Shown piece by piece: positions 1 through 64,000 of a stretch of 64,000 bases of DNA. The notes beneath the pieces were generated by a model. It was not told the origin of the DNA, ran no database searches, and saw only the letters and a list, made by a program, of their open reading frames with translations. A program made the position numbers and the translations under genes. Location: assembly GCF_030341905.1 (NCBI RefSeq), contig NZ_JATAAF010000003.1, positions 124,001-188,000 on the forward strand, in the 5' to 3' direction. The stretch is from Porticoccus sp. W117. Lineage in GTDB: Bacteria > Pseudomonadota > Gammaproteobacteria > Pseudomonadales > Porticoccaceae. How positions within the stretch are numbered: position 1 is the first letter of the stretch; the number at the start of each line of letters is the position of its first letter.

Positions 1-1
1 C

Positions 2-526
2 CAGTCGGCAGTGCAGATGATGACCTTGCACTCCGCCAAAGGGCTCGAATTCCCCTTGGTATTTTTGGCAGGCATGGAAGAAAACCTGTTCCCTCACCGC
101 ATGAGTATCGAAGAGCCGGGGCGTTTGGATGAAGAGCGTCGTTTGGCTTATGTGGGCATAACCCGCGCCATGGAAAAGCTGTACCTGACGTTTGCGGAAA
201 GCCGCCAACTGTACGGCAGCGAGAGTTTTAATTCCGTATCGCGCTTTGTGCGCGATATTCCCAGCGAGTATCTGGAAGAAGTGCGCCTCAGCAGCCAGGT
301 GCGCCGCCCCACCAGTTACGCCAAATCGGCAGGTACCTCGCGCTTTTCCGACAGTGGCGCCGATACCGGCCTCAGTTTAGGGCAACGGGTGCAGCACAAA
401 ATTTTTGGCGAAGGCACTGTGCTGAACTTTGAAGGCAGTGGGGCGAGAGCCAGGGTGCACGTAAATTTCGATAGCGAAGGCCCTAAGATATTAATGTATG
501 AGTCAGCCAATTTGCAGGCGGTTTGA
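2..526 (+). CDS. uvrD: DNA helicase II, C-terminal part (5' truncated)
   Basis: Open from the window edge, so only the last about 174 residues are present. UvrD is the SF1 3'-5' helicase of nucleotide excision and mismatch repair. The visible part has the late helicase motifs: [16 protein letters not shown] (motif V region), then LAYVGITRA (motif VI). A C-terminal tail beginning [20 protein letters not shown] resembles the Tudor-like tail of UvrD rather than Rep. A GTG at 11 is only an internal valine; the true start lies upstream of the window. A family A palindrome follows 24 bases after the stop. Confidence 0.9.
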
Positions 527-550
527 CGTTCGGCCAAACATTCGCACTCA

Positions 551-612
551 GTAGGTCGGGCTTTAGCCCGTCAATACTGCTAAGGCTTTTGACGGGCTAA
601 AGTCCGACCTAC
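551..612. repeat. Family A intergenic palindrome (GTAGGTCGG...CCGACCTAC)
   Basis: GTAGGTCGGGCTTTAGCCCG is mirrored by CGGGCTAAAGTCCGACCTAC with a short centre. Two relatives lie at 60962-61034 and 61864-61917. It would form a strong hairpin in RNA or single-stranded DNA between uvrD and the TRAP gene. The layout is REP-like, but no transposase is nearby. Confidence 0.85.
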
Positions 613-657
613 ACAATGCCGCAACAAATAAAACGATAGGACTAGGTACATTTAATA

Positions 658-1767
658 ATGAAATACGAAAAACTTATTTTTCTGCCAATGATTGTATTGG
701 CTGCTCTGCTGACCAGCTGCGGTGGCAGTGATTCTTCAGGCGGCGATGCGGCTGCCGCCAAACCGCAAAAAGCCTACAAGTGGAAAATGGTTACCACCTG
801 GCCAAAGAATTTCCCCGGCCTGGGTACAGCACCGGAAAAATTTGCCGAGATGGTGGACGACATGTCCAATGGCCGTCTGAAAATCAAAGTGTACGGTGCC
901 GGTCAATTGGTGCCTGCGCTGGAAGTGTTTGATGCGGTGTCCAGTGGTACCGCAGAGATGGGCCACGGAGCGGCTTATTACTGGAAGGGCAAAATCCCCG
1001 CATCGGTGCTGTTTGCTGCCTACCCCTTTGGGCTCAACGCTCAGGAACTCAATGGCTGGCTCCACTACGGCGGCGGCCTGGAGCTGTGGCGGGAGTTGTA
1101 CGAGCCTTTCAACCTGGTGCCCTACGCCGGAGGCAATACCGGGGTGCAAATGGGGGGCTGGTACAACCGAGAAATCAATAGCCTGGAAGACCTAAAAGGC
1201 CTCAAAATCCGTATGCCGGGGCTGGGCGGTGAAGTGATCAAACGCGCCGGTGCTGAGGCGGTGAATATCCCCGGTGGTGAATTGTTTACCTCCATGCAGA
1301 CCGGCGTTATCGACGCCACTGAGTGGGTTGGGCCGGCCAACGACCTGGCGTTCAGCTTCCATCAGGTGGCCAAGTACTATTACTACCCCGGTTGGCAGGA
1401 GCCGGGCCCGGCGCTGGAAATTATCATTAACAAAGAAAAGCTGGAAACCTTGCCCGCTGACCTCCAGGCCATTGTGGAAGTAGCTTCCCGCGCAGCCAGT
1501 ACCGATATGCTGGATAACTACACCGCCACCAATGCCGGCGCCTTGGATAAACTCATTAATGAACACAATGTGGAAGTACGCCCGTTCCCCGACGATGTAT
1601 TGGCAGAAATTTATCGCATCAGCGAAGAAGTGCTACAGGAACAGGCCGCCGCTGACCCTGCGTTTGCCAAGGTCTACAAATCTATTAATGACTACCGCAC
1701 CCAGGTGCGCAAATACCACAAACTGACCGAGCAGGAATACTATCGGGTGAGGGATTTGGATAAATAA
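658..1767 (+). CDS. TRAP transporter substrate-binding lipoprotein (DctP family)
   Basis: 369 residues with an N-terminal lipoprotein signal: hydrophobic stretch, then the lipobox LLTSC at about residue 21. The mature part has typical DctP-family features, including KWKMVTTWPKNFPG at the start, a central GLKIRMPGLGGEV segment and GVIDATEWVGPAND. Such proteins capture carboxylates or keto acids in the periplasm for a DctQ-DctM sodium symporter. No DctQ or DctM gene is adjacent, so the partner permease is elsewhere or the protein acts otherwise. The start has a clear signal peptide. A family D repeat begins directly at the TAA stop. The ligand cannot be told from sequence. Confidence 0.88.
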   Translation: MKYEKLIFLPMIVLAALLTSCGGSDSSGGDAAAAKPQKAYKWKMVTTWPKNFPGLGTAPEKFAEMVDDMSNGRLKIKVYGAGQLVPALEVFDAVSSGTAEMGHGAAYYWKGKIPASVLFAAYPFGLNAQELNGWLHYGGGLELWRELYEPFNLVPYAGGNTGVQMGGWYNREINSLEDLKGLKIRMPGLGGEVIKRAGAEAVNIPGGELFTSMQTGVIDATEWVGPANDLAFSFHQVAKYYYYPGWQEPGPALEIIINKEKLETLPADLQAIVEVASRAASTDMLDNYTATNAGALDKLINEHNVEVRPFPDDVLAEIYRISEEVLQEQAAADPAFAKVYKSINDYRTQVRKYHKLTEQEYYRVRDLDK

Positions 1768-1770
1768 AGC

Positions 1771-1800
1771 GACGGGTTACGGGCTGCGGGTTGCACGCAG
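1771..1800 (+). repeat. Family D repeat at the TRAP gene stop
   Basis: GACGGGTTACGGGCTGCGGG followed by TTGCACGCAG begins 3 bases after the TAA at 1765-1767. It is in the same orientation relative to the gene as the D copies after engB, pdxH, recG, radC, rpe and crp. Confidence 0.7.
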
Positions 1801-1833
1801 CCCTGGCGAGTAGTCTGGTAAGGAATGCTGTAG

Positions 1834-2172
1834 ATGGACGATTTTCTTTTTTGGTTGTGGGTCAGTGCCGCTTGGGTGATTGTTGCCGCAACCTCATACA
1901 CTGTTGTTTTCTTTCATGTGTTTTTTCAGGATTACCGCATAGCGCTACTGGTGCTTTCTGGAAAACTGTTGGCAGCTATGGCGTCATTTCACTCGTGGAC
2001 GCTGTGTGCTGTGCTTGCTGCGTTGAGTGGCTTGGGGGCGATTGGATTTTTCTGTTACCACTTGGCGAAGAATATTCGCCAACGTCGTTTTTGGCTGCCT
2101 CTTGTTCTGTTTGTTATTTCCTCCACCGGTGCGGTGATGAGCTTTATTAAACTCTCATCTATAAATCAATAG
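1834..2172 (+). CDS. Small membrane protein, unknown function
   Basis: 112 residues and strongly hydrophobic. Likely membrane segments are at about 5-27, 37-62 and 86-104, with a basic loop (KNIRQRRF) between the last two. No family is recognised. A weak purine-rich site (AAGGAATG) precedes the ATG. It lies in a small islet between the D repeats that follow the TRAP gene and engB, next to a toxin-antitoxin pair, so it may be accessory DNA. An overlapping frame (1791-2150) was not preferred because it lacks this ordered hydrophobic pattern. Confidence 0.5.
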   Translation: MDDFLFWLWVSAAWVIVAATSYTVVFFHVFFQDYRIALLVLSGKLLAAMASFHSWTLCAVLAALSGLGAIGFFCYHLAKNIRQRRFWLPLVLFVISSTGAVMSFIKLSSINQ

Positions 2173-2231
2173 TCATTGAGTGACGACCTGGGTATAGGGA
2201 GTTGGATAAATAGTTGCCTTGGGGCTACACT

Positions 2232-2258
2232 GTTTAACAGTGTTAAACATGGTTAAAC
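2232..2258. promoter_or_regulatory. Probable autoregulatory operator of the toxin-antitoxin operon
   Basis: GTTTAAC-AGT-GTTAAAC (2232-2248) is a perfect inverted repeat, and a third half site GTTAAAC follows at 2252-2258. It lies just upstream of the ribbon-helix-helix antitoxin start. Such antitoxins commonly bind tandem palindromes in their own promoter. Confidence 0.6.
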
Positions 2259-2268
2259 GAGGTATGTG

Positions 2269-2532
2269 ATGTTGGGAGTTCGACTCGATGAGGGTTTGGA
2301 GAAGCGTCTGGCATCTCTGGCTGAAAAAACCCAGCGCTCCAAAAGCTACCACGCCAAAGAAGCTCTGCGCCGCTACATTCAACAGGAAGAGGCCAAAGAG
2401 CAAGCGAAGCAAGAAACGCTTAGCCGCTGGCAGGCTTATCAGGAAAGTGGTGAGGTGGTTAGCAGTGAGGCGGTGACCGATTGGCTGAATAGCTGGGGAG
2501 AAGACAAGGAAAGTCAATGTCCGGTGAAGTAG
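2269..2532 (+). CDS. Ribbon-helix-helix antitoxin (RelB/ParD-like)
   Basis: 87 residues from the ATG at 2269; a GTG two codon positions earlier (2266) is an alternative. The N-terminus MLGVRLDEGLEKRLASLAEK resembles a CopG/RHH DNA-binding strand-helix-helix unit. The acidic, helical C-terminal half would wrap the toxin. It overlaps the downstream toxin gene by 16 bases, the usual arrangement for translational coupling. The palindromic GTTTAAC operator upstream suggests autorepression. The exact subfamily is uncertain. Confidence 0.8.
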   Translation: MLGVRLDEGLEKRLASLAEKTQRSKSYHAKEALRRYIQQEEAKEQAKQETLSRWQAYQESGEVVSSEAVTDWLNSWGEDKESQCPVK

Positions 2533-2807
2533 TATGGTTGCCCGACGCGGTAAGGGACGTGGCTCGACTGCGTGATTTCATAAGCGCGGAAAACCCCGTC
2601 GCCGCACAACGCGCAGCCAGGCGCATCCGGGAAATGGCGACAATCCTTGCCGAAAACCCCCAAGCCGGTCGTCCGGTTGATGATCTGTTCCCCTTCCGGG
2701 ATTTATTTATCCCGTTCGGCGCTGGTAATTACATTGCCCGCTATCGAGAGGAAGAAAACAGAGTGGTTATTGTAAGGGTGTGGCACAGCAGGGAAGAGAG
2801 GTTATAA
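2517..2807 (+). CDS. RelE/ParE-family toxin
   Basis: 96 residues with the RelE/ParE fold signature: W-L-P-D-A-V-R-D near the start, a helical hairpin rich in Arg and Ala (AQRAARRIREMATILAENPQ), GRPVDDL, and a final strand VVIVRVWHSREER. Members either cleave mRNA on the ribosome (RelE) or poison gyrase (ParE); sequence alone does not decide. It is the partner of the RHH gene it overlaps. The gene pair sits in a short islet of likely horizontal origin. Confidence 0.82.
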   Translation: MSGEVVWLPDAVRDVARLRDFISAENPVAAQRAARRIREMATILAENPQAGRPVDDLFPFRDLFIPFGAGNYIARYREEENRVVIVRVWHSREERL

Positions 2808-2840
2808 GCACACTTCGAACAGCGCTCAGAATGGCAATCC

Positions 2841-2880
2841 TGCTCGGTCAGCTCGGTGCCCGTGGCGCGTAGCCCGAAGC
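2841..2880 (-). repeat. Family D repeat at the engB stop
   Basis: Read on the minus strand, the engB stop TAG is followed directly by CTTCGGGCTACGCGCCACGG and then GCACCGAGCTGACCGAGC. The stop codon thus forms the first bases of the repeat. Orientation relative to the gene matches the other D copies. Confidence 0.7.
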
Positions 2881-3482
2881 TATTCCCCTAACCACCCCCG
2901 CAATACCTTCTCCAACTCCTTCAAGCCCTCTTTTTTCGGCGCGGAAAAAGTTTGCACACTAATATTGTTATCCAAGCCTAATTGCTTCAGTTCCTTACGC
3001 ACTTTCTGCAAAGTGTTTTGCCCCGGCCCGCGTTTTAGTTTGTCGGCTTTGGTGAGCAAAATATGGGTGGGCATATTGGCGTCGGCGGCCCATTTCACCA
3101 TTTGCAGGTCGTAGGGTTGCAGTGGGTGGCGAATGTCCATTAGTAGTACCAGGCCGCGCAAGGATTGGCGTTCCTGCAGGTATTCCGCCAGGTTGCGATC
3201 CCAGCGCTCTTTCATAGCTTTGGGTACTTTGGCGAAACCGTAGCCGGGCAGGTCCACCAATCTCTGGTTGTCGCTGAGCTGGAAAAAATTAATTAACTGG
3301 GTGCGCCCCGGCGTTTTGCTGGTGCGGGCCAATTTGTGGTTGTCGGTGAGGCTGTTAAGCGCGCTGGACTTGCCGGCGTTAGAGCGGCCGGCAAACGCCA
3401 CTTCACTACCCTTATCGGGGGGGCATTGGGCCAGAGTAGGGGAGCTTTGGGTAAAGATGGCAGAGGTAAAGCGCAACGTCAT
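2880..3482 (-). CDS. engB: Ribosome biogenesis GTP-binding protein EngB/YihA
   Basis: 200 residues, the normal EngB length. The GTPase motifs are visible: G1 GRSNAGKSS near residue 32, G3 DLPGYG near 77, and G4 LLTKADK near 142. EngB (YihA/YsxC) assists assembly of the 50S subunit. It is divergent from the cytochrome c4 gene, as in Pseudomonas. The ATG start gives the canonical N-terminus ahead of the G domain. Confidence 0.95.
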
Positions 3483-3642
3483 TAGTCGACCCTTGGTACT
3501 ATTGGCGATGCGGGCTATAATGCGCCGCCAAGCCGGTGGAAAACCGCTGCGATAATAACCCAGATCAGCGCACTGTTGGCCTTTATCGTGCCAATATCCT
3601 GTGCGGCCAGGTCACTCGCAAAATCATAAGGTGTCGTCATTC

Positions 3643-4314
3643 ATGAAGCAGGTTCTTAACAACACAATTGTGGCTGTCGCTCTTTCTGTGGGCTTTGCAA
3701 CAGCGCCCCTGGTACAGGCCGAAGGCGATGCCGCTGCCGGTAAAACCAAGTCGGCTGCCTGCGCGGCATGCCATGCAGAAACTGGCAATAGCCTGAGCCC
3801 GGCGTTTCCGAAAATTGCTGGCCTCGGTGAGAAGTACCTGTTCAAGCAGTTACAGGACATTCAATCCGGCGCTCGCCAGGTGCCGGAAATGGCAGGCCAG
3901 TTGGACGCTATGAACGAGCAGGATCTGGCAGACATTGCCGCTTATTTTGCCGGCAACCCCATGCAGATTTCTGGGGCCAAGGAAAAAGACTGGCCCCTGG
4001 AAGAGCTGGGTAGCGCTGAATTCCTGGCCTTGGGAGAACAAGTATTCCGCGCAGGTAATATGGAAACCGGAGTGCCTGCCTGTACGGGCTGTCACTCACC
4101 ATCCGGTCAGGGCAATGCCCCTGCAGCCTACCCCAAACTGGGCGGCCAGTTTGCCGATTACCTGGTGAAGCAGCTGAAAGCATTCCGCAGCAACGCCCGC
4201 ACCAACGATGGCGACAGCCGCATCATGCGCGATGTGGCGGCCAATATGAGTGACAAGGAAATCGAAGCGGTGGCGAACTACATTTCCGGCCTGCACATAG
4301 GGGCTGGCGAGTGA
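3643..4314 (+). CDS. Periplasmic dihaem cytochrome c4
   Basis: 223 residues from the ATG at 3643, chosen because a signal peptide follows at once (VLNNTIVAVALSVGFATA, cleavage near VQA-E). Two CxxCH haem sites (CAACH, CTGCH) sit in two similar halves, each with a later methionine as likely axial ligand. Cytochrome c4 passes electrons from the bc1 complex to terminal oxidases. The stop overlaps the GTG start of dsbA by GTGA, so the two are translationally coupled. The next 20-40 bases hold an intrinsic terminator inside the dsbA signal-peptide region. Confidence 0.92.
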   Translation: MKQVLNNTIVAVALSVGFATAPLVQAEGDAAAGKTKSAACAACHAETGNSLSPAFPKIAGLGEKYLFKQLQDIQSGARQVPEMAGQLDAMNEQDLADIAAYFAGNPMQISGAKEKDWPLEELGSAEFLALGEQVFRAGNMETGVPACTGCHSPSGQGNAPAAYPKLGGQFADYLVKQLKAFRSNARTNDGDSRIMRDVAANMSDKEIEAVANYISGLHIGAGE

Positions 4315-4964
4315 CCACTCTCCGATTAGAGAAAAGGCAGCTTCGGCTGCCTTTTTTATTGCTGCTTTTGGTCTGCCTGCCGTTTGCTGTTGCGGCACAG
4401 GCAGCGGATGAATTCCAGGCCGGCGTGCATTACCGGGTACTGCCAGAACCGGTGGCCACTGCTGACCCCAAGCGGGTGGAAGTGGTCGAAGTGTTTTGGT
4501 ACGGCTGCCACCACTGCTACCGCTTTACCACCCGCATTCGACAGTGGGCTGCAGAACTTCCCGACGACATAAATTTTGTGCGTATGCCCGCCATCTGGCA
4601 CCCCAAAATGGCGCTGCATGCCCAGGCTTATTACGCTGCTGAGGAACTGGACGTGCTCGATCAGCTGCACCCAAAACTGTTTGATGCCATTCATGCCAAG
4701 GGTAAGAAGCTGGATACTGAGTATGAGATTTACCAGCAGTTTGTTGAGGCAGGCGTGAAGGAAGATGATTTTAGCCGTGGCTTTCACAGCTTCCGGGTGC
4801 GCAGTCGATTATTGCGTGCGGAGCAACGCAGCCGACAGTACCTTGTCATCTCAACCCCCTGTATGGTCGTTAACGGCAAATACCTGGTGACGGTTGAGGG
4901 CGCTGGCAGCCGCGACAAGATGCTGGACGTGGTGGAATTTTTGTTGGCTCGTGAAGCCCAATAA
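4311..4964 (+). CDS. dsbA: Thiol:disulfide interchange protein DsbA-like with CHHC active site
   Basis: 217 residues with a GTG start that overlaps the cytochrome c4 stop. A signal peptide (KRQLRLPFLLLLLVCLPFAV, cleavage near residue 31) sends it to the periplasm. The thioredoxin motif is FWYGCHHCYRF (Cys66-His67-His68-Cys69); the usual DsbA motif is CPHC, so a proline is replaced by histidine. The cis-proline loop reads STPC (Pro183, Cys184), with an extra cysteine next to the active site. It is followed by a second DsbA gene with a normal CPHC. The codons for its signal peptide also form a strong terminator hairpin at 4332-4357. Confidence 0.9.
   Translation: MTTLRLEKRQLRLPFLLLLLVCLPFAVAAQAADEFQAGVHYRVLPEPVATADPKRVEVVEVFWYGCHHCYRFTTRIRQWAAELPDDINFVRMPAIWHPKMALHAQAYYAAEELDVLDQLHPKLFDAIHAKGKKLDTEYEIYQQFVEAGVKEDDFSRGFHSFRVRSRLLRAEQRSRQYLVISTPCMVVNGKYLVTVEGAGSRDKMLDVVEFLLAREAQ
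4332..4357 (+). terminator. Intrinsic terminator embedded in the dsbA signal-peptide codons
   Basis: AAAAGGCAGC, loop TTCG, then GCTGCC and TTTTTT. This is a textbook rho-independent terminator with a UUCG tetraloop, 18 bases after the cytochrome c4 stop, yet inside the dsbA reading frame (codons for E-K-R-Q-L-R-L-P-F). It probably attenuates read-through from cytochrome c4 into dsbA. Confidence 0.75.
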
Positions 4965-4997
4965 ATAACGCCGGTTGTTAAAGCCTGTTAACGTGAA

Positions 4998-5025
4998 TTG
5001 ACGCCAACCGGGCAACAGGTAAGAT
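4998..5025 (+). promoter_or_regulatory. Possible sigma-70 promoter for the second dsbA
   Basis: TTGACG (4998-5003), a 16-base spacer and TAAGAT (5020-5025), about 45 bases before the second DsbA start. A promoter would let this copy be expressed independently of the terminator upstream. Confidence 0.4.
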
Positions 5026-5069
5026 AACGCCTTTTTAAGGCATACCGTGCAAGGTTTTGGAGGGAGTAA

Positions 5070-5732
5070 ATGCGCCAGTTGTTTTCTGTAAGTAAGTTAT
5101 TTTCTGTAATGGCCACTGTGTTTGTGATGACCGTGGCGGTGGGTTGCCAGGCGGGCAGCGGCGAGAAGTTCGAAGCGGGTAAACACTACTTTGTGTTGCC
5201 CCAGCCGGTGCGCACCAGCGACCCTCAAAAAATTGAGGTGGCGGAAGTGTTCTGGTACGGCTGCCCGCATTGCTTTCAGTACACCAGCCAGGTCAAAGAG
5301 TGGGCCGATGGCCTGCAAGAGGATGTCACCTTTGTGCGCAACCCTTCTACCTTGGGGCGCAAAACTGCTGAGATTCACACCCGTGCGTACTATGCCGCCA
5401 AGGCCATGGGCAATCTGGACAAGATGCACGGCAAGCTGTTTTCGGCGTACCACGTTAAAAAGAACCGCATGAAAAACGAACGTGAAATCAGCGACGTGTT
5501 TTTGGAAGCCGGTGTTGAACGGGACCAGTTCAGCAGCGTATTCAACTCCTTTGGCGTGATCAGCCAATCCATGCAGGCGCAATCGAGGGCTACCGGGTAC
5601 CGTGTTACCGGCACGCCTTGTATTATCGTCAACGGCAAATACCGCATTACCGGGGAGTCGGCCGGTAGCAACGAAGGCATGCTGGAAGTGGCGGAATTCC
5701 TGATCGAAAAAGAGCGTCAGGCAAAAAAATAG
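5070..5732 (+). CDS. dsbA: Thiol:disulfide interchange protein DsbA, CPHC type
   Basis: 220 residues, preceded by a good ribosome site (GGAGGG). The N-terminal hydrophobic segment ends in AVGC, so it could be a lipoprotein anchored at Cys26, or a soluble periplasmic protein with a cysteine near the cleavage site. The active site is FWYGCPHCFQY (Cys65-Pro-His-Cys68), as in classical DsbA, and the cis-proline loop is GTPC, sharing the extra cysteine seen in its neighbour. It oxidises cysteine pairs in exported proteins, with DsbB as usual partner. The two adjacent genes look like a tandem duplication that diverged. Confidence 0.93.
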   Translation: MRQLFSVSKLFSVMATVFVMTVAVGCQAGSGEKFEAGKHYFVLPQPVRTSDPQKIEVAEVFWYGCPHCFQYTSQVKEWADGLQEDVTFVRNPSTLGRKTAEIHTRAYYAAKAMGNLDKMHGKLFSAYHVKKNRMKNEREISDVFLEAGVERDQFSSVFNSFGVISQSMQAQSRATGYRVTGTPCIIVNGKYRITGESAGSNEGMLEVAEFLIEKERQAKK

Positions 5733-5758
5733 GTTATATCCTTATGCACATGTCTGAT

Positions 5759-5791
5759 ACCCGCAGCTGCTGACGCGCTGCGGGTTTTTTT
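5759..5791 (+). terminator. Rho-independent terminator after dsbA
   Basis: ACCCGCAGC (5759-5767) pairs with GCTGCGGGT (5777-5785), followed by a run of seven T. It ends the cytochrome c4-dsbA-dsbA unit. Confidence 0.85.
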
Positions 5792-5881
5792 ATATAGTAG
5801 CGCCCTCAAATTATACGGCAGCGTCCTTATTGCCACCTTTCTATTATTTCCCCACTCTTAGGTACAACTTTAGGTACAACG

Positions 5882-7003
5882 ATGAAACCCAGCCTGAAAC
5901 CGGCCAATCCCAATTTTTCTTCCGGCCCCTGCAGCAAACGCCCTGGATACGACGTGGCATCTCTCGATTTGCGTACCCTGGGCCGCTCCCACCGCTCCAG
6001 CATTGGTAAGGCTGTGCTCCAACAGGCCTGTACAGATACGGCAGAGCTTCTCGGCCTGCCAGAGGGTTATCGGGTAGGAATTGTTCCCGCCTCCGATACC
6101 GGTGCCGTGGAGATGGCATTGTGGTCGCTGTTGGGCCCACGCCCGGTGGATGTGATGGCCTGGGAATCCTTTGGCAGTGGCTGGCTGACAGACATTACCA
6201 AACAGCTGAAGCTGGACAACGTAAATGCGCTGACGGCGGATTACGGCCAATTGCCGGATTTGTCACAGGCCGATCCGGATCACGATCTGGTGTTTACCTG
6301 GAACGGCACCACTTCCGGGGTGAAAGTGCCTAATGGCGACTGGATCGCCGATGATCGCGCAGGTTTGACCATTTGTGATGCCACTTCGGCGGTGTTTGCC
6401 CAGCGCTTGCCCTGGCAAAAGCTGGATGTAGTGACCTACAGCTGGCAGAAAGTGCTGGGCGGCGAAGGCGCCCACGGTATGTTGATCCTCAGCCCTCGTG
6501 CTGTGGAGCGGCTGGAGAGCTATACGCCACCCTGGCCGCTGCCAAAAATTTTCCGGCTCACCAAAAATGGCAAGTTGATCGAGGGGGTTTTTAAGGGCGC
6601 CACCATTAATACGCCCTCCATGCTGGCAGTGGCAGATTACGTGGATGCCCTGCAGTGGGTGAGATCTCTGGGTGGTGTGGATGCCGCTATTGCTCGCTCC
6701 GAAGCCAACCTGGCCGTAGTGGAAGCCTTTGTTGCCGAACACGACTGGATCGACTTCCTGGCCGCTGACCAGTCCACTCGCTCCAATACCAGCGTGTGCC
6801 TGAAACTGGATCTGCAGGAAGACCAGGTGAAGGCCATGGTGAAGTTACTGGATGACGAAGGGGTTGCCTACGATATTGGCTCCTACCGCGATGCACCGGC
6901 TGGTTTGCGCCTGTGGTGTGGCGCCACCGTTGAAGCGGACGACCTGAGAGCGCTGATGCCCTGGATTGATTGGGCTTATCGGCAAGTTAAGTCAACAAGT
7001 TAG
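5882..7003 (+). CDS. serC: Phosphoserine aminotransferase (Methanosarcina/alphaproteobacterial type)
   Basis: 373 residues. It begins [16 protein letters not shown], typical of the serC branch distinct from the E. coli form. It converts 3-phosphohydroxypyruvate and glutamate to phosphoserine. The pyridoxal phosphate lysine is in [13 protein letters not shown], and the substrate loop GTTSGVKVP is present. The next gene encodes phosphoglycerate dehydrogenase, so the first two steps of serine synthesis are side by side. A family C repeat (7027-7103) sits between them. The ATG at 5882 gives the conserved N-terminus. Confidence 0.93.
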
Positions 7004-7026
7004 TCACCAGGTTCAGTAAAAAGTCC

Positions 7027-7103
7027 GTCATCCCCGCGTAGGCGGGGATCCATCGTTGTTCGGAGCATCGAGCTATATGGATTCCCGCCTGCGCGGGAAT
7101 GAC
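7027..7103. repeat. Family C inverted repeat (GTCATCCCCGCG type)
   Basis: GTCATCCCCGCGTAGGCGGG and ATCCAT face a second arm ATGGATTCCCGCCTGCGCGG, then GAATGAC. It lies between serC and serA. Other copies are at 39771-39830 and 59791-59930, also between genes that act together. Confidence 0.85.
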
Positions 7104-7147
7104 GAAAATTAAAGAGCGTAAAGAATTTCATTTTTCGAGACAGCACT

Positions 7148-8317
7148 ATGTACAAAGTTCGCACCTACAACCAGATTTCCGCCAAGGGTCTGGACCGATT
7201 CCCTCGTGACAATTACGAAATTGCCAGTGAGTTTGCCGCTCCGGATGCCTTTATGTTGCGCAGTCAAAAACTCCATGACCTGGATGTTCCGGAAAGTGTT
7301 CTGGCGGCTGCCCGTTGCGGTGCCGGGGTTAACAACATTCCCGTAGACCGTTTCAGCGAGCAGGGCATCGTGGTGTTCAACACCCCCGGTGCCAATGCCA
7401 ATGCGGTAAAAGAGCTGGTGATTGCCGGTATGTTGCTGGCGTCGCGGGATATTGTCGGAGGCATGAACTACAGCCAGAGCCTGACCGATATCGACGACGC
7501 TGCTGTCATGTCAAAAGATGTGGAGGCCGCCAAGAAGAATTACGCTGGTGGTGAAATCTCTGGCAAGACCCTCGGAGTGGTGGGCCTGGGCGCCATCGGC
7601 TCCATCATTGCCAACACCGCTCTGGAACTCGGCATGAATGTGGTGGGTTATGACCCGGCCATTTCCATTGAAGCGGCCTGGAGCCTGTCGAGCCGGGTAG
7701 AGCGCATGGAAAACCTGCAGGCGCTGTTGTCCCGCTGTGACTTCATTACCCTGCATGTGCCGGCCATTGAGGCCACTCACCACATGATCAATGCTGAGAT
7801 GCTGCGCTGCTGCAAGCCCAATGCGGTGTTGCTCAACTTTGCCCGCGAGCAGATCGTGGATGAGGAGGCACTGGTAGAGGCGCTGGAGCAGAATCAGTTG
7901 GGCAAATATGTAGCGGACTTCCCATCACCGCTGCTGTTGGGTCGCGACAATGTATTGCTGCTGCCTCACCTGGGGGCAAGTACCTCAGAGGCGGAAGAAA
8001 ACTGCGCCGTGATGGCAGCGGATCAGCTGATGGATTTTCTTGAGAACGGCAATATTCTCAATTCCGTCAACTTCCCGAAGACTCGTATGGGACGCAATGG
8101 CGGCCACCGCATTACCTTCTGCAATCGCAATGTGTCCGGTGTACTGGGGCAGGTGTTGTCGATTCTGGCGGATCGCAGTATCAACGTCATCGACATGGTC
8201 AACAAAAGTCGTGGCGATGTGGCCTACAGCATTATCGATGTGGAGCAGCAGCCCGGCGACGAGGTGATTGCCGCCATTGCTGATATTGAGGAAGTGGTGA
8301 GAGTCAGGGCTCTTTAA
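7148..8317 (+). CDS. serA: D-3-phosphoglycerate dehydrogenase with ACT domain
   Basis: 389 residues. It oxidises 3-phosphoglycerate with NAD, the first committed step of serine synthesis. The NAD-binding glycine motif GVVGLGAIGSIIAN is near residue 143, and the catalytic stretch LPHLGASTSEAEENC holds the conserved histidine. The last about 80 residues (HRITFCNRNVSGVLGQVLSI onward) form an ACT domain, the site where L-serine usually inhibits. Partner of serC just upstream; they may form an operon interrupted by a family C repeat. Confidence 0.94.
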   Translation: MYKVRTYNQISAKGLDRFPRDNYEIASEFAAPDAFMLRSQKLHDLDVPESVLAAARCGAGVNNIPVDRFSEQGIVVFNTPGANANAVKELVIAGMLLASRDIVGGMNYSQSLTDIDDAAVMSKDVEAAKKNYAGGEISGKTLGVVGLGAIGSIIANTALELGMNVVGYDPAISIEAAWSLSSRVERMENLQALLSRCDFITLHVPAIEATHHMINAEMLRCCKPNAVLLNFAREQIVDEEALVEALEQNQLGKYVADFPSPLLLGRDNVLLLPHLGASTSEAEENCAVMAADQLMDFLENGNILNSVNFPKTRMGRNGGHRITFCNRNVSGVLGQVLSILADRSINVIDMVNKSRGDVAYSIIDVEQQPGDEVIAAIADIEEVVRVRAL

Positions 8318-8370
8318 CGGCCATTGTCGCTACTGTGAAGGCAAACGGATGGTTGATTGTCCGTTTGTCT

Positions 8371-11001
8371 TCAATCCTCACTATTGTCACTTTCCAATCG
8401 CTCGCACTCTACTTGCAGTTCTTCCAGAGCGGTCATGGCCTGTGAATGGCGCTGATTTTTGATGGCCCGGTGCAGGATGGCTACTTTTACTTCCAGCTCT
8501 GGCAGTTTGAAAATACCGGCAATGCCTTTCAGCTGGTGAACCGGGTCTCCCGCGTCTTCCATACGATCCTGCTGACAGGCATCTGCGGCCTGTGACACCA
8601 GCCGTTTCACCTCCTCGATAAATTCACGTACCGGAACCTCATCGCTCAGCTTTTTGCTGGGCAGTGGCGACGTCGGGTCGATATCCGGGCGGCAATAGCG
8701 CAGGATCTGTCGCAACAATTGCTCTTCATCCACCGGCTTGAACAACAACTCGGTAATACCCGCTTCTTTCAGTGCCAGTTTTTCCTGCTGCAGCACATCC
8801 GCGGTGATGGTGATGATGGGGGTCATGCTGTTAGCGCTGGTGCCACTGCGAATGGCGCGCACGGTTTCGACGCCGCTTTTTTCCGGCATATGGATGTCCA
8901 CCAACATGATGTCGAACTTGTCTTTGTCGCAGGCGGCAACCGCCTCAACCCCGTTGCGGGCCGTGACACAATAGGCTCCTTCCCGGGACAGCAATAGCTT
9001 GAGAAATTCCCTGGTAAAGCGGTTGTCCTCGGCAATCAGTATGTTGAGGCCCCCCAGCAGTTTTTGCCCCACGGCGGAAACAACCAGTTCATCCGGGCGA
9101 CGCTCCAGCAGTTGTTTCAGGGCGCGGTGCAGGGACAGCTGGGTAGCGGGCTTGTCCAGTACCTTCATGGTCTGGAATTGCTGTTGGCAATAATCCCGGC
9201 GACAGGATTCCGGTTCGGCAGAGAGAATCAGCAAGGGAACGTTGCAGGTTTTTTGAATCTGGTCCAGATATTGGTAGTTGATGTGGCAATCGACACTGCT
9301 GGGCAAGTTCACCACCAACGCATCCAGCGGTGTACCCTTAAGGGATTCCAACGTATCTACCGTTACCAGCTCGGCACTGAAACGGCACAAACTGTGGGTA
9401 ACCGCCTGCCGTGACAGGTCGTGTTTGTCCAGCAGGCCAATGCGGGCATCGAGGTTGGGTGGGTCTTTTTCCACCGCGGTGGTGGGCAGTGTTAACTCAA
9501 TGTGGAATACCGTGCCCATGCCTTCGGAGCTGTCCAGGCGAATGCTGCCACCCATCAGCTCCAGAAGACTTTTGACAATGGACAGCCCGAGACCGGTGCC
9601 CCCATAGCGACGGGTGATGGAAGTGTCCACCTGGGAAAAAGCGTCGAACAGGTTGTTGCGGCGATCCTCCGGTATGCCGATGCCGGTATCGCTGATGATG
9701 ATGCAAAGGTCGCTGTATTCATCCTCCCTTGGCGTGGCACTCACGGTGGCGCGCACATAGCCGGTGTTGGTGAATTTCACCGCGTTGGTGATCAGGTTAA
9801 TCAGTATTTGTGAAACCCGAAAGTGGTCGCCCACCACCATGCCGGGGACTTCCGGTGAAATATCCAGAATTAATTCCAGCTTTTTGTCCCGCGCCGACAG
9901 TGCCTGCTGGCGCACGGATTGCTCCAGGGTTTCGATAAGGTGAAAAGGCTCGGTTTCCAGGGTAATGGCGTTGGCCTGCAAACGGCTGTAGGCGAGAATG
10001 TCATCGATCAGGTTGAGTAACTGGCTGGAAGACTGATTGATGATGGTGCAGTAATTGCGCTCCGCATCGCCAAGCTCGGCGTCGTGCAGCAGCCGGGTAA
10101 ACCCCTGAATGGCGGTAATAGGGGTGCGCAGCTCGTGGCTCATGCGCGCCAGAAAATCGCTCTTGGCCTGGTTGGCGGCTTCGGCGGTTTCCCTGGCCTG
10201 GTGCAATTCGCTGTTTTTCTCGCGCAGGTCTTGTAGTGCTCGTTCCAGCTTGGCGGTGGCCTGGCGCACTTTGCCTTCCAGATTGCTGCGCCCTTCCGCC
10301 ACGGATTTGGCCAGCAGGTTGATGCCCTGGGCAAGGCGTGCCAATTCCACGGTGGAGGTTTGCTGGGCACGGGCTTCCAGATTTCCCGCCTCCATGGATT
10401 TGACGGTTTTGGTTAACTGCAGCACCGGATTAACAATGGTGCGCCCTAGAAACAGTGCCAGCAAACCAGCGATAATAAGCCCGGCGATACCCAGGCCGAC
10501 ACCGGTCATCACAATGGCTTGTTGCTGGCGGTGGATGTCGGTGGTATCAAAACCGGCGATAACCCAACCGATAACACGCCGTTCTGAAGTGTCCCCTTCT
10601 GAGTAATCACTAACGTCCAGTTCCGTGAGGAACACTGGCTGTTGCAGGTAGAGCAATTGCTCGTCCTGATGCTTGCTCAGGAAGCGCATTTGCAGCAGTG
10701 AGTCGGGCACTATGAAGCCATTGGACGTGGCCAGTGGCAGGCGATCTTCACTGAGAAAAGAAACACCGGACAGGTTGGGGAAATTCAGGTTGTTGGCCAG
10801 AAAAGCCAATTGTTCGCGGTTGCCCGCATAGAGTTCCAGCTCGGCGCTGGAGCCCAGAAACTGGGTACTGATTTTGCCCGCCTGCTCAAATTGTTTTTGC
10901 GAATCCTGGTGGCGGGCTTGCACCAGATAGGCGGTGAGCAACGCCGTAACCAGCACCAAGGGCAGCGCCGCCGCCAGGGTAAAGCGCATACCGATGTTCA
11001 T
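8371..11001 (-). CDS. GacS/BarA-like tripartite hybrid sensor histidine kinase
   Basis: About 876 residues from the ATG at 11001, which has a good AAGGGG site; an ATG at 11019 overlapping the upstream stop is the alternative. Order: membrane segment, periplasmic loop of about 140 residues, second membrane segment near 180, HAMP, coiled coil, HisKA (ARMSHELRTPITAIQGF, phosphorylated His), HATPase, receiver (IMLVDIHMPEKSG, phosphorylated Asp), and C-terminal HPt (DPVHQLKGIAGIF, His). This is the BarA/GacS phosphorelay layout. No response regulator gene is next to it. It is downstream of, and almost contiguous with, a periplasmic binding protein gene, itself after a TonB receptor gene. An input through these two proteins is inferred. 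Confidence 0.88.
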   Translation of the reverse strand: MNIGMRFTLAAALPLVLVTALLTAYLVQARHQDSQKQFEQAGKISTQFLGSSAELELYAGNREQLAFLANNLNFPNLSGVSFLSEDRLPLATSNGFIVPDSLLQMRFLSKHQDEQLLYLQQPVFLTELDVSDYSEGDTSERRVIGWVIAGFDTTDIHRQQQAIVMTGVGLGIAGLIIAGLLALFLGRTIVNPVLQLTKTVKSMEAGNLEARAQQTSTVELARLAQGINLLAKSVAEGRSNLEGKVRQATAKLERALQDLREKNSELHQARETAEAANQAKSDFLARMSHELRTPITAIQGFTRLLHDAELGDAERNYCTIINQSSSQLLNLIDDILAYSRLQANAITLETEPFHLIETLEQSVRQQALSARDKKLELILDISPEVPGMVVGDHFRVSQILINLITNAVKFTNTGYVRATVSATPREDEYSDLCIIISDTGIGIPEDRRNNLFDAFSQVDTSITRRYGGTGLGLSIVKSLLELMGGSIRLDSSEGMGTVFHIELTLPTTAVEKDPPNLDARIGLLDKHDLSRQAVTHSLCRFSAELVTVDTLESLKGTPLDALVVNLPSSVDCHINYQYLDQIQKTCNVPLLILSAEPESCRRDYCQQQFQTMKVLDKPATQLSLHRALKQLLERRPDELVVSAVGQKLLGGLNILIAEDNRFTREFLKLLLSREGAYCVTARNGVEAVAACDKDKFDIMLVDIHMPEKSGVETVRAIRSGTSANSMTPIITITADVLQQEKLALKEAGITELLFKPVDEEQLLRQILRYCRPDIDPTSPLPSKKLSDEVPVREFIEEVKRLVSQAADACQQDRMEDAGDPVHQLKGIAGIFKLPELEVKVAILHRAIKNQRHSQAMTALEELQVECERLESDNSED

Positions 11002-11015
11002 GTTGACGAACCCCT

Positions 11016-12008
11016 TCATCGTTGTTGTCCGGGGTTTGGTGCAGTATCCATGGCTTGTTTAACAGCATTTTCCAAGCGGCGATCACCGGGCAATTTAATG
11101 CCCAGCGAACGCGCTACATTGGGGTTGCTCTTGATGGTGAAATAGTTGGGGTAGCGGGCTGTAGGCAGTGGTTGCCCTGGTGAATCAAGCCACTGGCTGA
11201 CCAGCTCGCCGGCGTCGCGACCAATATTTTCAGGTGTTGAATAAATAGCGGCCAAAGCCCCAGCGTTGACGTAGCTGCCGGAGTAGGCAATCACCGGTAT
11301 GCGCTGGCGAATGCTGAGGTGCAACAGAGTTTTGGCAACGCTTTTGTTGAGTTCCGCTTTGTCCGGATTGACCAGAAACAGGTCGCTGGCGGCGACAATG
11401 GGTGACAGGGCTTTGTGGTGGCTGGTGGTGGTGTCGAGTTCTGTTTGGTGTAGTTGCAGCTGATACTGTTGAGCCTGCTGCTCGATACGCGGTAGTAGTT
11501 GGGTGGACTGTGGGCCCACGGCGGTACCGAGTTTTTCCGCCTTGGGGGCAACCAGCTTGATCAAAGCAAAATAGCGGGACATGGGCTGGTCGAAGAACAC
11601 CGCTGAGGTTGCTGGCGCCGATGTCGCACGGCCACTTTTTTCCAGGGTGTTCCAATAGGTGCTGCTGGGCAAAAAGGTGCACAGCAGGGGGATTTTATCG
11701 GCGCGTTGCATTGCCTGTTTGCAGGCGTTGGAACCCACCGCTACCAGCAGGTTGCTGTTTGCGGTGGGCCAATTGGTTTGGTCGGCGGTTGTCAGCCTGA
11801 ATCGGGTGTTGGGGTGGGTTGCGTTGACGACATTTTCAATGCGCAGGGCAGCTTTCCGGTAGTAGCTTTTTTCACCGGACAGCACAAGCTCAACCGTTGT
11901 ATCGGTATGTGTATCGGCCTGGGAAAATGAAGCGCACAACAGAAACAGCACAAACCACAGTGGGCTCGTGCGCCGCATGTTGTCCTGTTTGCTATGCATT
12001 CCTTCCAT
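11016..12008 (-). CDS. Periplasmic ABC-type substrate-binding protein (ABC_sub_bind-like)
   Basis: 330 residues with a signal peptide (WFVLFLLCASFSQA). The body has the two-lobed pattern of the ABC_sub_bind family: alternating strands such as NLLVAVGSNACKQAM and IPVIAYSGSYVNAGALAAI, with a closing YFTIKSNPNVARSLGIKLP. No ABC permease or ATPase is nearby. It overlaps or nearly touches the hybrid kinase gene (about 4 bases if the kinase starts at 11019), so the ligand-bound protein may feed the kinase rather than a transporter. The ligand is unknown. Confidence 0.75.
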   Translation of the reverse strand: MEGMHSKQDNMRRTSPLWFVLFLLCASFSQADTHTDTTVELVLSGEKSYYRKAALRIENVVNATHPNTRFRLTTADQTNWPTANSNLLVAVGSNACKQAMQRADKIPLLCTFLPSSTYWNTLEKSGRATSAPATSAVFFDQPMSRYFALIKLVAPKAEKLGTAVGPQSTQLLPRIEQQAQQYQLQLHQTELDTTTSHHKALSPIVAASDLFLVNPDKAELNKSVAKTLLHLSIRQRIPVIAYSGSYVNAGALAAIYSTPENIGRDAGELVSQWLDSPGQPLPTARYPNYFTIKSNPNVARSLGIKLPGDRRLENAVKQAMDTAPNPGQQR

Positions 12009-12081
12009 GATCCTTGTGCGCTATTAGCAGCGGTTGGCAGTATACCCCGATGTTTTCCATATCGGCATCCGCTTTTGGTGG

Positions 12082-14130
12082 TTACTCAATGTGTAGCTTC
12101 AATTCCAGGAAATACCGGGAATGAAAGCGGTTGTTCTGGTTAAAGTCCGGGTAGCTGCCACCACCGATGTTCTGTGCTACCAGGGAAATAGTGCTGTCCA
12201 CAGTGCCCAGTTGCAGCTGGTAGCTGAGCTGGGCGTCCCAGCGGGTAAATGAACTGTGGTGTTCGCCACCGCCGCGCCACTGCACATCGTCTTGAAAATA
12301 GAGGGTGGTGCTGGCACTGAGTTTGTCGTTCAGATGTTTACCGAACAGCAGGCTGGCCGTGTGGGTGGGGTTGGTGTTTTCCAACGGCACGCCAAAAGGC
12401 GTGGGAGCGCCGCTCAGGTCGGTGTACGAATACTGTGCCGCCAACAGGGTTTTTGCATCGGGCTGATATTTCAATTGCAGCTCAATACCTTTGCGATCGC
12501 TGAAGAAAATGTTGTCGATAACGGCGATGTCGTCATCGTCGGACAGAGGACTGGTGGTGATCAGTTCCCTGCGCTGCTCCAGTCCATCCCTTATTTTTTC
12601 CATATAAAGGCGCGCATCCAGAGTGAGGCCCCTGTCCGGGAAGTTGGCAATGTAGCCAATGTCGTAACTGGTGAGCTTTTCCTCGCTGAGGTTTTCACCG
12701 GCGCGGCGAATGGCAACCAACAGCTGGTTGCTGACAATATCCACATTGAACTCATTGGCTTCCAGCAGTGAGGGGGAACGGTTGCCGCGGGCTACCGTAA
12801 AGCGCAGGCTGTGGTTGTCGTCGATCAGATAGTTGACGCCTAAACGCGGTGAGGCAATAGTGTTGACCGTGTCGTTGTGCTCAATGATGGCCCCGGCGTT
12901 AACGATCCAGCGTTGGGCCGGCTGCCATTCCAGATTGCCAAACAGGCGGTAGCTGTTTTGGGAAACTTGTTCGATGGGCTCCAGCAGTGCTTCGGCATCA
13001 ATCATCTCGTGGCGCACTCCCATGCCCCAGGCTGCACGCAGTTGCTGGTCAATATCAAATTTATGGCTCAGCTCGATGTCGTAGCGCTCTGTTTCAATTT
13101 CGCGGAAACCGCCGACCAGCAAACCGTCTTCAATGCCGAAATTGTTCAGGATGGCGATGGCAGTGGGAATATCCGGCGCCAGGCCACCGGCCACCGCCAG
13201 CTCCGAAAGGCGGCCAATTTCCGCGCTGTTATCCCCCTGCAGGCGGTTGTGGTAAAAGTGCAGCTGCAGCTCGTCATTGCCCTGCAGCAGGCGCTGCCAT
13301 TTGATGGATTGAAAACTCTGGTTGAAATCAGCGGTGGCGAAGGCGTTGAGATCGTCAGCGTCGCCAAAGCCGCTGCCGCTGTTACTGTGGCCAATATGGA
13401 ATTCGATACTGTCGATGCTACTTGCGCTGTAGGTGGCACGCAGTTCTGTATGGCGCAGGTTTTGGCCGTCGTCATCTGGCCCTCTGGGTCGGTCGGTAAA
13501 ACCGTCGTTTTCCTGGAAGCCCAGTGACCAGCGATAGTTGAATTTACCAAGGACGCCGTTAAATCGCGCCGAGCTTTCCCGTGTGCCGCGGGAGCCGACA
13601 GTAGCGCGCAGGGTTGTGCCCTTATCCTGAATGGCGTCTCTGGTAATGATGTTGATGGCGCCCATAAAGGCGTTGGAGCCATCGCTGGCGGCATTGGTGC
13701 CACGTATCACCTCAATGCGCTCGATATCGTCCAGCTCAATGGACAGCGCGCTCCAGTTAACCGCCGAGAACAGCGGGTCATAGACGGAGCGGCCGTCTAC
13801 GCGAACTTCCATGTGGTTAGGTAACTCCCGGCCAATGCCGTGGTAGCTGATGCCAAAGCGGTTGCCGTTTACCGAATAGGCTTGCATGCCGGGCACCAGG
13901 CGGAATAAATCGGTCCAGTTCTGTGCCCCGGAAAGCTCGATCATCTGGCGGTCAATCACCGTTGCGCTGGCCGGCGCCCTCGTCAGCAATTGATCAATGC
14001 GACTGATGCCGGTGACGATGGGTAAATCGATATAGATATCGCTTTCGGTAACGGTGTCGTCGCTTGCCCAACAGGTGGAGTTGCCAATAGCAGTGGCGAA
14101 TATCAACACAGGTATTTTTTGTTTTTTCAT
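12082..14130 (-). CDS. TonB-dependent outer-membrane receptor
   Basis: 682 residues with a signal peptide. The plug domain is recognisable (RAPASATVIDRQMIELSGAQ, VDGRSVYDPLFSAVNW, IERIEVIRGTNAASDGSNAF). The rest is a beta-barrel with many aromatic alternating strands and a C-terminus FHSRYFLELKLHIE that fits outer-membrane insertion. It may import a ligand or act as a receptor. It heads a minus-strand run with the binding protein (73 bases away) and the hybrid kinase. The substrate cannot be named; no Fur-like site was noted. Confidence 0.88.
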   Translation of the reverse strand: MKKQKIPVLIFATAIGNSTCWASDDTVTESDIYIDLPIVTGISRIDQLLTRAPASATVIDRQMIELSGAQNWTDLFRLVPGMQAYSVNGNRFGISYHGIGRELPNHMEVRVDGRSVYDPLFSAVNWSALSIELDDIERIEVIRGTNAASDGSNAFMGAINIITRDAIQDKGTTLRATVGSRGTRESSARFNGVLGKFNYRWSLGFQENDGFTDRPRGPDDDGQNLRHTELRATYSASSIDSIEFHIGHSNSGSGFGDADDLNAFATADFNQSFQSIKWQRLLQGNDELQLHFYHNRLQGDNSAEIGRLSELAVAGGLAPDIPTAIAILNNFGIEDGLLVGGFREIETERYDIELSHKFDIDQQLRAAWGMGVRHEMIDAEALLEPIEQVSQNSYRLFGNLEWQPAQRWIVNAGAIIEHNDTVNTIASPRLGVNYLIDDNHSLRFTVARGNRSPSLLEANEFNVDIVSNQLLVAIRRAGENLSEEKLTSYDIGYIANFPDRGLTLDARLYMEKIRDGLEQRRELITTSPLSDDDDIAVIDNIFFSDRKGIELQLKYQPDAKTLLAAQYSYTDLSGAPTPFGVPLENTNPTHTASLLFGKHLNDKLSASTTLYFQDDVQWRGGGEHHSSFTRWDAQLSYQLQLGTVDSTISLVAQNIGGGSYPDFNQNNRFHSRYFLELKLHIE

Positions 14131-14261
14131 GGTGTTATAAGTCTCAGAAATAACACATCCCTGCGAACGCTCTTTAACCGCATTCTAACCGCAGGTGGTT
14201 TTATTACAAACAGGCGCTAAACTGCCAAAGCTATTGGTTAATCGAATATCAGGAGCGATAG

Positions 14262-14897
14262 ATGGCGCTGGAAAGCGAACGCCGCGAATACCAGTTTGGT
14301 CGGCTGACTCGGGAGAGCTTGGCAGATTCCCCCTTCCAGCAGTTTGAACTCTGGATGCAACAGGCGTTGGAATCTGACATCAAAGACCCCACGGCAATGT
14401 GTGTCGCTACCGTTGGTGCTGACGGACGCCCCTGGCAACGCATGGTGTTATTAAAAGGATTTGATGAGCATGGGTTTGTGTTTTACACCAATCTGGGCAG
14501 TCGCAAAGCTCGTGAAATTGCCGCCAATTCTCAGGTGAGTTTGCACTTCCCCTGGGTGCGCCTGGATCGTCAGGTGATTGTCGGCGGGCGTGCCGAGCCA
14601 CTGCCAAAAACCGAAGTACTGAGTTATTTTTTAAAGCGCCCTGCTGAGAGCCAACTGGGTGCCTGGGCTTCCCGGCAAAGTGCCCCCATCAGCTCTCGAC
14701 AGATACTGGAGGCGGAGTTTCAGCGCCTGAAAGACAAATTTTCCAAAGGCAAAGTGCCATTGCCGGATTTTTGGGGCGGCTTTCGGGTAGTTCCCGATTC
14801 CATCGAGTTCTGGCAGGGGGGAAATCGGCGCTTGCACGACCGGTTTTACTATCAGCTTGAAGATGGTGAGTGGGGAGTTGAGCGGTTGGCGCCTTAA
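14262..14897 (+). CDS. pdxH: Pyridoxamine 5'-phosphate oxidase
   Basis: 211 residues, usual length for PdxH. The FMN enzyme makes pyridoxal phosphate from the pyridoxamine or pyridoxine phosphates. The N-terminus [20 protein letters not shown], the segment [20 protein letters not shown] (FMN binding), SRKAREI and the C-terminal [14 protein letters not shown] are all characteristic. The gene is monocistronic by appearance. A family D repeat begins 8 bases after the stop. Confidence 0.95.
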
Positions 14898-14904
14898 GGG
14901 ATGG

Positions 14905-14940
14905 CTACGGGCCACGGGTTTCGGGTTGCGAGCAGCCCCA
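14905..14940 (+). repeat. Family D repeat after pdxH
   Basis: GGCTACGGGCCACGGGTTTC then GGGTTGCGAGCAGCC, starting 8 bases after the pdxH TAA. A facing copy lies after recG at 15750-15786. The two bracket a small islet with two minus-strand genes. Confidence 0.75.
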
Positions 14941-14945
14941 GGGTA

Positions 14946-15021
14946 ATTGTCATAGTGAGTGCAGGAGCGAATCTCACAAATATCCGCAAGTATAGAGACC
15001 CTTAGCTGTGCTCAGAGTGAC
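14946..15021. repeat. Degenerate family B repeat
   Basis: GTCATAGTGAGTGCAGGAGC, then GAATCTCAC, with a facing GCTGTGCTCAGAGTGAC. The minus-strand membrane protein gene at 15012 takes its TGA stop from CTCAGAGTGAC. Confidence 0.6.
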
Positions 15022-15323
15022 GCTGCTACTAAGTCTTTAATGGCAATAAATATAGTTGCACAGCCTCCAATGCCTAGGAGAAATATCCTGGAAAGCCATG
15101 ACAAACCAGTAAAAATGTCCCACCCCCCTTTTGCTACGCGGTACTCATCATAGCTTTTAGGAAAACTCAATACGCTGTGCAGCAGTAGACATATTCCCAT
15201 TATCAGCATGCATCTTGAATCGTAATTTTCTGGAAAAACCCACAGTAAGCTCAGACCAGCGATTAAAGAGAGCCAGGAAAGCTTATTGCACTTGGATATA
15301 AATTCTGGCGCGAACCTGTGCAT
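15012..15323 (-). CDS. Small membrane protein, unknown function
   Basis: 103 residues with three likely membrane segments: SWLSLIAGLSLLWVF, CMLIMGICLLLHSVL and IFLLGIGGCATIFIAI. No family recognised. Its stop codon lies inside a degenerate family B repeat. It is in a small islet between pdxH and recG, with a DUF2442 gene upstream on the same strand. Lower GC than its neighbours hints at transfer. Confidence 0.5.
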   Translation of the reverse strand: MHRFAPEFISKCNKLSWLSLIAGLSLLWVFPENYDSRCMLIMGICLLLHSVLSFPKSYDEYRVAKGGWDIFTGLSWLSRIFLLGIGGCATIFIAIKDLVAASL

Positions 15324-15355
15324 GGTCGTTTCTCTATAGTCTGCGCTACTTAAGT

Positions 15356-15610
15356 TTAAGCGACTTGCTGGTTTTGTTTTTGATACAGCTCCTTTAAAAA
15401 CTCTGGAGCGAAATCCGCACCATTAGGCCATACAACAGTTTCAAGTTCCGGGTCTACGGCAACTTTTGAAAAGATAGCTACATCTTTTAGTGGTTCAAAT
15501 ACCGGGCCTTTGAGTTCATTTTTAATGTCTATTTTGCCGTCTGTTCCATCGTCAAAAGCAACCCAAAGGATGTAGTCTGATACGTATCGTGCGGACTTAA
15601 TATGCAGCAT
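15356..15610 (-). CDS. DUF2442 domain protein
   Basis: 84 residues from the ATG at 15610. A longer frame would start inside the family E repeat and was not used. The sequence LHIKSARYVSDYILWVAFDD and the ending GADFAPEFLKELY are typical of DUF2442. These small proteins often pair with DUF4160 genes in toxin-antitoxin-like couples, but no DUF4160 partner is visible here, so this looks like an orphan. Function unknown. Confidence 0.72.
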   Translation of the reverse strand: MLHIKSARYVSDYILWVAFDDGTDGKIDIKNELKGPVFEPLKDVAIFSKVAVDPELETVVWPNGADFAPEFLKELYQKQNQQVA

Positions 15611-15647
15611 AGGTATTACTCCAGCAGGGCGATGTAGCTTTGCAGTC

Positions 15648-15731
15648 GTAGGGTGGATTAGCGCAGCGTAATCCACCAATTTGTTGTAACGCGAAAATCG
15701 TTGGATTACGCCTTTGGCTAATCCAACCTAC
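15648..15731. repeat. Family E inverted repeat (GTAGGGTGGATTA type)
   Basis: GTAGGGTGGATTAGCGCAGC then GTAATCCACC faces GGATTACGCCTTTGGCTAAT then CCAACCTAC. A single copy in the window, between the DUF2442 gene and recG. Confidence 0.75.
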
Positions 15732-15749
15732 GTTATCTATTTTACGTTG

Positions 15750-15786
15750 TGAACTGCTCGCAACCCGAAACACGTAACTCGAAACT
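15750..15786 (-). repeat. Family D repeat after recG
   Basis: Read on the minus strand after the recG TAA at 15789-15791: CC, then AGTTTCGAGTTACGTGTTTC and GGGTTGCGAGCAGTTC. Same orientation relative to its gene as the other D copies. Confidence 0.7.
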
Positions 15787-15788
15787 GG

Positions 15789-17903
15789 TTATACACTTCC
15801 ATACCGCTCCGCCCCCGGCAGCCATCGTGCAATCAGCTGTTCCGCCAATTCCGGATGCTGGGCAAGCAATTGTTGGGCGCTGCGGCGCACGTCGGTGATC
15901 AGGTGGGCGTCTCGTTGCAGGTCGGCGATACGTAAGGAGATTTCTCCGGTCTGGCGGGTGCCCAGTACCTCACCGGGGCCACGCAGTTGCAGGTCTTTTT
16001 CGGCGATGCGGAAGCCGTCGTTGGTTTCGCGCATGATTTTCAGTCGCTCCACACCATTATTCGATAGCGGTGGGCTGTACAGCAACACGCAGTAGCTGGC
16101 GGCGCTGCCCCGGCCCACCCGGCCGCGAAGTTGATGCAGCTGCGCCAGACCAAGGCGCTCCGGGTTTTCGATTACCATCAGGCTGGCGTTGGGTACATCC
16201 ACGCCTACTTCAATGACTGTGGTGGCCACCAGCAGGTCGATTTCCCCGGTTTTGAAGGCTGCCATCACCTGTTCTTTTTCTTTTGCCTTGAGGCGGCCGT
16301 GGATCAGTCCAATACTTAACTCTGGCAACAGTAACTGCAATTCATCCGCGGTGGCTTTCGCTGCCTGGGCTTCCAGTACGTCGGATTCTTCTACCAGGGT
16401 ACATACCCAGTAGGCTTGGCGTTTTTCGCTGCAGCCCTTTCGCACTCGATCAATGATTTGCTGGCGGCGGTTGTTGGCAATGGCGACGGTTTCTACCGGG
16501 GTGCGCCCTGGCGGCAGTTCGTCAATGACGGAACAGTCCAGATCGGCATAAGCGCTCATGGCCAGGGTGCGAGGAATGGGTGTGGCGGTCATGACCAGTT
16601 GATGGGGGTGCTGGCCGCCGCCTTTTTCTCCTGACCCTTTCTCGCGCTGTCCTTTTTCACGTAAGGCAAGCCTCTGATGTACGCCGAAACGGTGCTGTTC
16701 ATCGATAACGATTAAGCCCAGGTCGTGAAACTGTACATCGTCTTGAAACAGAGCGTGGGTGCCCACCACCAGCGCGGCACTGCCGTCGGCGATGGCGGCC
16801 AGTTGCGCTTCGCGGCCTTTGCCCTTGAGTTTGCCGGTGAGCCAGGCGATGCGAATGCCCAGCGGTTTAAGCCAGTTTTCAAAACTGTTGCGGTGCTGCT
16901 CGGCGAGAATTTCCGTGGGCGCCATAATGGCCGCTTGCTTACCACTGCCTACTGCTGCCAGCGCCGCCAGGGCGGCCACCACGGTTTTGCCGGAACCCAC
17001 ATCCCCCTGTACCAGTCGCAACATGGGTTGGGGTTTGGTCAAGTCGCTGCGAATTTCCTCAAACACTTGCTGTTGGGCATTGGTGAGGGTGAACCCTAAT
17101 GACTGCAGAAATTGCTGGTGCAATTGCCGGGGTATGGCCAGCGGGGTGGTGCCAAAGCTCTGCACCCGTTGGCGTAACTGCAGCAGACTCAAGTGATGGG
17201 TAAGCAGCTCCTCAAAGGCAAGCCGTTGTTGCGTTGGGTGTTCCCCCGCAGCCAGTTTGTCCAGGGGGGCATTGGCCGGAGGTTGGTGCAAATAGCGCAG
17301 TGCATCCGCCAGGGAAAATCCGCTTTGTGGCGCCAGCTGTTCCGGCAGCAGTTCTTGCAAATTGTGGGAGGTAATCAGCGCCAACCCCTGGTTGGCCAGG
17401 GAGCGCATACGCTGTTGGGTCAAGCCTTCAGTGGCTGGGTAGATAGCAGTAAGGCTGTTTTCCAGAGCGGGTGGTTGTGCTTCTTTGAGCAGCTGATATT
17501 CCGGGTGATAAATTTCCAGCCCGGAGCTGCCTCGGCGCACTTCGCCATAGCAGCGTATGCGTTGGCCCGTTGCCAGATTGTTGCGTTGGGCGGCAGAGAA
17601 GTGGAAAAAACGCAAGGTGATGGTGCCGGTGTTGTCCTGCACCTTGCACATCAGGCTGCGACGCTTGCCAAACACGATGTCGGTGGCGCGAATTTCTCCT
17701 TCAATAACAATATCGCTAAACGGCTGCAGGGCGCCAATGGGGGTGATACGGGTGCGGTCTGTATAGCGGATCGGCAGGTGAAACAGCACATCCTGAACAC
17801 TGCGTATGCCCAGTTTGTGGAGCTTTTCGGCAAACGCCTGGCCGACACCGTGGAGCGCGGTAACCGGAGTTTTATCCAGGCTTTTGGATAGCTTGATGGC
17901 CAT
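15789..17903 (-). CDS. recG: ATP-dependent DNA helicase RecG
   Basis: 704 residues, slightly above the usual about 690. RecG remodels stalled forks and branched DNA. The N-terminal wedge (OB) domain is at about 55-150. The SF2 motifs follow: Walker A GDVGSGKT near 301, DEQH box VIDEQHRFGVHQR, motif III MTATPIPRTLAM, and QLHQLRGRVGRG late in the protein. A short insert with repeated GQREKGSGEKGGG sits after the DEQH box. Divergent from nothing; oxyR is upstream on the same strand, as in Pseudomonas. Confidence 0.96.
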   Translation of the reverse strand: MAIKLSKSLDKTPVTALHGVGQAFAEKLHKLGIRSVQDVLFHLPIRYTDRTRITPIGALQPFSDIVIEGEIRATDIVFGKRRSLMCKVQDNTGTITLRFFHFSAAQRNNLATGQRIRCYGEVRRGSSGLEIYHPEYQLLKEAQPPALENSLTAIYPATEGLTQQRMRSLANQGLALITSHNLQELLPEQLAPQSGFSLADALRYLHQPPANAPLDKLAAGEHPTQQRLAFEELLTHHLSLLQLRQRVQSFGTTPLAIPRQLHQQFLQSLGFTLTNAQQQVFEEIRSDLTKPQPMLRLVQGDVGSGKTVVAALAALAAVGSGKQAAIMAPTEILAEQHRNSFENWLKPLGIRIAWLTGKLKGKGREAQLAAIADGSAALVVGTHALFQDDVQFHDLGLIVIDEQHRFGVHQRLALREKGQREKGSGEKGGGQHPHQLVMTATPIPRTLAMSAYADLDCSVIDELPPGRTPVETVAIANNRRQQIIDRVRKGCSEKRQAYWVCTLVEESDVLEAQAAKATADELQLLLPELSIGLIHGRLKAKEKEQVMAAFKTGEIDLLVATTVIEVGVDVPNASLMVIENPERLGLAQLHQLRGRVGRGSAASYCVLLYSPPLSNNGVERLKIMRETNDGFRIAEKDLQLRGPGEVLGTRQTGEISLRIADLQRDAHLITDVRRSAQQLLAQHPELAEQLIARWLPGAERYGSV

Positions 17904-17917
17904 GGCGCGCGACGGGC

Positions 17918-18838
17918 TCAGGCCATTTCAATATTGCGCAAGGGACTTTTCTGGATGGCGTTGCGCAGTGCATCGATGGCCTTGTGGCGCGGGAAGCTGG
18001 CGCGCCATGCCAGGGCGGCGGTGCGCGATGGTTTGACGCCACTAAAGGGCCGTGTCACCAGTGTGCCCTCGTAAGATGAGCTGCCCAAGGCCGCTGACAT
18101 GGGCAATATGCTCACGCCCAGGCCGGTGGCCACCATATGCCGCAAAGTTTCCAGAGAGCTGCCCTCGGTGTGGGTGCGAATGCCGGTATCTTCCTGCTGC
18201 TGGTTGATGTTGGGCATCGCCTCCAGTACCTGGTCACGGAAGCAGTGGCCTTCGCCCATCAGCAAGACATTTTCTCCGTCCAGATCCGCAGGAGAGACGC
18301 TCTTTTTCTTTGTCAGTGGGTGGTTGCTGGGCAACAATGTCACAAAGGATTCTGTGTACAGGGGTTGGGTGACCACATCCGGTTCGGTAAACGGTAAGGC
18401 GACAATGATGACATCCAGCTCGCCGTTGCGCAGGCGCTTGCGCAGGCTGGCGGTGTAGCCCTCTTCCACCACCAGCGGCATTTGCGGCGACAATTCCTGT
18501 AGTTTGGGAATAAAGTGCGGATAAAGGTAGGGGCCGATGGTAAAGATGGCACCCACATGCAGAGGCGTGTTGAGCTGGTCACGGCCGGCGCTGGCGATGT
18601 CGCTAATGGCAGAGGTTTGTTCCAGCACCCGCTGGGCCTGAGCCACTACCTTCTCGCCGGTTGGTGTGGTGCGCACACTGTTTTTGGAACGCTCAAACAG
18701 TTCCACTTCCAATTCCTGCTCCAGCTTTTTTACCGCGATACTGAGGGTGGGCTGGCTCACATGGCAACGGTCGGCGGCGCGGCCAAAATGTTGCTCTTGG
18801 GCCAGTGTCACGATATAGCGCAATTCTGTTAAGGTCAT
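17918..18838 (-). CDS. oxyR: OxyR-type LysR peroxide sensor lacking the resolving cysteine
   Basis: 306 residues from the ATG at 18838, which gives the canonical start MTLTELRYIVTLAQEQHFGR. A winged helix lies at 1-60 and the regulatory domain at about 90-300. The peroxidatic site GEGHCFRDQ places Cys199 at the E. coli number. The expected resolving Cys208 is Met208 (VLEAMPN; the codon is ATG), where Pseudomonas has EACP as I recall it. LETLRHMVATGLGVSILP is conserved. A T-type palindrome (18871-18970) lies in its 5' region, shared with a divergent gene. Without Cys208 the Cys199-Cys208 disulfide cannot form. Confidence 0.93.
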   Translation of the reverse strand: MTLTELRYIVTLAQEQHFGRAADRCHVSQPTLSIAVKKLEQELEVELFERSKNSVRTTPTGEKVVAQAQRVLEQTSAISDIASAGRDQLNTPLHVGAIFTIGPYLYPHFIPKLQELSPQMPLVVEEGYTASLRKRLRNGELDVIIVALPFTEPDVVTQPLYTESFVTLLPSNHPLTKKKSVSPADLDGENVLLMGEGHCFRDQVLEAMPNINQQQEDTGIRTHTEGSSLETLRHMVATGLGVSILPMSAALGSSSYEGTLVTRPFSGVKPSRTAALAWRASFPRHKAIDALRNAIQKSPLRNIEMA

Positions 18839-18870
18839 GGGCTGTTTTTCCTTACAAATGAAACTCTGGT

Positions 18871-18970
18871 AGAGAATATTTGCCTTTACCTGACTCGCCG
18901 TAAACACTTCCATGTGGGCTCGTCGTCAGCATCCATGCTGACGGCGGTCAGGTAAAGGCAAATATTCTCT
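18871..18970. repeat. T element copy 1 (three-way palindrome)
   Basis: Outer arms at 18871-18894 and 18947-18970 are perfectly complementary (24 bp). The core between them has TCGCCGTAAAC, hairpin I (CAC-TTCCAT-GTG), the joint GGGCTCGT, and hairpin II (GTCAGCA-TCCA-TGCTGAC). The core matches two other copies (36709-36816, 42893-42996) although the outer arms differ. It lies between the divergent starts of oxyR and an epimerase-like gene. Confidence 0.85.
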
Positions 18971-19008
18971 CCCTCTAACCTGCTGGCGATAGCGAAAGAG
19001 TATTACAT

Positions 19009-19863
19009 TTGAATAAGCAATTGAAATTGTTATTGCTAGGTTGTGGCGATATTGCCACCCGCTTGGCTGCCCACTTATCTGTCGAGCATTACGATATTAC
19101 TGGCGCTCGACGTACTCCGTTAGCGGGTACAACTTTTCCGGTATTGGCGGCAGATGCCACCAGCATGAGCGATATGTGCGACCTGATGACCCTCGGTTTT
19201 GATGCGGTGGTGGTAACCATGACTCCCAGCCAACGCAGTGAGGCGGGCTACCGGAACAGCTATCTCAAATCTATGGAAGTTTTGTTGCAGTCTGTCAATG
19301 CAAGCGGCAGTAGCCCATTGGTGCTGTTTGTGTCCAGCACCAGCGTGTATGGCCAGGACGATGGCCAGTGGGTGGATGAACACTCAACCACAGAACCTGG
19401 CGGTTACTCCGGCCAGGTGATACTGGAATCCGAACGCTTGTTGCAAAACAGTGATTTGGCCAGCTGCATCGTGCGCTTTTCCGGCATTTATGGCCCCGGG
19501 CGCCAGGCTCAACTCAGGGCGGTGCACAGCGGTAAACCTCTGACTCGCCCAAATGGCTGGACCAACCGTATCCACAGTGAGGATTGCGCCGGTGTGCTGG
19601 CTCATCTGTTGGAAAAATACTGCAGCGGTGATACTTTGGAGCCCGTTTATCTGGCCAGTGACCATCAGCCAATTAGCCAGTGGCAGCTGCGCTCTTTTTT
19701 GTGTGGTTTGCTGGGGCGTGAGGCGCCGCCGCCCAGTGCGGAGCAACCAGCAAGTGGCAAGCGTTGCAGAAATCAACAGTTGGTAGCCAGCGGTTATCGC
19801 TTTCGCTATGTGGATTATCGGGCTGGCTATAGCGAACTGATACAACAATCTGAGGAAAATTAA
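19009..19863 (+). CDS. NAD(P)-dependent epimerase-like protein (YeeZ type)
   Basis: 284 residues with a TTG start. An atypical short-chain dehydrogenase/epimerase. The Rossmann motif LLLGCGDIATRLA is at the N-terminus, and VLFVSSTSVYGQDDGQWVDE followed by the GGYSGQ region holds the active-site area. The classical YxxxK appears altered (no clear Tyr-x-x-x-Lys), so catalysis is uncertain. The stop overlaps the start of the next small gene (TAATG). The role and substrate are unknown. Confidence 0.78.
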   Translation: MNKQLKLLLLGCGDIATRLAAHLSVEHYDITGARRTPLAGTTFPVLAADATSMSDMCDLMTLGFDAVVVTMTPSQRSEAGYRNSYLKSMEVLLQSVNASGSSPLVLFVSSTSVYGQDDGQWVDEHSTTEPGGYSGQVILESERLLQNSDLASCIVRFSGIYGPGRQAQLRAVHSGKPLTRPNGWTNRIHSEDCAGVLAHLLEKYCSGDTLEPVYLASDHQPISQWQLRSFLCGLLGREAPPPSAEQPASGKRCRNQQLVASGYRFRYVDYRAGYSELIQQSEEN

Positions 19864-20093
19864 TGTCTGGACAAGGTTCCGGCGGCAACGTGATTGCCGC
19901 TATTTGTAATCTGTTTATTCCCGGCTTGGGGCAATTGGTGCAGGGCCGCCTGGGTGCTGCAATCCTGTTTTTTGTGCTGATTACCGTGGGCTATTTTTTC
20001 TGGCCACTGATTATTCCGCCGATCATTGCCTTTATTCTGCATGTCTGGTGCATTATCAGTGCCGCCCGTTTTACCCCTGAAGGCCATGGTTAG
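19863..20093 (+). CDS. Small double-membrane-span protein
   Basis: 76 residues. NLFIPGLGQLVQGRLGAAIL is typical of small TM2-like inner-membrane proteins, followed by a second hydrophobic segment IIPPIIAFILHVWCIISAA. The start overlaps the stop of the epimerase-like gene by one base, suggesting coupled translation. Function unknown. Confidence 0.7.
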   Translation: MSGQGSGGNVIAAICNLFIPGLGQLVQGRLGAAILFFVLITVGYFFWPLIIPPIIAFILHVWCIISAARFTPEGHG

Positions 20094-20101
20094 TAAAGGC
20101 A

Positions 20102-20563
20102 ATGGTTAGCATACGCCCTGCCAGAGACACGGATCGCGACAGCCTGGTGGCTTTTAACTGTGCCATGGCACTGGAAACGGAAGGCAAAACCCTGAATTCA
20201 GATGTCGTCGCGGCGGGGGTATCTACCCTGCTGCAGCGCCCGGAGCTGGGCTTTTATCTGATCGCAGAGGAGGGCGGCGAGGCGCTGGCTTCGCTGATGG
20301 TAACCAGTGAATGGAGCGATTGGCGCAATGGTTTGTACTGGTGGGTGCAGAGTGTTTACGTGCGCCCGGAACACCGTCGACGCGGCATCTACCGTCAGCT
20401 GTATCAGGCCGTCCAGCAGCTTGCCAGCGAGCAAGGTGATGTGTGCGGTTTTCGCCTTTATGTGGAAAAGGATAACGTTCGAGCGCAACAGACTTATCGG
20501 GCACTAGGCATGTCTGAAACTGTCTATCAGATGTATGAGCAGTGCCCACCTGCAAGGAAATAA
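20102..20563 (+). CDS. GNAT-family N-acetyltransferase
   Basis: 153 residues. The acetyl-CoA loop is in VQSVYVRPEHRRRGIYRQLY (Arg-x-x-Arg-Arg-Gly) near residue 90. The C-terminal VRAQQTYRALGMSETVYQM is the usual GNAT ending. It lies 9 bases after the small membrane protein gene and 4 bases before a lipoprotein gene, so these four genes probably form an operon. Substrate not known. Confidence 0.83.
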   Translation: MVSIRPARDTDRDSLVAFNCAMALETEGKTLNSDVVAAGVSTLLQRPELGFYLIAEEGGEALASLMVTSEWSDWRNGLYWWVQSVYVRPEHRRRGIYRQLYQAVQQLASEQGDVCGFRLYVEKDNVRAQQTYRALGMSETVYQMYEQCPPARK

Positions 20564-20566
20564 ACT

Positions 20567-21115
20567 ATGTCGCTGCGTTTGTTGATGCCTTTTCTGTTTT
20601 TGCTGCTGTCCGCTTGCCATCAGATTCCGGTGCAGGATATACAGGGTTCTCTGGGAGAATTGTCGCGTTTTGATAGCTATCGTTGGGGTTGGCCCGCACT
20701 CAAGGGCGGTGGCCGCCACGATCAGGATTTGCTGTTGCAGGACAGGCTGGTGCGGGAATCTGTGGGCCAGCAATTAACGGCATTGGGGCTGGCGCAACGG
20801 GCAGAGGATCAAACCGCGTCTTTGGTGGTGGATTACAAGCTGCTGTTTACTCCGGAGCAATACGCCAATTTGGAGCAACCCCAGGGCGGCTGGGTATGGA
20901 AGCGCGATCAGGAGGGTGAGTTGCAGCGCAGCCGGGTTGACCCCAATGCCACCATCACCCTGGACCGAGCGACGCTGAATGTAACGGTGTTCAATAGCGA
21001 TAAAAGCCAGGTGATCTGGGAGGGGCAGGCCAGTGATCTGGTGGATCACAGTCACCCGCCAGAACAGATCATTCGTGCAATTCAGAAAATGGTTAAGGGC
21101 CTGTTTGTGCGGTGA
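20567..21115 (+). CDS. DUF4136-type lipoprotein
   Basis: 182 residues with a lipoprotein signal (LLMPFLFLLLSAC, lipobox LSAC at Cys17). The mature part resembles DUF4136 proteins: FDSYRWGW near the start, repeated acidic and aromatic strands, and a C-terminus with VIWEGQASDLVD and IRAIQKMVKGL. Likely anchored in the outer membrane. Role unknown. A family B repeat begins 5 bases after its stop. Confidence 0.75.
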   Translation: MSLRLLMPFLFLLLSACHQIPVQDIQGSLGELSRFDSYRWGWPALKGGGRHDQDLLLQDRLVRESVGQQLTALGLAQRAEDQTASLVVDYKLLFTPEQYANLEQPQGGWVWKRDQEGELQRSRVDPNATITLDRATLNVTVFNSDKSQVIWEGQASDLVDHSHPPEQIIRAIQKMVKGLFVR

Positions 21116-21120
21116 TTGTT

Positions 21121-21201
21121 GTCATCCTGAGGGAGTGTAGCGACCGCGAGGATCTCAGTATCCAGTTAACTATAGAGATCCTTCGCTACGCTCAGGATGA
21201 C
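21121..21201. repeat. Family B inverted repeat (GTCATCCTGAG type)
   Basis: GTCATCCTGAGGGAGTGTAG and the CGAGGATCTCAG segment face AGAGATCCTTCGCTACGCTC and AGGATGAC. It lies between the convergent lipoprotein and ridA genes, where it could act as a bidirectional stem. Confidence 0.85.
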
Positions 21202-21227
21202 AGGAGTGGTGCTCGGGACAGCAGGCT

Positions 21228-21611
21228 TTAAACCATCAAAATCCCATCCATTTCAACCAGTGCCCCTTTCGGTAATTCCTTCACGCCAATGGCAGCGCGG
21301 GCTGGGTAAGGCTCCTGGATATGGCGGCCCATGGCCTCATTAACGGCGCCGAAGTTGCTCAAGTCGGTAAGAAAAATATTCAACTTCACCAGCGACTGCA
21401 GACTGCCGCCAGAGGCTTCGCACACCGCTGCCAGATTTTTAAATACCTGTTCAACCTGGGCTTCAAAGCCCCCATCTACCATCTCCATGGTGTCCGGGTC
21501 CAGGGGGATCTGCCCCGACAGGTAGATGGTGTTGTTGACCTTAACGGCTTGCGAATAGGTGCCGATGGCGGCAGGTGCGTTGTCGGTGTGGATAATGGCT
21601 CTGTTTGGCAT
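21228..21611 (-). CDS. ridA: RidA enamine/imine deaminase
   Basis: 127 residues from the ATG at 21611, which gives the canonical [20 protein letters not shown]. RidA hydrolyses reactive 2-aminoacrylate and related imines. GQIPLDPDT, the conserved arginine in [20 protein letters not shown] and the size fit the family. Seventeen bases separate it from spoT on the same strand, the same order as in Pseudomonas. Confidence 0.95.
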
Positions 21612-21627
21612 AGTGGTTCCCCTGTTT

Positions 21628-23757
21628 CTAGTTCTTGATTCTGGTAACGCGCCGCACCGCACTCAGGCTGCGGATACGGCGCAATATATTGGCCAGGTGT
21701 ATGCGGTCGCGCACTCCCACCAGTACTTTGATGGTGCTCAGTTGTACGCTCTGGTCGCTGATGGAAATCTGGTCGATGGTGGCGTCTTGCTCGGTAATGC
21801 GCGCTGCCAGGGTGGCGACAATGCCTCTTTCGGAGATGACCTCGATCTGGCACTCCACGGGAAATTCACCCTTAACTTGAGGTGACCATTTCACCGGCAT
21901 GCTCTTTTCCAGGTTGTTGCGAATGTTGGCCAGGTTGCCGCAGGATTCCCGGTGGATAACCAGCCCGCGCCCGGAGCTGAGGTGGCCGAGAATTGGGTCA
22001 CCGGGAATGGGGCGGCAGCAGCGGCCGTAGCTGATCAGCATGGTTTCGTTGGTGTCCAGCAGCACCGGTGAGCCGATATTGGCTTGCTCTTTTTTGCGCT
22101 TCGACGGTGGCAGCATCAAGTTGGCCACCGCAAATGCCATGCGCTCGCCAAGGCCGATTTGCTGCAATACAAATTCGAACGAGGGTGCGTCAGTGGCTTT
22201 TAGCAGGCGCTTTACCCAGGACTTGCGGATTTCCGGGTAGCTGCTACCAAAGTTTTCCAGTGCTCGGTCCAGCAGCTTTTTGCCCAGAGTGACGGATTCC
22301 TGATGTTCCTGCTTTTTAAGGAAGTGGCGCACCGCGCTACGTGCTTTGGCGGTGATCACAAAGTTGAGCCAGGTGGGGTTGGGTTGGGCGGATTTGGCGG
22401 TGATGATGCGCACTTTCTGGCCGCTTTGCAGGGGCTCGGACAACGACGCCAGATGCCCATCCAGCTCGCAGGCGATGCAGCGGTTGCCCACATCGGTGTG
22501 CACCGCGTAGGCGAAGTCCACCGGGGTGGCGCCACTGGGCAATTCGATGATTTTGCCCTTGGGGGTGAACACGTAAATCTCGTCCGGGAACAGGTCGGTT
22601 TTAACGTGCTCGATAAACTCCAGCGGGTTGCCAGCGTGTTGTTGCAGCTCCAGCAGCCCCTGTACCCAGCGGCCCGCTCGCGAGTGCGTACTGAGTGGGG
22701 TTTCGTCATCGCTGGCTTTGTAAAGCCAATGGGCGGCGATGCCGTAATTGGCCATGGCGTCCATATCTCGTGTGCGAATCTGCACTTCGATGGGTACGCC
22801 ATGCATGCCCACCAGTACGGTGTGCAACGACTGGTAGCCGTTGGACTTGGGGATGGCGATATAGTCCTTGAATTCACCGGGTACCGGTTTGAACAGATTG
22901 TGAATCAGTCCCAGCACCCGGTAACAGTTATCGACGCTGTCTACCACGATGCGGAAAGCGAACACGTCCATGATTTCCTTGAACGACTTCTTCTTCTGCA
23001 CCATTTTCTGGTAGATGCTCCACAGGTGTTTTTCCCGCCCGCTGACCTCGTTGTCAATTTTTTCCTTGCTCAGCTCCAGCTCGATGGTTTGCTTGATTTC
23101 CGACAGCAGTTCGGTGCGGTGCCCCCTGGCGGCTTTGCGAGCTTCGCGCATGCGCCGGCTGCGCAGCGGGTGCAGGGCGTCAAACCCCAGCTCCTCGAAT
23201 TCCACCCGGATATCATTCATCCCCAGGCGCTGGGCAATGGGGGCGTAGATTTCCAGAGTTTCCCTGGCGATTCGGCGTTTTTTCTTGGGGTTGAGTACCC
23301 CCAGGGTGCGCATGTTGTGCAGGCGGTCAGCCAGTTTTACCAGTACCACGCGAATGTCCTTGGCCATGGCCAGGGTCATTTTCTGGAAGTTTTCTGCCTG
23401 TTGTTCTGCTTTGGAGGAGAATTCAATTTCGGTGAGCTTGCTGACACCGTCCACCAGCTCGGCGACAGTTTTGCCAAAGCGGCGGCTGATCTGCCCCTTG
23501 GTGGCGCTGGTGTCTTCGATCACATCGTGAAGCAGCGACGCCATCAGGCTCTCGTGATCCATATGCATATCCGCGAGGATATGAGCCACAGCCACAGGGT
23601 GAGTGATGTAGGGGTCGCCGCTCTGCCGATACTGGCCTTGATGGCACTGCTCGGCAAAGCGGTAGGCGCGAATGACTTTTTTTACCTGGTTGGGTTCCAG
23701 GTAGGAGGAGAGTTTACTGCTTAGCGGGTCAATCAGAGACAACGCCTTGCTCCCCAT
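21628..23757 (-). CDS. spoT: Bifunctional (p)ppGpp synthetase/hydrolase SpoT
   Basis: 709 residues. The HD hydrolase domain with HDVIEDT near residue 77 looks intact, so degradation of ppGpp is expected. A synthetase domain follows (about 230-340, with [19 protein letters not shown]). Then come TGS ([18 protein letters not shown]), helical and zinc-finger-like regions ([12 protein letters not shown]) and a C-terminal ACT domain. It forms an operon-like run with rpoZ and gmk upstream and ridA downstream. The gene sets the stringent-response alarm level. Confidence 0.96.
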
Positions 23758-23772
23758 GCTGTTGCGGCGAAC

Positions 23773-24081
23773 TTACTCGGCAGTATTGGCTGCAGCGGTT
23801 GGATCAGTTTCTTGCGCTACAGTGCCCGCCATATCCTGAGCCAGGGTGTCGAGGGCCAGCAGGTCGTCTTCGCTAGTTTCTTCCTGGGCGAGAATGTCAG
23901 AGGTAACGATGCCCTGCTCAATTTCACGCAGTGCCACTACCGTGGGCTTGTCGTTTTCCCAGGCCACTTCCGGCTCTTTGCCGCCAACAGAGATTTGGCG
24001 CGCGCGCTTGGCGCCTACCAGAACCAGTTCAAAACGGTTGTCAACGTGGTCGAGACAATCCTCTACAGTAATACGTGCCAT
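23773..24081 (-). CDS. rpoZ: RNA polymerase omega subunit
   Basis: 102 residues, slightly longer than the E. coli protein (91). [20 protein letters not shown] is diagnostic. The acidic C-terminal tail ([20 protein letters not shown] onward) is extended. Omega helps fold the beta' subunit and forms part of the ppGpp binding site, which fits its place directly upstream of spoT (15 bases apart). Confidence 0.97.
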
Positions 24082-24178
24082 AAGTGTTTTCCGTCAATCT
24101 TAGGTGTTAGCCCACTTTTCGGGGGGCAGAACGGCCGATTGTATAAAATTTCACCGCCCGGACTCAATCTTTCAAACA

Positions 24179-24873
<695 letters not shown>

Positions 24874-24880
24874 GAGGGTA

Positions 24881-25744
24881 TTATTCGATATTTTGTATCT
24901 GTTCGCGCATCTGCTCAATCAGTACTTTCAATTCCACAGCGGAATTGGTGGTGCTGGTGGCATTGGATTTGGATGACAGGGTATTGGCTTCCCGGTTGAG
25001 TTCCTGCATCAGGAAGTCCAGGCGGCGACCGATTTGCCCAGGCTTGGTGAGAATGTGGCGTATCTCCCCCAGATGGGCTTCCAGACGATCCAGTTCTTCG
25101 TCCACATCGGCTTTTTGGGCCAGGTGCACCAGTTCTTGTTCTACCCGGTCGTTATCGATATCGCCCTTCAACTCCGCCAGTTTGTCGAGGATTTTTTGCC
25201 GCTGCGCAGCCATTAGCTCCGGCAAACGGGTGCGGACTGTGTCGACTTCTGACTGAATACTATCGAGCCGCTGTTCCACCATGGCCTGCAGTTTTTCACC
25301 TTCGCGCTCGCGCACGGAGCCCAACTGCTGTAGCGCCTGGTTAAACAAATCTGTGACCGCTTTTTTGAGCGCATCGGCATCCACTTCCGGTTCCCGCAGC
25401 ACGCCGGGGTGGCGCAGCACGTCCAGTGGCGATACCTGCGCCGGGTCGGTCATCAGTGTGGCGATTTGCTGGCTGGCGTCCACATAGCGCTTTGCCAGGT
25501 CCAGATTCAGATCAACGGACTGACTGTTGTTTTCCAACTGTAATTGCAGATAGCAGCCCACTTTGCCTCGATGCAGTTGCTTGCGCGCCTGCTCGCGCAG
25601 GTTCATTTCCAGTTCGCGGACCGTTTCTGGCAGACGTAAATCCAACTCCAGATGACGGTGGTTAACGGAGCGAATTTCCCAAGTGATGTTGCCCCAGTCG
25701 TGTTGTGACGACTGGCGGGAGAAGGCGGTCATACTGCGGGGCAT
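24881..25744 (-). CDS. yicC: YicC family protein (putative endoribonuclease)
   Basis: 287 residues, normal length. The N-terminus MPRSMTAFSRQSSQHDWGNI with IRSVNHRHLELDLRLPE and the C-terminal LDFLMQELNREANTLSSKSN are the family signatures. Members are RNA nucleases in E. coli and Bacillus. The order rph-yicC-gmk is as in Pseudomonas, with rph divergent here. Confidence 0.94.
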   Translation of the reverse strand: MPRSMTAFSRQSSQHDWGNITWEIRSVNHRHLELDLRLPETVRELEMNLREQARKQLHRGKVGCYLQLQLENNSQSVDLNLDLAKRYVDASQQIATLMTDPAQVSPLDVLRHPGVLREPEVDADALKKAVTDLFNQALQQLGSVREREGEKLQAMVEQRLDSIQSEVDTVRTRLPELMAAQRQKILDKLAELKGDIDNDRVEQELVHLAQKADVDEELDRLEAHLGEIRHILTKPGQIGRRLDFLMQELNREANTLSSKSNATSTTNSAVELKVLIEQMREQIQNIE

Positions 25745-25823
25745 GGTGGTCTCTGATATTTCGGTGGTTGTTGAGGGAGGTATGGTAGCGGTGTGTGGGC
25801 TGTGGTGCTAGAAGAGAAAGTTG

Positions 25824-25968
25824 CGTGTTACGGGTTTCGGGTTGCGAGGAATTTCTGCCAACCGCTAAATTCAGCAAAGTAGCAGGCAGTGTCGAGGCCT
25901 GATAAGTAAGGCAAAAGTTTAATCTTGCTCGGGCAGCCCGCAACTCGAAACCCGTCGCCCGCTGCTTT
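25824..25968. repeat. Paired facing family D repeats
   Basis: A forward D copy (CGTGTTACGGGTTTCGGGTT then GCGAGG, about 25824-25850) and a reverse copy (GCAGCCCGCAACTCGAAACC then CGTCGCCCGCTGC, about 25936-25968) flank some 85 bases without a gene. This pair lies between the divergent starts of yicC and rph, the one D site not at a stop codon. Confidence 0.65.
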
Positions 25969-26027
25969 TTTATTTAAAGGCTGTAAAATGTCCGCCTTTA
26001 GAAATCACCTTGAACAAGGAACTCAGT

Positions 26028-26756
26028 ATGACCCGCCCCAGCGGCCGCCGCCCGGAACAGCTTCGCCCCGTTAAAATCACTCGCCACTACACCAAGCATG
26101 CCGAGGGCTCGGTACTGGTGGAGTTTGGTGACACCAAAGTGATCTGTACTGCCAGTGTTGAAAACGGCGTACCGCGCTTTTTGCGGGGCAGCGGCCAGGG
26201 TTGGGTGACCGCGGAATACGGTATGTTGCCGCGCTCCACCGGTGACCGTATGGGCCGTGAGGCGGCCCGTGGTAAACAGGGCGGCCGCACCCTGGAAATT
26301 CAGCGCTTGATCGGTCGTTCGCTGCGTGCCGCAGTGGACCTGCAAGCGCTGGGCGAAAATACCATCACCATCGACTGCGATGTGATTCAGGCAGACGGTG
26401 GCACTCGCACCGCTTCCATCACCGGTGCTTGCGTGGCGCTGGTGGATGCCATTGAGCACCTGCGCAAAGCCGGCAAAATCAAAGCTAAAGGCACCCCGCT
26501 GAAAAGCATGATTGCTTCAGTATCGGTGGGTATTTATCAGGGCACCCCGGTGCTGGATCTGGACTACCCGGAAGACTCCAACGCGGAGACTGACATGAAC
26601 GTGGTAATGAACGCCGAAGGTGGTTTTATCGAAGTACAGGGCACAGCAGAAGCCGCGCCCTTTACGGCGGATGAAATGGCACAGATGATGGAGTTGGCCA
26701 AGCGGGGTATCACGCAATTGGTTAATGTGCAGAAGATGTCGTTGGCCCAGCCGTAG
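26028..26756 (+). CDS. rph: Ribonuclease PH
   Basis: 242 residues from the ATG at 26028 with AAGGA upstream. The enzyme trims tRNA 3' ends by phosphorolysis. [20 protein letters not shown], the active-site [19 protein letters not shown] and [19 protein letters not shown], and [19 protein letters not shown] are conserved. The full length suggests an active enzyme. A hairpin-rich sequence (26778-26820) follows. Confidence 0.97.
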
Positions 26757-26776
26757 GCTGGGCCGGGAGACGGCAG

Positions 26777-26820
26777 ACGTGAGATGAAAGACGTCTCTCA
26801 TCTCACGTCTTTCGTCTCAC
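26777..26820. terminator. Hairpin between convergent rph and crc
   Basis: CGTGAGATGA and TCATCTCACG form a 10 bp stem with a 10-base loop; an overlapping stem can form with the following GTCTTTCGTCTCAC. There is no clear T run, so this may be a repeat (GACGTGAGAT-type units) rather than a true terminator. Confidence 0.45.
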
Positions 26821-27593
26821 AGTTCTTCAATATCGTAATCCACAATCACCGGCGTATGGGCTGAAAAATCTTTGGCCTTGTACATAACCGCGTACTCCAC
26901 CAGCGGTGCCAATTCCTGGGATATCACTTGGTAGTCCACCCGGCGTCCGTCACCCTGGCCGATTGTGCCGCTGGGCCACCAGCTGAATTCGTCGGTATCG
27001 GAATTGCCGCGGCGGAACGCATCGCAATAGTCCAGGTCGCCAAACAGGGCATTCATCCAGCTGCGTTCGCTGGTGAGAAAGCCGGATTCTTCCCGGTAGT
27101 CATCGGGGTTTTCCAGGTCGCTGTCGGTGTGGGCAATATTCCAGTTGCCGCAAATAATATAACTGCGCCGTTTGTGGGAAATTTTTTCCAGATGGGCTTG
27201 CAGGTCATTAAAAAACTGACGTTTGATTTCCTGAGATGGAGTGCCGGTGATACCTGTTGGTGCCAGCAGCGAGCCAATGCTGATGTTGGCGAAGTCAGCC
27301 TGTAAATAGCGGCCTTTCATGTCTTCGCCACTGGCGAATCCGAAACCGTACATCAGGGCTTTGGGCATTTCGCGGGTATAAATAGCCACACCATTGGAAT
27401 CCGGTGTGGCGTCGCCAAAGAAATAAGCGAAGTAGCCTTCCAGCTCAAACTGTGGCTGCCACTCTAGTTGATGCTCCTGTGCTTTGAGGTTTTGCAGACA
27501 CAGAATGTCCGCATCCTGAGAAGCCAGCCAGTCAAACAGGCCACGCTCAGCAGCATGGTGAATTCCATCAACACAGAGACTGATAATGCGCAT
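26817..27593 (-). CDS. crc: Catabolite repression control protein Crc (ExoIII fold)
   Basis: 258 residues from the ATG at 27593. Exonuclease III/AP-endonuclease fold, but the catalytic residues are changed: ILCLQNLK where ExoIII has a glutamate after Gln; CGNWNIAHTD where ExoIII has GDMNI; and SAHTPVIVDYDI where ExoIII has SDHAP. This matches Crc of Pseudomonas, which assists Hfq in translational carbon catabolite repression rather than cutting DNA. It is next to pyrE, as in Pseudomonas. Confidence 0.9.
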   Translation of the reverse strand: MRIISLCVDGIHHAAERGLFDWLASQDADILCLQNLKAQEHQLEWQPQFELEGYFAYFFGDATPDSNGVAIYTREMPKALMYGFGFASGEDMKGRYLQADFANISIGSLLAPTGITGTPSQEIKRQFFNDLQAHLEKISHKRRSYIICGNWNIAHTDSDLENPDDYREESGFLTSERSWMNALFGDLDYCDAFRRGNSDTDEFSWWPSGTIGQGDGRRVDYQVISQELAPLVEYAVMYKAKDFSAHTPVIVDYDIEEL

Positions 27594-27837
27594 AATCACC
27601 CCTGGAAAATTTTCACAAACAAGATGCCGAGTATTTATGATTGTGGTTAAGACGGCTTGTCTGTCCGTGTATGATACCCGACAATTCCCGTGGCCAAAAA
27701 TCGCGGATTTGAGGCATTGGACAACAGACAGCCTCTATTTGTGCACAATTCCACAGTATTATCGTTAATAACCCGGTAGCGGCCATATTCCCGACAGGGG
27801 ATAGTAAATAACCGCTCCCATAGATAAAGGTAGACCT

Positions 27838-28479
27838 ATGGAAGCCTATCAGCGAGAATTTTTACAACTCGCTATCGCCGAAAAGGCGTTGAAATTTGGT
27901 GAATTCACCCTGAAATCCGGCCGTGTCAGCCCCTACTTTTTCAATGCCGGAGAATTTCACAGCGGCGCAGCCCTGGCCGCACTGGGGCGTTTTTACGGTG
28001 CTGCCATTGAGGCATCAGGGGTACAATACGACCTGCTGTTTGGCCCTGCCTACAAAGGCATTCCATTGGCATCCACTACGGCGGTAGCGCTGGCGGATCA
28101 CCACGGCCACAGTGTGCCTTATTGCTTCAACCGAAAAGAGGCCAAAACCCACGGTGAAGGCGGCTCGCTGGTGGGAGCACCCTTGCAAGGGCGGGCGTTA
28201 ATCGTCGACGATGTGATTACTGCGGGTACTGCTATTCGCGAGGTGATGGAGATCCTTTCCCGCCATGAGGCCACGGCAGCCGGGGTGGTTGTTGGTTTGG
28301 ATCGCAAAGAGAAGGGACGTGGCGAGCAGTCTGCCATACAGGAAGTGGAGCAGGAGTTTGGTGTGCCGGTGATCAGTATTGTCTCCATTGACCACATTAT
28401 TGCTTATTTGCGGGAGGATTCGCAGCAGGCGCAAACACTAGAGAGTATTGTGGCGTATCGAGAGCAATACGGTGTTTAA
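27838..28479 (+). CDS. pyrE: Orotate phosphoribosyltransferase
   Basis: 213 residues. It makes orotidine 5'-phosphate in pyrimidine synthesis. The PRPP loop [20 protein letters not shown] is intact, and [18 protein letters not shown] is the second family signature. The ATG follows an AGGTAGACCT stretch. The gene is divergent from crc with a 240-base gap that presumably holds both promoters; I saw no clear operator. Confidence 0.97.
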
Positions 28480-28491
28480 AGGCTAATAGTT

Positions 28492-29121
28492 ATGACGAAA
28501 ACCCTTTCAAGATATCCGTTGGTGAAAAGCCTGGCGCCGTTGGCAATGGCTGCGGGCTTGTTGCTGACGGCTGTGCCGCAGGCCTGGGCTCAGCAGGAAG
28601 GCGGCCGTTACTACCGCTACGAGGATGCGCAAGGTAATACGGTGATTTCCACCAGCATTCCCAAGGAGTTTGCCGCCAAGGGTTACGAAATTCTCAGTGG
28701 CACCTTTAAATTGCTGCAAACCGTCGAGCCCCATGTCATTCTCAGCGACGAAGAAAAAGCCGCCAAACTGGCTTTGCAGCAACAGCAGGTGGAAGATCAA
28801 TATCTGCTGAAAAGTTACAGTTCAGTGACTGAAATTGAAGCGGCCCGTGACCGTAAGCTGGACAGTTTGAGTCGCGATATTGCCCTGATCGAAGATAACC
28901 TCAAGAACACCCAACTGCAGCGCAAGCAGGAAGAGCGCAAGGCGGCGGACGCCCAGCGTGGCGGGCGCAACGTGTCCGAGGCAGTGATTAATATGCTCAG
29001 CGAGCTGGAGCGTCGCGAAGCGGATGCCCAGCAAGCCATGGCACAGCGTCGCGACGAATTGGAGAAGGAGCGCCAGCGCTATCAGGCTTATATCACTCGA
29101 TACCAGCAGTTGACCCGGTAG
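28492..29121 (+). CDS. Secreted coiled-coil protein with DUF4124-like N-terminus
   Basis: 209 residues with a signal peptide (cleavage near AWA-QQ). The first mature residues GGRYYRYEDAQGNTVISTSI resemble the DUF4124 module found in many periplasmic proteins. The remainder is a long charged coiled coil (about 85-205, with EIEAARDRKLDSLSRDIALI and ERREADAQQAMAQRRDELEK). It sits 12 bases after pyrE, so it may be co-transcribed. Function unknown. Confidence 0.75.
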   Translation: MTKTLSRYPLVKSLAPLAMAAGLLLTAVPQAWAQQEGGRYYRYEDAQGNTVISTSIPKEFAAKGYEILSGTFKLLQTVEPHVILSDEEKAAKLALQQQQVEDQYLLKSYSSVTEIEAARDRKLDSLSRDIALIEDNLKNTQLQRKQEERKAADAQRGGRNVSEAVINMLSELERREADAQQAMAQRRDELEKERQRYQAYITRYQQLTR

Positions 29122-29150
29122 AGTTGGCCCATCTTTTGAACCTTCACCCT

Positions 29151-29236
29151 GTCATCCTGAGGGAGCGGAGCGACCGCGAGGATCCCACAACTTGCAGGCT
29201 TTGAGATCCTCACGCCGCTTTGCGGCTCAGGATGAC
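29151..29236. repeat. Family B inverted repeat
   Basis: GTCATCCTGAGGGAGCGGAG and GCGAGGATCCCAC face GAGATCCTCACGCCGCTTTG and CGGCTCAGGATGAC. It lies between the convergent DUF4124-like and slmA genes, ending 8 bases from the slmA stop. Confidence 0.85.
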
Positions 29237-29244
29237 GGTGAAGC

Positions 29245-29853
29245 CTAAAACGGTTTGCTAAACAACTCCTGAGTTACCAACGACCACTGATCCTGCCACC
29301 CTTCTGTGGGTAGTTTTTTGAATCCGCTGCGCACAAATTGGCTGATGCGGCCCTCGGCCAGGGCGAGCATCAGATTGGCGCTGCTGCCGGTGGGCAGACG
29401 GGTACGAATGCCCTGGGTGACTTCCGCCTCCCGTAAAATCTGCTTGATTTGCGTTTCCATGCGATCGAACAACTGAACCACGCGGGTGTGCAGGCGCTCC
29501 GTTTCCCCGGTGAGGGCATCGCCATTGAGGATACGGGTGATTCCGGGGTTGCGCTCAGAAAAGGTCAGAACCAGGCTGAGAATGCGCTGGCAACGATTTT
29601 CGGCGTTGTGTTCTTCCGCCAGTATACGACTGATGCGGGTGAACAGGGTTTCCTCAATAAAGTCGATCAAGCCCTCGTACATCTTGGTTTTGCTGGGGAA
29701 GTGGCGATACAGCGCCGCTTCGGATACGCCCACCTCCCGCGCCAGGGCGGCAGTGGTTATGCGGGCGCCGGGGGCGCTTTCCAGCATTCGTGCCAACGCC
29801 TGCAGGATTTGCTGGCGGCGGGGAATGGCTTTATCGGTTTCTGCGGAATTCAT
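29245..29853 (-). CDS. slmA: Nucleoid occlusion factor SlmA
   Basis: 202 residues of the TetR fold. The helix-turn-helix ITTAALAREVGVSEAALYRHFPSKTKMYEGL is near 33-62. The rest matches SlmA (NPGITRILNGDALTGE, RISQFVRSGFKKLPTEGW). Binding to chromosomal sites lets it block FtsZ ring assembly over the nucleoid. It sits beside algC as in Pseudomonas, but argB, which lies between them there, is absent. Confidence 0.93.
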   Translation of the reverse strand: MNSAETDKAIPRRQQILQALARMLESAPGARITTAALAREVGVSEAALYRHFPSKTKMYEGLIDFIEETLFTRISRILAEEHNAENRCQRILSLVLTFSERNPGITRILNGDALTGETERLHTRVVQLFDRMETQIKQILREAEVTQGIRTRLPTGSSANLMLALAEGRISQFVRSGFKKLPTEGWQDQWSLVTQELFSKPF

Positions 29854-29892
29854 TGTTATTGTAAATATCCAGTGCTTTAAAAATACGGTGCT

Positions 29893-32319
29893 TTAAAAAT
29901 CTATGCTCAGATCGGGTTTGAGGCCCAACAGCTCGTTCTTGATACGCTCGGCCATGGCCAGCATGTTTTCTTTGTCGCTGCCTTCAAACCGCAGAGTGAT
30001 TTCGGCGGAAGTATTGGAAGCGCGCACCAGGCCCCAGCTATCGCCATCTTCAACCCGCAAGCCGTCCACGGTAATCAGCTTGCAATCCTCAAAGGCGTCG
30101 CTGTCTGCCAGTGCTTCCACCAGAGCGAATTTTTCCTGCTCAGGCACCTGAACCCGGTATTCGGGGCTGGCCTCGGCGTTGGGCAGGGTGTCGTAAATAT
30201 CATCCAGGCTTTGTTCCCTGAGGCTGATAATCTCTACCAGGCGCGCGGCGGCGTACATGCCGTCGTCAAAGCCGTACCAACGGTCGTTAAAGAAAATATG
30301 GCCGCTGTACTCGCCGCCCAGAGGCGCATCCAGCTCGCTGACTTTCTCACGCATAAAGGAATGCCCGGTTTTCCAGATCACCGGGCGACCGCCGTAATTG
30401 CCGATCAGGGCATTGAGGCGGCGGGTACTTTTAACATCGAACACAATGTCGGCGCCCGGTTGGCGGCTGAGCACATCGCGGGCAAAGATCATCATTAGTT
30501 CATCGGGCCAGACAATGCGTCCGCTGGCCGTGACGGCGGTGATACGGTCGCCGTCGCCGTCAAAGGCCAGCCCCAAGTCTGCTTCCTGGTGTTTCACCAT
30601 CTGGATCAGGTCTTGCAGGTTGGCGGCTACCGAGGTATCTGGTGGATGGCTGGGGAAGGTGCCATCCACCTCACAGTTCAGGGGGGATACCTCGCAGCCC
30701 ATTTGCTCAAGCAACTGCGGGGCAATGGGGCCGGTAACGCCGTTGCTGGCATCCACCACAACCTTGAGTTCGTCGGCGGGCACGGCGTCGTCGACGATGC
30801 GCTCTATGTAGTCCTCTACCAGATCCAGCTGACTTTCTCGTCCAGACCCGCTCAGGTAATCCTGCTCCAGAATACGTGTGCGCAGCCCGTTGATCTGTTC
30901 CGGGGTTAACGGCTTGCCTTTAATAGACATTTTGAAGCCGTTGTACTCAGGCGGGTTGTGGCTGGCGGTCACCGTGACACCGGAGGAGGTTTCCTCCAGA
31001 TGGTTGATGGCAAAGTTAGTCAGCGGGGTGGGGCCCTGACCCAAGGCGATCAGGTTGCAACCACTGGCGCGAATGCCTTTGATCAGTGCCCGATAAAGAC
31101 CGGGGCTGCTGGTGCGGCCGTCGTGGGCCACCACCAGGGTGTTCTCCCCCTGTTCCTGAGCCAGTGAGCCCAGTGCCTGCCCCAGGTGGGTGGCCAATTG
31201 CTCGGTGACTTGTTTGCCATAGACCCCGCGGATGTCGTAGGCGCGAAAGATTTCCTCTGGCAGTTGCTCGGCAGTGATGGGGTCGGCAGCGGCTTTTTTG
31301 CCTTTGTCTTCTGCTAAATCGAAGACGTCACCGTCGGCGCCCTGTTTTTCTTCTGATTGCGGTTCTTGCGCGGGCTCTTTATTGGAGCTGGCGCTGGGTA
31401 TGGTGGAAAGGAAAGAGGTGGCGGATGCGATTTCTTCGTCTTCCTGCTGCTGTTGCTTGCGCCGGTTGTCCTGTTTGGCTTTGATCTCCATGCCCCGTTG
31501 CACCGCCAGCCGAGTGCCTACCCAAGCGCCGATCAACAGAGTAACCGCGAGCACGGAGTAGAACAGCCAGAGTTCAGTATCGCTCGCCTGTAGTTGTTTC
31601 AGCGACGGCTTGAAGGCCACTTTCCAGTGGGGCAGCTTGCTACCTATCTGGTGGCTCGGTGAGTTGTGTTCGGCATTGCCCTGAGTGATAAATGCGCGGG
31701 ACGGGGTGCCAGCCAGATGTTGAGTCAGTTTTACCTGGCCGTCGACGCCGCTGTCGGCAAGCAGCCCGGCAAGGTGGCTGGCGGGAAAACTTACCAGTAG
31801 ACAGCCAATAACGTCCTGCTGTTCGCTGGAATTTACCTGGGTGGCCATCAGGATATGCCACTGGCGTTCCATCAGCATCGCTTCCGGTGATACCGATTCG
31901 CCATTTAATACCCGGCGGGCCAGATCGAGGGCAACAAAATTGAGTTTGCGGGCATTGCCGGTGTCGGCACTGGTGATCAGGCGGCTGTAGGCAGCGCCGT
32001 GCATCAGCTCGGTAACACTTTGTTCCAGCTTGCGGCGGTCGTTGTCGCTGGCCTTCAGGGCCATGGCGGTGAGAGGTCGTGCCGCCAGCGATTGCAGTTG
32101 TTGCTGCTGATCGGTGATAAAGCGGTCGGTGGTTCGTGCTGCATAGCTGGAACCCTGCTGGGCCAAGCTGAGTGCTCGTTTCTGGGCGGGGTCGGCAACA
32201 ATGGTGGTGTACAGGTGGTAACAGGCAAACAGCATCAACACAAACAGGGCGATGGCCCCCCAAAGGGCCAGCGGGGTGTTGGTTTTTAGCAGGGATTTTC
32301 TGGTTTTTGTATCTGCCAT
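29893..32319 (-). CDS. algC: Phosphomannomutase/phosphoglucomutase with N-terminal membrane domain
   Basis: About 808 residues from the ATG at 32319. A membrane segment (ALWGAIALFVLMLFACYHLY) is followed by about 200 periplasmic residues, a second membrane segment (LWLFYSVLAVTLLIGAWVG), a Gln/Glu-rich linker, and the AlgC enzyme from about residue 350. The mutase has TVTASHNPPEYNG (phosphoserine), AFDGDGDRI (metal) and GGEYSGHIFF (sugar). Classical AlgC is about 460 residues and soluble. The N-terminal part looks like an extracytoplasmic sensor that may tie sugar-phosphate supply for polysaccharides to an envelope signal. dut, between algC and coaBC in Pseudomonas, is absent. Confidence 0.9.
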   Translation of the reverse strand: MADTKTRKSLLKTNTPLALWGAIALFVLMLFACYHLYTTIVADPAQKRALSLAQQGSSYAARTTDRFITDQQQQLQSLAARPLTAMALKASDNDRRKLEQSVTELMHGAAYSRLITSADTGNARKLNFVALDLARRVLNGESVSPEAMLMERQWHILMATQVNSSEQQDVIGCLLVSFPASHLAGLLADSGVDGQVKLTQHLAGTPSRAFITQGNAEHNSPSHQIGSKLPHWKVAFKPSLKQLQASDTELWLFYSVLAVTLLIGAWVGTRLAVQRGMEIKAKQDNRRKQQQQEDEEIASATSFLSTIPSASSNKEPAQEPQSEEKQGADGDVFDLAEDKGKKAAADPITAEQLPEEIFRAYDIRGVYGKQVTEQLATHLGQALGSLAQEQGENTLVVAHDGRTSSPGLYRALIKGIRASGCNLIALGQGPTPLTNFAINHLEETSSGVTVTASHNPPEYNGFKMSIKGKPLTPEQINGLRTRILEQDYLSGSGRESQLDLVEDYIERIVDDAVPADELKVVVDASNGVTGPIAPQLLEQMGCEVSPLNCEVDGTFPSHPPDTSVAANLQDLIQMVKHQEADLGLAFDGDGDRITAVTASGRIVWPDELMMIFARDVLSRQPGADIVFDVKSTRRLNALIGNYGGRPVIWKTGHSFMREKVSELDAPLGGEYSGHIFFNDRWYGFDDGMYAAARLVEIISLREQSLDDIYDTLPNAEASPEYRVQVPEQEKFALVEALADSDAFEDCKLITVDGLRVEDGDSWGLVRASNTSAEITLRFEGSDKENMLAMAERIKNELLGLKPDLSIDF

Positions 32320-32347
32320 AGTCTTAATTGTGAGTATTCCGTTACCG

Positions 32348-33538
32348 TTATAGTAGCTGCGCCAAACGGGCAATCAACTCCCTGGCCAGTACCTGTTTAT
32401 TGAGCTTGGGCAGTTTTTCAATGCCGTCCGGGCTCACCAATGCCACCTGGTTGTCGTCACTGTTAAAGCCAATGCCATCGCCGGTAATGTCATTGGCGAT
32501 CACCATATCCAGTTTTTTGCGTTCCAGCTTGCCGCGGGCGTATTGCTCCAGATTCTCACTTTCGGCGGCAAAACCGATGGTCACCGGTCGTTGTTCCATG
32601 GCGGCCACCGAGGCGACGATATCTGGATTCTTGGTGAGTTGCAGGGTGATTTCGTCACCGCTTTTCTTGATTTTCTGGTCTGCCATCTCAACCGGGCGGT
32701 AATCGGCAACCGCCGCAGTGGCGATAAACATATCCGCCCCTTCGGCAGCGTTTATGGCGGCTTTGTGCATTTCCATGGCGCTCACCACCTTTATGGTGGT
32801 GAGCCGCTCCGGTGGGGGCAAGTTAACCGGGCCGCTGATCAGTACGGTTTCCGCCCCGGCTTCTGCTGCTGCCGCTGCTAGGGCATAACCCATCTTGCCA
32901 GAACTGTAGTTGCTGATATAGCGCACCGGGTCCAGAGGTTCCCGGGTGGGGCCAGCGGTAATCACCACCTTCTTGCCTGCCAGTGAGCCGGTTGCAAACA
33001 ACCCGGCGGCGCAGTTCACCAGTTCCAGGGGCTCCAGTACCCGGCCGGGGCCCACGTCGCCACAGGCCTGCACACCTTCCGCGGGGCCGAAGATATGAAT
33101 GCCGCGCTGTTTCAGAGTGGCCAGGTTGTCCCGAGTACTGTCACTGCGGTACATGGCCTGATTCATGGCGGGGGCCACCGCTATGGGGGCGGGGCAGGCC
33201 AGGCACAGGGTACTGAGCAAGTCGTCCCCCTGACCGTTACTCAGCCGGGCAACAAAGTCGGCTGATGCCGGGGCCACCAGCAGTAAGTCTCCCCAGCGTG
33301 CCAGTTCAATGTGGCCCATGGCGGCTTCTGCTTCGCTGTCCAATAGCGAAGTGTGCACCGGGTTGCCAGACAGCGCTTGCATGGTCAGTGGGGTAATAAA
33401 TTCGCAGGCAGCGGGGGTCATCACCACGCGCACATCGGCACCCGCGTCCTGCAGGCGGCGCACCAGGTCGGCGCTCTTGTAGGCGGCAATACCGCCGGTG
33501 ACGCCCAACAGGATGCGTTTGTTACTCAGGGAGCTCAT
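32348..33538 (-). CDS. coaBC: Bifunctional phosphopantothenoylcysteine decarboxylase/synthase
   Basis: 396 residues. The flavodoxin-like decarboxylase half has LGVTGGIAAYKSADLVRRL and APAMNQAMY with the usual His/Cys region (GVQACGDVGPGR). The synthase half begins at KKVVITAGPTREPLDPVRYI and has NDITGDGIGF. Both halves of coenzyme A synthesis are thus present. Divergent from radC. Confidence 0.96.
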   Translation of the reverse strand: MSSLSNKRILLGVTGGIAAYKSADLVRRLQDAGADVRVVMTPAACEFITPLTMQALSGNPVHTSLLDSEAEAAMGHIELARWGDLLLVAPASADFVARLSNGQGDDLLSTLCLACPAPIAVAPAMNQAMYRSDSTRDNLATLKQRGIHIFGPAEGVQACGDVGPGRVLEPLELVNCAAGLFATGSLAGKKVVITAGPTREPLDPVRYISNYSSGKMGYALAAAAAEAGAETVLISGPVNLPPPERLTTIKVVSAMEMHKAAINAAEGADMFIATAAVADYRPVEMADQKIKKSGDEITLQLTKNPDIVASVAAMEQRPVTIGFAAESENLEQYARGKLERKKLDMVIANDITGDGIGFNSDDNQVALVSPDGIEKLPKLNKQVLARELIARLAQLL

Positions 33539-33667
33539 TCAGGTTCCTAGACAGATACGGCAAAAGCGCTAAGATAACCGTTAGCTGCGCAGATGAAAAG
33601 TCGTGACAGTGAGTATTTACTGACACGGCTTTTTATCAGCGCCACATGGACGATACACGGAGGAATT

Positions 33668-34342
33668 ATGGCTATTCAGGATTGGCCCGAGGGAGAACGC
33701 CCCAGGGAGAAGTTGATTCAGCAAGGCGCGGCTGCGCTGTCAGATACGGAGCTGCTGGCGATTTTTCTGCGCACCGGCAGTGCCGGAAAAACTGCAGTGG
33801 ATTTGGCCAGGGAGATGTTGGCCCATTTCGGTAGTTTGGCGGGGTTGCTGGGTGCAGACCGAGGACAGTTCTGCGCGCTCAAGGGCTTGGGCAGTGCCAA
33901 GTATGCCCAGTTGCAGGCAAGCCTTGAGTTGGCCCGGCGCCATCTTAAAGAGCGTATGCAGCGCCATCAGGTATTCACCAGCCCGGATGCGGTGTCCTCG
34001 TTTTTGAGGCTGCAATTGCAGGGGCGCAAGCAGGAAATATTTGCCGCCCTGTTTCTCGATTCACAAAACCGTCTGATTGCCTTTGAAGAACTGTTTCGAG
34101 GCACTATCGACAGTGCCGCTGTGTACCCCCGCGAAGTGGTGCGTCGGGCAATGGCTCACAATGCGGCGGCGCTGATTCTGGCTCACAACCACCCCTCTGG
34201 TGTCGCCGAACCCAGCGAGGCAGATGCCCGCATTACCCGACAGCTGAAAGACGCCCTGGCGCTGGTGGATGTGCGGGTGCTGGATCATGTGGTGGTGGGG
34301 CTGGGGGAGGTGGTGTCGTTGGCGGAGAGGGGGAGAATTTAG
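33668..34342 (+). CDS. radC: RadC/YicR family JAB-domain protein
   Basis: 224 residues from the ATG at 33668 with GGAGGAATT upstream. The N-terminal [16 protein letters not shown] and helix-hairpin-helix region [14 protein letters not shown] are followed by a JAB/MPN domain with the metal motif [16 protein letters not shown] (His-x-His...Asp). The reaction and role are not settled, and a repair function is disputed. A family D repeat starts with the TAG stop. Confidence 0.93.
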
Positions 34343-34507
34343 CTGCGGGCCGCGGGCTTCTGGCGGCGAGCTGGCTGGTATGTAATTGTCATCCTGAGCG
34401 TTAGCGAAGGATCTCCTTGTGGCGAAGTGTGAGATTCTTCGCTAACGCTCAGAATGACAAGGCTTGCTCGATCTGCTCGTAGCCAGAAGCTCGTCGCCCG
34501 TAGCCGA
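34340..34507. repeat. Composite D-B-D' repeat between radC and rpmB
   Basis: The radC stop TAG is the first codon of a forward D copy (CTGCGGGCCGCGGGCTTC, to about 34378). A B repeat follows at 34388-34458 (GTCATCCTGAGCGTTAGCG facing CGCTAACGCTCAGAATGAC). A reverse D copy (TGCTCGTAGCCAGAAGCTCG, about 34463-34507) closes it. The 56580-56697 site has the same D-B-D' order. Confidence 0.7.
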
Positions 34508-34514
34508 AATATAT

Positions 34515-34543
34515 TTGCTTGCGTTAGGGCTTTCTGGTATAAA
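34515..34543 (+). promoter_or_regulatory. Sigma-70 promoter for rpmB-rpmG
   Basis: TTGCTT (34515-34520), a 17-base spacer and TATAAA (34538-34543) about 130 bases before rpmB. This is the only good promoter match in this 334-base gap, the rest of which is repeat and a leader. Confidence 0.6.
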
Positions 34544-34675
34544 TCGCGCCTCTTTGGCCCCGGCCCCTGTTGGCTGGCCAGAAGTTAAGACAAAGGTTTA
34601 CGACAAATTTCCAGAGCATTGCCCCCGATTAACCTCGGCGCTGGCGGTGAAGTTAAAGGGTATAGAGGCAACGTC

Positions 34676-34912
34676 ATGTCTAAAGTATGTCAGGTTACCG
34701 GCAAGCGTCCGATGACCGGAAACAATGTATCTCACGCCAAGAATCGCACCCGTCGCCGGTTCGAGCCGAACTTGCACACCCACCGTTTCTGGGTGGAAGG
34801 CGAAAAGCGTTTCGTGAAACTGCGCGTTTCTACCAAAGGTATGCGCATTATCGACAAGAAAGGCATCGATACGGTGCTGACTGAAATCCGCGCACGCGGC
34901 GAAAAAGTTTAA
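34676..34912 (+). CDS. rpmB: 50S ribosomal protein L28
   Basis: 78 residues, standard length, from the ATG at 34676. [20 protein letters not shown] and the basic [20 protein letters not shown] are diagnostic. Only one cysteine is present, so this is a zinc-free form. It is followed by rpmG after 35 bases with an AAAGGAGAAGG ribosome site, the usual rpmB-rpmG operon. Confidence 0.98.
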
Positions 34913-34947
34913 AGCGCCCGCGGCGTTTTTTGTAAAGGAGAAGGCTT

Positions 34948-35115
34948 ATGGCCAAGTCAAATCGCGACAAGATCAAGCTGGTGTCCAGCGCCGGAACCGG
35001 TCACTACTACACCACTGACAAGAACAAGCGCACCATGCCTGAAAAGATGGAAATGAAGAAGTACGACCCCACCATCCGCCAGCATGTGATGTACAAGGAA
35101 GCCAAGATCAAGTAA
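34948..35115 (+). CDS. rpmG: 50S ribosomal protein L33
   Basis: 55 residues: [20 protein letters not shown], then [20 protein letters not shown] and [15 protein letters not shown]. The family is clear. No cysteines are present, so it is the zinc-free type. It is preceded by AAGGAGAAGG and followed by a strong terminator. Confidence 0.97.
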
Positions 35116-35140
35116 TTGATCCGCTTTCTGAGTGCGCAAA

Positions 35141-35166
35141 AGCCCGGCTAATCGCCGGGCTTTTTT
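35141..35166 (+). terminator. Rho-independent terminator of rpmBG
   Basis: AGCCCGGC (35141-35148), loop TAATC, GCCGGGCT (35154-35161) and six T. Confidence 0.9.
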
Positions 35167-35171
35167 GTGCC

Positions 35172-35261
35172 GTCATCCTGAGGAGGCGTAGCCGACGTGA
35201 GGATCTAAAGGCTGGCAGGTTATGAGATCCTCACGTCGCCCTCCGGGCTCCTCAGGATGAC
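35172..35261. repeat. Family B inverted repeat
   Basis: GTCATCCTGAGGAGGCGTAG and CGACGTGAGGATCT face AGATCCTCACGTCGCCCTCC and CTCCTCAGGATGAC. Between rpmG and exbD. Confidence 0.85.
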
Positions 35262-35280
35262 GATGTTGCAGCAGCCATAA

Positions 35281-35305
35281 AAAAACCGGCCATTGGCCGG
35301 TTTTT
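35281..35305 (-). terminator. Bidirectional terminator at the exbD end
   Basis: AAAAACCGGCC and GGCCGGTTTTT separated by three bases. The A and T runs on both sides allow termination in either direction; exbD ends 17 bases away. Confidence 0.85.
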
Positions 35306-35321
35306 GGGAAATGAAGTAAAG

Positions 35322-35741
35322 CTATTCTTCGATAAAACTGAGGGAGATATCTCCGTGGGGTACTTCCGCTTCACGGGCCTGGTCGGCAATCTCAATAAAG
35401 ACTTTAGAAGGGGCTGCTTTGTTGGCCTGCACAATCACCTTGCCCTCAGGGCTCTCGGCCCGCAGGCGTTCTACGTTGGCGCGTACAGAGCGGATGTCTA
35501 CCAAACGGTTCTCCATAAAGATCTGGCCGTCGGCGGTGACTTTAAAGACAACGTTTTTGACTTTGTTCTCATTGTCTGGAGGGGTGTCCGAAGCCGGTGG
35601 TTTGTTAAGGTCGATACCTACTTCTTTTACAAAGGATGCTGTCACAATAAAGAAGATCAGCATGATGAATACAACGTCCAGCATTGGTGTCAGGTCAATC
35701 TCTGACTCGTCCTCTGCCTTTCTGCGCTTTCCTAGTGCCAT
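35322..35741 (-). CDS. exbD: ExbD/TolR-family biopolymer transport protein
   Basis: 139 residues. One membrane segment at about 22-42 preceded by the key ESEIDLTPMLDVVFIMLIFF, with the conserved aspartate of the proton path. The periplasmic domain ends GDISLSFIEE. ExbD works with ExbB and TonB to energise outer-membrane receptors, or with TolQ-like partners. No ExbB or TonB gene is adjacent, so its partners are elsewhere. The gene stands alone between a bidirectional terminator and mutM. Confidence 0.9.
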   Translation of the reverse strand: MALGKRRKAEDESEIDLTPMLDVVFIMLIFFIVTASFVKEVGIDLNKPPASDTPPDNENKVKNVVFKVTADGQIFMENRLVDIRSVRANVERLRAESPEGKVIVQANKAAPSKVFIEIADQAREAEVPHGDISLSFIEE

Positions 35742-35884
35742 TTGATACCCCTACCCTTGAACTGCTGTGAGTCAGTTGACCGGCAAAAACCCGGTGCTGC
35801 TCACCATATATATTGTGATGGATTGTGTCGGGCAGCTAGTATGCCAGAAATATTTTTCCCGCCACAAGGAGAATGAGAGAAAAA

Positions 35885-36700
35885 ATGCCCGAATTGCCAG
35901 AGGTTGAAACGACTTTACGGGGAATTTTTCCCTACGCTACCCAAAAGAGGGTAGCCGATATAGTGGTTCGCCAGCGCCAATTGCGTTGGTCGGTGCCGGA
36001 AAATTTGCCCCAATTACTGTCTGGAAAGCAGGTCGACGGCTTGCTGCGGCGCGGCAAATACCTGTTGTGGCGCTTTGACCATGGCCACCTGATGATGCAT
36101 TTGGGGATGTCTGGCAGCTTGCGTGTGGTGCCTGCGACCACAGAAGTTGGCAAGCACGATCATGTGGATATTGTCATGGTTGGCGGTCAGGCCATTCGTT
36201 TGACCGACCCCCGCCGTTTTGGCGCTGTACTGTGGGTGGATGGTGAACCCGGCGAGCATCCACTGCTGCGCCATCTGGGGCCGGAGCCATTGAGTGATGA
36301 ATTTGACGGCGACTACCTGTTCCGCCGCTCGCGCAAGCGCAAGCTACCGGTAAAAAGCCTGATTATGGACAGCAAAATCGTGGTGGGGGTTGGCAATATC
36401 TACGCCAACGAAGCGCTGTTTGCGGCGGGCATTCACCCGTTGCGGGAGGCGGGGCGCATTTCCTGCCAGCGCTACGGGGTTTTGGTGCAAACCATTAAAG
36501 ACGTATTGGCGCGGGCTATCGAGCAGGGCGGAACTACCTTAAAGGATTTTGTTGGCGGCGATGGCAAGCCGGGCTACTTTGCCCAGCAACTGCATGTTTA
36601 TGGGCGCGGTGGTGAGCCTTGTACGGTCTGTGGAAAGGTATTAAAGGAAGTGCGCCTGGGGCAGCGGGCGACGGTGTATTGTGGGGCGTGTCAGCGATAG
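35885..36700 (+). CDS. mutM: Formamidopyrimidine-DNA glycosylase
   Basis: 271 residues from the ATG at 35885. The catalytic N-terminal proline is in [14 protein letters not shown] (Pro2, Glu3). The conserved lysine of RGKYLLW is near 58. The middle has the helix-two-turn-helix with [12 protein letters not shown]. The C-terminal zinc finger is complete ([10 protein letters not shown]...TVYCGACQR). It removes 8-oxoguanine and opens the strand. A T element follows its stop by 8 bases. Confidence 0.97.
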
Positions 36701-36708
36701 TGCATTTT

Positions 36709-36816
36709 GCGCTGGCCGAGGATACTTTGCTGTAACACGCCGTTAACCCATCCTTGGGGGCTCGTGACCAACATCCTTGTTGGTCGCGGTCACAGCAAAG
36801 TATCCTCGGCCAGCGC
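36709..36816. repeat. T element copy 2
   Basis: Outer arms at 36709-36733 and 36792-36816 are perfectly complementary (25 bp). The core has ACGCCGTTAAC, hairpin I (CCCA-TCCT-TGGG), joint GGGCTCGT, and hairpin II (GACCAACA-TCCT-TGTTGGTC). Both loops read TCCT here, where copy 3 has TCCA in both. It lies between the convergent mutM and DUF1289 genes. Confidence 0.85.
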
Positions 36817-36832
36817 TTTCGACCTTTGGCAG

Positions 36833-37078
36833 CTATTCAAACAGACTCTGCTGCAAAATCGGCTCGTCCTGATCTTCCACAATACTCTGTCCCAGCTCGT
36901 AACGCCGCTGGCGCAGGGCGCAGGCGTGAATAATTTTGCGTTTTATCGGGTCTTCCAGTTTGTTCCAGTGTTGGCGCTCTTCGCGGCTGCGAAAGCAGCC
37001 ATAGCAGTAGCCGCGAGGCCCGCTTTTGCAGATGCCTTTACAGGGGTTGGGTATGGCAAAAAATTCACACTGTTCCAC
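36833..37078 (-). CDS. DUF1289 cysteine-rich small protein
   Basis: 81 residues with a GTG start; an in-frame stop is four codons upstream, so few other starts are possible. The four cysteines and spacing (IPNPCKGICKSGPRGYCYGCFRSREERQHW) are the DUF1289 signature, probably a metal site. The C-terminal part is charged. Function unknown. It is convergent with mutM. Confidence 0.85.
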   Translation of the reverse strand: MEQCEFFAIPNPCKGICKSGPRGYCYGCFRSREERQHWNKLEDPIKRKIIHACALRQRRYELGQSIVEDQDEPILQQSLFE

Positions 37079-37279
37079 AGTGGCGATTCAGGTAGCGCAA
37101 ACAGGCCCTCACTGTACATATATAGGTACAAAAAAGCTGCATCTGAAAATTGAATGGGGCAAAAAATACCCTTATATGAGTTGAATTTTATCGCTTCTGT
37201 AGCTGCTGCCGTCTGTCTTGTTAGTGCTTGCTTACACTCATTCTTCAGTCTGAATTTTGTACAGGCACAAATGTAAAAT

Positions 37280-37295
37280 CATCTATATGTAGTAT
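37280..37295. promoter_or_regulatory. NrdR box 1
   Basis: CATCTATATGTAGTAT, close to the NrdR consensus (ACACTATATATAGTGT type). Its centre is 32 bp from the better second box, the three-turn spacing typical of NrdR sites. Upstream of nrdA. Confidence 0.65.
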
Positions 37296-37323
37296 TGCTG
37301 TGACAGTTGTAACACATTATATT
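37295..37323 (+). promoter_or_regulatory. Putative nrdA promoter overlapping the NrdR boxes
   Basis: TTGCTG (37295-37300), a 17-base spacer and TATATT (37318-37323). The -10 element lies inside NrdR box 2, so bound NrdR would block RNA polymerase. The surrounding 415-base gap (37079-37492) shows nothing else recognisable and is A+T rich toward nrdA. Confidence 0.45.
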
Positions 37324-37327
37324 GTGT
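37312..37327. promoter_or_regulatory. NrdR box 2
   Basis: ACACATTATATTGTGT, a near-perfect palindrome matching the NrdR consensus. Paired with box 1 it suggests dATP-dependent NrdR repression of the ribonucleotide reductase genes. Confidence 0.8.
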
Positions 37328-37492
37328 CTCCAGCAGGTGCTGACACTGTTGCGAAATACATAAAATTCTCGAAAAAGCAGCAATACAAAGGGAACTTGTG
37401 GGTAAAAGCATATAAGTTGTAGCCACCTGCGTATTTCCTCTGATTAATAACAACAAGTCATCAAAAAAATCACTATTCTCAGCGGGCAGGCA

Positions 37493-39766
37493 ATGAACAG
37501 CAGCGATCTGAAAGTCACCAAGCGCGATGGCCGCACTGAAGCCATCGATCTCGATAAAATTCATAAAGTGGTTGATTGGGCGGCAGCGGGGCTGGATAAC
37601 GTCTCTGTGTCGGAAGTGGAGTTGAAAGCGCATCTGCAGTTCGTGGATGGCATCAAGACCGCCGACATCCACGAAACCCTGATCAAATCCGCCGCCGACC
37701 TGATTTCCGAGGAGCGTCCGGATTACCAATACCTGGCGGCGCGGCTGAATATCTTTCACCTGCGCAAAAAAGCCTACGGCCAGTACGAGCCGCCCACGCT
37801 GTACGAACACGTGGCCAAACAGGTGGACGCCAAGCGCTACGATGCCAACCTGCTGACCGACTACACCCCGGAAGAATTTGATCAGATGGACGCCTTTCTG
37901 GATCACACCCGCGACCTGAAATTCAGCTACGCGGCGGTGAAGCAGCTGGAAGGTAAATACTTGGTGCAGAATCGGGTAACCGGCGAAATTTTTGAGAGCC
38001 CGCAGTTTCTCTATGTATTGATCGGTGCCTGCCTGTTTGCCAGTTACCCTCCGGAAACCCGCATGGATTACATCCGTCGTTTTTACGATGCGGTGTCCCT
38101 GTTCAAAGTTTCCCTGCCCACGCCGATCATGTCTGGCGTGCGCACCCCCACCCGCCAGTTCAGCTCTTGCGTGCTGATTGAGTGTGGTGACTCCCTGGAT
38201 TCCATCAGTGCCACCTCTGCCGCCATTGTGCGCTATGTCAGTCACCGCGCCGGCATTGGTGTGAACGCCGGTAAGATTCGCGCGCTCGGCTCGGAAATTC
38301 GCGGCGGCGAGGCTTTCCACACTGGCTGTATCCCGTTCTACAAGCACTTCCAGACGGCAGTAAAAAGCTGCTCCCAAGGCGGTGTGCGCGGCGGTGCCGC
38401 CACCTTGTTCTACCCCATTTGGCACCTGGAAGTGGAATCCTTGCTGGTGCTGAAAAACAATCGCGGTGTGGAAGAAAACCGGGTTCGCCACTTGGACTAC
38501 GGTGTGCAGTTCAATAAGTTGATGTATGAGCGTCTGATTAAGGGCGGTAATATCACCCTGTTCAGTCCTTCCGATGTTCCCGGTCTGTATGACGCTTTCT
38601 TTGAAGATCAGAGCAAATTCGAAGAGCTGTATCGCCAGTACGAGCAGGACGACAGCATCCGCAAGAAAACCCTCAAGGCGGTGGATTTGTTCGGCCAGTT
38701 TATGCAGGAACGCGCTTCCACCGGGCGCATCTACCTACAGAACGTGGACCACTGCAACAACAACGGCCCCTTCGACCCGGCCAAGGCGCCAGTGCGTCAG
38801 TCCAACCTGTGTTTGGAAATCGCCCTGCCCACGGCCCCGCTGGAAGACATCAACGACACCGATGGTGAAATCGCCCTCTGCACCCTGGCGGCCTTTAACC
38901 TGGGGGCGCTGGATTCTCTCGACGACCTGGAAGAATTAGCCGACTTGTTGGTGCGCGCCCTGGACAGCCTGCTGTCCTACCAGGACTACCCGGTGGCCGC
39001 TGCCGAGAAAGGCTCCATGGATCGCCGCACACTGGGCGTCGGCGTGATCAACTACGCCTACTACCTGGCCAAGAATGGCGCCAAATACTCCGACGGCACC
39101 GCCAACGGCCTCACTCACCGCACCTTCGAGGCTATCCAGTACTACCTGCTGAAAGCGTCCAACCAGTTGGCGCGGGAGTTCGGTACCTGCCGCAAGTTCG
39201 AAGATACTCGCTACGCCCAGGGTGTATTGCCCATCGATAATTACAAAAGCGACCTAGACAGCATCTGCGACGAACCCCTGCACCTGGATTGGGAAGGCTT
39301 GCGCCAGGACATCGTTCGCGACGGCCTGCGCAATTCCACGTTGACCGCGCTGATGCCGTCGGAAACGTCCTCACAAATATCCAATGCCACCAATGGCATT
39401 GAGCCACCGCGTGGTTTTGTCTCGGTCAAGGCCTCCAAAGACGGCATCCTCAAACAGGTGGTGCCGGAGCTGGAAAAATACCGGGAGAACTACGAATTGC
39501 TGTGGAATATGCCCGGCAATGATGGCTACGTCCAGCTGGTGGGTATTATGCAGAAGTTTGTCGACCAGGCGATTTCTGCCAATACCAACTACGACCCGGC
39601 GCGCTTCCCGGACAAGAAAGTGCCCATGAAGCTGCTGCTCAAAGACCTGCTGACCTGCTACAAGCTGGGGCTGAAAACCCTGTACTACCACAACACCCGC
39701 GACGGCGCTTCCGACAGCCACATGGAAGAAGACGACGGCTGTGCAGGTGGAGCGTGCAAGATTTAA
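37493..39766 (+). CDS. nrdA: Class Ia ribonucleoside-diphosphate reductase, alpha subunit
   Basis: 757 residues, close to E. coli NrdA throughout. The N-terminal ATP cone (TKRDGRTEAIDLDKIHKVVD) gives allosteric activity control. The radical and active-site cysteines are in QFSSCVLIECGDSLDS and NLCLEIALPT with the preceding Asn. The C-terminal DDGCAGGACKI is the redox-shuttle cysteine pair. It reduces ribonucleotides with the NrdB radical. It has two NrdR boxes upstream and a family C repeat (39771-39830) between it and nrdB. Confidence 0.97.
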   Translation: MNSSDLKVTKRDGRTEAIDLDKIHKVVDWAAAGLDNVSVSEVELKAHLQFVDGIKTADIHETLIKSAADLISEERPDYQYLAARLNIFHLRKKAYGQYEPPTLYEHVAKQVDAKRYDANLLTDYTPEEFDQMDAFLDHTRDLKFSYAAVKQLEGKYLVQNRVTGEIFESPQFLYVLIGACLFASYPPETRMDYIRRFYDAVSLFKVSLPTPIMSGVRTPTRQFSSCVLIECGDSLDSISATSAAIVRYVSHRAGIGVNAGKIRALGSEIRGGEAFHTGCIPFYKHFQTAVKSCSQGGVRGGAATLFYPIWHLEVESLLVLKNNRGVEENRVRHLDYGVQFNKLMYERLIKGGNITLFSPSDVPGLYDAFFEDQSKFEELYRQYEQDDSIRKKTLKAVDLFGQFMQERASTGRIYLQNVDHCNNNGPFDPAKAPVRQSNLCLEIALPTAPLEDINDTDGEIALCTLAAFNLGALDSLDDLEELADLLVRALDSLLSYQDYPVAAAEKGSMDRRTLGVGVINYAYYLAKNGAKYSDGTANGLTHRTFEAIQYYLLKASNQLAREFGTCRKFEDTRYAQGVLPIDNYKSDLDSICDEPLHLDWEGLRQDIVRDGLRNSTLTALMPSETSSQISNATNGIEPPRGFVSVKASKDGILKQVVPELEKYRENYELLWNMPGNDGYVQLVGIMQKFVDQAISANTNYDPARFPDKKVPMKLLLKDLLTCYKLGLKTLYYHNTRDGASDSHMEEDDGCAGGACKI

Positions 39767-39770
39767 CGTC

Positions 39771-39830
39771 TGGATCCCCGCCTGCGCAGGGATGACCCGG
39801 ATTCGTCATTCCCGCGAAGGCGGGAATCCA
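39771..39830. repeat. Family C inverted repeat between nrdA and nrdB
   Basis: TGGATCCCCGCCTGCGCAGG then GATGAC faces GTCATTCCCGCGAAGGCGGG then AATCCA. It separates two genes that are normally co-transcribed. Confidence 0.8.
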
Positions 39831-39856
39831 TGGCTCGAAGAGAATAGAAAGCAACG

Positions 39857-40987
39857 ATGACCTACCAAACCTTTAACCGCAACGAATTCAATGCCCTGGA
39901 ACAACCCATGTTCTTTGGCGAGAACGTTAACGTGTCCCGTTACGACGTACAGAAGTACGGTATTTTTGAGCAGCTGATCGAAAAGCAGCTGTCGTTCTTC
40001 TGGCGCCCGGAAGAAGTGGATCTGTCCAATGACCGCAGTGACTTTTCCAACCTGCCAGAGCACGAAAAGCACATATTTGTTTCCAATCTGAAATACCAGA
40101 CCCTGCTGGACTCGGTGCAGGGCCGCTCCCCCAACGTGGCGCTGCTGCCCATTGTGTCGCTGCCGGAATTGGAAACCTGGATCGAAACCTGGTCGTTCAG
40201 CGAGACCATCCACTCCCGCTCTTACACCCACATCATCCGCAATATCGTGCCCAACCCCGGCGAGATATTTGATGACATCATGCACAACGAGCACATTATT
40301 GCTCGTGCGGAAAGCGTCACCCGCTACTACGACGACCTGATTGAAGGCGTAAATAACTACAACAACTTCGGCGTTGGTACGCACAGTATCAATGGCCAAG
40401 AGGTTGTGGTTGACCTGCGTGAATTGAAGAAAAAGCTCTACCTCACCGTTGCCTCAGTGAACATTCTTGAAGCGATTCGCTTCTACGTCAGCTTTGCCTG
40501 CTCCTTCGCTTTTGCGGAGCGCGCCAAAATGGAAGGCAACGCCAAGGTGATCAAACTGATTGCCCGCGACGAAGCACTGCACCTGACCTCCACTCAGCAC
40601 ATGATGCAGATATTCGCCCAGGGCAAAGACGATCCGGAAATGGCGGAAATCGCTCAAGAGTGCGAGCAGGAAGTGATCCAGATGTTTACCGACGCCGCCC
40701 AGCAGGAAAAAGACTGGGCCGACTACCTGTTTAAAGAAGGTTCCATGATTGGCCTTAACAAAGAAATTCTCTGTCAGTACGTGGAGTACATCACTAACCA
40801 GCGCATGCAGGCGGTTAACCTGCCAGCGCCCTTTACTGTGAAAAGCAATCCGCTGCCCTGGATGGATGCCTGGCTGGTGAGCGACAACGTACAGGTTGCG
40901 CCCCAGGAATCCGAAATCAGCTCCTATCTGGTGGGTGCCATCGATGCGGAAGTGGATACCGAGGAGTTTGGGGAATTCTCTTTATAA
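39857..40987 (+). CDS. nrdB: Class Ia ribonucleoside-diphosphate reductase, beta subunit
   Basis: 376 residues. It carries the di-iron/tyrosyl-radical centre. Iron ligands are seen in [15 protein letters not shown] (Glu, His) and [15 protein letters not shown] (Glu, His), with the radical Tyr near YTHI. The C-terminal tail TEEFGEFSL is the docking peptide for NrdA. Starts with [20 protein letters not shown] as in other NrdB. Followed by a ferredoxin gene that would maintain its iron site. Confidence 0.97.
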
Positions 40988-41005
40988 GGAGAGACACTTT
41001 GTTTT

Positions 41006-41032
41006 GTCATCCTGAGCACAGCTCAGGATGAC
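41006..41032. repeat. Compact family B palindrome
   Basis: GTCATCCTGAG-CACAG-CTCAGGATGAC, the minimal form of the B repeat: both ends meet with almost no centre. It lies between nrdB and the ferredoxin gene. Confidence 0.85.
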
Positions 41033-41049
41033 GGAAACAAATTTCCGTC

Positions 41050-41568
41050 ATGCCCACCAATAAAACTGACACCCATAAGAACAGCGACTTTCAACTCGAC
41101 AATCGCGCTCAAAAACCTTTCTTTGAACTGGAATCCGAACCTGTGGCTTTACTTTCTTTAGAGAGCCTTGCTATGGACAGCTTGTCTTTCGATAGCGCCG
41201 CCTTTGAACAGCAGGAATTTTTTATTCCTCTGGGCAATGCGGAGCAGCCGGAAGAAACCCCGCAAATTGAGCTGGATGGCATGGCCAAACCCGCCCATGC
41301 GGTGGCTGTGCACAATATCAATGGCGACGAGGCGTCACGGGCGGTGGTGCAGTTTCAGCACGCCAACAATTTGCTGGAATCTCTGGAAGCGCAAGACGTT
41401 TATGTTCCCTACCAGTGCCGCGAAGGTTACTGCGGCAGTTGCCGCACACAGCTGGTGAGTGGCGAAGTGGCCTATCTGCAAGAGCCTATGGCGTGGATCA
41501 ACAACGATGAAATCCTGCCCTGTTGCTGTGTGCCAAAAACGGATTTGCAGTTGAAGTTGAAGGGATAA
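41050..41568 (+). CDS. YfaE-like 2Fe-2S ferredoxin with N-terminal extension
   Basis: 172 residues if the ATG at 41050 is used. The ferredoxin domain occupies the last about 90: YQCREGYCGSCRTQLVSG with Cys123, Cys128 and Cys131, and the fourth ligand in LPCCCVPK (about 158-160). E. coli YfaE, which maintains the NrdB cofactor, is only 84 residues and also follows nrdB. The first about 77 residues are acidic, without cysteines and unlike anything I know. Later starts at 41173 and 41281 would give shorter proteins, and none has a strong ribosome site, so the start is uncertain. Confidence 0.85.
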   Translation: MPTNKTDTHKNSDFQLDNRAQKPFFELESEPVALLSLESLAMDSLSFDSAAFEQQEFFIPLGNAEQPEETPQIELDGMAKPAHAVAVHNINGDEASRAVVQFQHANNLLESLEAQDVYVPYQCREGYCGSCRTQLVSGEVAYLQEPMAWINNDEILPCCCVPKTDLQLKLKG

Positions 41569-41596
41569 CTTCCTGCCACCCAGAACTGCCACCTCT

Positions 41597-41635
41597 GTCA
41601 TCCTGAGCCGCGTAGCGGCGTGAGGATCTCACAAC
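41597..41635 (+). repeat. Family B repeat, left end of the GIY-YIG cassette
   Basis: GTCATCCTGAGCCGCGTAGC then GGCGTGAGGATCTCACAAC; exact reverse complement of 41953-41991. Confidence 0.9.
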
Positions 41636-41919
41636 TCCAATAATTCCTTCCAAGCTGGGTTTTGCGACTCAATCAATGCAACTTTCTTTGCTCGTCGCCA
41701 GGACTTGATTTGTTTTTCACGTTCTATGGCGGATCGCACAGAAGGTGTTTCTTCAAAATAAACCAGCTTGTGGCACCGGTACTGGCTGGTAAAGCCGGGC
41801 ACCGAGCCGGAGCGGTGTTCATAGAGTCTCCGTTCCAGGTTATTTGTGATCCCAGTGTATAGCACCCGGTTAAAGTGATTCGTCAGGATATAAACAAAAA
41901 AACTGCTTGAAGATGGCAT
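41629..41919 (-). CDS. GIY-YIG family endonuclease (stand-alone domain)
   Basis: 96 residues, a single GIY-YIG domain. FFVYILTNHFNRVLYTGITNN gives the VYI and YTG motif pair. LERRLYEHRSG supplies the arginine, and SAIEREKQIKSWRRAKKVAL holds the usual glutamate. Small proteins of this UPF0213/YhbQ-like type are common, and their role is unclear. The gene ends inside a B repeat (stop TGA from GGATCTCAC) and is enclosed by perfect inverted B repeats, so the nuclease may act on those repeats. Confidence 0.88.
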   Translation of the reverse strand: MPSSSSFFVYILTNHFNRVLYTGITNNLERRLYEHRSGSVPGFTSQYRCHKLVYFEETPSVRSAIEREKQIKSWRRAKKVALIESQNPAWKELLEL

Positions 41920-41952
41920 ATAAAATCCTTTTTGTTGCGTGCCATTTGGGTG

Positions 41953-41991
41953 GTTGTGAGATCCTCACGCCGCTACGCGGCTCAGGATGAC
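41953..41991 (-). repeat. Family B repeat, right end of the GIY-YIG cassette
   Basis: GTTGTGAGATCCTCACGCCG then CTACGCGGCTCAGGATGAC, the exact inverse of 41597-41635, about 34 bases upstream of the nuclease start. Confidence 0.9.
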
Positions 41992-42006
41992 GAACTTCTT
42001 AACACT

Positions 42007-42044
42007 GTCATACTGAGTCGCCAAAGGCGACGTGAGGATCTCAC
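42007..42044 (+). repeat. Family B repeat at the patatin stop
   Basis: GTCATACTGAGTCGCCAAAG then GCGACGTGAGGATCTCAC. The minus-strand patatin gene takes its TGA stop (42041-42043) from ATCTCAC. Confidence 0.75.
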
Positions 42045-42865
42045 AGCTGTTGTAACTTATCTTCAAATTCCGCCATCGCCGGAGCTGCCTGCTCAAAAAC
42101 CTCTTCAATCATGTCGAAGTCCAGGGTGCGTACTCCGACGATCTTTGGCTTCAGATAAACAGAGGGCGGCGATTTTGCCAGCCGTTGCCGGTCAGCATTT
42201 TCCAGCAGAATATCAAAGGTGCCCAATACCGCGTCCAGCAGGCCGGGCACGGCTTCTTTCTCTTGCGGTACCCGGGTGGGGGCAACATCCACGGCAACAG
42301 TGCAGTCGCATTCCGGTGGTAACAGATCGTAAGGCAGGTTGTTGGCGATACCGCCGTCCACCAGTACCCGGCCGTCGATTTCCACTGGCGGGAATACGCC
42401 GGGTATGGCCATGCTGGCTTTCAGCGCGGGCAGCAGCTCGCCGCTGCGAAACTCCACCACCTCGCCGCTCCAATAATCCGTGGCGACCACGGTGAGGGGA
42501 ATTTTCAATTCCTCAAAGGTGCGCACCTCAATCAAATCCAGCAGGTAATGCAGGGCGCCATCTGCATTGAGAAAGCCGCCGCGACGCAGGGTGGGGGTGG
42601 CCAGCTTAAGCCACTTCAGCAGGTCGGTTTTTTTCGCGAGAATATTTTTCAGGTCATCGCCCTTGCGGATGATATGGCGGTTTACTCCGGCGTGAATGTC
42701 CTCTCCCGACAGGCCTGATGCGTACAGGGCGCCGATGATGGCACCCATACTGGCACCGGCAATGGCGGCGGGTTTAATGCCGCACTTGTCCAGTGTTTCC
42801 AGTGCCAGAATATGGGCCAGGCCACGCACGCCACCGCCACCTAAAGCAATTCCTGTTTTTGCCAT
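42041..42865 (-). CDS. Patatin-like phospholipase (RssA type)
   Basis: 274 residues from the ATG at 42865. The oxyanion GGGGVRGLAHI starts near residue 9, the nucleophile is in AGASMGAIIGALY (Gly-x-Ser-x-Gly), and the catalytic Asp is in DGGIANNLP. Members hydrolyse lipids; the RssA branch is small and cytosolic. The last codons and stop come from a family B repeat. A T element (42893-42996) lies just upstream of the start. Confidence 0.88.
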   Translation of the reverse strand: MAKTGIALGGGGVRGLAHILALETLDKCGIKPAAIAGASMGAIIGALYASGLSGEDIHAGVNRHIIRKGDDLKNILAKKTDLLKWLKLATPTLRRGGFLNADGALHYLLDLIEVRTFEELKIPLTVVATDYWSGEVVEFRSGELLPALKASMAIPGVFPPVEIDGRVLVDGGIANNLPYDLLPPECDCTVAVDVAPTRVPQEKEAVPGLLDAVLGTFDILLENADRQRLAKSPPSVYLKPKIVGVRTLDFDMIEEVFEQAAPAMAEFEDKLQQL

Positions 42866-42892
42866 TATTTTCCCCGGGTGATAGGTAAGTAA

Positions 42893-42996
42893 GTGGACAG
42901 GGTATGGCTTGCTGTGACCGTGGCCAGCATGGATGCTGGCCACGAGCCCCCATGGATGGGTTTACGGCGAGTCGCAGCAAGCCATACCCTGTCCAC
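42893..42996. repeat. T element copy 3 (inverted relative to copies 1 and 2)
   Basis: Outer arms 42893-42914 and 42975-42996 are perfectly complementary over 22 bp and extend to 26 with one mismatch. Reading the minus strand the core gives TCGCCGTAAAC, hairpin I (CCCA-TCCA-TGGG), joint GGGCTCGT, hairpin II (GGCCAGCA-TCCA-TGCTGGCC). It lies between gbuA and the patatin gene, both on the minus strand. Confidence 0.85.
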
Positions 42997-43027
42997 GGGG
43001 TCAGTGTATCTGGGTGTTTGTTTTGGG

Positions 43028-43984
43028 TTAATCCCTTCTCTCACACCCCGGAAAGCTGCACAGCATTTCAAAAATCAAATTGGCTGCCAGCAATGAGGTG
43101 TTGCCGGTGGTATCGTAGGGTGGGGATACTTCTACCAGGTCAGCGCCGACCATGTTCAAACCCCAGCAGCCGCGGATGATTTCCAGGCCCTGGGGGGTGG
43201 TCAGGCCGCCGGGTTCCGGGGTGCCAGTGCCGGGGGCTACAGATGGGTCGAGGCCGTCAATGTCGAAACTCAGATAGCAGGGGGTGTCCGGGCCAATGCG
43301 TTCGCGAATGTCTGCCATCAGCGGTTCCAGTGATTTGTGCCAGCACTCTTCCGCTTGCACCACTTGCACACCGCGATTGCGGGACCAGTCGAAATCTTCC
43401 GCAGAATAGCCGGTGGCACGCAGGCCAATCTGGGTCATCTTGGTGGGTTCTACCAGGCCTTCCTCGATAGCGCGACGGAAAATGGTGCCGTGGGCGACTT
43501 TTTCTCCGTACATGGTGTCATTGATATCGGCATGGGCATCCACATGAATCAGCGCCATTTTGCCGTGCTTTTTGTGCAGCGCTCGTAAAATCGGCAGGGC
43601 GACAGTGTGGTCGCCACCGAAGGAAACAGTTTTGGCGCCGCTGGCCATTACCTGGTCGTAGTAACGCTCAATAATGTCGATGGACTTTTCCAGGCTGAAC
43701 GGATTCACCGGCACATCGCCAATATCGGCTACCTGAAAGCTGTCGAAGGGCGCAGCGCGGGTGTACATGCCGTAGGGGCGCACCAGTACGGATTCGGTGC
43801 GAATCTGCCGTGGCCCGTAGCGGGTGCCGGTACGGTTGCTGGTGCCGATATCCAGGGGAACGCCGATCAGGGCAATATCAAGGCCGTCAGCATTCTCTTG
43901 GGTGGGCAGGCGAAACAGGGATGCAATACCGCCAAAGCGGGGCATCTGGTTGCCACCAAGGGGTTGGTTAAAATCGGTACTCAT
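43028..43984 (-). CDS. gbuA: Guanidinobutyrase-like ureohydrolase
   Basis: 318 residues of the arginase/agmatinase fold. Metal ligands: GGDHTVALP, HVDAHADIND and SFDIDGLDPSVAPGTGTPEPGG. The N-terminus NQPLGGNQMPRFGGIASLFR, the end SLLAANLIFEML and the general length are those of Pseudomonas GbuA, as I recall it, more than of E. coli SpeB. It would split 4-guanidinobutyrate into GABA and urea. It is divergent from an acyl-CoA ligase and near gabD and gabT, which supports the GABA-producing role; agmatinase activity remains possible. Confidence 0.85.
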   Translation of the reverse strand: MSTDFNQPLGGNQMPRFGGIASLFRLPTQENADGLDIALIGVPLDIGTSNRTGTRYGPRQIRTESVLVRPYGMYTRAAPFDSFQVADIGDVPVNPFSLEKSIDIIERYYDQVMASGAKTVSFGGDHTVALPILRALHKKHGKMALIHVDAHADINDTMYGEKVAHGTIFRRAIEEGLVEPTKMTQIGLRATGYSAEDFDWSRNRGVQVVQAEECWHKSLEPLMADIRERIGPDTPCYLSFDIDGLDPSVAPGTGTPEPGGLTTPQGLEIIRGCWGLNMVGADLVEVSPPYDTTGNTSLLAANLIFEMLCSFPGCERRD

Positions 43985-44087
43985 GGGGTTGTGGCCTTTT
44001 GTTGATCACAGTGCGAATCAATGTAGGGGAACTATTCGGCGATAGCCTACACTCCTAATTGGGTGGATATTAACAAAGGTAAAAATC

Positions 44088-45743
44088 ATGCGTGCACAAA
44101 TGATGGACTTTCCCCTTACCGTTACCTCGATTATGCGCCATGCCCGGAAAGTGCACGGGCGTGCAACCGTGGCCTCTGTGACACTGGACTCCGCTAGGGT
44201 GGAAAGTCCTGCTCAGGAGTACACCTGGGGGGATGCCTTCCGGCGCGTGGATCAGCTGGGCAACGCCTTGCAGAGGCTGGGGGTAGAGCTTGGTGAGCGC
44301 ATCGCCACTCTGGCCTGGAATGACCATCGCCATGTGGAGCTGTATTTTGGCATTGCCTGTCTTGGTGCGGTGTGCCACACCATTAACCCGCGGCTGTTTC
44401 CTGAACAGGTGGCTTACATCATTAACCATGCGGAAGATCAATGGCTGTTTGTGGACCCACTGATCGTGCCTCTGGTGGAAAAACTCCAGCCTACCCTGCC
44501 CAGCGTCAAAGGTTATGTGCTGCTCTGCGATCGCGCCAATATGCCGGAAACCGGTTTGCCCAATGCGCTCTGTTATGAAGAGTTGCTGGCCCCAGAGCCA
44601 GAAGCATTCGATTGGCCGGAATTGGATGAAAACAGCGCCGCGGGGCTTTGTTATACCTCCGGCACTACCGGCGACCCCAAAGGCGTGCTCTACAGCCATC
44701 GCAGCACCGTACTGCACACCATGATGATAGCCCTGCCGGATGTGATGGGGGTGAGCAGTCGCAGCGTATTGATGCCCCTGGTGCCCATGTTTCACGTCAA
44801 CGCTTGGGGGGCGGTACACGTGGCTGCCATGACTGGCGCCAACCTGGTATTGCCGGGGCCGAAAATGCTGGATGGCGAAGTGATTAGCGCGCTGATCAAT
44901 CGCTATCAGGTGGACTACTCGCTGGGTGTGCCGACTATCTGGCTGGCGTTGGTGGAGTACCTGCAGAGCAGCGGCGAAACAGTGCCCAGCTTGCAGCAGG
45001 TGGTGGTGGGCGGTGCTGCCTGCCCGGAATCCCTGAAGCAAGCGCTCGAAGGTTATGGCGTCAGTGTGCACCCCGGTTGGGGTATGACCGAAACCAGCCC
45101 GCTTGGGGCTTACTACGTGCCCCCGGTGGGTCTGGCGGAGATGAGCGCCGAACAGCAAGCCCAATACCGCACAAAAGCCGGGCGCGCCGTATTTGGTGTG
45201 GAAATGAAAATTGAAGATCCCCAGGGCAATGAGTTGCCCTGGGACGGTGACAGTGCCGGTGAGCTAAAAGTGCGTGGCCCCTGGGTGGCAGGGGACTATT
45301 ACAAACTGCATGGAACCGACGACCACTTTGACAACGGCTGGTTTGCTACCGGTGATGTGGCCACTATCGATTCCGATGGTTATATGGCCATTACCGACAG
45401 GGTCAAAGACGTGATCAAATCCGGCGGTGAATGGATCAGCTCAATCGATGTGGAAAATGCTGCCATGGGGCACCCGGCGGTGGCGGAGGCAGCAGTAATT
45501 GGTATCCCCGACCCGAAATGGACGGAACGGCCACTATTGGTAGTAGTGCTTCGCCCAGATGCCGAGGCTGGCGCTGGGAGCAGTGCTGAGAGCATCCTCG
45601 AATCCCTGCAGGGGAAAATCGCCGACTGGTGGGTTCCGGAGCACTGTGTATTTGTGGATCAGCTGCCTCATACCGCCACCGGCAAGGTGAGCAAGAAAAC
45701 CCTGCGGGAACAGATGAGCGGTTATGCCCTGGAAAAACAATGA
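44088..45743 (+). CDS. AMP-dependent acyl-CoA ligase
   Basis: 551 residues of the ANL superfamily. The adenylation motif YTSGTTGDPKGVLYSHRS is near 187, the acyl pocket is in VPMFHVNAWGAVHVAAM, GWGMTETSPLG near 322 and the hinge GWFATGDVATIDSDGYMAI then KDVIKSGGEWISS follow. The C-terminal lysine is in HTATGKVSKKTLREQM. It activates a carboxylic acid through an acyl-AMP; the chain or substrate is not certain (medium/long fatty acid or methylmercaptopropionate-like ligases look similar). It stands at the head of the GABA cluster but may be unrelated to it. Confidence 0.88.
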   Translation: MRAQMMDFPLTVTSIMRHARKVHGRATVASVTLDSARVESPAQEYTWGDAFRRVDQLGNALQRLGVELGERIATLAWNDHRHVELYFGIACLGAVCHTINPRLFPEQVAYIINHAEDQWLFVDPLIVPLVEKLQPTLPSVKGYVLLCDRANMPETGLPNALCYEELLAPEPEAFDWPELDENSAAGLCYTSGTTGDPKGVLYSHRSTVLHTMMIALPDVMGVSSRSVLMPLVPMFHVNAWGAVHVAAMTGANLVLPGPKMLDGEVISALINRYQVDYSLGVPTIWLALVEYLQSSGETVPSLQQVVVGGAACPESLKQALEGYGVSVHPGWGMTETSPLGAYYVPPVGLAEMSAEQQAQYRTKAGRAVFGVEMKIEDPQGNELPWDGDSAGELKVRGPWVAGDYYKLHGTDDHFDNGWFATGDVATIDSDGYMAITDRVKDVIKSGGEWISSIDVENAAMGHPAVAEAAVIGIPDPKWTERPLLVVVLRPDAEAGAGSSAESILESLQGKIADWWVPEHCVFVDQLPHTATGKVSKKTLREQMSGYALEKQ

Positions 45744-45960
45744 ATAGCTGGAATATTCCTTTTAAAAACAGTGCTCTATGCTCGATGCGTTGTTCTGCAA
45801 AAGTGACTTGCCAGCGCCTAACCCCTCATGGGTAGAGATTGGCACCAAAATCCTTGATAATTTCGCGCCCCCGGCGATGACCCCCACTGCCGGTGACCCC
45901 ACAGAATTCAAGCTCTAACAGCCGACAAATTCACTTCGGCGTGAATGATGGAGACCCAAT

Positions 45961-47424
45961 ATGGCGCTGGCTTTAAATGATGCAGCCCTGCTGAAAACCT
46001 CAGCGTATATTAACGGCCAATGGGTGGCCGCTGATAGCGGTGAAACCCTGGCGGTAACCAACCCCGCCACTGGCGAGATGGTAGCGGAAGTGGCCAAATG
46101 TGGCACCGCTGAAACCGGTCGCGCCATCGAGGCTGCGGAAGTGGCCCAGCGGGACTGGAAGCGCCGGCCCGCCAAAGAGCGCGCTGCCTTTTTGCGCAAC
46201 TGGTACAACCTGATGATTCAGCATCAGGACGACCTGGCTGCTATCCTTACAGCGGAACAGGGCAAACCCCTGGCCGAAGCCAAAGGCGAAATTGTTTACG
46301 GTGCCAACTACGTTGAGTGGTTTGCCGAAGAAGCCAAGCGCGTATACGGCGATACCATTCCCCATCCCAGCAACGACAAGCGTCTGGTGTGTATCAAGCA
46401 ACCGGTGGGGGTAGTGGGTTGTATCACTCCCTGGAATTTCCCTAACGCCATGCTCACTCGTAAAATTGCCCCGGCTCTGGCTGCTGGTTGTTCGGTGGTG
46501 TGCAAGCCCGCCAATGCCACGCCGCTGTCGGCTTACGCACTGGTTGAATTGGCTGAGCGTGCCGGCATTCCTGCGGGCGTAATCAATGTGGTTACTGGTA
46601 CCACTCGCGAGATCGGCGACGAAATTACCGGCAACGAAATCGTCCGCAAAGTGACCTTTACCGGCTCAACCCCAGTGGGCAAGCACCTCATGGAACAATG
46701 TGCGGCTACAGTAAAACGCACCTCCATGGAGCTGGGCGGCAACGCACCTTTTATTGTCTTTGACGATGCCGACCTGGATGCTGCGGTACAGGGCGTACTG
46801 ATATCCAAGTACCGCAACGCCGGCCAAACCTGCGTGTGCTCCAACCGCATTCTGGTGCAGGAAGGCATTTACGACGAATTTGCTGCCAAGCTGGTGCAGG
46901 CGGTGAAAGACGGCTTTACCGTGGGCAACGGTTTTGAAGACGGGGTGAACTTTGGCCCACTGATCGACGAAGGTGCCGCCAATGGCGTCTGTGAGTTGAT
47001 CGACGATGCCGTAGAGCGAGGGGCAACCCTGGCCACCGGTGGTCGCTCACCGCTGGGTGGTGCTTTTGTGGAGCCCACTGTACTAACCAACGTCTGCGAC
47101 GGCATGCGGGTATTCCGCGAGGAAATTTTTGGCCCAGTGGCGCCGCTGATCAAGTTCAGCAGCGAACAGCAAGCCATCGATTTGGCCAACGACAGTGAAT
47201 TTGGCTTGGCGTCTTATTTCTATTCCCGAGACATTGGCCGCATCTGGCGCGTTTCTGAAGAACTGGAATACGGCATTGTCGGCGTCAATGATGGCAGCAT
47301 CTCCAATGAAATGGCGCCGTTTGGCGGCATTAAAGAATCCGGCGATGGTCGCGAAGGCTCGAAGTATGGCCTCGACGATTATCTGGAAATTAAATACATG
47401 TGCCTCGGTGGCATAGATAAATAA
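45961..47424 (+). CDS. gabD: Succinate-semialdehyde dehydrogenase (NAD(P)+)
   Basis: 487 residues, aldehyde dehydrogenase superfamily. The catalytic glutamate is in MELGGNAPFIVFDDADLD, the cysteine in YRNAGQTCVCSNRILVQEG, and the cofactor site in TPWNFPNAMLTRKIAPALAA. It oxidises succinate semialdehyde to succinate. It lies with gabT (220 bases downstream) and a CoA-acylating dehydrogenase. A hairpin-rich repeat block separates it from gabT. Confidence 0.9.
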   Translation: MALALNDAALLKTSAYINGQWVAADSGETLAVTNPATGEMVAEVAKCGTAETGRAIEAAEVAQRDWKRRPAKERAAFLRNWYNLMIQHQDDLAAILTAEQGKPLAEAKGEIVYGANYVEWFAEEAKRVYGDTIPHPSNDKRLVCIKQPVGVVGCITPWNFPNAMLTRKIAPALAAGCSVVCKPANATPLSAYALVELAERAGIPAGVINVVTGTTREIGDEITGNEIVRKVTFTGSTPVGKHLMEQCAATVKRTSMELGGNAPFIVFDDADLDAAVQGVLISKYRNAGQTCVCSNRILVQEGIYDEFAAKLVQAVKDGFTVGNGFEDGVNFGPLIDEGAANGVCELIDDAVERGATLATGGRSPLGGAFVEPTVLTNVCDGMRVFREEIFGPVAPLIKFSSEQQAIDLANDSEFGLASYFYSRDIGRIWRVSEELEYGIVGVNDGSISNEMAPFGGIKESGDGREGSKYGLDDYLEIKYMCLGGIDK

Positions 47425-47432
47425 GTACAGGG

Positions 47433-47592
47433 CCACACGTCGCACGTCTGACGTCGCACGCTAAAAGCGCGGCTTCGGAACGAGCTGAGTGTTACCTTAA
47501 ATTAACGCGAAATAATTGGGGTTGATCGCAGGGCAAAATCGCATTTGCGCCAAAAAAAGCGTGCGACGTGCGACGCCAAGCGTGCGACCTTT
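47433..47592. repeat. GTCGCACG-type repeat block between gabD and gabT
   Basis: GTCGCACGTCTGACGTCGCA and GCGTGCGACGTGCGACGCCA face each other, with a third GCGTGCGACC. These short units echo those after rph (GACGTGAGATG type), another locally polymerised family. The block makes up most of the 221-base gap before gabT. Confidence 0.55.
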
Positions 47593-47645
47593 AACCAAGT
47601 ACGATTAGCTCGAATGCGCGAGCTGTTTTTAGACAGGAGCAATCC

Positions 47646-48974
47646 ATGAACATGCAAGCACAAGGCTTACCCGAAAAAGCAGGTGACAAGATGACCACTA
47701 ACGCAGAACTTCAGGCCCGCAAAGAGCAGGCCATCGCCCGTGGCCAGGGCAACCTGGCGCCGTTTTATATTGATCGCGCTGACAATGCCGAATTGTGGGA
47801 TGTGGAAGGCAACCGCTACATCGACTTTGGCAGTGGCATTGCGGTGGTTAACACTGGCCACAACCACCCCAAGGTAAAAGCGGCGGTTCAGGCTCAGCTG
47901 GAAAAGTTCAGCCACACTTGCGTGATGGTAACTCCCTACGACAGCGCGGTTGAGCTGGCCGAGCAGCTCAACCAGCTGGCTCCCGGTGACACCCCCAAGA
48001 AAACCATCTTTGTCACCACTGGCGCTGAAGCGGTGGAAAACTGCATCAAGATCGCCCGCGCTCACACCGGTCGCCGCGGTGTTATCGCCTTTAACGGCGG
48101 CTTCCACGGCCGTACCATGATGGCCATGGGCCTCACCGGTAAAGTGACTCCCTACAAAAACCTGTTCGGCCCGTTCCCCGGCGAAATTTTCCACGCACCG
48201 TACCCGATTCCCTATCACGGCATCAGCGAAGAAGAATCCCTGAAAGCCCTGAATAATCTGTTCAAAGTGGACATTGAGCCCAGCGACGTAGCGGCCATTA
48301 TCCTGGAGCCGGTTCAGGGCGAAGGTGGTTTCTACCCCGCTTCCGATAGCTTTATGCAAGCTCTGCGCAAGCTCTGTGACGAGCACGGCATTATGTTGAT
48401 CGCCGACGAAATCCAGACCGGTTTTGCCCGTACTGGTAAGTTCTTCTGCACCGAATACTCTGGTGTTGAGCCCGACCTGATGACTGCTGCCAAGGGCATT
48501 GCCGGTGGCTTCCCCATTGCTGCGGTTATTGGTAAGGCCGAAGTGATGGATTCTCCTAACCCCGGCGGCTTGGGTGGCACCTACGGCGGTTCCCCCATCG
48601 GTTGCGCCGCTGCTCTGGCGGTACTGGATGTGATTAAAGAAGAAGGCCTGGTAGAGCGTGCCAACCATATCGGTGCTCTGTTCGGTCAGCGCCTCGGCGC
48701 TCTGCAGGCTCAATATCCGAACCTGATTGGCGAGATTCGCAGCGAGCGCGGTGCTATGATTGCCATGGAATTGATCCAAAACGGTGACAGCGAACAGCCC
48801 AACCCGGAACTCACCAAAGCTCTGGTGGCGAAAGGTCAGGAAAAGGGTCTGATCCTGTTGTCTTGTGGTTTCCGCAGCAATGTTATCCGCTTCCTGCCCG
48901 CACTGACCATTGGCGACGATGTGGCCAATGAGGGCTTGGATATTCTGGAACAGTGTTTTGCGGAACTGAATTGA
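47646..48974 (+). CDS. gabT: 4-aminobutyrate aminotransferase
   Basis: 442 residues; the ATG at 47646 has GACAGGAGC upstream, and an internal ATG at 47691 is the main alternative. Class-III aminotransferase: TTGAEAVENCIKIARAHTGR binds the cofactor phosphate, LIADEIQTGFARTGKFF has the cofactor Asp, and the lysine is in TAAKGIAGGFPIAAVIGKAE. It passes the amino group of GABA to 2-oxoglutarate and yields succinate semialdehyde, which the two flanking dehydrogenases could consume. Confidence 0.93.
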   Translation: MNMQAQGLPEKAGDKMTTNAELQARKEQAIARGQGNLAPFYIDRADNAELWDVEGNRYIDFGSGIAVVNTGHNHPKVKAAVQAQLEKFSHTCVMVTPYDSAVELAEQLNQLAPGDTPKKTIFVTTGAEAVENCIKIARAHTGRRGVIAFNGGFHGRTMMAMGLTGKVTPYKNLFGPFPGEIFHAPYPIPYHGISEEESLKALNNLFKVDIEPSDVAAIILEPVQGEGGFYPASDSFMQALRKLCDEHGIMLIADEIQTGFARTGKFFCTEYSGVEPDLMTAAKGIAGGFPIAAVIGKAEVMDSPNPGGLGGTYGGSPIGCAAALAVLDVIKEEGLVERANHIGALFGQRLGALQAQYPNLIGEIRSERGAMIAMELIQNGDSEQPNPELTKALVAKGQEKGLILLSCGFRSNVIRFLPALTIGDDVANEGLDILEQCFAELN

Positions 48975-48997
48975 GTTAAGAGGTAGAGGTAATAGTT

Positions 48998-50392
48998 ATG
49001 ACAAACGCAGCAGTAGAAACTGGCGCGCCAGTAGAAACAGTTGCCGAGCTGGTGGCTCAGTCCAGAGAAGCTCAGGCAGTGATTGCCGGTTACAGCCAGG
49101 AGCAGGTTGATGCACTGGTTAAGGTGGTTGGCAAAGTGGTATTTGACAACGCCGAGGAACTGGCGCGCATGGCGGTCGACGAAAGCCGTCTGGGCGTTTA
49201 CGAAGACAAAATCCTCAAGAACAAGGGCAAGTCCAGAACCATCTGGAATAACCTGAAAGGCGTTAAATCCATCGGCATTATCGGTCACGATGAAGAAAAA
49301 AACCTTCATCTGGTGGCCAAGCCCATCGGCGTGGTGGGTGCAGTGACTCCGTGCACCAACCCGGTGGTAACGCCCATGTGTAATGCTATGTTTGCCCTCA
49401 AAGGCGGCAATGCCATTGTGGTGGCGGCACACCCCAGCGTACAAAAAATGTCCGAGTACCTGGTGTCTCTGTGGCACGCGGAATTCGACAAGCTGGGCGC
49501 CCCCAGAAACCTGATTCAAGTGGTTAAGCAGGGCTCCATTGAGAAAACCAATGAGCTGATGAAGCTGGCTGACGTCGTGGTTGCCACCGGTGGTATGGCC
49601 ATGGTGAAAGCTGCCTACTCCAGCGGCAAGCCTTCCTTCGGTGTGGGTGCAGGCAACGTGCAATGCATCTTTGACCGCGACATCGACTTCAACGCTGCCG
49701 CTGAAAAAGTGGTTGCCGGCGCTGCCTTCGACAACGGCATTATCTGTTCTTCCGAGCAATCTGTGATTGCCCACGAAGACGATTACGACACCGTGATCGA
49801 AGCGCTGTTGGCGACCGGAAAAGTGGCTTACTTCGACAACCCGGAAACCGTTGAGCAATTCCGCAAAGCCCTCTACAACGAAGACGGTGTGATGCACCGC
49901 GAAGTCATTGGACAATCTTCCCAGATTATCGGCCAGCGTGCCGGTGTTGAGATTGCCGACGGCGTGCGGGTGATTCTGCTCAAGGCAGAAGGTATCGGTC
50001 GAGAAGACGTGCTCTGTAAAGAGAAACTGTGTTCCGTGCTGTCTACCTTCAAGTACAACACCTTTGACGAAGCTCTGCACATTGCCCAGTCCAACCTCAA
50101 CTACGAGGGCAAAGGGCACTCTTGCAGCATTCACTCCGACAACGAAGACCACATCAAACAAGCGGGTCTGGAGCTGACCGTTAGCCGCCTGGTGGTTAAT
50201 CAGCCTTCCTCCCTGAGCGCTGGTGGTTCTTTCTTCAACGGTTTTGCTCCCACCACCACCCTGGGTTGTGGTTCCTGGGGCAACAACAGCATCTCGGAAA
50301 ACCTGGACTGGAAACACATGGTGAATATCTCCCGTGTGGGCCTGCCCATTGCCGATGCGGTTCAGCCGGAAGACGAAGTTATCTGGGCGTAA
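48998..50392 (+). CDS. CoA-acylating aldehyde dehydrogenase (SucD/SauS-like)
   Basis: 464 residues. The family of acylating aldehyde dehydrogenases (EutE, AdhE N-domain, SucD): TPCTNPVVTPMCNAMFALKG, SFGVGAGNVQCIFDRDIDFN and the catalytic cysteine in AFDNGIICSSEQSVIAHEDD. It probably turns a semialdehyde and CoA into an acyl-CoA with NAD(P)+. In this setting succinate semialdehyde is the likely substrate, giving succinyl-CoA; sulfoacetaldehyde is another possibility for the family. It lies 23 bases after gabT. A strong terminator follows. Confidence 0.82.
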   Translation: MTNAAVETGAPVETVAELVAQSREAQAVIAGYSQEQVDALVKVVGKVVFDNAEELARMAVDESRLGVYEDKILKNKGKSRTIWNNLKGVKSIGIIGHDEEKNLHLVAKPIGVVGAVTPCTNPVVTPMCNAMFALKGGNAIVVAAHPSVQKMSEYLVSLWHAEFDKLGAPRNLIQVVKQGSIEKTNELMKLADVVVATGGMAMVKAAYSSGKPSFGVGAGNVQCIFDRDIDFNAAAEKVVAGAAFDNGIICSSEQSVIAHEDDYDTVIEALLATGKVAYFDNPETVEQFRKALYNEDGVMHREVIGQSSQIIGQRAGVEIADGVRVILLKAEGIGREDVLCKEKLCSVLSTFKYNTFDEALHIAQSNLNYEGKGHSCSIHSDNEDHIKQAGLELTVSRLVVNQPSSLSAGGSFFNGFAPTTTLGCGSWGNNSISENLDWKHMVNISRVGLPIADAVQPEDEVIWA

Positions 50393-50416
50393 GTTTCAGT
50401 AACTTTTGTCGTATTG

Positions 50417-50443
50417 AAAAAGGCCTCGTGAGAGGCCTTTTTT
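50417..50443 (+). terminator. Rho-independent terminator of the gab cluster
   Basis: AAAAAGGCCTC, loop GTGA, GAGGCCTTTTTT. It serves the plus-strand operon. Confidence 0.9.
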
Positions 50444-50451
50444 GTGGGCGG

Positions 50452-50718
50452 TTATTTTTCGTAGTGGTAACGGCAGGAAATAATGGTGAGGCGTTTGTCG
50501 TCGACGATATAAACCAGACGATTGCTTTCATCGATGCGCCTCGACCAGAAACCGGACAGGTTTTCTTTCAGAGGCTCTGGTTTGCCGATGCCGGAAAATG
50601 GAGAACGTTTGGCATCAGTAATCAGCTTGTTAATTCTCCGCAGAGTTTTCCTGTCTTGGCTCTGCCAATAGATGTAGTCTGACCACGCTTCCCTGGTCCA
50701 GGCCAGAATTTCAATCAT
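50452..50718 (-). CDS. yoeB: YoeB-family toxin
   Basis: 88 residues, usual length for YoeB. ILAWTREAWSDYIYWQSQDR, LLTDAKRSPFSGIGKPEPLK (as LITDAKRSPFSG) and the ending IISCRYHYEK are typical, with the catalytic glutamate, arginine and histidine-tyrosine pair in place. It cleaves mRNA on the ribosome. The start overlaps the antitoxin's 3' end by 8 bases. Confidence 0.93.
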   Translation of the reverse strand: MIEILAWTREAWSDYIYWQSQDRKTLRRINKLITDAKRSPFSGIGKPEPLKENLSGFWSRRIDESNRLVYIVDDKRLTIISCRYHYEK

Positions 50719-50965
50719 CCAGTAACTCCTGTTCCTGTGTGTTCCCTTTCCGGTACTGCTCTATGGATTTTGCCAGGTGGGCTGCATTGGCCGGGCTTTT
50801 CAGTAAGTGCACGGTTTCGATCAAGCTGTTGTAGTGGTCGAGAGACATTACCACGGCATCACTGGCATCCCGGCGGGAGATGATGGTGCAGTCGGCGTCT
50901 TCGGTGACCTGATCCAGTACGCTTTTTAAATGATTTCTGGCTTCGGAAAAATTAACGATTCTCAT
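50711..50965 (-). CDS. yefM: YefM-family antitoxin
   Basis: 84 residues from the ATG at 50965, which gives the standard MRIVNFSEARNHLKSVLDQV. The N-terminal part folds as the Phd/YefM DNA-binding domain, and the acidic C-terminal tail neutralises YoeB. Two 24-base direct repeats upstream, each with palindromic ends, are the likely operator. A longer frame starting at 51061 was rejected because it runs through that operator. Confidence 0.92.
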   Translation of the reverse strand: MRIVNFSEARNHLKSVLDQVTEDADCTIISRRDASDAVVMSLDHYNSLIETVHLLKSPANAAHLAKSIEQYRKGNTQEQELLDD

Positions 50966-50977
50966 GGTGACGGCCAT

Positions 50978-51028
50978 ACTTGTCCAAATAGTTGTGCAAG
51001 TATAACTTGTACGGTTAATTGTGCAAGT
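50978..51028. promoter_or_regulatory. YefM operator: two 24 bp pseudo-palindromes
   Basis: Two units, 50978-51001 and 51005-51028, each begin ACTTGT and end GCAAGT with a variable middle, separated by ATA. This tandem layout suits cooperative binding by the YefM-YoeB complex. Confidence 0.7.
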
Positions 51029-51144
51029 TGCGGGGCGGAGCTCGTGGCAACTGATACTCACTTTGCCAGTTTACCGATGGTCACTTTCCAGATAATCTCG
51101 CACATCCTTATATCTGGTATACGAAATTATTGCGGGAGTGGCCG

Positions 51145-52530
51145 ATGCAGCAAGAACAAAAACTGATTGTTGGCAGTGAGGAGTGGTGCTCGTTCCCCAG
51201 TTTGGGGATACCTGCAGTTAAAGCACGGGTAGACTCCGGGGCCAAAACCTCATCGCTTCATGCCTTTAATATCCAGCCCTTTACCCGCCATTCTCAGGCG
51301 TGGGTAAGTTTTGACGTGCACCCGTTGCAGGGGGATCGCAGCACCACTGTGCACTGCGAATCCCCGGTGGTGGATCGCCGCTTTATCAAAAGCTCCAACG
51401 GCACCCGTGAGAAGCGCTACGTAATTATGGCGCCGGTGCAAATTGGCGGTGATATCTGGGAAATTGAGCTGACACTCAGCAACCGCGATTCCATGGGCTA
51501 CCGAATGCTGCTGGGGCGGGAGGCCATGGGCGGCCGCATGCTGGTGGACCCAGCCGCCAGTTTTTGTCTGGGCGAATTGTCCCACAGCGAAATTACCCAG
51601 TTGTACGGTATTGTCGAGCGCGCTGCCAGCGGCCTGAAAATTGGCGTGTTGGCCAGCAACCCGGAGCTGTACAGCAACAAGCGCCTGATGGAAGCTGGCG
51701 CCGAACGAGGCCATGAAATGATCTTCCTCAACATCAAACAGTGCTATATGAAGCTGGATGCTGAGGAGCCGGAGGTGTACTACCGCGGCGGGTTGGTGCT
51801 CAACGATCTGGATGCGGTGATTCCCCGCATCCGCCCCAGTCTGACCTTTTATGGCTGTGCCTTGACCCGTCACTTTGAGAGCCTGAATGTGTTTACGCTT
51901 AACTCCTCAGCGGCGGTCACCTCATCCCGGGACAAACTCTATTCACTGCAGTTGCTGCAAAAAAGCGGTCTGGACATCCCCACCACCGGATTTGCAAATT
52001 CTCCCATGGATACCAACGACCTGATTGAAATGGTGGGCGGCGCACCGCTGATTGTGAAATTGCTTGAAGGCACCCAAGGGCGCGGCGTGGTGCTGGCGGA
52101 AACCAAGAAGGCGGCAGAGAGTGTGATCAATGCCATCAAGTCTTTGAAGGCCAACCTGTTGGTGCAGGAGTTTATCAAGGAGGCCAGCGGCAAAGACCTG
52201 CGCTGTTTTGTGATCGACGGCAAGGTGGTGGCTTCCATCGAACGCACTGCGGCCCCCGGCGAGTTTCGCGCCAACATTCATCAGGGTGGTAGTGCTTCCA
52301 TCGTGAAGGTCACCGCAGCGGAGAAAAAGCTGGCGATCAAAGCCGCCAAAACCATGGGCCTGAAAGTGGCGGGTGTGGATATTATCCGTTCCAGCAAGGG
52401 GCCGCTGCTGCTGGAAGTGAACTCGTCGCCGGGTCTGGAGGGCATTGAATCTGCCACACAGATTGATGTTGCCGGGGCGATGATCGGGTCTATTGAAAAG
52501 GCGTTGGGCTGGGTGAACAAGTCTAAATAG
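51145..52530 (+). CDS. Fusion of RimB-like protease and RimK-type ATP-grasp ligase
   Basis: 461 residues from the ATG at 51145. The first about 145 form a PF05618-type domain (so-called ATP-dependent zinc protease, retropepsin-like) with the core [15 protein letters not shown] (Asp30, Ser31, Gly32) and [18 protein letters not shown]. From about 165 a RimK ATP-grasp unit follows: [66 protein letters not shown] and [15 protein letters not shown]. In Pseudomonas the rim genes modify ribosomal protein S6 with glutamate, as separate RimB and RimK. Here both are one chain. S6 as target is inferred. Confidence 0.88.
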
Positions 52531-52532
52531 CG

Positions 52533-53018
52533 TTATATGGCCAGCTCTTTCGTCATAAAGATTGCCGGTTCTGTACCAGGGCAGTTTTTGCGGCGTTCTT
52601 CCAATGGGCTGGGGGTCTCTGCAAAGCCCAGTGCGCGATAACAGTGAATAGCCTGCTGGTTTGCCTGATACACAAACAGTGATGCCAGTGGGCAATTCAA
52701 TGTTTGAATGGCATGAGCAAGTAACTGGTCAACCAGTATTTTCCCGTATCCTTTGCCACGATGGCTTGGGTTGATTATCAGGCGAGACAAATGTATTCGG
52801 TTGTGCCGTTTGCTGTACTGGCCAAAGCCCACCATGGCGCCTTCTTCATCCAGCAATGAGCAGTTGGTTGAGGTATCCCACTGGATGTCCTCTTTCAGGC
52901 TTTGGTGGGTAAACGGGTAGCGAATATTTTCACTGCCCCAGGTGATGCACTGTTGCCGGCTGCCGATCCAGCTATTCAGGGTTTCCAGGTCAGCGTCTGT
53001 GGTGGGGGATAATCGCAT
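52533..53018 (-). CDS. GNAT-family N-acetyltransferase
   Basis: 161 residues. The acetyl-CoA binding stretch is LSRLIINPSHRGKGYGKILV near 78, with the RGKGYG loop. IHCYRALGFAETPSPLEERR is the usual C-terminal region. Its end is 3 bases from the end of the RimB-RimK fusion gene (convergent). Upstream is a three-gene minus-strand group. Substrate unknown. Confidence 0.82.
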   Translation of the reverse strand: MRLSPTTDADLETLNSWIGSRQQCITWGSENIRYPFTHQSLKEDIQWDTSTNCSLLDEEGAMVGFGQYSKRHNRIHLSRLIINPSHRGKGYGKILVDQLLAHAIQTLNCPLASLFVYQANQQAIHCYRALGFAETPSPLEERRKNCPGTEPAIFMTKELAI

Positions 53019-53027
53019 GAAGTTCTC

Positions 53028-53798
53028 TCAATGTTGCAAAAAGTCGCCAATTAGCGACCAGTAGCGGGGGTGTTGAGCAACGGAATTGTGGTCGCTGCCG
53101 GGGATGATTTCCACGGATGTGTTTTCTGGCGGCAGTGCGTCCGCAAGCCTGCGGGCGTGTATAGGTGGAATCACCCGATCCTGCTCGGCGATCATAATCA
53201 GGGTGGGCGTATCAATGGCGTTGGCTCGGCTCAGTGAATCGTAGCGATCCTTGATCAGCAGCTGTAACGGAAATAACGGATAGTGGCGCTGGGCCACAGC
53301 GGTAATGCTGTCGTAGGGAGTAATCAGCACCAGGCGCTCCACATTTTCCCGGCTGGCCAGGTAGGTAGCGATGCCTGTGCCCAAACTGCGGCCCATGACC
53401 GCAATATGGCTGTGTTGCCGCGCGATCAGTTCATAACTGCTGGTGGCGTCGCGGTAGAGGTTTTGTTCACTGTGTTTGCCATCACTGCCGCCGTAGCCTC
53501 GGTAATTCAGCAGATAGATGGTGTGATTTGGCAGCTGCTCCGCCAGTTGCGGTGCGCTGTTGGCCACTTGCTCCGCATTGCCTCCCAGGTAAAGCAATGC
53601 TCTGTTGTGGCCGGGGTTCAGGCGCAGCAGTTTTTCGCTGCCATTCTCTATGGCCAGTGGCAGTACTTCAATGTTGTCGGGCAAGTGTTGAGGCGGAGTC
53701 GGGTGGTAGAGCAGGTGGCGCTGACCCAGATATAACAAACCGCCGATTGCCAGGTAAACCGTGGCGGCAATACAGCACAGCTTGATTAGCCAGTTCAT
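53028..53798 (-). CDS. Membrane-anchored alpha/beta hydrolase (ABHD13/Bem46-like)
   Basis: 256 residues from the ATG at 53798. An N-terminal membrane anchor (LCCIAATVYLAIGGLLYLG) precedes an alpha/beta hydrolase fold. The nucleophile is in AVMGRSLGTGIATYLAS (Gly-x-Ser-x-Gly), the acid in MIAEQDRVIPP, and the histidine in IPGSDHNSVAQHP. NYRGYGGSDG is typical of the ABHD13 branch. The reading frame overlaps the DUF2784 gene by ATGA. Substrate unknown. Confidence 0.85.
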   Translation of the reverse strand: MNWLIKLCCIAATVYLAIGGLLYLGQRHLLYHPTPPQHLPDNIEVLPLAIENGSEKLLRLNPGHNRALLYLGGNAEQVANSAPQLAEQLPNHTIYLLNYRGYGGSDGKHSEQNLYRDATSSYELIARQHSHIAVMGRSLGTGIATYLASRENVERLVLITPYDSITAVAQRHYPLFPLQLLIKDRYDSLSRANAIDTPTLIMIAEQDRVIPPIHARRLADALPPENTSVEIIPGSDHNSVAQHPRYWSLIGDFLQH

Positions 53799-54163
53799 TT
53801 TCCACGCCTCCATCGACAGGCCAGCACGGTATATATGAGCACATTAATTGCCAGCACGGCAATGCCCAGCAGCATCTGAATGTTGGGTGTCAGGCCGCTG
53901 GGGTAGATGATGGGTATCAGATAGTGTTCGATAAAACCGCCCTGATAACCCGCTTGCCCGGCAGCTTGGCGTAGGTGGTTTTCCAGGGGCGTTAAGGGGC
54001 AAATCAGGCTGTTGAATTCCAGAATGGCTACCCAGACTACAGCGGGCAGGTGCAGCCACATTACTGACCGCCAGCGCAGTACCAGCAGCGCGCCAACAAT
54101 CACAAAGACGATAAACAGCAGGTGAAATACCACCACCAGATCCGCCAGCAGGTTATAGATCAT
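53795..54163 (-). CDS. DUF2784 membrane protein
   Basis: 122 residues with three or four membrane helices (LLADLVVVFHLLFIVFVIVG first). LEFNSLICPLTPLENHLRQA, then YQGGFIEHYLIPIIYPSGLT, are signature parts of DUF2784. Overlaps by 4 bases both the hydrolase gene after it and the DUF418 gene before it, so the three are one operon. Function unknown. Confidence 0.88.
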   Translation of the reverse strand: MIYNLLADLVVVFHLLFIVFVIVGALLVLRWRSVMWLHLPAVVWVAILEFNSLICPLTPLENHLRQAAGQAGYQGGFIEHYLIPIIYPSGLTPNIQMLLGIAVLAINVLIYTVLACRWRRGK

Positions 54164-55356
54164 AACTGTTGCTCGTTACCACTGGCTTTTACGCCGCGAT
54201 AGGTCAAATAGCGCCAGCCTTTTTCCAGTGGGCCTTGTTGCCACTTTCGCAGGTACAGGTTGGCCAGTGTGATTTGCAGGGCGGTCATGACCAGCGCCAC
54301 GGCAAACAGGCTCAAGCGATCCAGCTGCCCGTAAAGCTCCGGAGCGATCCAGCGAAACAGCAACACCATGGTCATCGACTGAAAAATATAGAAGGTAAAT
54401 GCCATGCGACCTACCGCGCTGACCATGGGGATCGCCCTTTGATGCTTGTGGCACCAGCGGGCCAGTAGTGACAGGTAGGCGAGGGCCACAGGCAGTGCCG
54501 CCATGGTATTCCATGCGGAGTAGAGGTTGCGTGCTGATTGGAACTGGTTGTCCCACGCCAATGCCAGGTTAATGCCGCTTAACCCCAGGCCGATAGCCAA
54601 TAGCCCCCACTGTAAAGCTGGGGCCAAACCGCGGTGGAATATGTTCAGCTTGTACAGGGCAATGCCGAGAATCATAAGCCCAAACCAGATCAGGAACATG
54701 CCGGTAAAAACGGTGCCGAACAGCAGTTCGAGTACGGCCAGAAATTGCTCATAAATTTGACCTGAATAGGGCCCTTGCCACAACGCTATCTGGTCGCTTG
54801 TTTCATCCGGGGAGAGGGTGTAGCCAGCGGCAAACTCCACCGCCATATCCTCCGGAATCCACGGGTAAAGCAGCCATATGATGCCGATAAATACGTGCCC
54901 GGCAATAAACAGTGAGACGCCAACAGTTATCAGTGTTTTTGGCTGGCGTTGCAGCATCTTGGTGACCACAACCAACAAGCCTGCCAGGGCGTAACTGATC
55001 AAAATGTCGCCCTGCCATATAAATATTCCGTGCAGTGCGCCAAACAGCAACAGCCAACTCAAGCGGCGCACAAGCACTCGCTTGGCGGGGTAGTTTTTGT
55101 CGTTCAGCTTTTGCCACAGCAGAGCCATTCCTGCGCCAAACATCAGGCAGAACAGGGTCATAAAGCGGGCGTCGAAGAACAGCTGCTGAAAACTGTAGAC
55201 CCAAAGGTCGGTGGAGGTACAGGAACCATCGCGCCAGCAGGGGTTGACGTAGGCAGCGTCGGGTAGGGCAATGGCGGCAATGTTCATAAACAGAATGCCG
55301 AGCATGGCGATACCGCGAATACTGTCGAGGCTGTGGATACGCTGAGGTGTTGTCAT
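54160..55356 (-). CDS. DUF418 membrane protein (YeiB-like)
   Basis: 398 residues from the ATG at 55356, with AAGGAACACAAC ahead. About ten membrane helices. The N-terminal RIHSLDSIRGIAMLGILFMN resembles the acyltransferase-3-like start of the family, and FTFYIFQSMTMVLLFRW is the DUF418 core. The protein may move or acylate an envelope compound; no substrate is known. It heads the operon with DUF2784 and the hydrolase. Confidence 0.87.
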   Translation of the reverse strand: MTTPQRIHSLDSIRGIAMLGILFMNIAAIALPDAAYVNPCWRDGSCTSTDLWVYSFQQLFFDARFMTLFCLMFGAGMALLWQKLNDKNYPAKRVLVRRLSWLLLFGALHGIFIWQGDILISYALAGLLVVVTKMLQRQPKTLITVGVSLFIAGHVFIGIIWLLYPWIPEDMAVEFAAGYTLSPDETSDQIALWQGPYSGQIYEQFLAVLELLFGTVFTGMFLIWFGLMILGIALYKLNIFHRGLAPALQWGLLAIGLGLSGINLALAWDNQFQSARNLYSAWNTMAALPVALAYLSLLARWCHKHQRAIPMVSAVGRMAFTFYIFQSMTMVLLFRWIAPELYGQLDRLSLFAVALVMTALQITLANLYLRKWQQGPLEKGWRYLTYRGVKASGNEQQL

Positions 55357-55371
55357 GTTGTGTTCCTTCAC

Positions 55372-55397
55372 AAAAAAGCCCCGCTGGCTGCGGGGCT
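55372..55397 (-). terminator. Terminator of hpf
   Basis: On the minus strand AGCCCCGC and GCGGGGCT with a 5-base loop, followed by a T run (A at 55372-55377). It sits between hpf and the DUF418 start. Confidence 0.85.
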
Positions 55398-55417
55398 CTT
55401 TGGTTTGTCAGGTGAGG

Positions 55418-55750
55418 CTACTCGGCAGCGCCGGCCTCCATCTGGTATTCGGGTTTTTTATGGCGCCCGGCACTGGCGGAGCCTTTGCGGTGGGCCAGAG
55501 CGGCGCTGAGTTTGCTGGATGCGCTTGCCAGGGCAGCGTACATGTCGTCGTTGGAAGCCCGTACTGCTATCGGTGTCCCCTTGTAGCTGGTGTTGGCTTC
55601 TACTTTGTGTTCATGGCGTTCGACGGTAAGAATCAGGGAGAGATTGGTGACGTCGGGGTAGTGAGATTTGATATTGGAAAATTTATTGTTGGCAGCTTCT
55701 CTGAGGCCTTCGGTGATTTCGACATGGTGCCCAGACAGATCCAGTTTCAT
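55418..55750 (-). CDS. hpf: Short-form ribosome hibernation promoting factor
   Basis: 110 residues. MKLDLSGHHVEITEGLREAA and the core LILTVERHEHKVEANTSYKG, then MYAALASASSKLSAALAHRK, are typical of the Hpf/YfiA domain, with a short basic tail (GRHKKPEYQMEAG). It binds the 30S subunit and helps form 100S dimers in resting cells. It has its own terminator. It is not in the rpoN neighbourhood, where many relatives place it. Confidence 0.9.
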   Translation of the reverse strand: MKLDLSGHHVEITEGLREAANNKFSNIKSHYPDVTNLSLILTVERHEHKVEANTSYKGTPIAVRASNDDMYAALASASSKLSAALAHRKGSASAGRHKKPEYQMEAGAAE

Positions 55751-55897
55751 AGTCTTATCCTTCTCTTTCTATTAGTGTGCATTACTAACCTTAGGGCAAT
55801 CTGGGGAACTTTCAAGTGCTGTTTCTTGAAAAACAATGGAGTTTGACCTGTGTCACGGGGATAATGGCGGCCTGTCAGTCAAGCTCCAGGTAAGCAA

Positions 55898-56581
55898 ATG
55901 CCAGACTATAAAATAGCCCCATCCATTCTCTCTGCCGACTTTGCCCGCCTGGGTGACGAGGTAGAAACCGTGCTCCGTGCCGGTGCCGATATCGTTCATT
56001 TCGATGTGATGGACAACCACTACGTGCCTAACCTGACTATTGGCCCCATGGTATGCAAGGCATTGCGCAACTACGGCATTGAGGCGCCCATTGATGTGCA
56101 TTTGATGGTGGAGCCGGTAGACGATTTGATCCGCATGTTTGCCGATGCGGGTGCTACTTACATTACCTTCCATCCAGAGGCATCACGCCACGTGGATCGC
56201 TCGTTGCAACTGGCCCGCGATCTGGGCTGCAAAACCGGTCTGGTATTGAACCCCGCCACCTCTCTGGAACCGGTCAAACACGTGATGGACAAGATGGATA
56301 TGCTGCTGTTGATGTCGGTGAATCCCGGTTTTGGCGGCCAGAAATTTATTCCCGGTACCCTGGACAAATTGCGTGAGGCCCGTGCCCTGATTGATGCCAG
56401 CGGCCACGATATTCGCCTGGAAATTGATGGTGGTGTCACCGCCGACAATATCCGTGAAATTGCCGCTGCCGGTGCCGATACCTTTGTGGCGGGCTCAGCC
56501 ATTTTCGGCAAGGGAGGGGCTGGCGAGGCGGTGTACCGGGACAAGATTGACCGTATGCGAGAAGAGCTTGCCAAGGCTTAG
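55898..56581 (+). CDS. rpe: Ribulose-phosphate 3-epimerase
   Basis: 227 residues of the TIM-barrel. [17 protein letters not shown], the metal site [47 protein letters not shown] and [14 protein letters not shown] are all intact. It interconverts ribulose and xylulose 5-phosphates. In Pseudomonas gph lies between rpe and trpE; here it is missing. A family D repeat begins at the TAG stop. Confidence 0.97.
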
Positions 56582-56697
56582 CTACGAGCCGTGTGCTACG
56601 GGCTTCGGGCGGATCGAGCGTTGTTATCGCTGCGCTCAGGGTGACAACTGTTTCAATCTGCTCGCTGCCCGTAGCCAGTAGCCCGCGGCTCAGCTAC
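56579..56697. repeat. Composite D-B-D' repeat after rpe
   Basis: The rpe stop TAG is followed directly by CTACGAGCCGTGTGCTACGG and GCTTCGGGC (forward D). A half B copy (TCGCTGCGCTCAGGGTGAC, about 56628-56646) and a reverse D copy (GCTCGCTGCCCGTAGCCAGT, about 56658-56697) complete it. Same order as the radC-rpmB site. Confidence 0.65.
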
Positions 56698-56744
56698 AAT
56701 CCCCTCCGATTTATGGAGATTCCAAATGCCGTTCACTGCATTTG

Positions 56745-56796
56745 ACAGCACTTCCCCTCACACCGGGCGATGGCGCCGCCGGTGATTTCGTGCTGT
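56745..56796 (+). promoter_or_regulatory. Structured leader upstream of trpE
   Basis: ACAGCAC (56745-56751) pairs with GTGCTGT (56790-56796), and within it CACCGG with CCGGTG. The bulged hairpin lies about 90 bases before trpE. A short frame (56726-56785) has one Trp codon in RWRRR. Attenuation is possible but not shown, since no T run or tandem Trp codons were found. Confidence 0.35.
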
Positions 56797-56888
56797 GTGT
56801 TTGGCGCAGCCTCTGATCGCTTTTACGTAACCTTTTCAATATTCAGTATCCTTGGCCGGTTATGGCCGGGGCAGGGCACCAAAAAACC

Positions 56889-58367
56889 ATGAACATCCCT
56901 CCATTTGCAGATCTGGCGGCGCAGAACTACAACCGCATTCCGGTGGTGCGGGAAGTACTGGCGGATTTAGAAACCCCGCTTTCCAGTTACCTGAAGCTGG
57001 CCCGCGGGCCTTATTCCTACCTGTTTGAATCGGTACAGGGTGGTGAGCGCTGGGGCCGCTATTCCATAATCGGACTGCCTGCGCGCACGGTGCTCAAGGT
57101 GTACGGCAACCGGGTGACTGTGGAAACAGATGGCGAAGTGGTGGAGCAGTGCGAAGCCACGGATCCACTGTCCTTTGTGGAGCAGTTTCAGCAGCGCTTT
57201 CGTGCCCCGGACTTGCCACAACTACCGCGCATGAACGGTGGCCTGGTGGGCTATTTTGGCTACGACTGTGTGCGTTACGTGGAGCCACGTCTGGCGCCGG
57301 GTTGCCCGCCGGACGAGCTGGGCACGCCGGATATCCTGCTGATGGTGTCCGATGAAGTGCTGGTGTTCGACAACCTGGCGGGCAAGCTGATTTTGATTGT
57401 CCATGTGGACCCGGCTGAAGCGGATGCCGAAGCCCGAGCCCATGCCCGCATCGACCAACTGGAGCAACAGCTGCACAACCCATTGCCGGAGCTGGGGGCT
57501 ATTTCCCTGGATGGCGAGGAGGCCTGCGAACAAGCCTTTACTTCTGGCTTTGGGCAACAGGAATTTGAAGGGATCGTGGAGAAAATTCACCAGTACATTC
57601 TTGCTGGTGACTGCATGCAGGTGGTGCCATCGCAACGGCTGACCGCAGAGTTTCGCGCTGAGCCACTCAACCTGTATCGGGCACTGCGCTGCCTGAATCC
57701 ATCGCCCTATATGTACTTTCTTGATTTGGGTGAATTCCAGATAGCCGGTTCCTCGCCGGAAATTCTGGCGCGTCTTGAAGATGGCCATGTCACCGTGCGT
57801 CCCATTGCCGGTACTCGCCGCCGCGGCCGCAGCGAAGAAGACGATCTGGCCATGGAGCAGGATATGCTCAATGACCCCAAAGAGATCGCCGAGCACCTGA
57901 TGCTGATCGACCTGGGCCGCAACGACGCCGGCCGGGTATCACAAACCGGCACGGTGAAAGTGACTGAAAAAATGGTGGTGGAGCGCTACTCCCACGTCAT
58001 GCACATTACCTCCAACGTCACCGGCCAGGTGAAACCCGGTATCAGCGCCATTGACGTACTGCGTGCTGCGCACCCGGCGGGCACCTTGAGCGGCGCGCCG
58101 AAAATTCGCGCCATGGAAATTATCGACGAGGTAGAGCCGGTGAAGCGTGGCGTCTACGGTGGCGCGGTTGGCTATCTGTCCTGGAACGGCAATATGGACA
58201 CCGCCATTGCTATTCGTACCGCGGTGATTAAAGACGGCAAACTCCATGTGCAGGCGGGTGCCGGCGTTGTCGCAGATTCCGTGCCCGCACTGGAATGGAA
58301 AGAAACCATGAACAAAGCACGGGCCATGATGCGTGCGGTGGCTATGGTTCAAGGAGCAGCAGACTAA
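56889..58367 (+). CDS. trpE: Anthranilate synthase component I
   Basis: 492 residues from the ATG at 56889; an upstream ATG at 56862 gives nine extra residues without support. It uses chorismate and ammonia from TrpG. The [16 protein letters not shown] region, [33 protein letters not shown] and [32 protein letters not shown] are the family motifs. The stop TAA shares a base with the ATG of a channel gene (TAATG), so that gene is translationally coupled to trpE. Confidence 0.96.
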
Positions 58368-59224
58368 TGCCTGGATTGACAGCTTTTGCCCAGCGTCTGA
58401 CAGAATCGGGCCGTTTTCAGGGTTTTATTATTGGCCTGATCATACTCAATGGCATCGCCGTGGGTATGGAAACCTGGGACTCATTGGCGTCTGGTTACCA
58501 CGACTGGTTTGTGGTGCTTTACCAGGTGGTGTTGGTGGCATTTATTGCCGAGGCGCTGCTGAAGATGATGGCGTGTTGGCCCCGGCCGTTCGACTACTTT
58601 AAAAGTGGCTGGAACTGCTTTGATTTTGTAATTATCTTGCTGAGTATTGCGCCGGATTCCGGCGAACTGGCGATGTTGGCTCGCCTTGCCCGGCTGTTCC
58701 GGGTGTTGCGCCTGATATCCGCCTTTCCGGAACTGCGCTTGATCGTCGATACCTTGCTGCGTTCACTGCCCAGCATGGGGCACGTGGCGATTCTGCTGTG
58801 CGTGCTGTTTTACATCTATGCGGTAGCGGGCTTCTACCTGTTTCACGATGTCGACCCCACCCACTGGAAGGACTTGCCCATCGCCTTGCTCAGCCTGTTC
58901 CGTATTGTCACTCTGGAAGACTGGACAGACATTATGTACACCGCCATGGCCGCCAAGCCCTGGGCCTGGGTGTACTTTGTCAGCTTTGTGGTGCTGGGCA
59001 CCTTTGTGATGATCAACCTGTTTATCGCCGTGGTACTCAATAACCTGGATGAGGCCAAGGCGGAAAAACTGCGCCAGCTGCGTACGGCACCCACCCACGA
59101 TGAAATATTAAAAGAGCTGCGCGATACACAGGATGCGCTGGCACGTTTGCATGTACGTCTGGAAGCCAGCGGAGTTGCGGCTGCGCAAAAAGAAGAGGGC
59201 ACTCTGCATGCTGTTAATGATTGA
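58367..59224 (+). CDS. Bacterial voltage-gated cation channel (NaChBac family)
   Basis: 285 residues, six membrane segments with a pore loop. S4 is [17 protein letters not shown] with arginines 106, 109, 112 and 115 every third residue. The selectivity filter is TLEDWTD (residues 182-188); sodium channels of this family usually have TLESW, and engineered calcium-selective forms gain acidic residues at the equivalents of D185 and D188. S6 is [14 protein letters not shown], followed by a charged C-terminal helix (about 225-270) likely to form the four-helix bundle. The gene overlaps trpE by 1 base and trpG by 17, an unexpected position for a channel. Confidence 0.9.
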
Positions 59225-59822
59225 TAACTACGATTCCTTCACTTACAACGTCGTGCAGTACTTGGCGGAGCTGGATGCTGAGGTGAAAGTGGTGCGCAAC
59301 GACGAGTTGAGCGTTGACGATATAGAACAGTTGGCACCGGAGCGTATTGTGATTTCCCCCGGCCCCTGCACACCTAACGAGGCAGGTGTATCGGTGGCAG
59401 CCATTGAACGCTTTGCAGGAAAAATCCCCCTGCTGGGTATTTGCCTGGGGCACCAGAGTATTGGCCAGGCATTCGGTGGCAAAATTGTGCGCGCCAAACA
59501 GGTGATGCACGGCAAAACCTCGTTGGTGCATCACAACAACAGCGGTGTTTTCAAAGGCTTGAGCAACCCGTTTACCGTGACACGCTACCATTCACTGGTA
59601 ATCGACCAGGCAACTCTACCGGAGTGTTTGGAGGTCACTGCCTGGACTGAAAATGACGATGGCAGCCTGGACGAAATAATGGGCGTGCGCCACTGGGAAC
59701 TGGGTATAGAAGGTGTGCAGTTTCATCCAGAGTCCATTCTTACCGAGCATGGCCACGATTTGTTAAGGAATTTTTTGGAATTGAGTATTCGTCATCCCCG
59801 CGAAGGCGGGGATCCATCTTGA
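59208..59822 (+). CDS. trpG: Anthranilate synthase component II (glutamine amidotransferase)
   Basis: 204 residues from the ATG at 59208, inside the 3' end of the channel gene. [20 protein letters not shown], the active cysteine in [17 protein letters not shown], and the His-Glu pair in [14 protein letters not shown] are intact. It hydrolyses glutamine for TrpE. The last about 11 residues ([10 protein letters not shown]) are encoded by a family C repeat that also supplies the stop codon. Confidence 0.95.
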
Positions 59823-59930
59823 ATATGGCGCTAAAGCCTTTAAATATTGAGGCTTATGGATTGTACGCTTCGCTCGCCCTGCGGGCGCCCAACGCACTTT
59901 GTGCTTTTGTCCCGCCTTCGCGGGAATGAC
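59791..59930. repeat. Family C repeat between trpG and trpD
   Basis: GTCATCCCCGCGAAGGCGGG then GATCCAT faces CCCGCCTTCGCGGGAATGAC. The centre has extra small stems (GCGAGCG and GCGGGCG type). It begins inside trpG, adding its last codons, and ends 18 bases before trpD. Confidence 0.85.
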
Positions 59931-59948
59931 GGTTTGCGAGAGACGACC

Positions 59949-60965
59949 ATGAATATCAAAGACGCGATCAATGCGCTACTGAACAACACTGATCTCACCC
60001 GCACCGAGATGCAGGATGTGATGCAACAAATCATGACTGGCCAGTGCAGCGATGCTCAGATCGGTGGTTTTTTGGTGGCGTTGCGAGCCAAAGGCGAAAC
60101 CGTCGATGAAATCGCCGGTGCTGCCACGGTAATGCGAAAACTGGCAACGCCTGTAGAAGTGACTGCGGATCATTTGGTGGATATCGTTGGCACCGGTGGC
60201 GACAGCGCCGGCACCTTTAATGTCTCTACCGCGTCTACGTTTGTGGCCGCCGCCGCTGGTGCCACAGTGGCCAAACACGGCAACCGTTCGGTGAGCAGTA
60301 AATCCGGTAGTGCCGACCTGCTGGAAGCCGCCGGAGTTAATCTGAACCTCAGTGCCGATCAGGTGAAGCAGTGTATTGAGCAGGTGGGCGTAGGATTTAT
60401 GTTTGCGGTTAACCACCACGCTGCCATGAAACACGCCATTGGCCCGCGCCGCGAGCTGGGTGCACGCACCGTATTTAATCTGCTGGGGCCGCTCACCAAT
60501 CCAGCGTCGGTACCCAATTTGTTGTTAGGGGTGTTCAGTCGCGACTGGCTGCGCCCGGTAGCGGAGGTGATGCGCGAGCTGGGTACGCAGCACGTATTGG
60601 TGGTGCACTCCGCTGATGGCCTGGATGAAATCAGTATTGCGGCAGAAACCTGGGTGGCCGAGCTGAAAGGCGGTGAAGTCACTGAATACCAGATTTCACC
60701 TGAAGATTTCGGCTTGCCGCGTTCCAGCCTTGATCCGCTGAAAGTGGCTGACGCCGAGGAAAGTTTGGCGATGGTGAAAACAGCGTTAACCGATGCTGGT
60801 CACCCCGCTGCGCAGATGGTGGCGATGAATGCCGGTGCGGCGTTATACGTCGCTGGTGTTGCCGAAGACCTGCTGATCGGTGTGGAGTGTGCGTTGACGG
60901 CTATCAAATCTGGCGCTGCTTTGGAAAAACTGAATCAACTGGCAAGCCTATCCAGTACGCTGTAG
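59949..60965 (+). CDS. trpD: Anthranilate phosphoribosyltransferase
   Basis: 338 residues from the ATG at 59949. VGTGGDSAGTFNVSTASTFV binds PRPP, KHGNRSVSSKSGSADLLEAA and HHAAMKHAIGPRRELGARTV are family motifs. It attaches anthranilate to PRPP. The TAG stop lies in the family A repeat that separates it from trpC. Confidence 0.97.
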   Translation: MNIKDAINALLNNTDLTRTEMQDVMQQIMTGQCSDAQIGGFLVALRAKGETVDEIAGAATVMRKLATPVEVTADHLVDIVGTGGDSAGTFNVSTASTFVAAAAGATVAKHGNRSVSSKSGSADLLEAAGVNLNLSADQVKQCIEQVGVGFMFAVNHHAAMKHAIGPRRELGARTVFNLLGPLTNPASVPNLLLGVFSRDWLRPVAEVMRELGTQHVLVVHSADGLDEISIAAETWVAELKGGEVTEYQISPEDFGLPRSSLDPLKVADAEESLAMVKTALTDAGHPAAQMVAMNAGAALYVAGVAEDLLIGVECALTAIKSGAALEKLNQLASLSSTL

Positions 60966-61034
60966 GTCGGCCTTCAGGCCGTCAAGTAAGGCGTATTAGT
61001 TTTAAGTGGTTCGACGGCCTGAAGGCCGACCTAC
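60962..61034. repeat. Family A palindrome between trpD and trpC
   Basis: GTAGGTCGGCCTTCAGGCCG faces CGACGGCCTGAAGGCCGACC then TAC. The trpD stop TAG is within its first bases. Confidence 0.85.
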
Positions 61035-61056
61035 ATCGCAAGGTAGAAAGAGCGCA

Positions 61057-61860
61057 ATGACCAACATAGATACACCGACCGTTTTAAGAAAGATCGTCGC
61101 CCGCAAACAAGAGGAAGTGGCCGCCCGTTTGGCGGCTACTTCACTGGCAGATATGCGCGCCCGGGTCTCCGACCAACCGCCTGCCCGCGGCTTTGTGGCT
61201 GCGTTGCAAGGCAAGCTGGCCAATGGCCAATCCGCGGTCATTGCCGAAGTAAAAAAAGCCTCCCCTAGCAAAGGGGTGATTCGCGAGCAGTTTGACCCGG
61301 TTCAGATCGCTAAAAGCTATGAAAAATACGGCGCAGCTTGTTTGTCAGTACTTACTGACATCGATTTTTTCCAAGGTGCGGACGAATACCTGATAGCGGC
61401 TCGAAATAGTGTTGGCTTGCCTGTGCTGCGCAAGGATTTCACCATTGATCCGTTTCAGGTAGTCGAGGCCCGTGCCTTGGACGCCGACTGTATTTTGCTG
61501 ATTGCCGCCTGCCTGTCAGACCAACAGATGGCCGACCTCAATGGTTTGGCCCAAGAGGTGGGGTTGGGTGTGTTGGTGGAAGTGCACAATGCGGAAGAGT
61601 GCGAACGCGCACTGCGTCTGGACAATCGTCTGCTGGGCATCAACAACCGCAACCTGCACACTTTTGATACCTCACTGAATACCACATTTGACCTGCTGGA
61701 CATGATTCCCGACGACAAGATTGTGGTGACTGAAAGTGGCATTCACACAGCTGACGATGTGGCTGCTATGCGCGAGCACCATATCAACGCATTTTTGGTG
61801 GGTGAGGCATTTATGAGGGCGCAGGAGCCAGGGGCGAAACTTGCAGAGTTGTTTGCTTGA
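61057..61860 (+). CDS. trpC: Indole-3-glycerol phosphate synthase
   Basis: 267 residues from the ATG at 61057; an earlier frame would start in the repeat. [68 protein letters not shown] and [12 protein letters not shown] are diagnostic for the barrel. It is the last trp gene here; trpF, trpB and trpA are not in the window. A terminator lies about 75 bases downstream. Confidence 0.97.
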
Positions 61861-61863
61861 CGT

Positions 61864-61917
61864 GTAGGTCGGTCTTCAGGCCGATGAGCAACTTTGTCGG
61901 GCTAAAGCCCGACCTAC
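61864..61917. repeat. Family A palindrome after trpC
   Basis: GTAGGTCGGTCTTCAGGCCG faces CGGGCTAAAGCCCGACCTAC. The two arms are imperfect copies of different A subtypes (TTCAGGCC vs CTAAAGCC), so it is a hybrid. Confidence 0.8.
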
Positions 61918-61934
61918 ATTGAACGATAGGAATT

Positions 61935-61965
61935 AAAAAAGGCAGCTGATTTAGCTGCCTTTTTT
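61935..61965 (+). terminator. Rho-independent terminator of the trp operon
   Basis: AAAAAAGGCAGCT (61935-61947) pairs with AGCTGCCTTTTTT (61953-61965). It closes the trpE-channel-trpG-trpD-trpC unit. Confidence 0.9.
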
Positions 61966-62004
61966 ATTAATGAAGTGAAGTATAAGGTTTGAGTTTTAGT
62001 TACG

Positions 62005-62087
62005 CTCGATCAGCCCGTAGCTCGCAACCCGTAACCCGTAACCCGTAACCCGTAACCCGTAACCCGTAACCCGTAACCCGCAGCGCG
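62005..62087 (-). repeat. Family D repeat with AACCCGT tandem expansion after crp
   Basis: On the minus strand the crp stop TGA is followed by CGCGCTGCGGG, then seven full copies and one partial copy of the 7-base unit ACGGGTT (plus strand AACCCGT, 62026-62080), then GCGAGCTACGGGCTGATCGA. It looks like a D repeat whose inner unit has expanded by slippage. Confidence 0.75.
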
Positions 62088-62774
62088 TCAGCGCGTACCG
62101 AATATAACCATCGTCTTACCCTTCACATGCACCAGCCCCTCATCTTCGAGGTTTTTCAATACCCGGCCGACCATTTCGCGGGAGCAGCCGACGATGCGGC
62201 CGATTTCCTGGCGGGTGATTTTGATTTGCATGCCGTCCGGGTGGGTCATGGCATCCGGTTCTTTACTCAAATCCAGCAGGGTGCGGGCTACCCGGCCAGT
62301 CACGTCCATAAATGCCAGGTCGCCCACTTTGCGGGTGGTGTTGCGTAGCCGCTTGGCAATCTGGCAGCCGATGGCGTGCATAAATTCCGGGTGACTTTTC
62401 GCCACTTCGTGAAATTTGGAGTAGCTGATTTCCCCTACCTCACACTCCACCTTGGCGCGAATCCAGGCGCTGCGGTCGTTCTGCCCGAAAATACCCATTT
62501 CGCCGAAGAAGTCCCCTTCATTGAGGTAGGCGACAATCATCTCGCGACCGTCGTCGTCTTCAATTAGCACGGTCACCGACCCTTTAGTGATGTAGTACAG
62601 GGTATCGCTCTCGTCGCCAGCGTAAATAATGGTACTCTTGGCGGGATAGCGTCGGCGGTGGCAGTGAATAAGGAACTGCTCAACATTGGGGATGTGGGGA
62701 GTGATGGGGGCAGGGCTCACGTCGTCTTCGCTCCTTTCTTCTTTTACGTCGAGTGCGAATTTGAAAGTCGTCAT
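62088..62774 (-). CDS. crp: cAMP receptor protein family regulator (Vfr/Crp)
   Basis: 228 residues, with a longer N-terminus than E. coli CRP (210). A cNMP-binding domain ([40 protein letters not shown]) and a helix-turn-helix near the end ([30 protein letters not shown]) are clear. The residues contacting cAMP (GE, R-S) are present. Its position next to trpC and an OsmC gene is that of vfr in Pseudomonas. It probably acts as a global regulator of carbon use and, by analogy, of virulence-type traits. Confidence 0.93.
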
Positions 62775-62990
62775 AAGCGTGCCGCCAGGTTCTTATTATG
62801 GAAGATAGTTGTAGATAGTCGCGGGACTATTTTTCACCGTCTATCTTCACAAACTGGCTGACACTCTGACGGTTAAGTAAAGCACGTTTGTTCTGTGAAC
62901 TGTAGCTCGTTATGGAAAATAAAGCAGAATAATCGGCAATTACCTGGGTGTTCATACTTTTTACGTAGGCAGTTCAACGGAGCAAATGCA

Positions 62991-63410
62991 ATGCAAGTAA
63001 CAGTTTCCTGGGGCGGCAATGCCCTGTTTGTGGGTCAATCCGGCAGCGGCCACGAAGTGGTCATGGACGGCCCGCCAGATCACGGCGGCGAAAACAAGGG
63101 GCCGCGCCCCATGGAAATGCTGCTGCTGGGGGTGGGTGGTTGTTCATCGTTTGATGTGATGAGCATTCTCAAAAAGCGCCGCCAGGCGGTCAGCGATTGC
63201 GTTTGCCAGGTGGAAGCCCAGCGAGCCGATGCTGTGCCTGCGGTATTCACTCATATCAACCTGCATTTTGTGGTCAGTGGCGACAACTTGTCGGAAAAGG
63301 CGGTGGAGCAGGCGGTCAAGCTGTCCGCAGAGAAATACTGCTCGGCGTCTATAATGTTACAAGAGGGAGGGGTAACCATCACCCACAGCCATGAAATAGT
63401 GGGGCAATAA
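62991..63410 (+). CDS. OsmC family protein (YhfA-like)
   Basis: 139 residues from the ATG at 62991. The two redox cysteines of the family are in LLLGVGGCSSFDVMSILKKR (about 51) and SAEKYCSASIML (about 115). PRPMEMLLLGVGGC is the usual lead-in. OsmC/Ohr proteins reduce organic peroxides or bind sulfur compounds; YhfA-type members are less well studied. Next to crp, as in Pseudomonas. Confidence 0.9.
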   Translation: MQVTVSWGGNALFVGQSGSGHEVVMDGPPDHGGENKGPRPMEMLLLGVGGCSSFDVMSILKKRRQAVSDCVCQVEAQRADAVPAVFTHINLHFVVSGDNLSEKAVEQAVKLSAEKYCSASIMLQEGGVTITHSHEIVGQ

Positions 63411-63431
63411 AACAATCAGCTTGGGGGGATC

Positions 63432-64000
63432 ATGAAAACACTGCCTGCCGTTGCTGCCTGTGCGCTAGCGCTGGCCACTTTGCCTGTGCAGGCGGGCAAG
63501 AATGCCAATCTAAAGCTGGAGCAGGGTGTCTATAAAATGGCGGCCAAAGACCCTGCCTATGGCCCCCGGGTGCCCATCAATGGCCCGGTTATCAAAGTGT
63601 ATGCAGAGTCTGGTACTACCTATAACCATGTGGCCAACACCCATAAGAAGCTGCCATTTCTCACCAAATACACGGCCTCCTGTAGCGGCAAGCGCAAGGT
63701 CAGTAGTGTCAGTGTCAAGCTGGCTGGAGAGACCGCCAGTGGCAGTGACAAGGGTGGTGGTTTTGAAACCGGTTACGCCCAGATAAAAGTGCCCTACAGT
63801 GGCATTGCTGGCCTGGCCCCCGTCAGTTGGTGCAATCATCACCTCAAGACTTTGAGCCTGGAACACAATCGTTCAAAGAAGCAAATAGTCAAAAAGGGCT
63901 TCACCCTCTATATGCCTGATGTGGCCGAGGCTCAGGGTACGGTTTTCTGTTCTCACAACATCCTTAAGGGTGCGGTGGATGGTGACAAGGCCAAGCTGGG
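63432..64000 (+). CDS. Secreted protein of unknown function (3' truncated)
   Basis: The reading frame starts at the ATG at 63432 (GGGGGGAT upstream) and is open to the window end, so only the first 189 residues are seen. Signal peptide: KTLPAVAACALALATLPVQA with cleavage near QA-G. The mature part is basic, rich in Lys, Gly and Ser, with four cysteines (SCSGK, SWCNHH, FCSHN and one in the signal). It has alternating strands (KVSSVSVKLAGETASGSDKG). No family recognised. Confidence 0.7.
   Translation, partial: MKTLPAVAACALALATLPVQAGKNANLKLEQGVYKMAAKDPAYGPRVPINGPVIKVYAESGTTYNHVANTHKKLPFLTKYTASCSGKRKVSSVSVKLAGETASGSDKGGGFETGYAQIKVPYSGIAGLAPVSWCNHHLKTLSLEHNRSKKQIVKKGFTLYMPDVAEAQGTVFCSHNILKGAVDGDKAKL

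Follow-up and report, generated by a model that had tools for sequence, protein, structure and literature searches.

The 395-bp unit at positions 41597-41991 of the window (the whole stretch of 64,000 nucleotides of Porticoccus sp. W117 DNA that was analysed) is probably a minimal mobile element (estimated probability, about 0.7), which would consist of a gene for a structure-reading GIY-YIG nuclease and two outward-pointing CGTC-type REPs and would have spread gene-less facing REP pairs in trans by putative cleavage and transposition. GIY-YIG/REP units of this kind are best read as a RAYT/REP-like system built on an unrelated nuclease. The observations behind this reading are the anatomy of the unit, a clade-specific association of gene and repeats, the co-variation of repeat type with the protein, co-variation within the outer stem of the repeats, sites that lack the unit, and multi-copy units whose ends coincide exactly with REPs.

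The initial annotation described a 395-bp unit with identical inverted ends, a lone GIY-YIG gene whose stop codon lies in the left end, and further copies of the same repeat (the B repeat) that mostly form facing pairs without a gene, and each of these points held. The two 39-bp copies match perfectly, the stop codon TGA (TCA on the plus strand, 41629-41631) is located inside the left copy, and 13 core sites were found beyond the two ends, 10 of them in five facing pairs, one in a third copy (42007) and two single. The features are as follows.

41597..41635, plus strand: left REP end, 39 bp, with the TGTC tag outward; contains the stop codon of the GIY-YIG gene
41953..41991, minus strand: right REP end, 39 bp, with the CGTC tag outward; identical inverted copy of the left end
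41629..41919, minus strand: stand-alone GIY-YIG nuclease gene, 96 aa (open reading frame and PF01541 match, E 8e-19)
42007..42046, plus strand: third REP copy, diverged, with core GTCATACTGAG; tag-to-tag with the right end and 15 bp outside it
41006..41032 (cores 41006/41022), unstranded: facing REP pair without a gene, collapsed
21121..21201 (cores 21121/21191), unstranded: facing REP pair without a gene
29151..29236 (cores 29151/29226), unstranded: facing REP pair without a gene
34388..34458 (cores 34388/34448), unstranded: facing REP pair without a gene, of the short GAAGGATC subtype, resembling the C12 unit
35172..35261 (cores 35172/35251), unstranded: facing REP pair without a gene, directly after a terminator-like hairpin and T run
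26022..26032, minus strand: single core match with one mismatch, which may be due to chance
56635..56645, minus strand: single core match with one mismatch, which may be due to chance

The core GTCATCCTGAG, allowing up to one mismatch, occurs 15 times in the window (100 shuffles: mean 0.68, maximum 3). The best inverted match that spans the gene has a score of 39, whereas none of 388 control spans scored above 13. The perfect ends, the one sign of it, suggest that the window copy may have been active recently. As a candidate for a clean empty site at this locus, the interval between the ferredoxin and patatin genes was inspected in genomes G001 and G002; the unit is absent from both, an absence that proves little because G002 has other coding-like DNA there and the two genes are about 4 kb apart in G001.

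In each B repeat, an outward-pointing (C/T)GTC tag is followed by a 5-bp stem that opens with AT, and then by an internal loop, the inner hairpin, the second strand of the stem and a tail. The passages of Di Nocera et al. (PMC3733652) drawn on here describe CGTC-tagged REPs, as of 2013, as mostly intergenic repeats of five phyla with no assigned enzyme, whose published families have an 8-9-bp stem and a CCA tail and include the neisserial dRS3 and the rickettsial RPE-4/RPE-6. The unit ends TGTCATCC and CGTCATCC carry the CGTC/TGTC tag and the AT-starting stem of this class, and the five facing pairs in the window correspond to its mostly facing (HH) dimers. The B repeat differs from the families described in those passages in having a 5-bp outer stem, an internal loop and a CTC tail instead of the 8-9-bp stem, the 4-5-nt loop and the CCA-like tail, and it is therefore CGTC-like rather than a member of a published family; hairpin-type repeats with an 8-9-bp stem, a 4-5-nt loop and a CCA-like tail were found beside other genes of clade A (the close relatives of the window protein). 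In 300 of the 389 distinct repeats, the two strands of the outer 5-bp stem are complementary to each other, far above shuffled repeats (mean 62.6, maximum 88), indicating that it is conserved through compensatory change. When folded alone as DNA, the 39-nt B repeat forms the inner stem together with another hairpin located in the tail, but not the outer stem (z -2.9), which slightly lowers confidence in the mobile-element explanation. For two short REPs, the DNA folds were no more stable than those of shuffled sequences (z -0.3 and -0.4).

The protein is a GIY-YIG enzyme, PF01541 (E 8e-19) being its sole Pfam match, and its structure model has a pLDDT of 92. In a structure search with this model, the best PDB match was the UPF0213 protein 1zg2 (E 6e-5, the only match below 1e-3), followed by the branched-DNA nuclease Slx1 (E 3e-3) and the N-domain of UvrC (E 0.07), and these neighbours of the predicted fold fit a nuclease that reads DNA structure. 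Eight residues (Y10, Y21, G23, R31, H35, E68, K72 and R76), which we take to be of the catalytic type, are invariant in all 82 rows of the alignment. The HUH Y1 transposase domain that marks RAYTs (PF01797) was not found in the window protein. UPF0213-type stand-alone GIY-YIG proteins (PDB 1zg2 and 1ywl) share its fold and size and belong to clade B, which collects the other stand-alone GIY-YIG genes; unlike clade A, they mostly give one match per genome and are rarely located beside such repeats (3/18 and 2/20 loci in the two samples below).

The first locus set (n=95) consisted of the best 80 loci of a species-genome scan and 15 clade A loci from the own genome and family. The tag motif GTC[AG]TNN[CT]GA, scored within 250 bp of the gene, was present at 87 of the 95 clade A loci versus 3 of 18 clade B loci, and with reversed letters at 7/95; its density at clade A loci was 6.89/kb near the gene versus 0.30/kb in the far zone beyond 600 bp (n=95). 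It was found on both sides of the gene in 64 of the 87 clade A loci with full flanks, and the tags pointed outward on both sides in 53 of these 87. Because the clade B set was chosen by locus number, it includes L091, a fragment of 42 aa at a contig end of genome G046 that is 62% identical to the window protein; this locus, one of the three clade B motif hits, probably belongs to clade A, and without it the clade B counts become 2/17 for the tag motif as well as for the five-type rule. The latter rule, which recognizes five repeat types within 300 bp of the gene and was built on the same loci with twelve plasmid-collection loci added, identified 105 of 107 clade A loci versus 3/18 clade B loci, counts that refer to the loci on which it was made. 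A near-perfect-stem hairpin detector misses the B repeats, and the tag and type rules were used in its place. By a separate measure, the inverted repeat spanning the gene beats every control in 34 of 106 loci, with none of 17 clade B loci among them.

Because the five-type rule had been made on its own test loci, a fresh sample was drawn under the fixed rule from 274 genomes of the class, comprising 29 new loci and 20 further down the match list and skipping own-genome copies and two loci near contig ends; for comparison, 20 lower-scoring clade B loci were taken that were free of stops and had long enough flanks. Repeats were recognized at 39 of the 49 clade A loci versus 2 of the 20 clade B loci (Fisher p 1e-7), with reversed letters at 1/49 and 3/20, and the density was 3.65/kb near versus 0.25/kb far from the gene. 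Among the 42 loci with full flanks, 21 had repeats on both sides and 19 had tags outward on both sides. Ten of the 49 clade A loci fail the fixed rule; in six of them (L270, L291, L293, L295, L324 and L331), inspection by eye revealed GTC-tagged hairpins outside it, a judgement made post hoc. Homologues lacking any association with B repeats would have told against the initial annotation; the opposite was found, at 87/95 and 39/49 for clade A versus 3/18 and 2/20 for clade B.

Among the matches listed, clade A genes flanked by such repeats occur in more than a dozen phyla, the groups represented being Chloroflexi, Bacillota/Clostridia, Acidobacteria, Cyanobacteria, Nitrospinaceae, Nitrospira, Bacteroidetes, Chlorobiaceae, Ignavibacteriae, Spirochaetes, Omnitrophota, Kuenenia, several candidate phyla and Proteobacteria. 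Groups named as CGTC-REP carriers in the cited passages of PMC3733652 are among those with such units, i.e. Neisseriae (N. gonorrhoeae, with dRS3), S. meliloti, A. lipoferum and N. aromaticivorans. In the plasmid collection, 11 of the 12 loci examined (from 35 matching records) are flanked by tagged repeats; no REP was seen at the exception in R. tumorigenes (L179), nor at L126, which has no left flank. On plasmid p1 of Planktothrix agardhii (L177), a GIY-YIG unit and REP arrays lie between an MmeI-type restriction gene and the DISARM gene drmA.

The repeat type follows the protein phylogeny. On a protein tree of 91 columns with many unresolved forks, 25 changes of repeat type were counted compared with a shuffled mean of 54.1 and minimum of 45 (0/500 shuffles as low), and after thinning to 96 rows below 80% identity there were 24 changes compared with 47.6 (minimum 39); the CC repeat type taken alone is not clustered on the tree (42/500 shuffles as low).

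The same matching is seen within the 3.28-Mb genome of the window, which contains 173 exact GTCATCCTGAG cores versus 1 match for the reversed pattern. Four GIY-YIG genes were identified in this genome, one of which (C13) belongs to clade B, and the three clade A genes each have a different flanking repeat subtype: the window gene has the long subtype (GTCATCCTGAG..GTGAGGATC), the C12 gene the short subtype (GTCATCCTGAG..GAAGGATC), and the C54 gene the subtype CGTCATTGCGAG..GCAATCCAG. The stretches of this genome that were examined hold 53 distinct repeat copies (26 long, 17 short and 10 other), and 35 stretches gave 23 facing-pair matches, one of which is nested in another. Some REP pairs (at L024, L028, L029, L030 and window 34388-34458) are apparently enclosed by a larger palindrome that has GCAGAT close to its inner end; the recurring GCAGAT flank was considered as a target site and set aside, as it looked like part of this palindrome instead.

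Two further repeat families were encountered. Perfect-hairpin CGTC REPs (CGTCATYCCCGC..GCGGGRATCC) are present at window positions 7027-7103, 39774-39827 and 59791-59813 and at 86 sites in the window's genome, in which no matching hairpin-type GIY-YIG gene was found; there they are an orphan family, and genome G002 has 74 such sites together with a matching gene (L266). Hairpin-type CGTC REPs of G002 on one strand at C1:1252181-1253189, most with a spacing of about 197 bp, are likely a tandem array. The second of these families is unrelated; it includes window 42894-42995, and many copies of it are present in the own genome and in both relatives from the genus.

Repeat dosage was measured in 112 family genomes as the excess of GTCATNNYGAG over the reversed control, with a clade A cut-off of E < 1e-19 and with G046, the genome holding L091, counted as lacking clade A. 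The 13 genomes with a clade A gene have a median excess of 19 versus 7 in the rest (one-sided p 4e-4), and an excess of at least 40 was found in 5/13 genomes with clade A versus 4/99 without (the repeat-rich genomes without the gene being G001, G031, G042 and G059). Repeats exceed twice the control in 21 of 23 genomes or records reached through clade A loci; Nostoc G123 has a clade A gene but no excess repeats, and G121 has little excess.

Orthologous sites without the unit were looked for and found in Azospirillum and Sphingobium, supporting mobile behaviour. In A. lipoferum 4B, a block composed of a REP dimer, the gene and another REP dimer lies between sufB and sufC, and this block is missing from the aligned sufB-sufC region of four relatives (A. 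oryzae, A. ramasamyi, B510 and A. argentinense; flank identity 88-95%). Sphingobium strains TomMM7A and TomMM15 have a unit between fnrL and a response-regulator gene, where TomTYG74 contains a fused REP palindrome only and TomTYG72 and S. herbicidovorans have no unit. A comparison in Shinella was abandoned, the sequences around the unit being too diverged to place its ends.

GIY-YIG/repeat units were also counted in other genomes. The 0.8-Mb genome G122 (Staskawiczbacteria) gave seven profile matches, four of which are REP-gene-REP units of 375-391 bp at unrelated sites, and these copies, which are 80-87% identical pairwise and all start with TGTCATTGCG and end with CGCAATGACA, likewise support mobility. 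No target-site duplication was obvious at the four units; flanking G/C runs were seen only in the nested units of G124. In the latter genome, four units (L228-L231) are enclosed by an outer terminal repeat, CATARGCGYTAACTTAA, and G- or C-run flanks are present at three of them, an apparent composite element for which another transposase may be the carrier; because of this nesting, G122 was used as the multi-copy case. L240, a fifth copy in G122, and L236 have related genes with REP types that differ, the junction falling exactly at the repeat's inner border, which gives the impression of a swapped repeat.

These sites also bear on a homing-type alternative, in which the GIY-YIG gene would be a parasite that cuts REP pairs spread by something else and inserts itself there, the REPs being its target and not its offspring. 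GIY-YIG homing endonucleases (I-TevI, Seg type) are a known class, related to the window protein at the level of the nuclease superfamily and alike in that the gene is spread by a nuclease. The usual position of the gene between REPs suits this possibility, as do the related G122 genes that carry different REP types joined at the repeat border, and the gene-less REP of TomTYG74 at the place of the TomMM7A unit fits gene gain as well as loss. However, no tagged REP was seen by eye at the aligned Azospirillum sites without the unit, repeats are more numerous in the family genomes with a clade A gene, and it is the whole REP-gene-REP segment that recurs at four unrelated sites of G122. Homing endonucleases also differ in having an intron or single homing site; no fixed site in a conserved gene or intron was found for the units, which occupy dispersed, unrelated intergenic sites with repeats at both ends. 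A homing-type origin is considered unlikely.

A housekeeping DNA-repair nuclease that cuts REP hairpins or cruciforms to protect replication, with the nearby REPs as its binding or regulatory sites, appears more doubtful still. The structural neighbours, UPF0213 first and then the branched-DNA nuclease Slx1, are in keeping with such a role, and the parts of PMC1839093 consulted as a source report an SOS box at one of three C. crescentus COG2827 genes. Against this stand the patchy presence of the gene (clade A at E < 1e-19 in 13/112 family genomes), the unrelatedness of the insertion sites and the occurrence of repeats on both sides in 64/87 loci.

It is very improbable that these REPs owe their spread to HUH tyrosine transposases (RAYTs, PF01797) acting in trans and that the GIY-YIG gene is incidental. 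Three PF01797 matches (C5, C12 and C16) do exist in the window's genome, and RAYTs are linked to REPs, namely GTAG REPs, in the cited parts of PMC3733652 and PMC8266576. However, PF01797, present in 33 of the 112 family genomes, shows no link to repeat excess (p 0.82), and the repeat-rich G002, with 254 motif sites, has no PF01797 match; RAYTs as the mobilizer were not supported. Moreover, in the core matches listed for contigs C1 to C21, none of the three PF01797 genes has a GTCATCCTGAG core closer than 6 kb, and the passages used from PMC3733652 report no PF01797 gene flanked by CGTC units. The idea that REPs accumulate beside any short dispensable gene, without function, draws on their mostly intergenic location (PMC3733652, in the passages cited) and is hardly credible, since clade B genes of the same size, the short-gene controls here, have them in only 3/18 and 2/20 loci and the repeat type follows the protein phylogeny.

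In the favoured mobile-element reading, the REP would extrude as a hairpin, built of the GTC tag, outer stem, internal loop and inner hairpin or, in other families, of a perfect stem, and the cognate nuclease would recognize the tag and stem and nick at the hairpin base. Host repair may then copy the freed REP-to-REP segment into intergenic DNA or join it there, an insertion that would leave no obvious target duplication, and the gene-less facing pairs would be derivatives of the unit moved in trans. No covalent DNA intermediates are known for GIY-YIG enzymes, so that re-joining would need host enzymes. Several observations count against this explanation: not every gene is framed by repeats (the tags point outward on both sides in 53/87 and 19/42 loci), some loci are misses, some repeat-rich genomes have no gene, the 86 perfect-hairpin CGTC sites of the window's genome lack a matching gene there, Nostoc G123 and G121 have the gene with no or little repeat excess, the B repeat does not fold as expected, and the G124 units are nested.

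The initial annotation likened the logic of the unit to RAYT/REP systems with a different nuclease, a comparison strengthened by the clade-specific association, the co-variation and the signs of mobility. As in RAYT/TnpAREP REPtrons, a small nuclease gene is flanked by tagged imperfect palindromes, repeat families are matched to nuclease groups, and gene-less repeats occur as facing pairs. The differences are the GIY-YIG nuclease, which is unrelated to HUH Y1 transposases, the GTC(AT) tag in place of GTAG, and the compactness of the units (375-395 bp in the two genomes measured). Because the enzyme family differs, the GIY-YIG/REP units are RAYT/REP-like in their working and not a member of that system.

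Among the top-ranked matches of a full-text literature search, whose scope did not extend to preprints and much subscription literature, no published link between GIY-YIG proteins and REPs was found. The clade A enzyme probably supplies what a common class of bacterial repeats has lacked, a partner that spreads them. On a wider scale, we lean slightly towards the view that these units form a class of mobile elements found across bacteria, with a GIY-YIG nuclease as their sole protein, which would have made and would maintain most CGTC/TGTC REP families, such as dRS3 of Neisseria and the repeats of Rhizobiales, without a DDE, HUH, tyrosine or serine enzyme. A nuclease matched type by type to CGTC REPs makes the origin of these repeats testable, brings into REP biology another enzyme class that is unrelated to the first, and points to a function for many genes (at least 530 relatives) that are labelled just 'GIY-YIG nuclease family protein' or 'excinuclease ABC subunit C'.
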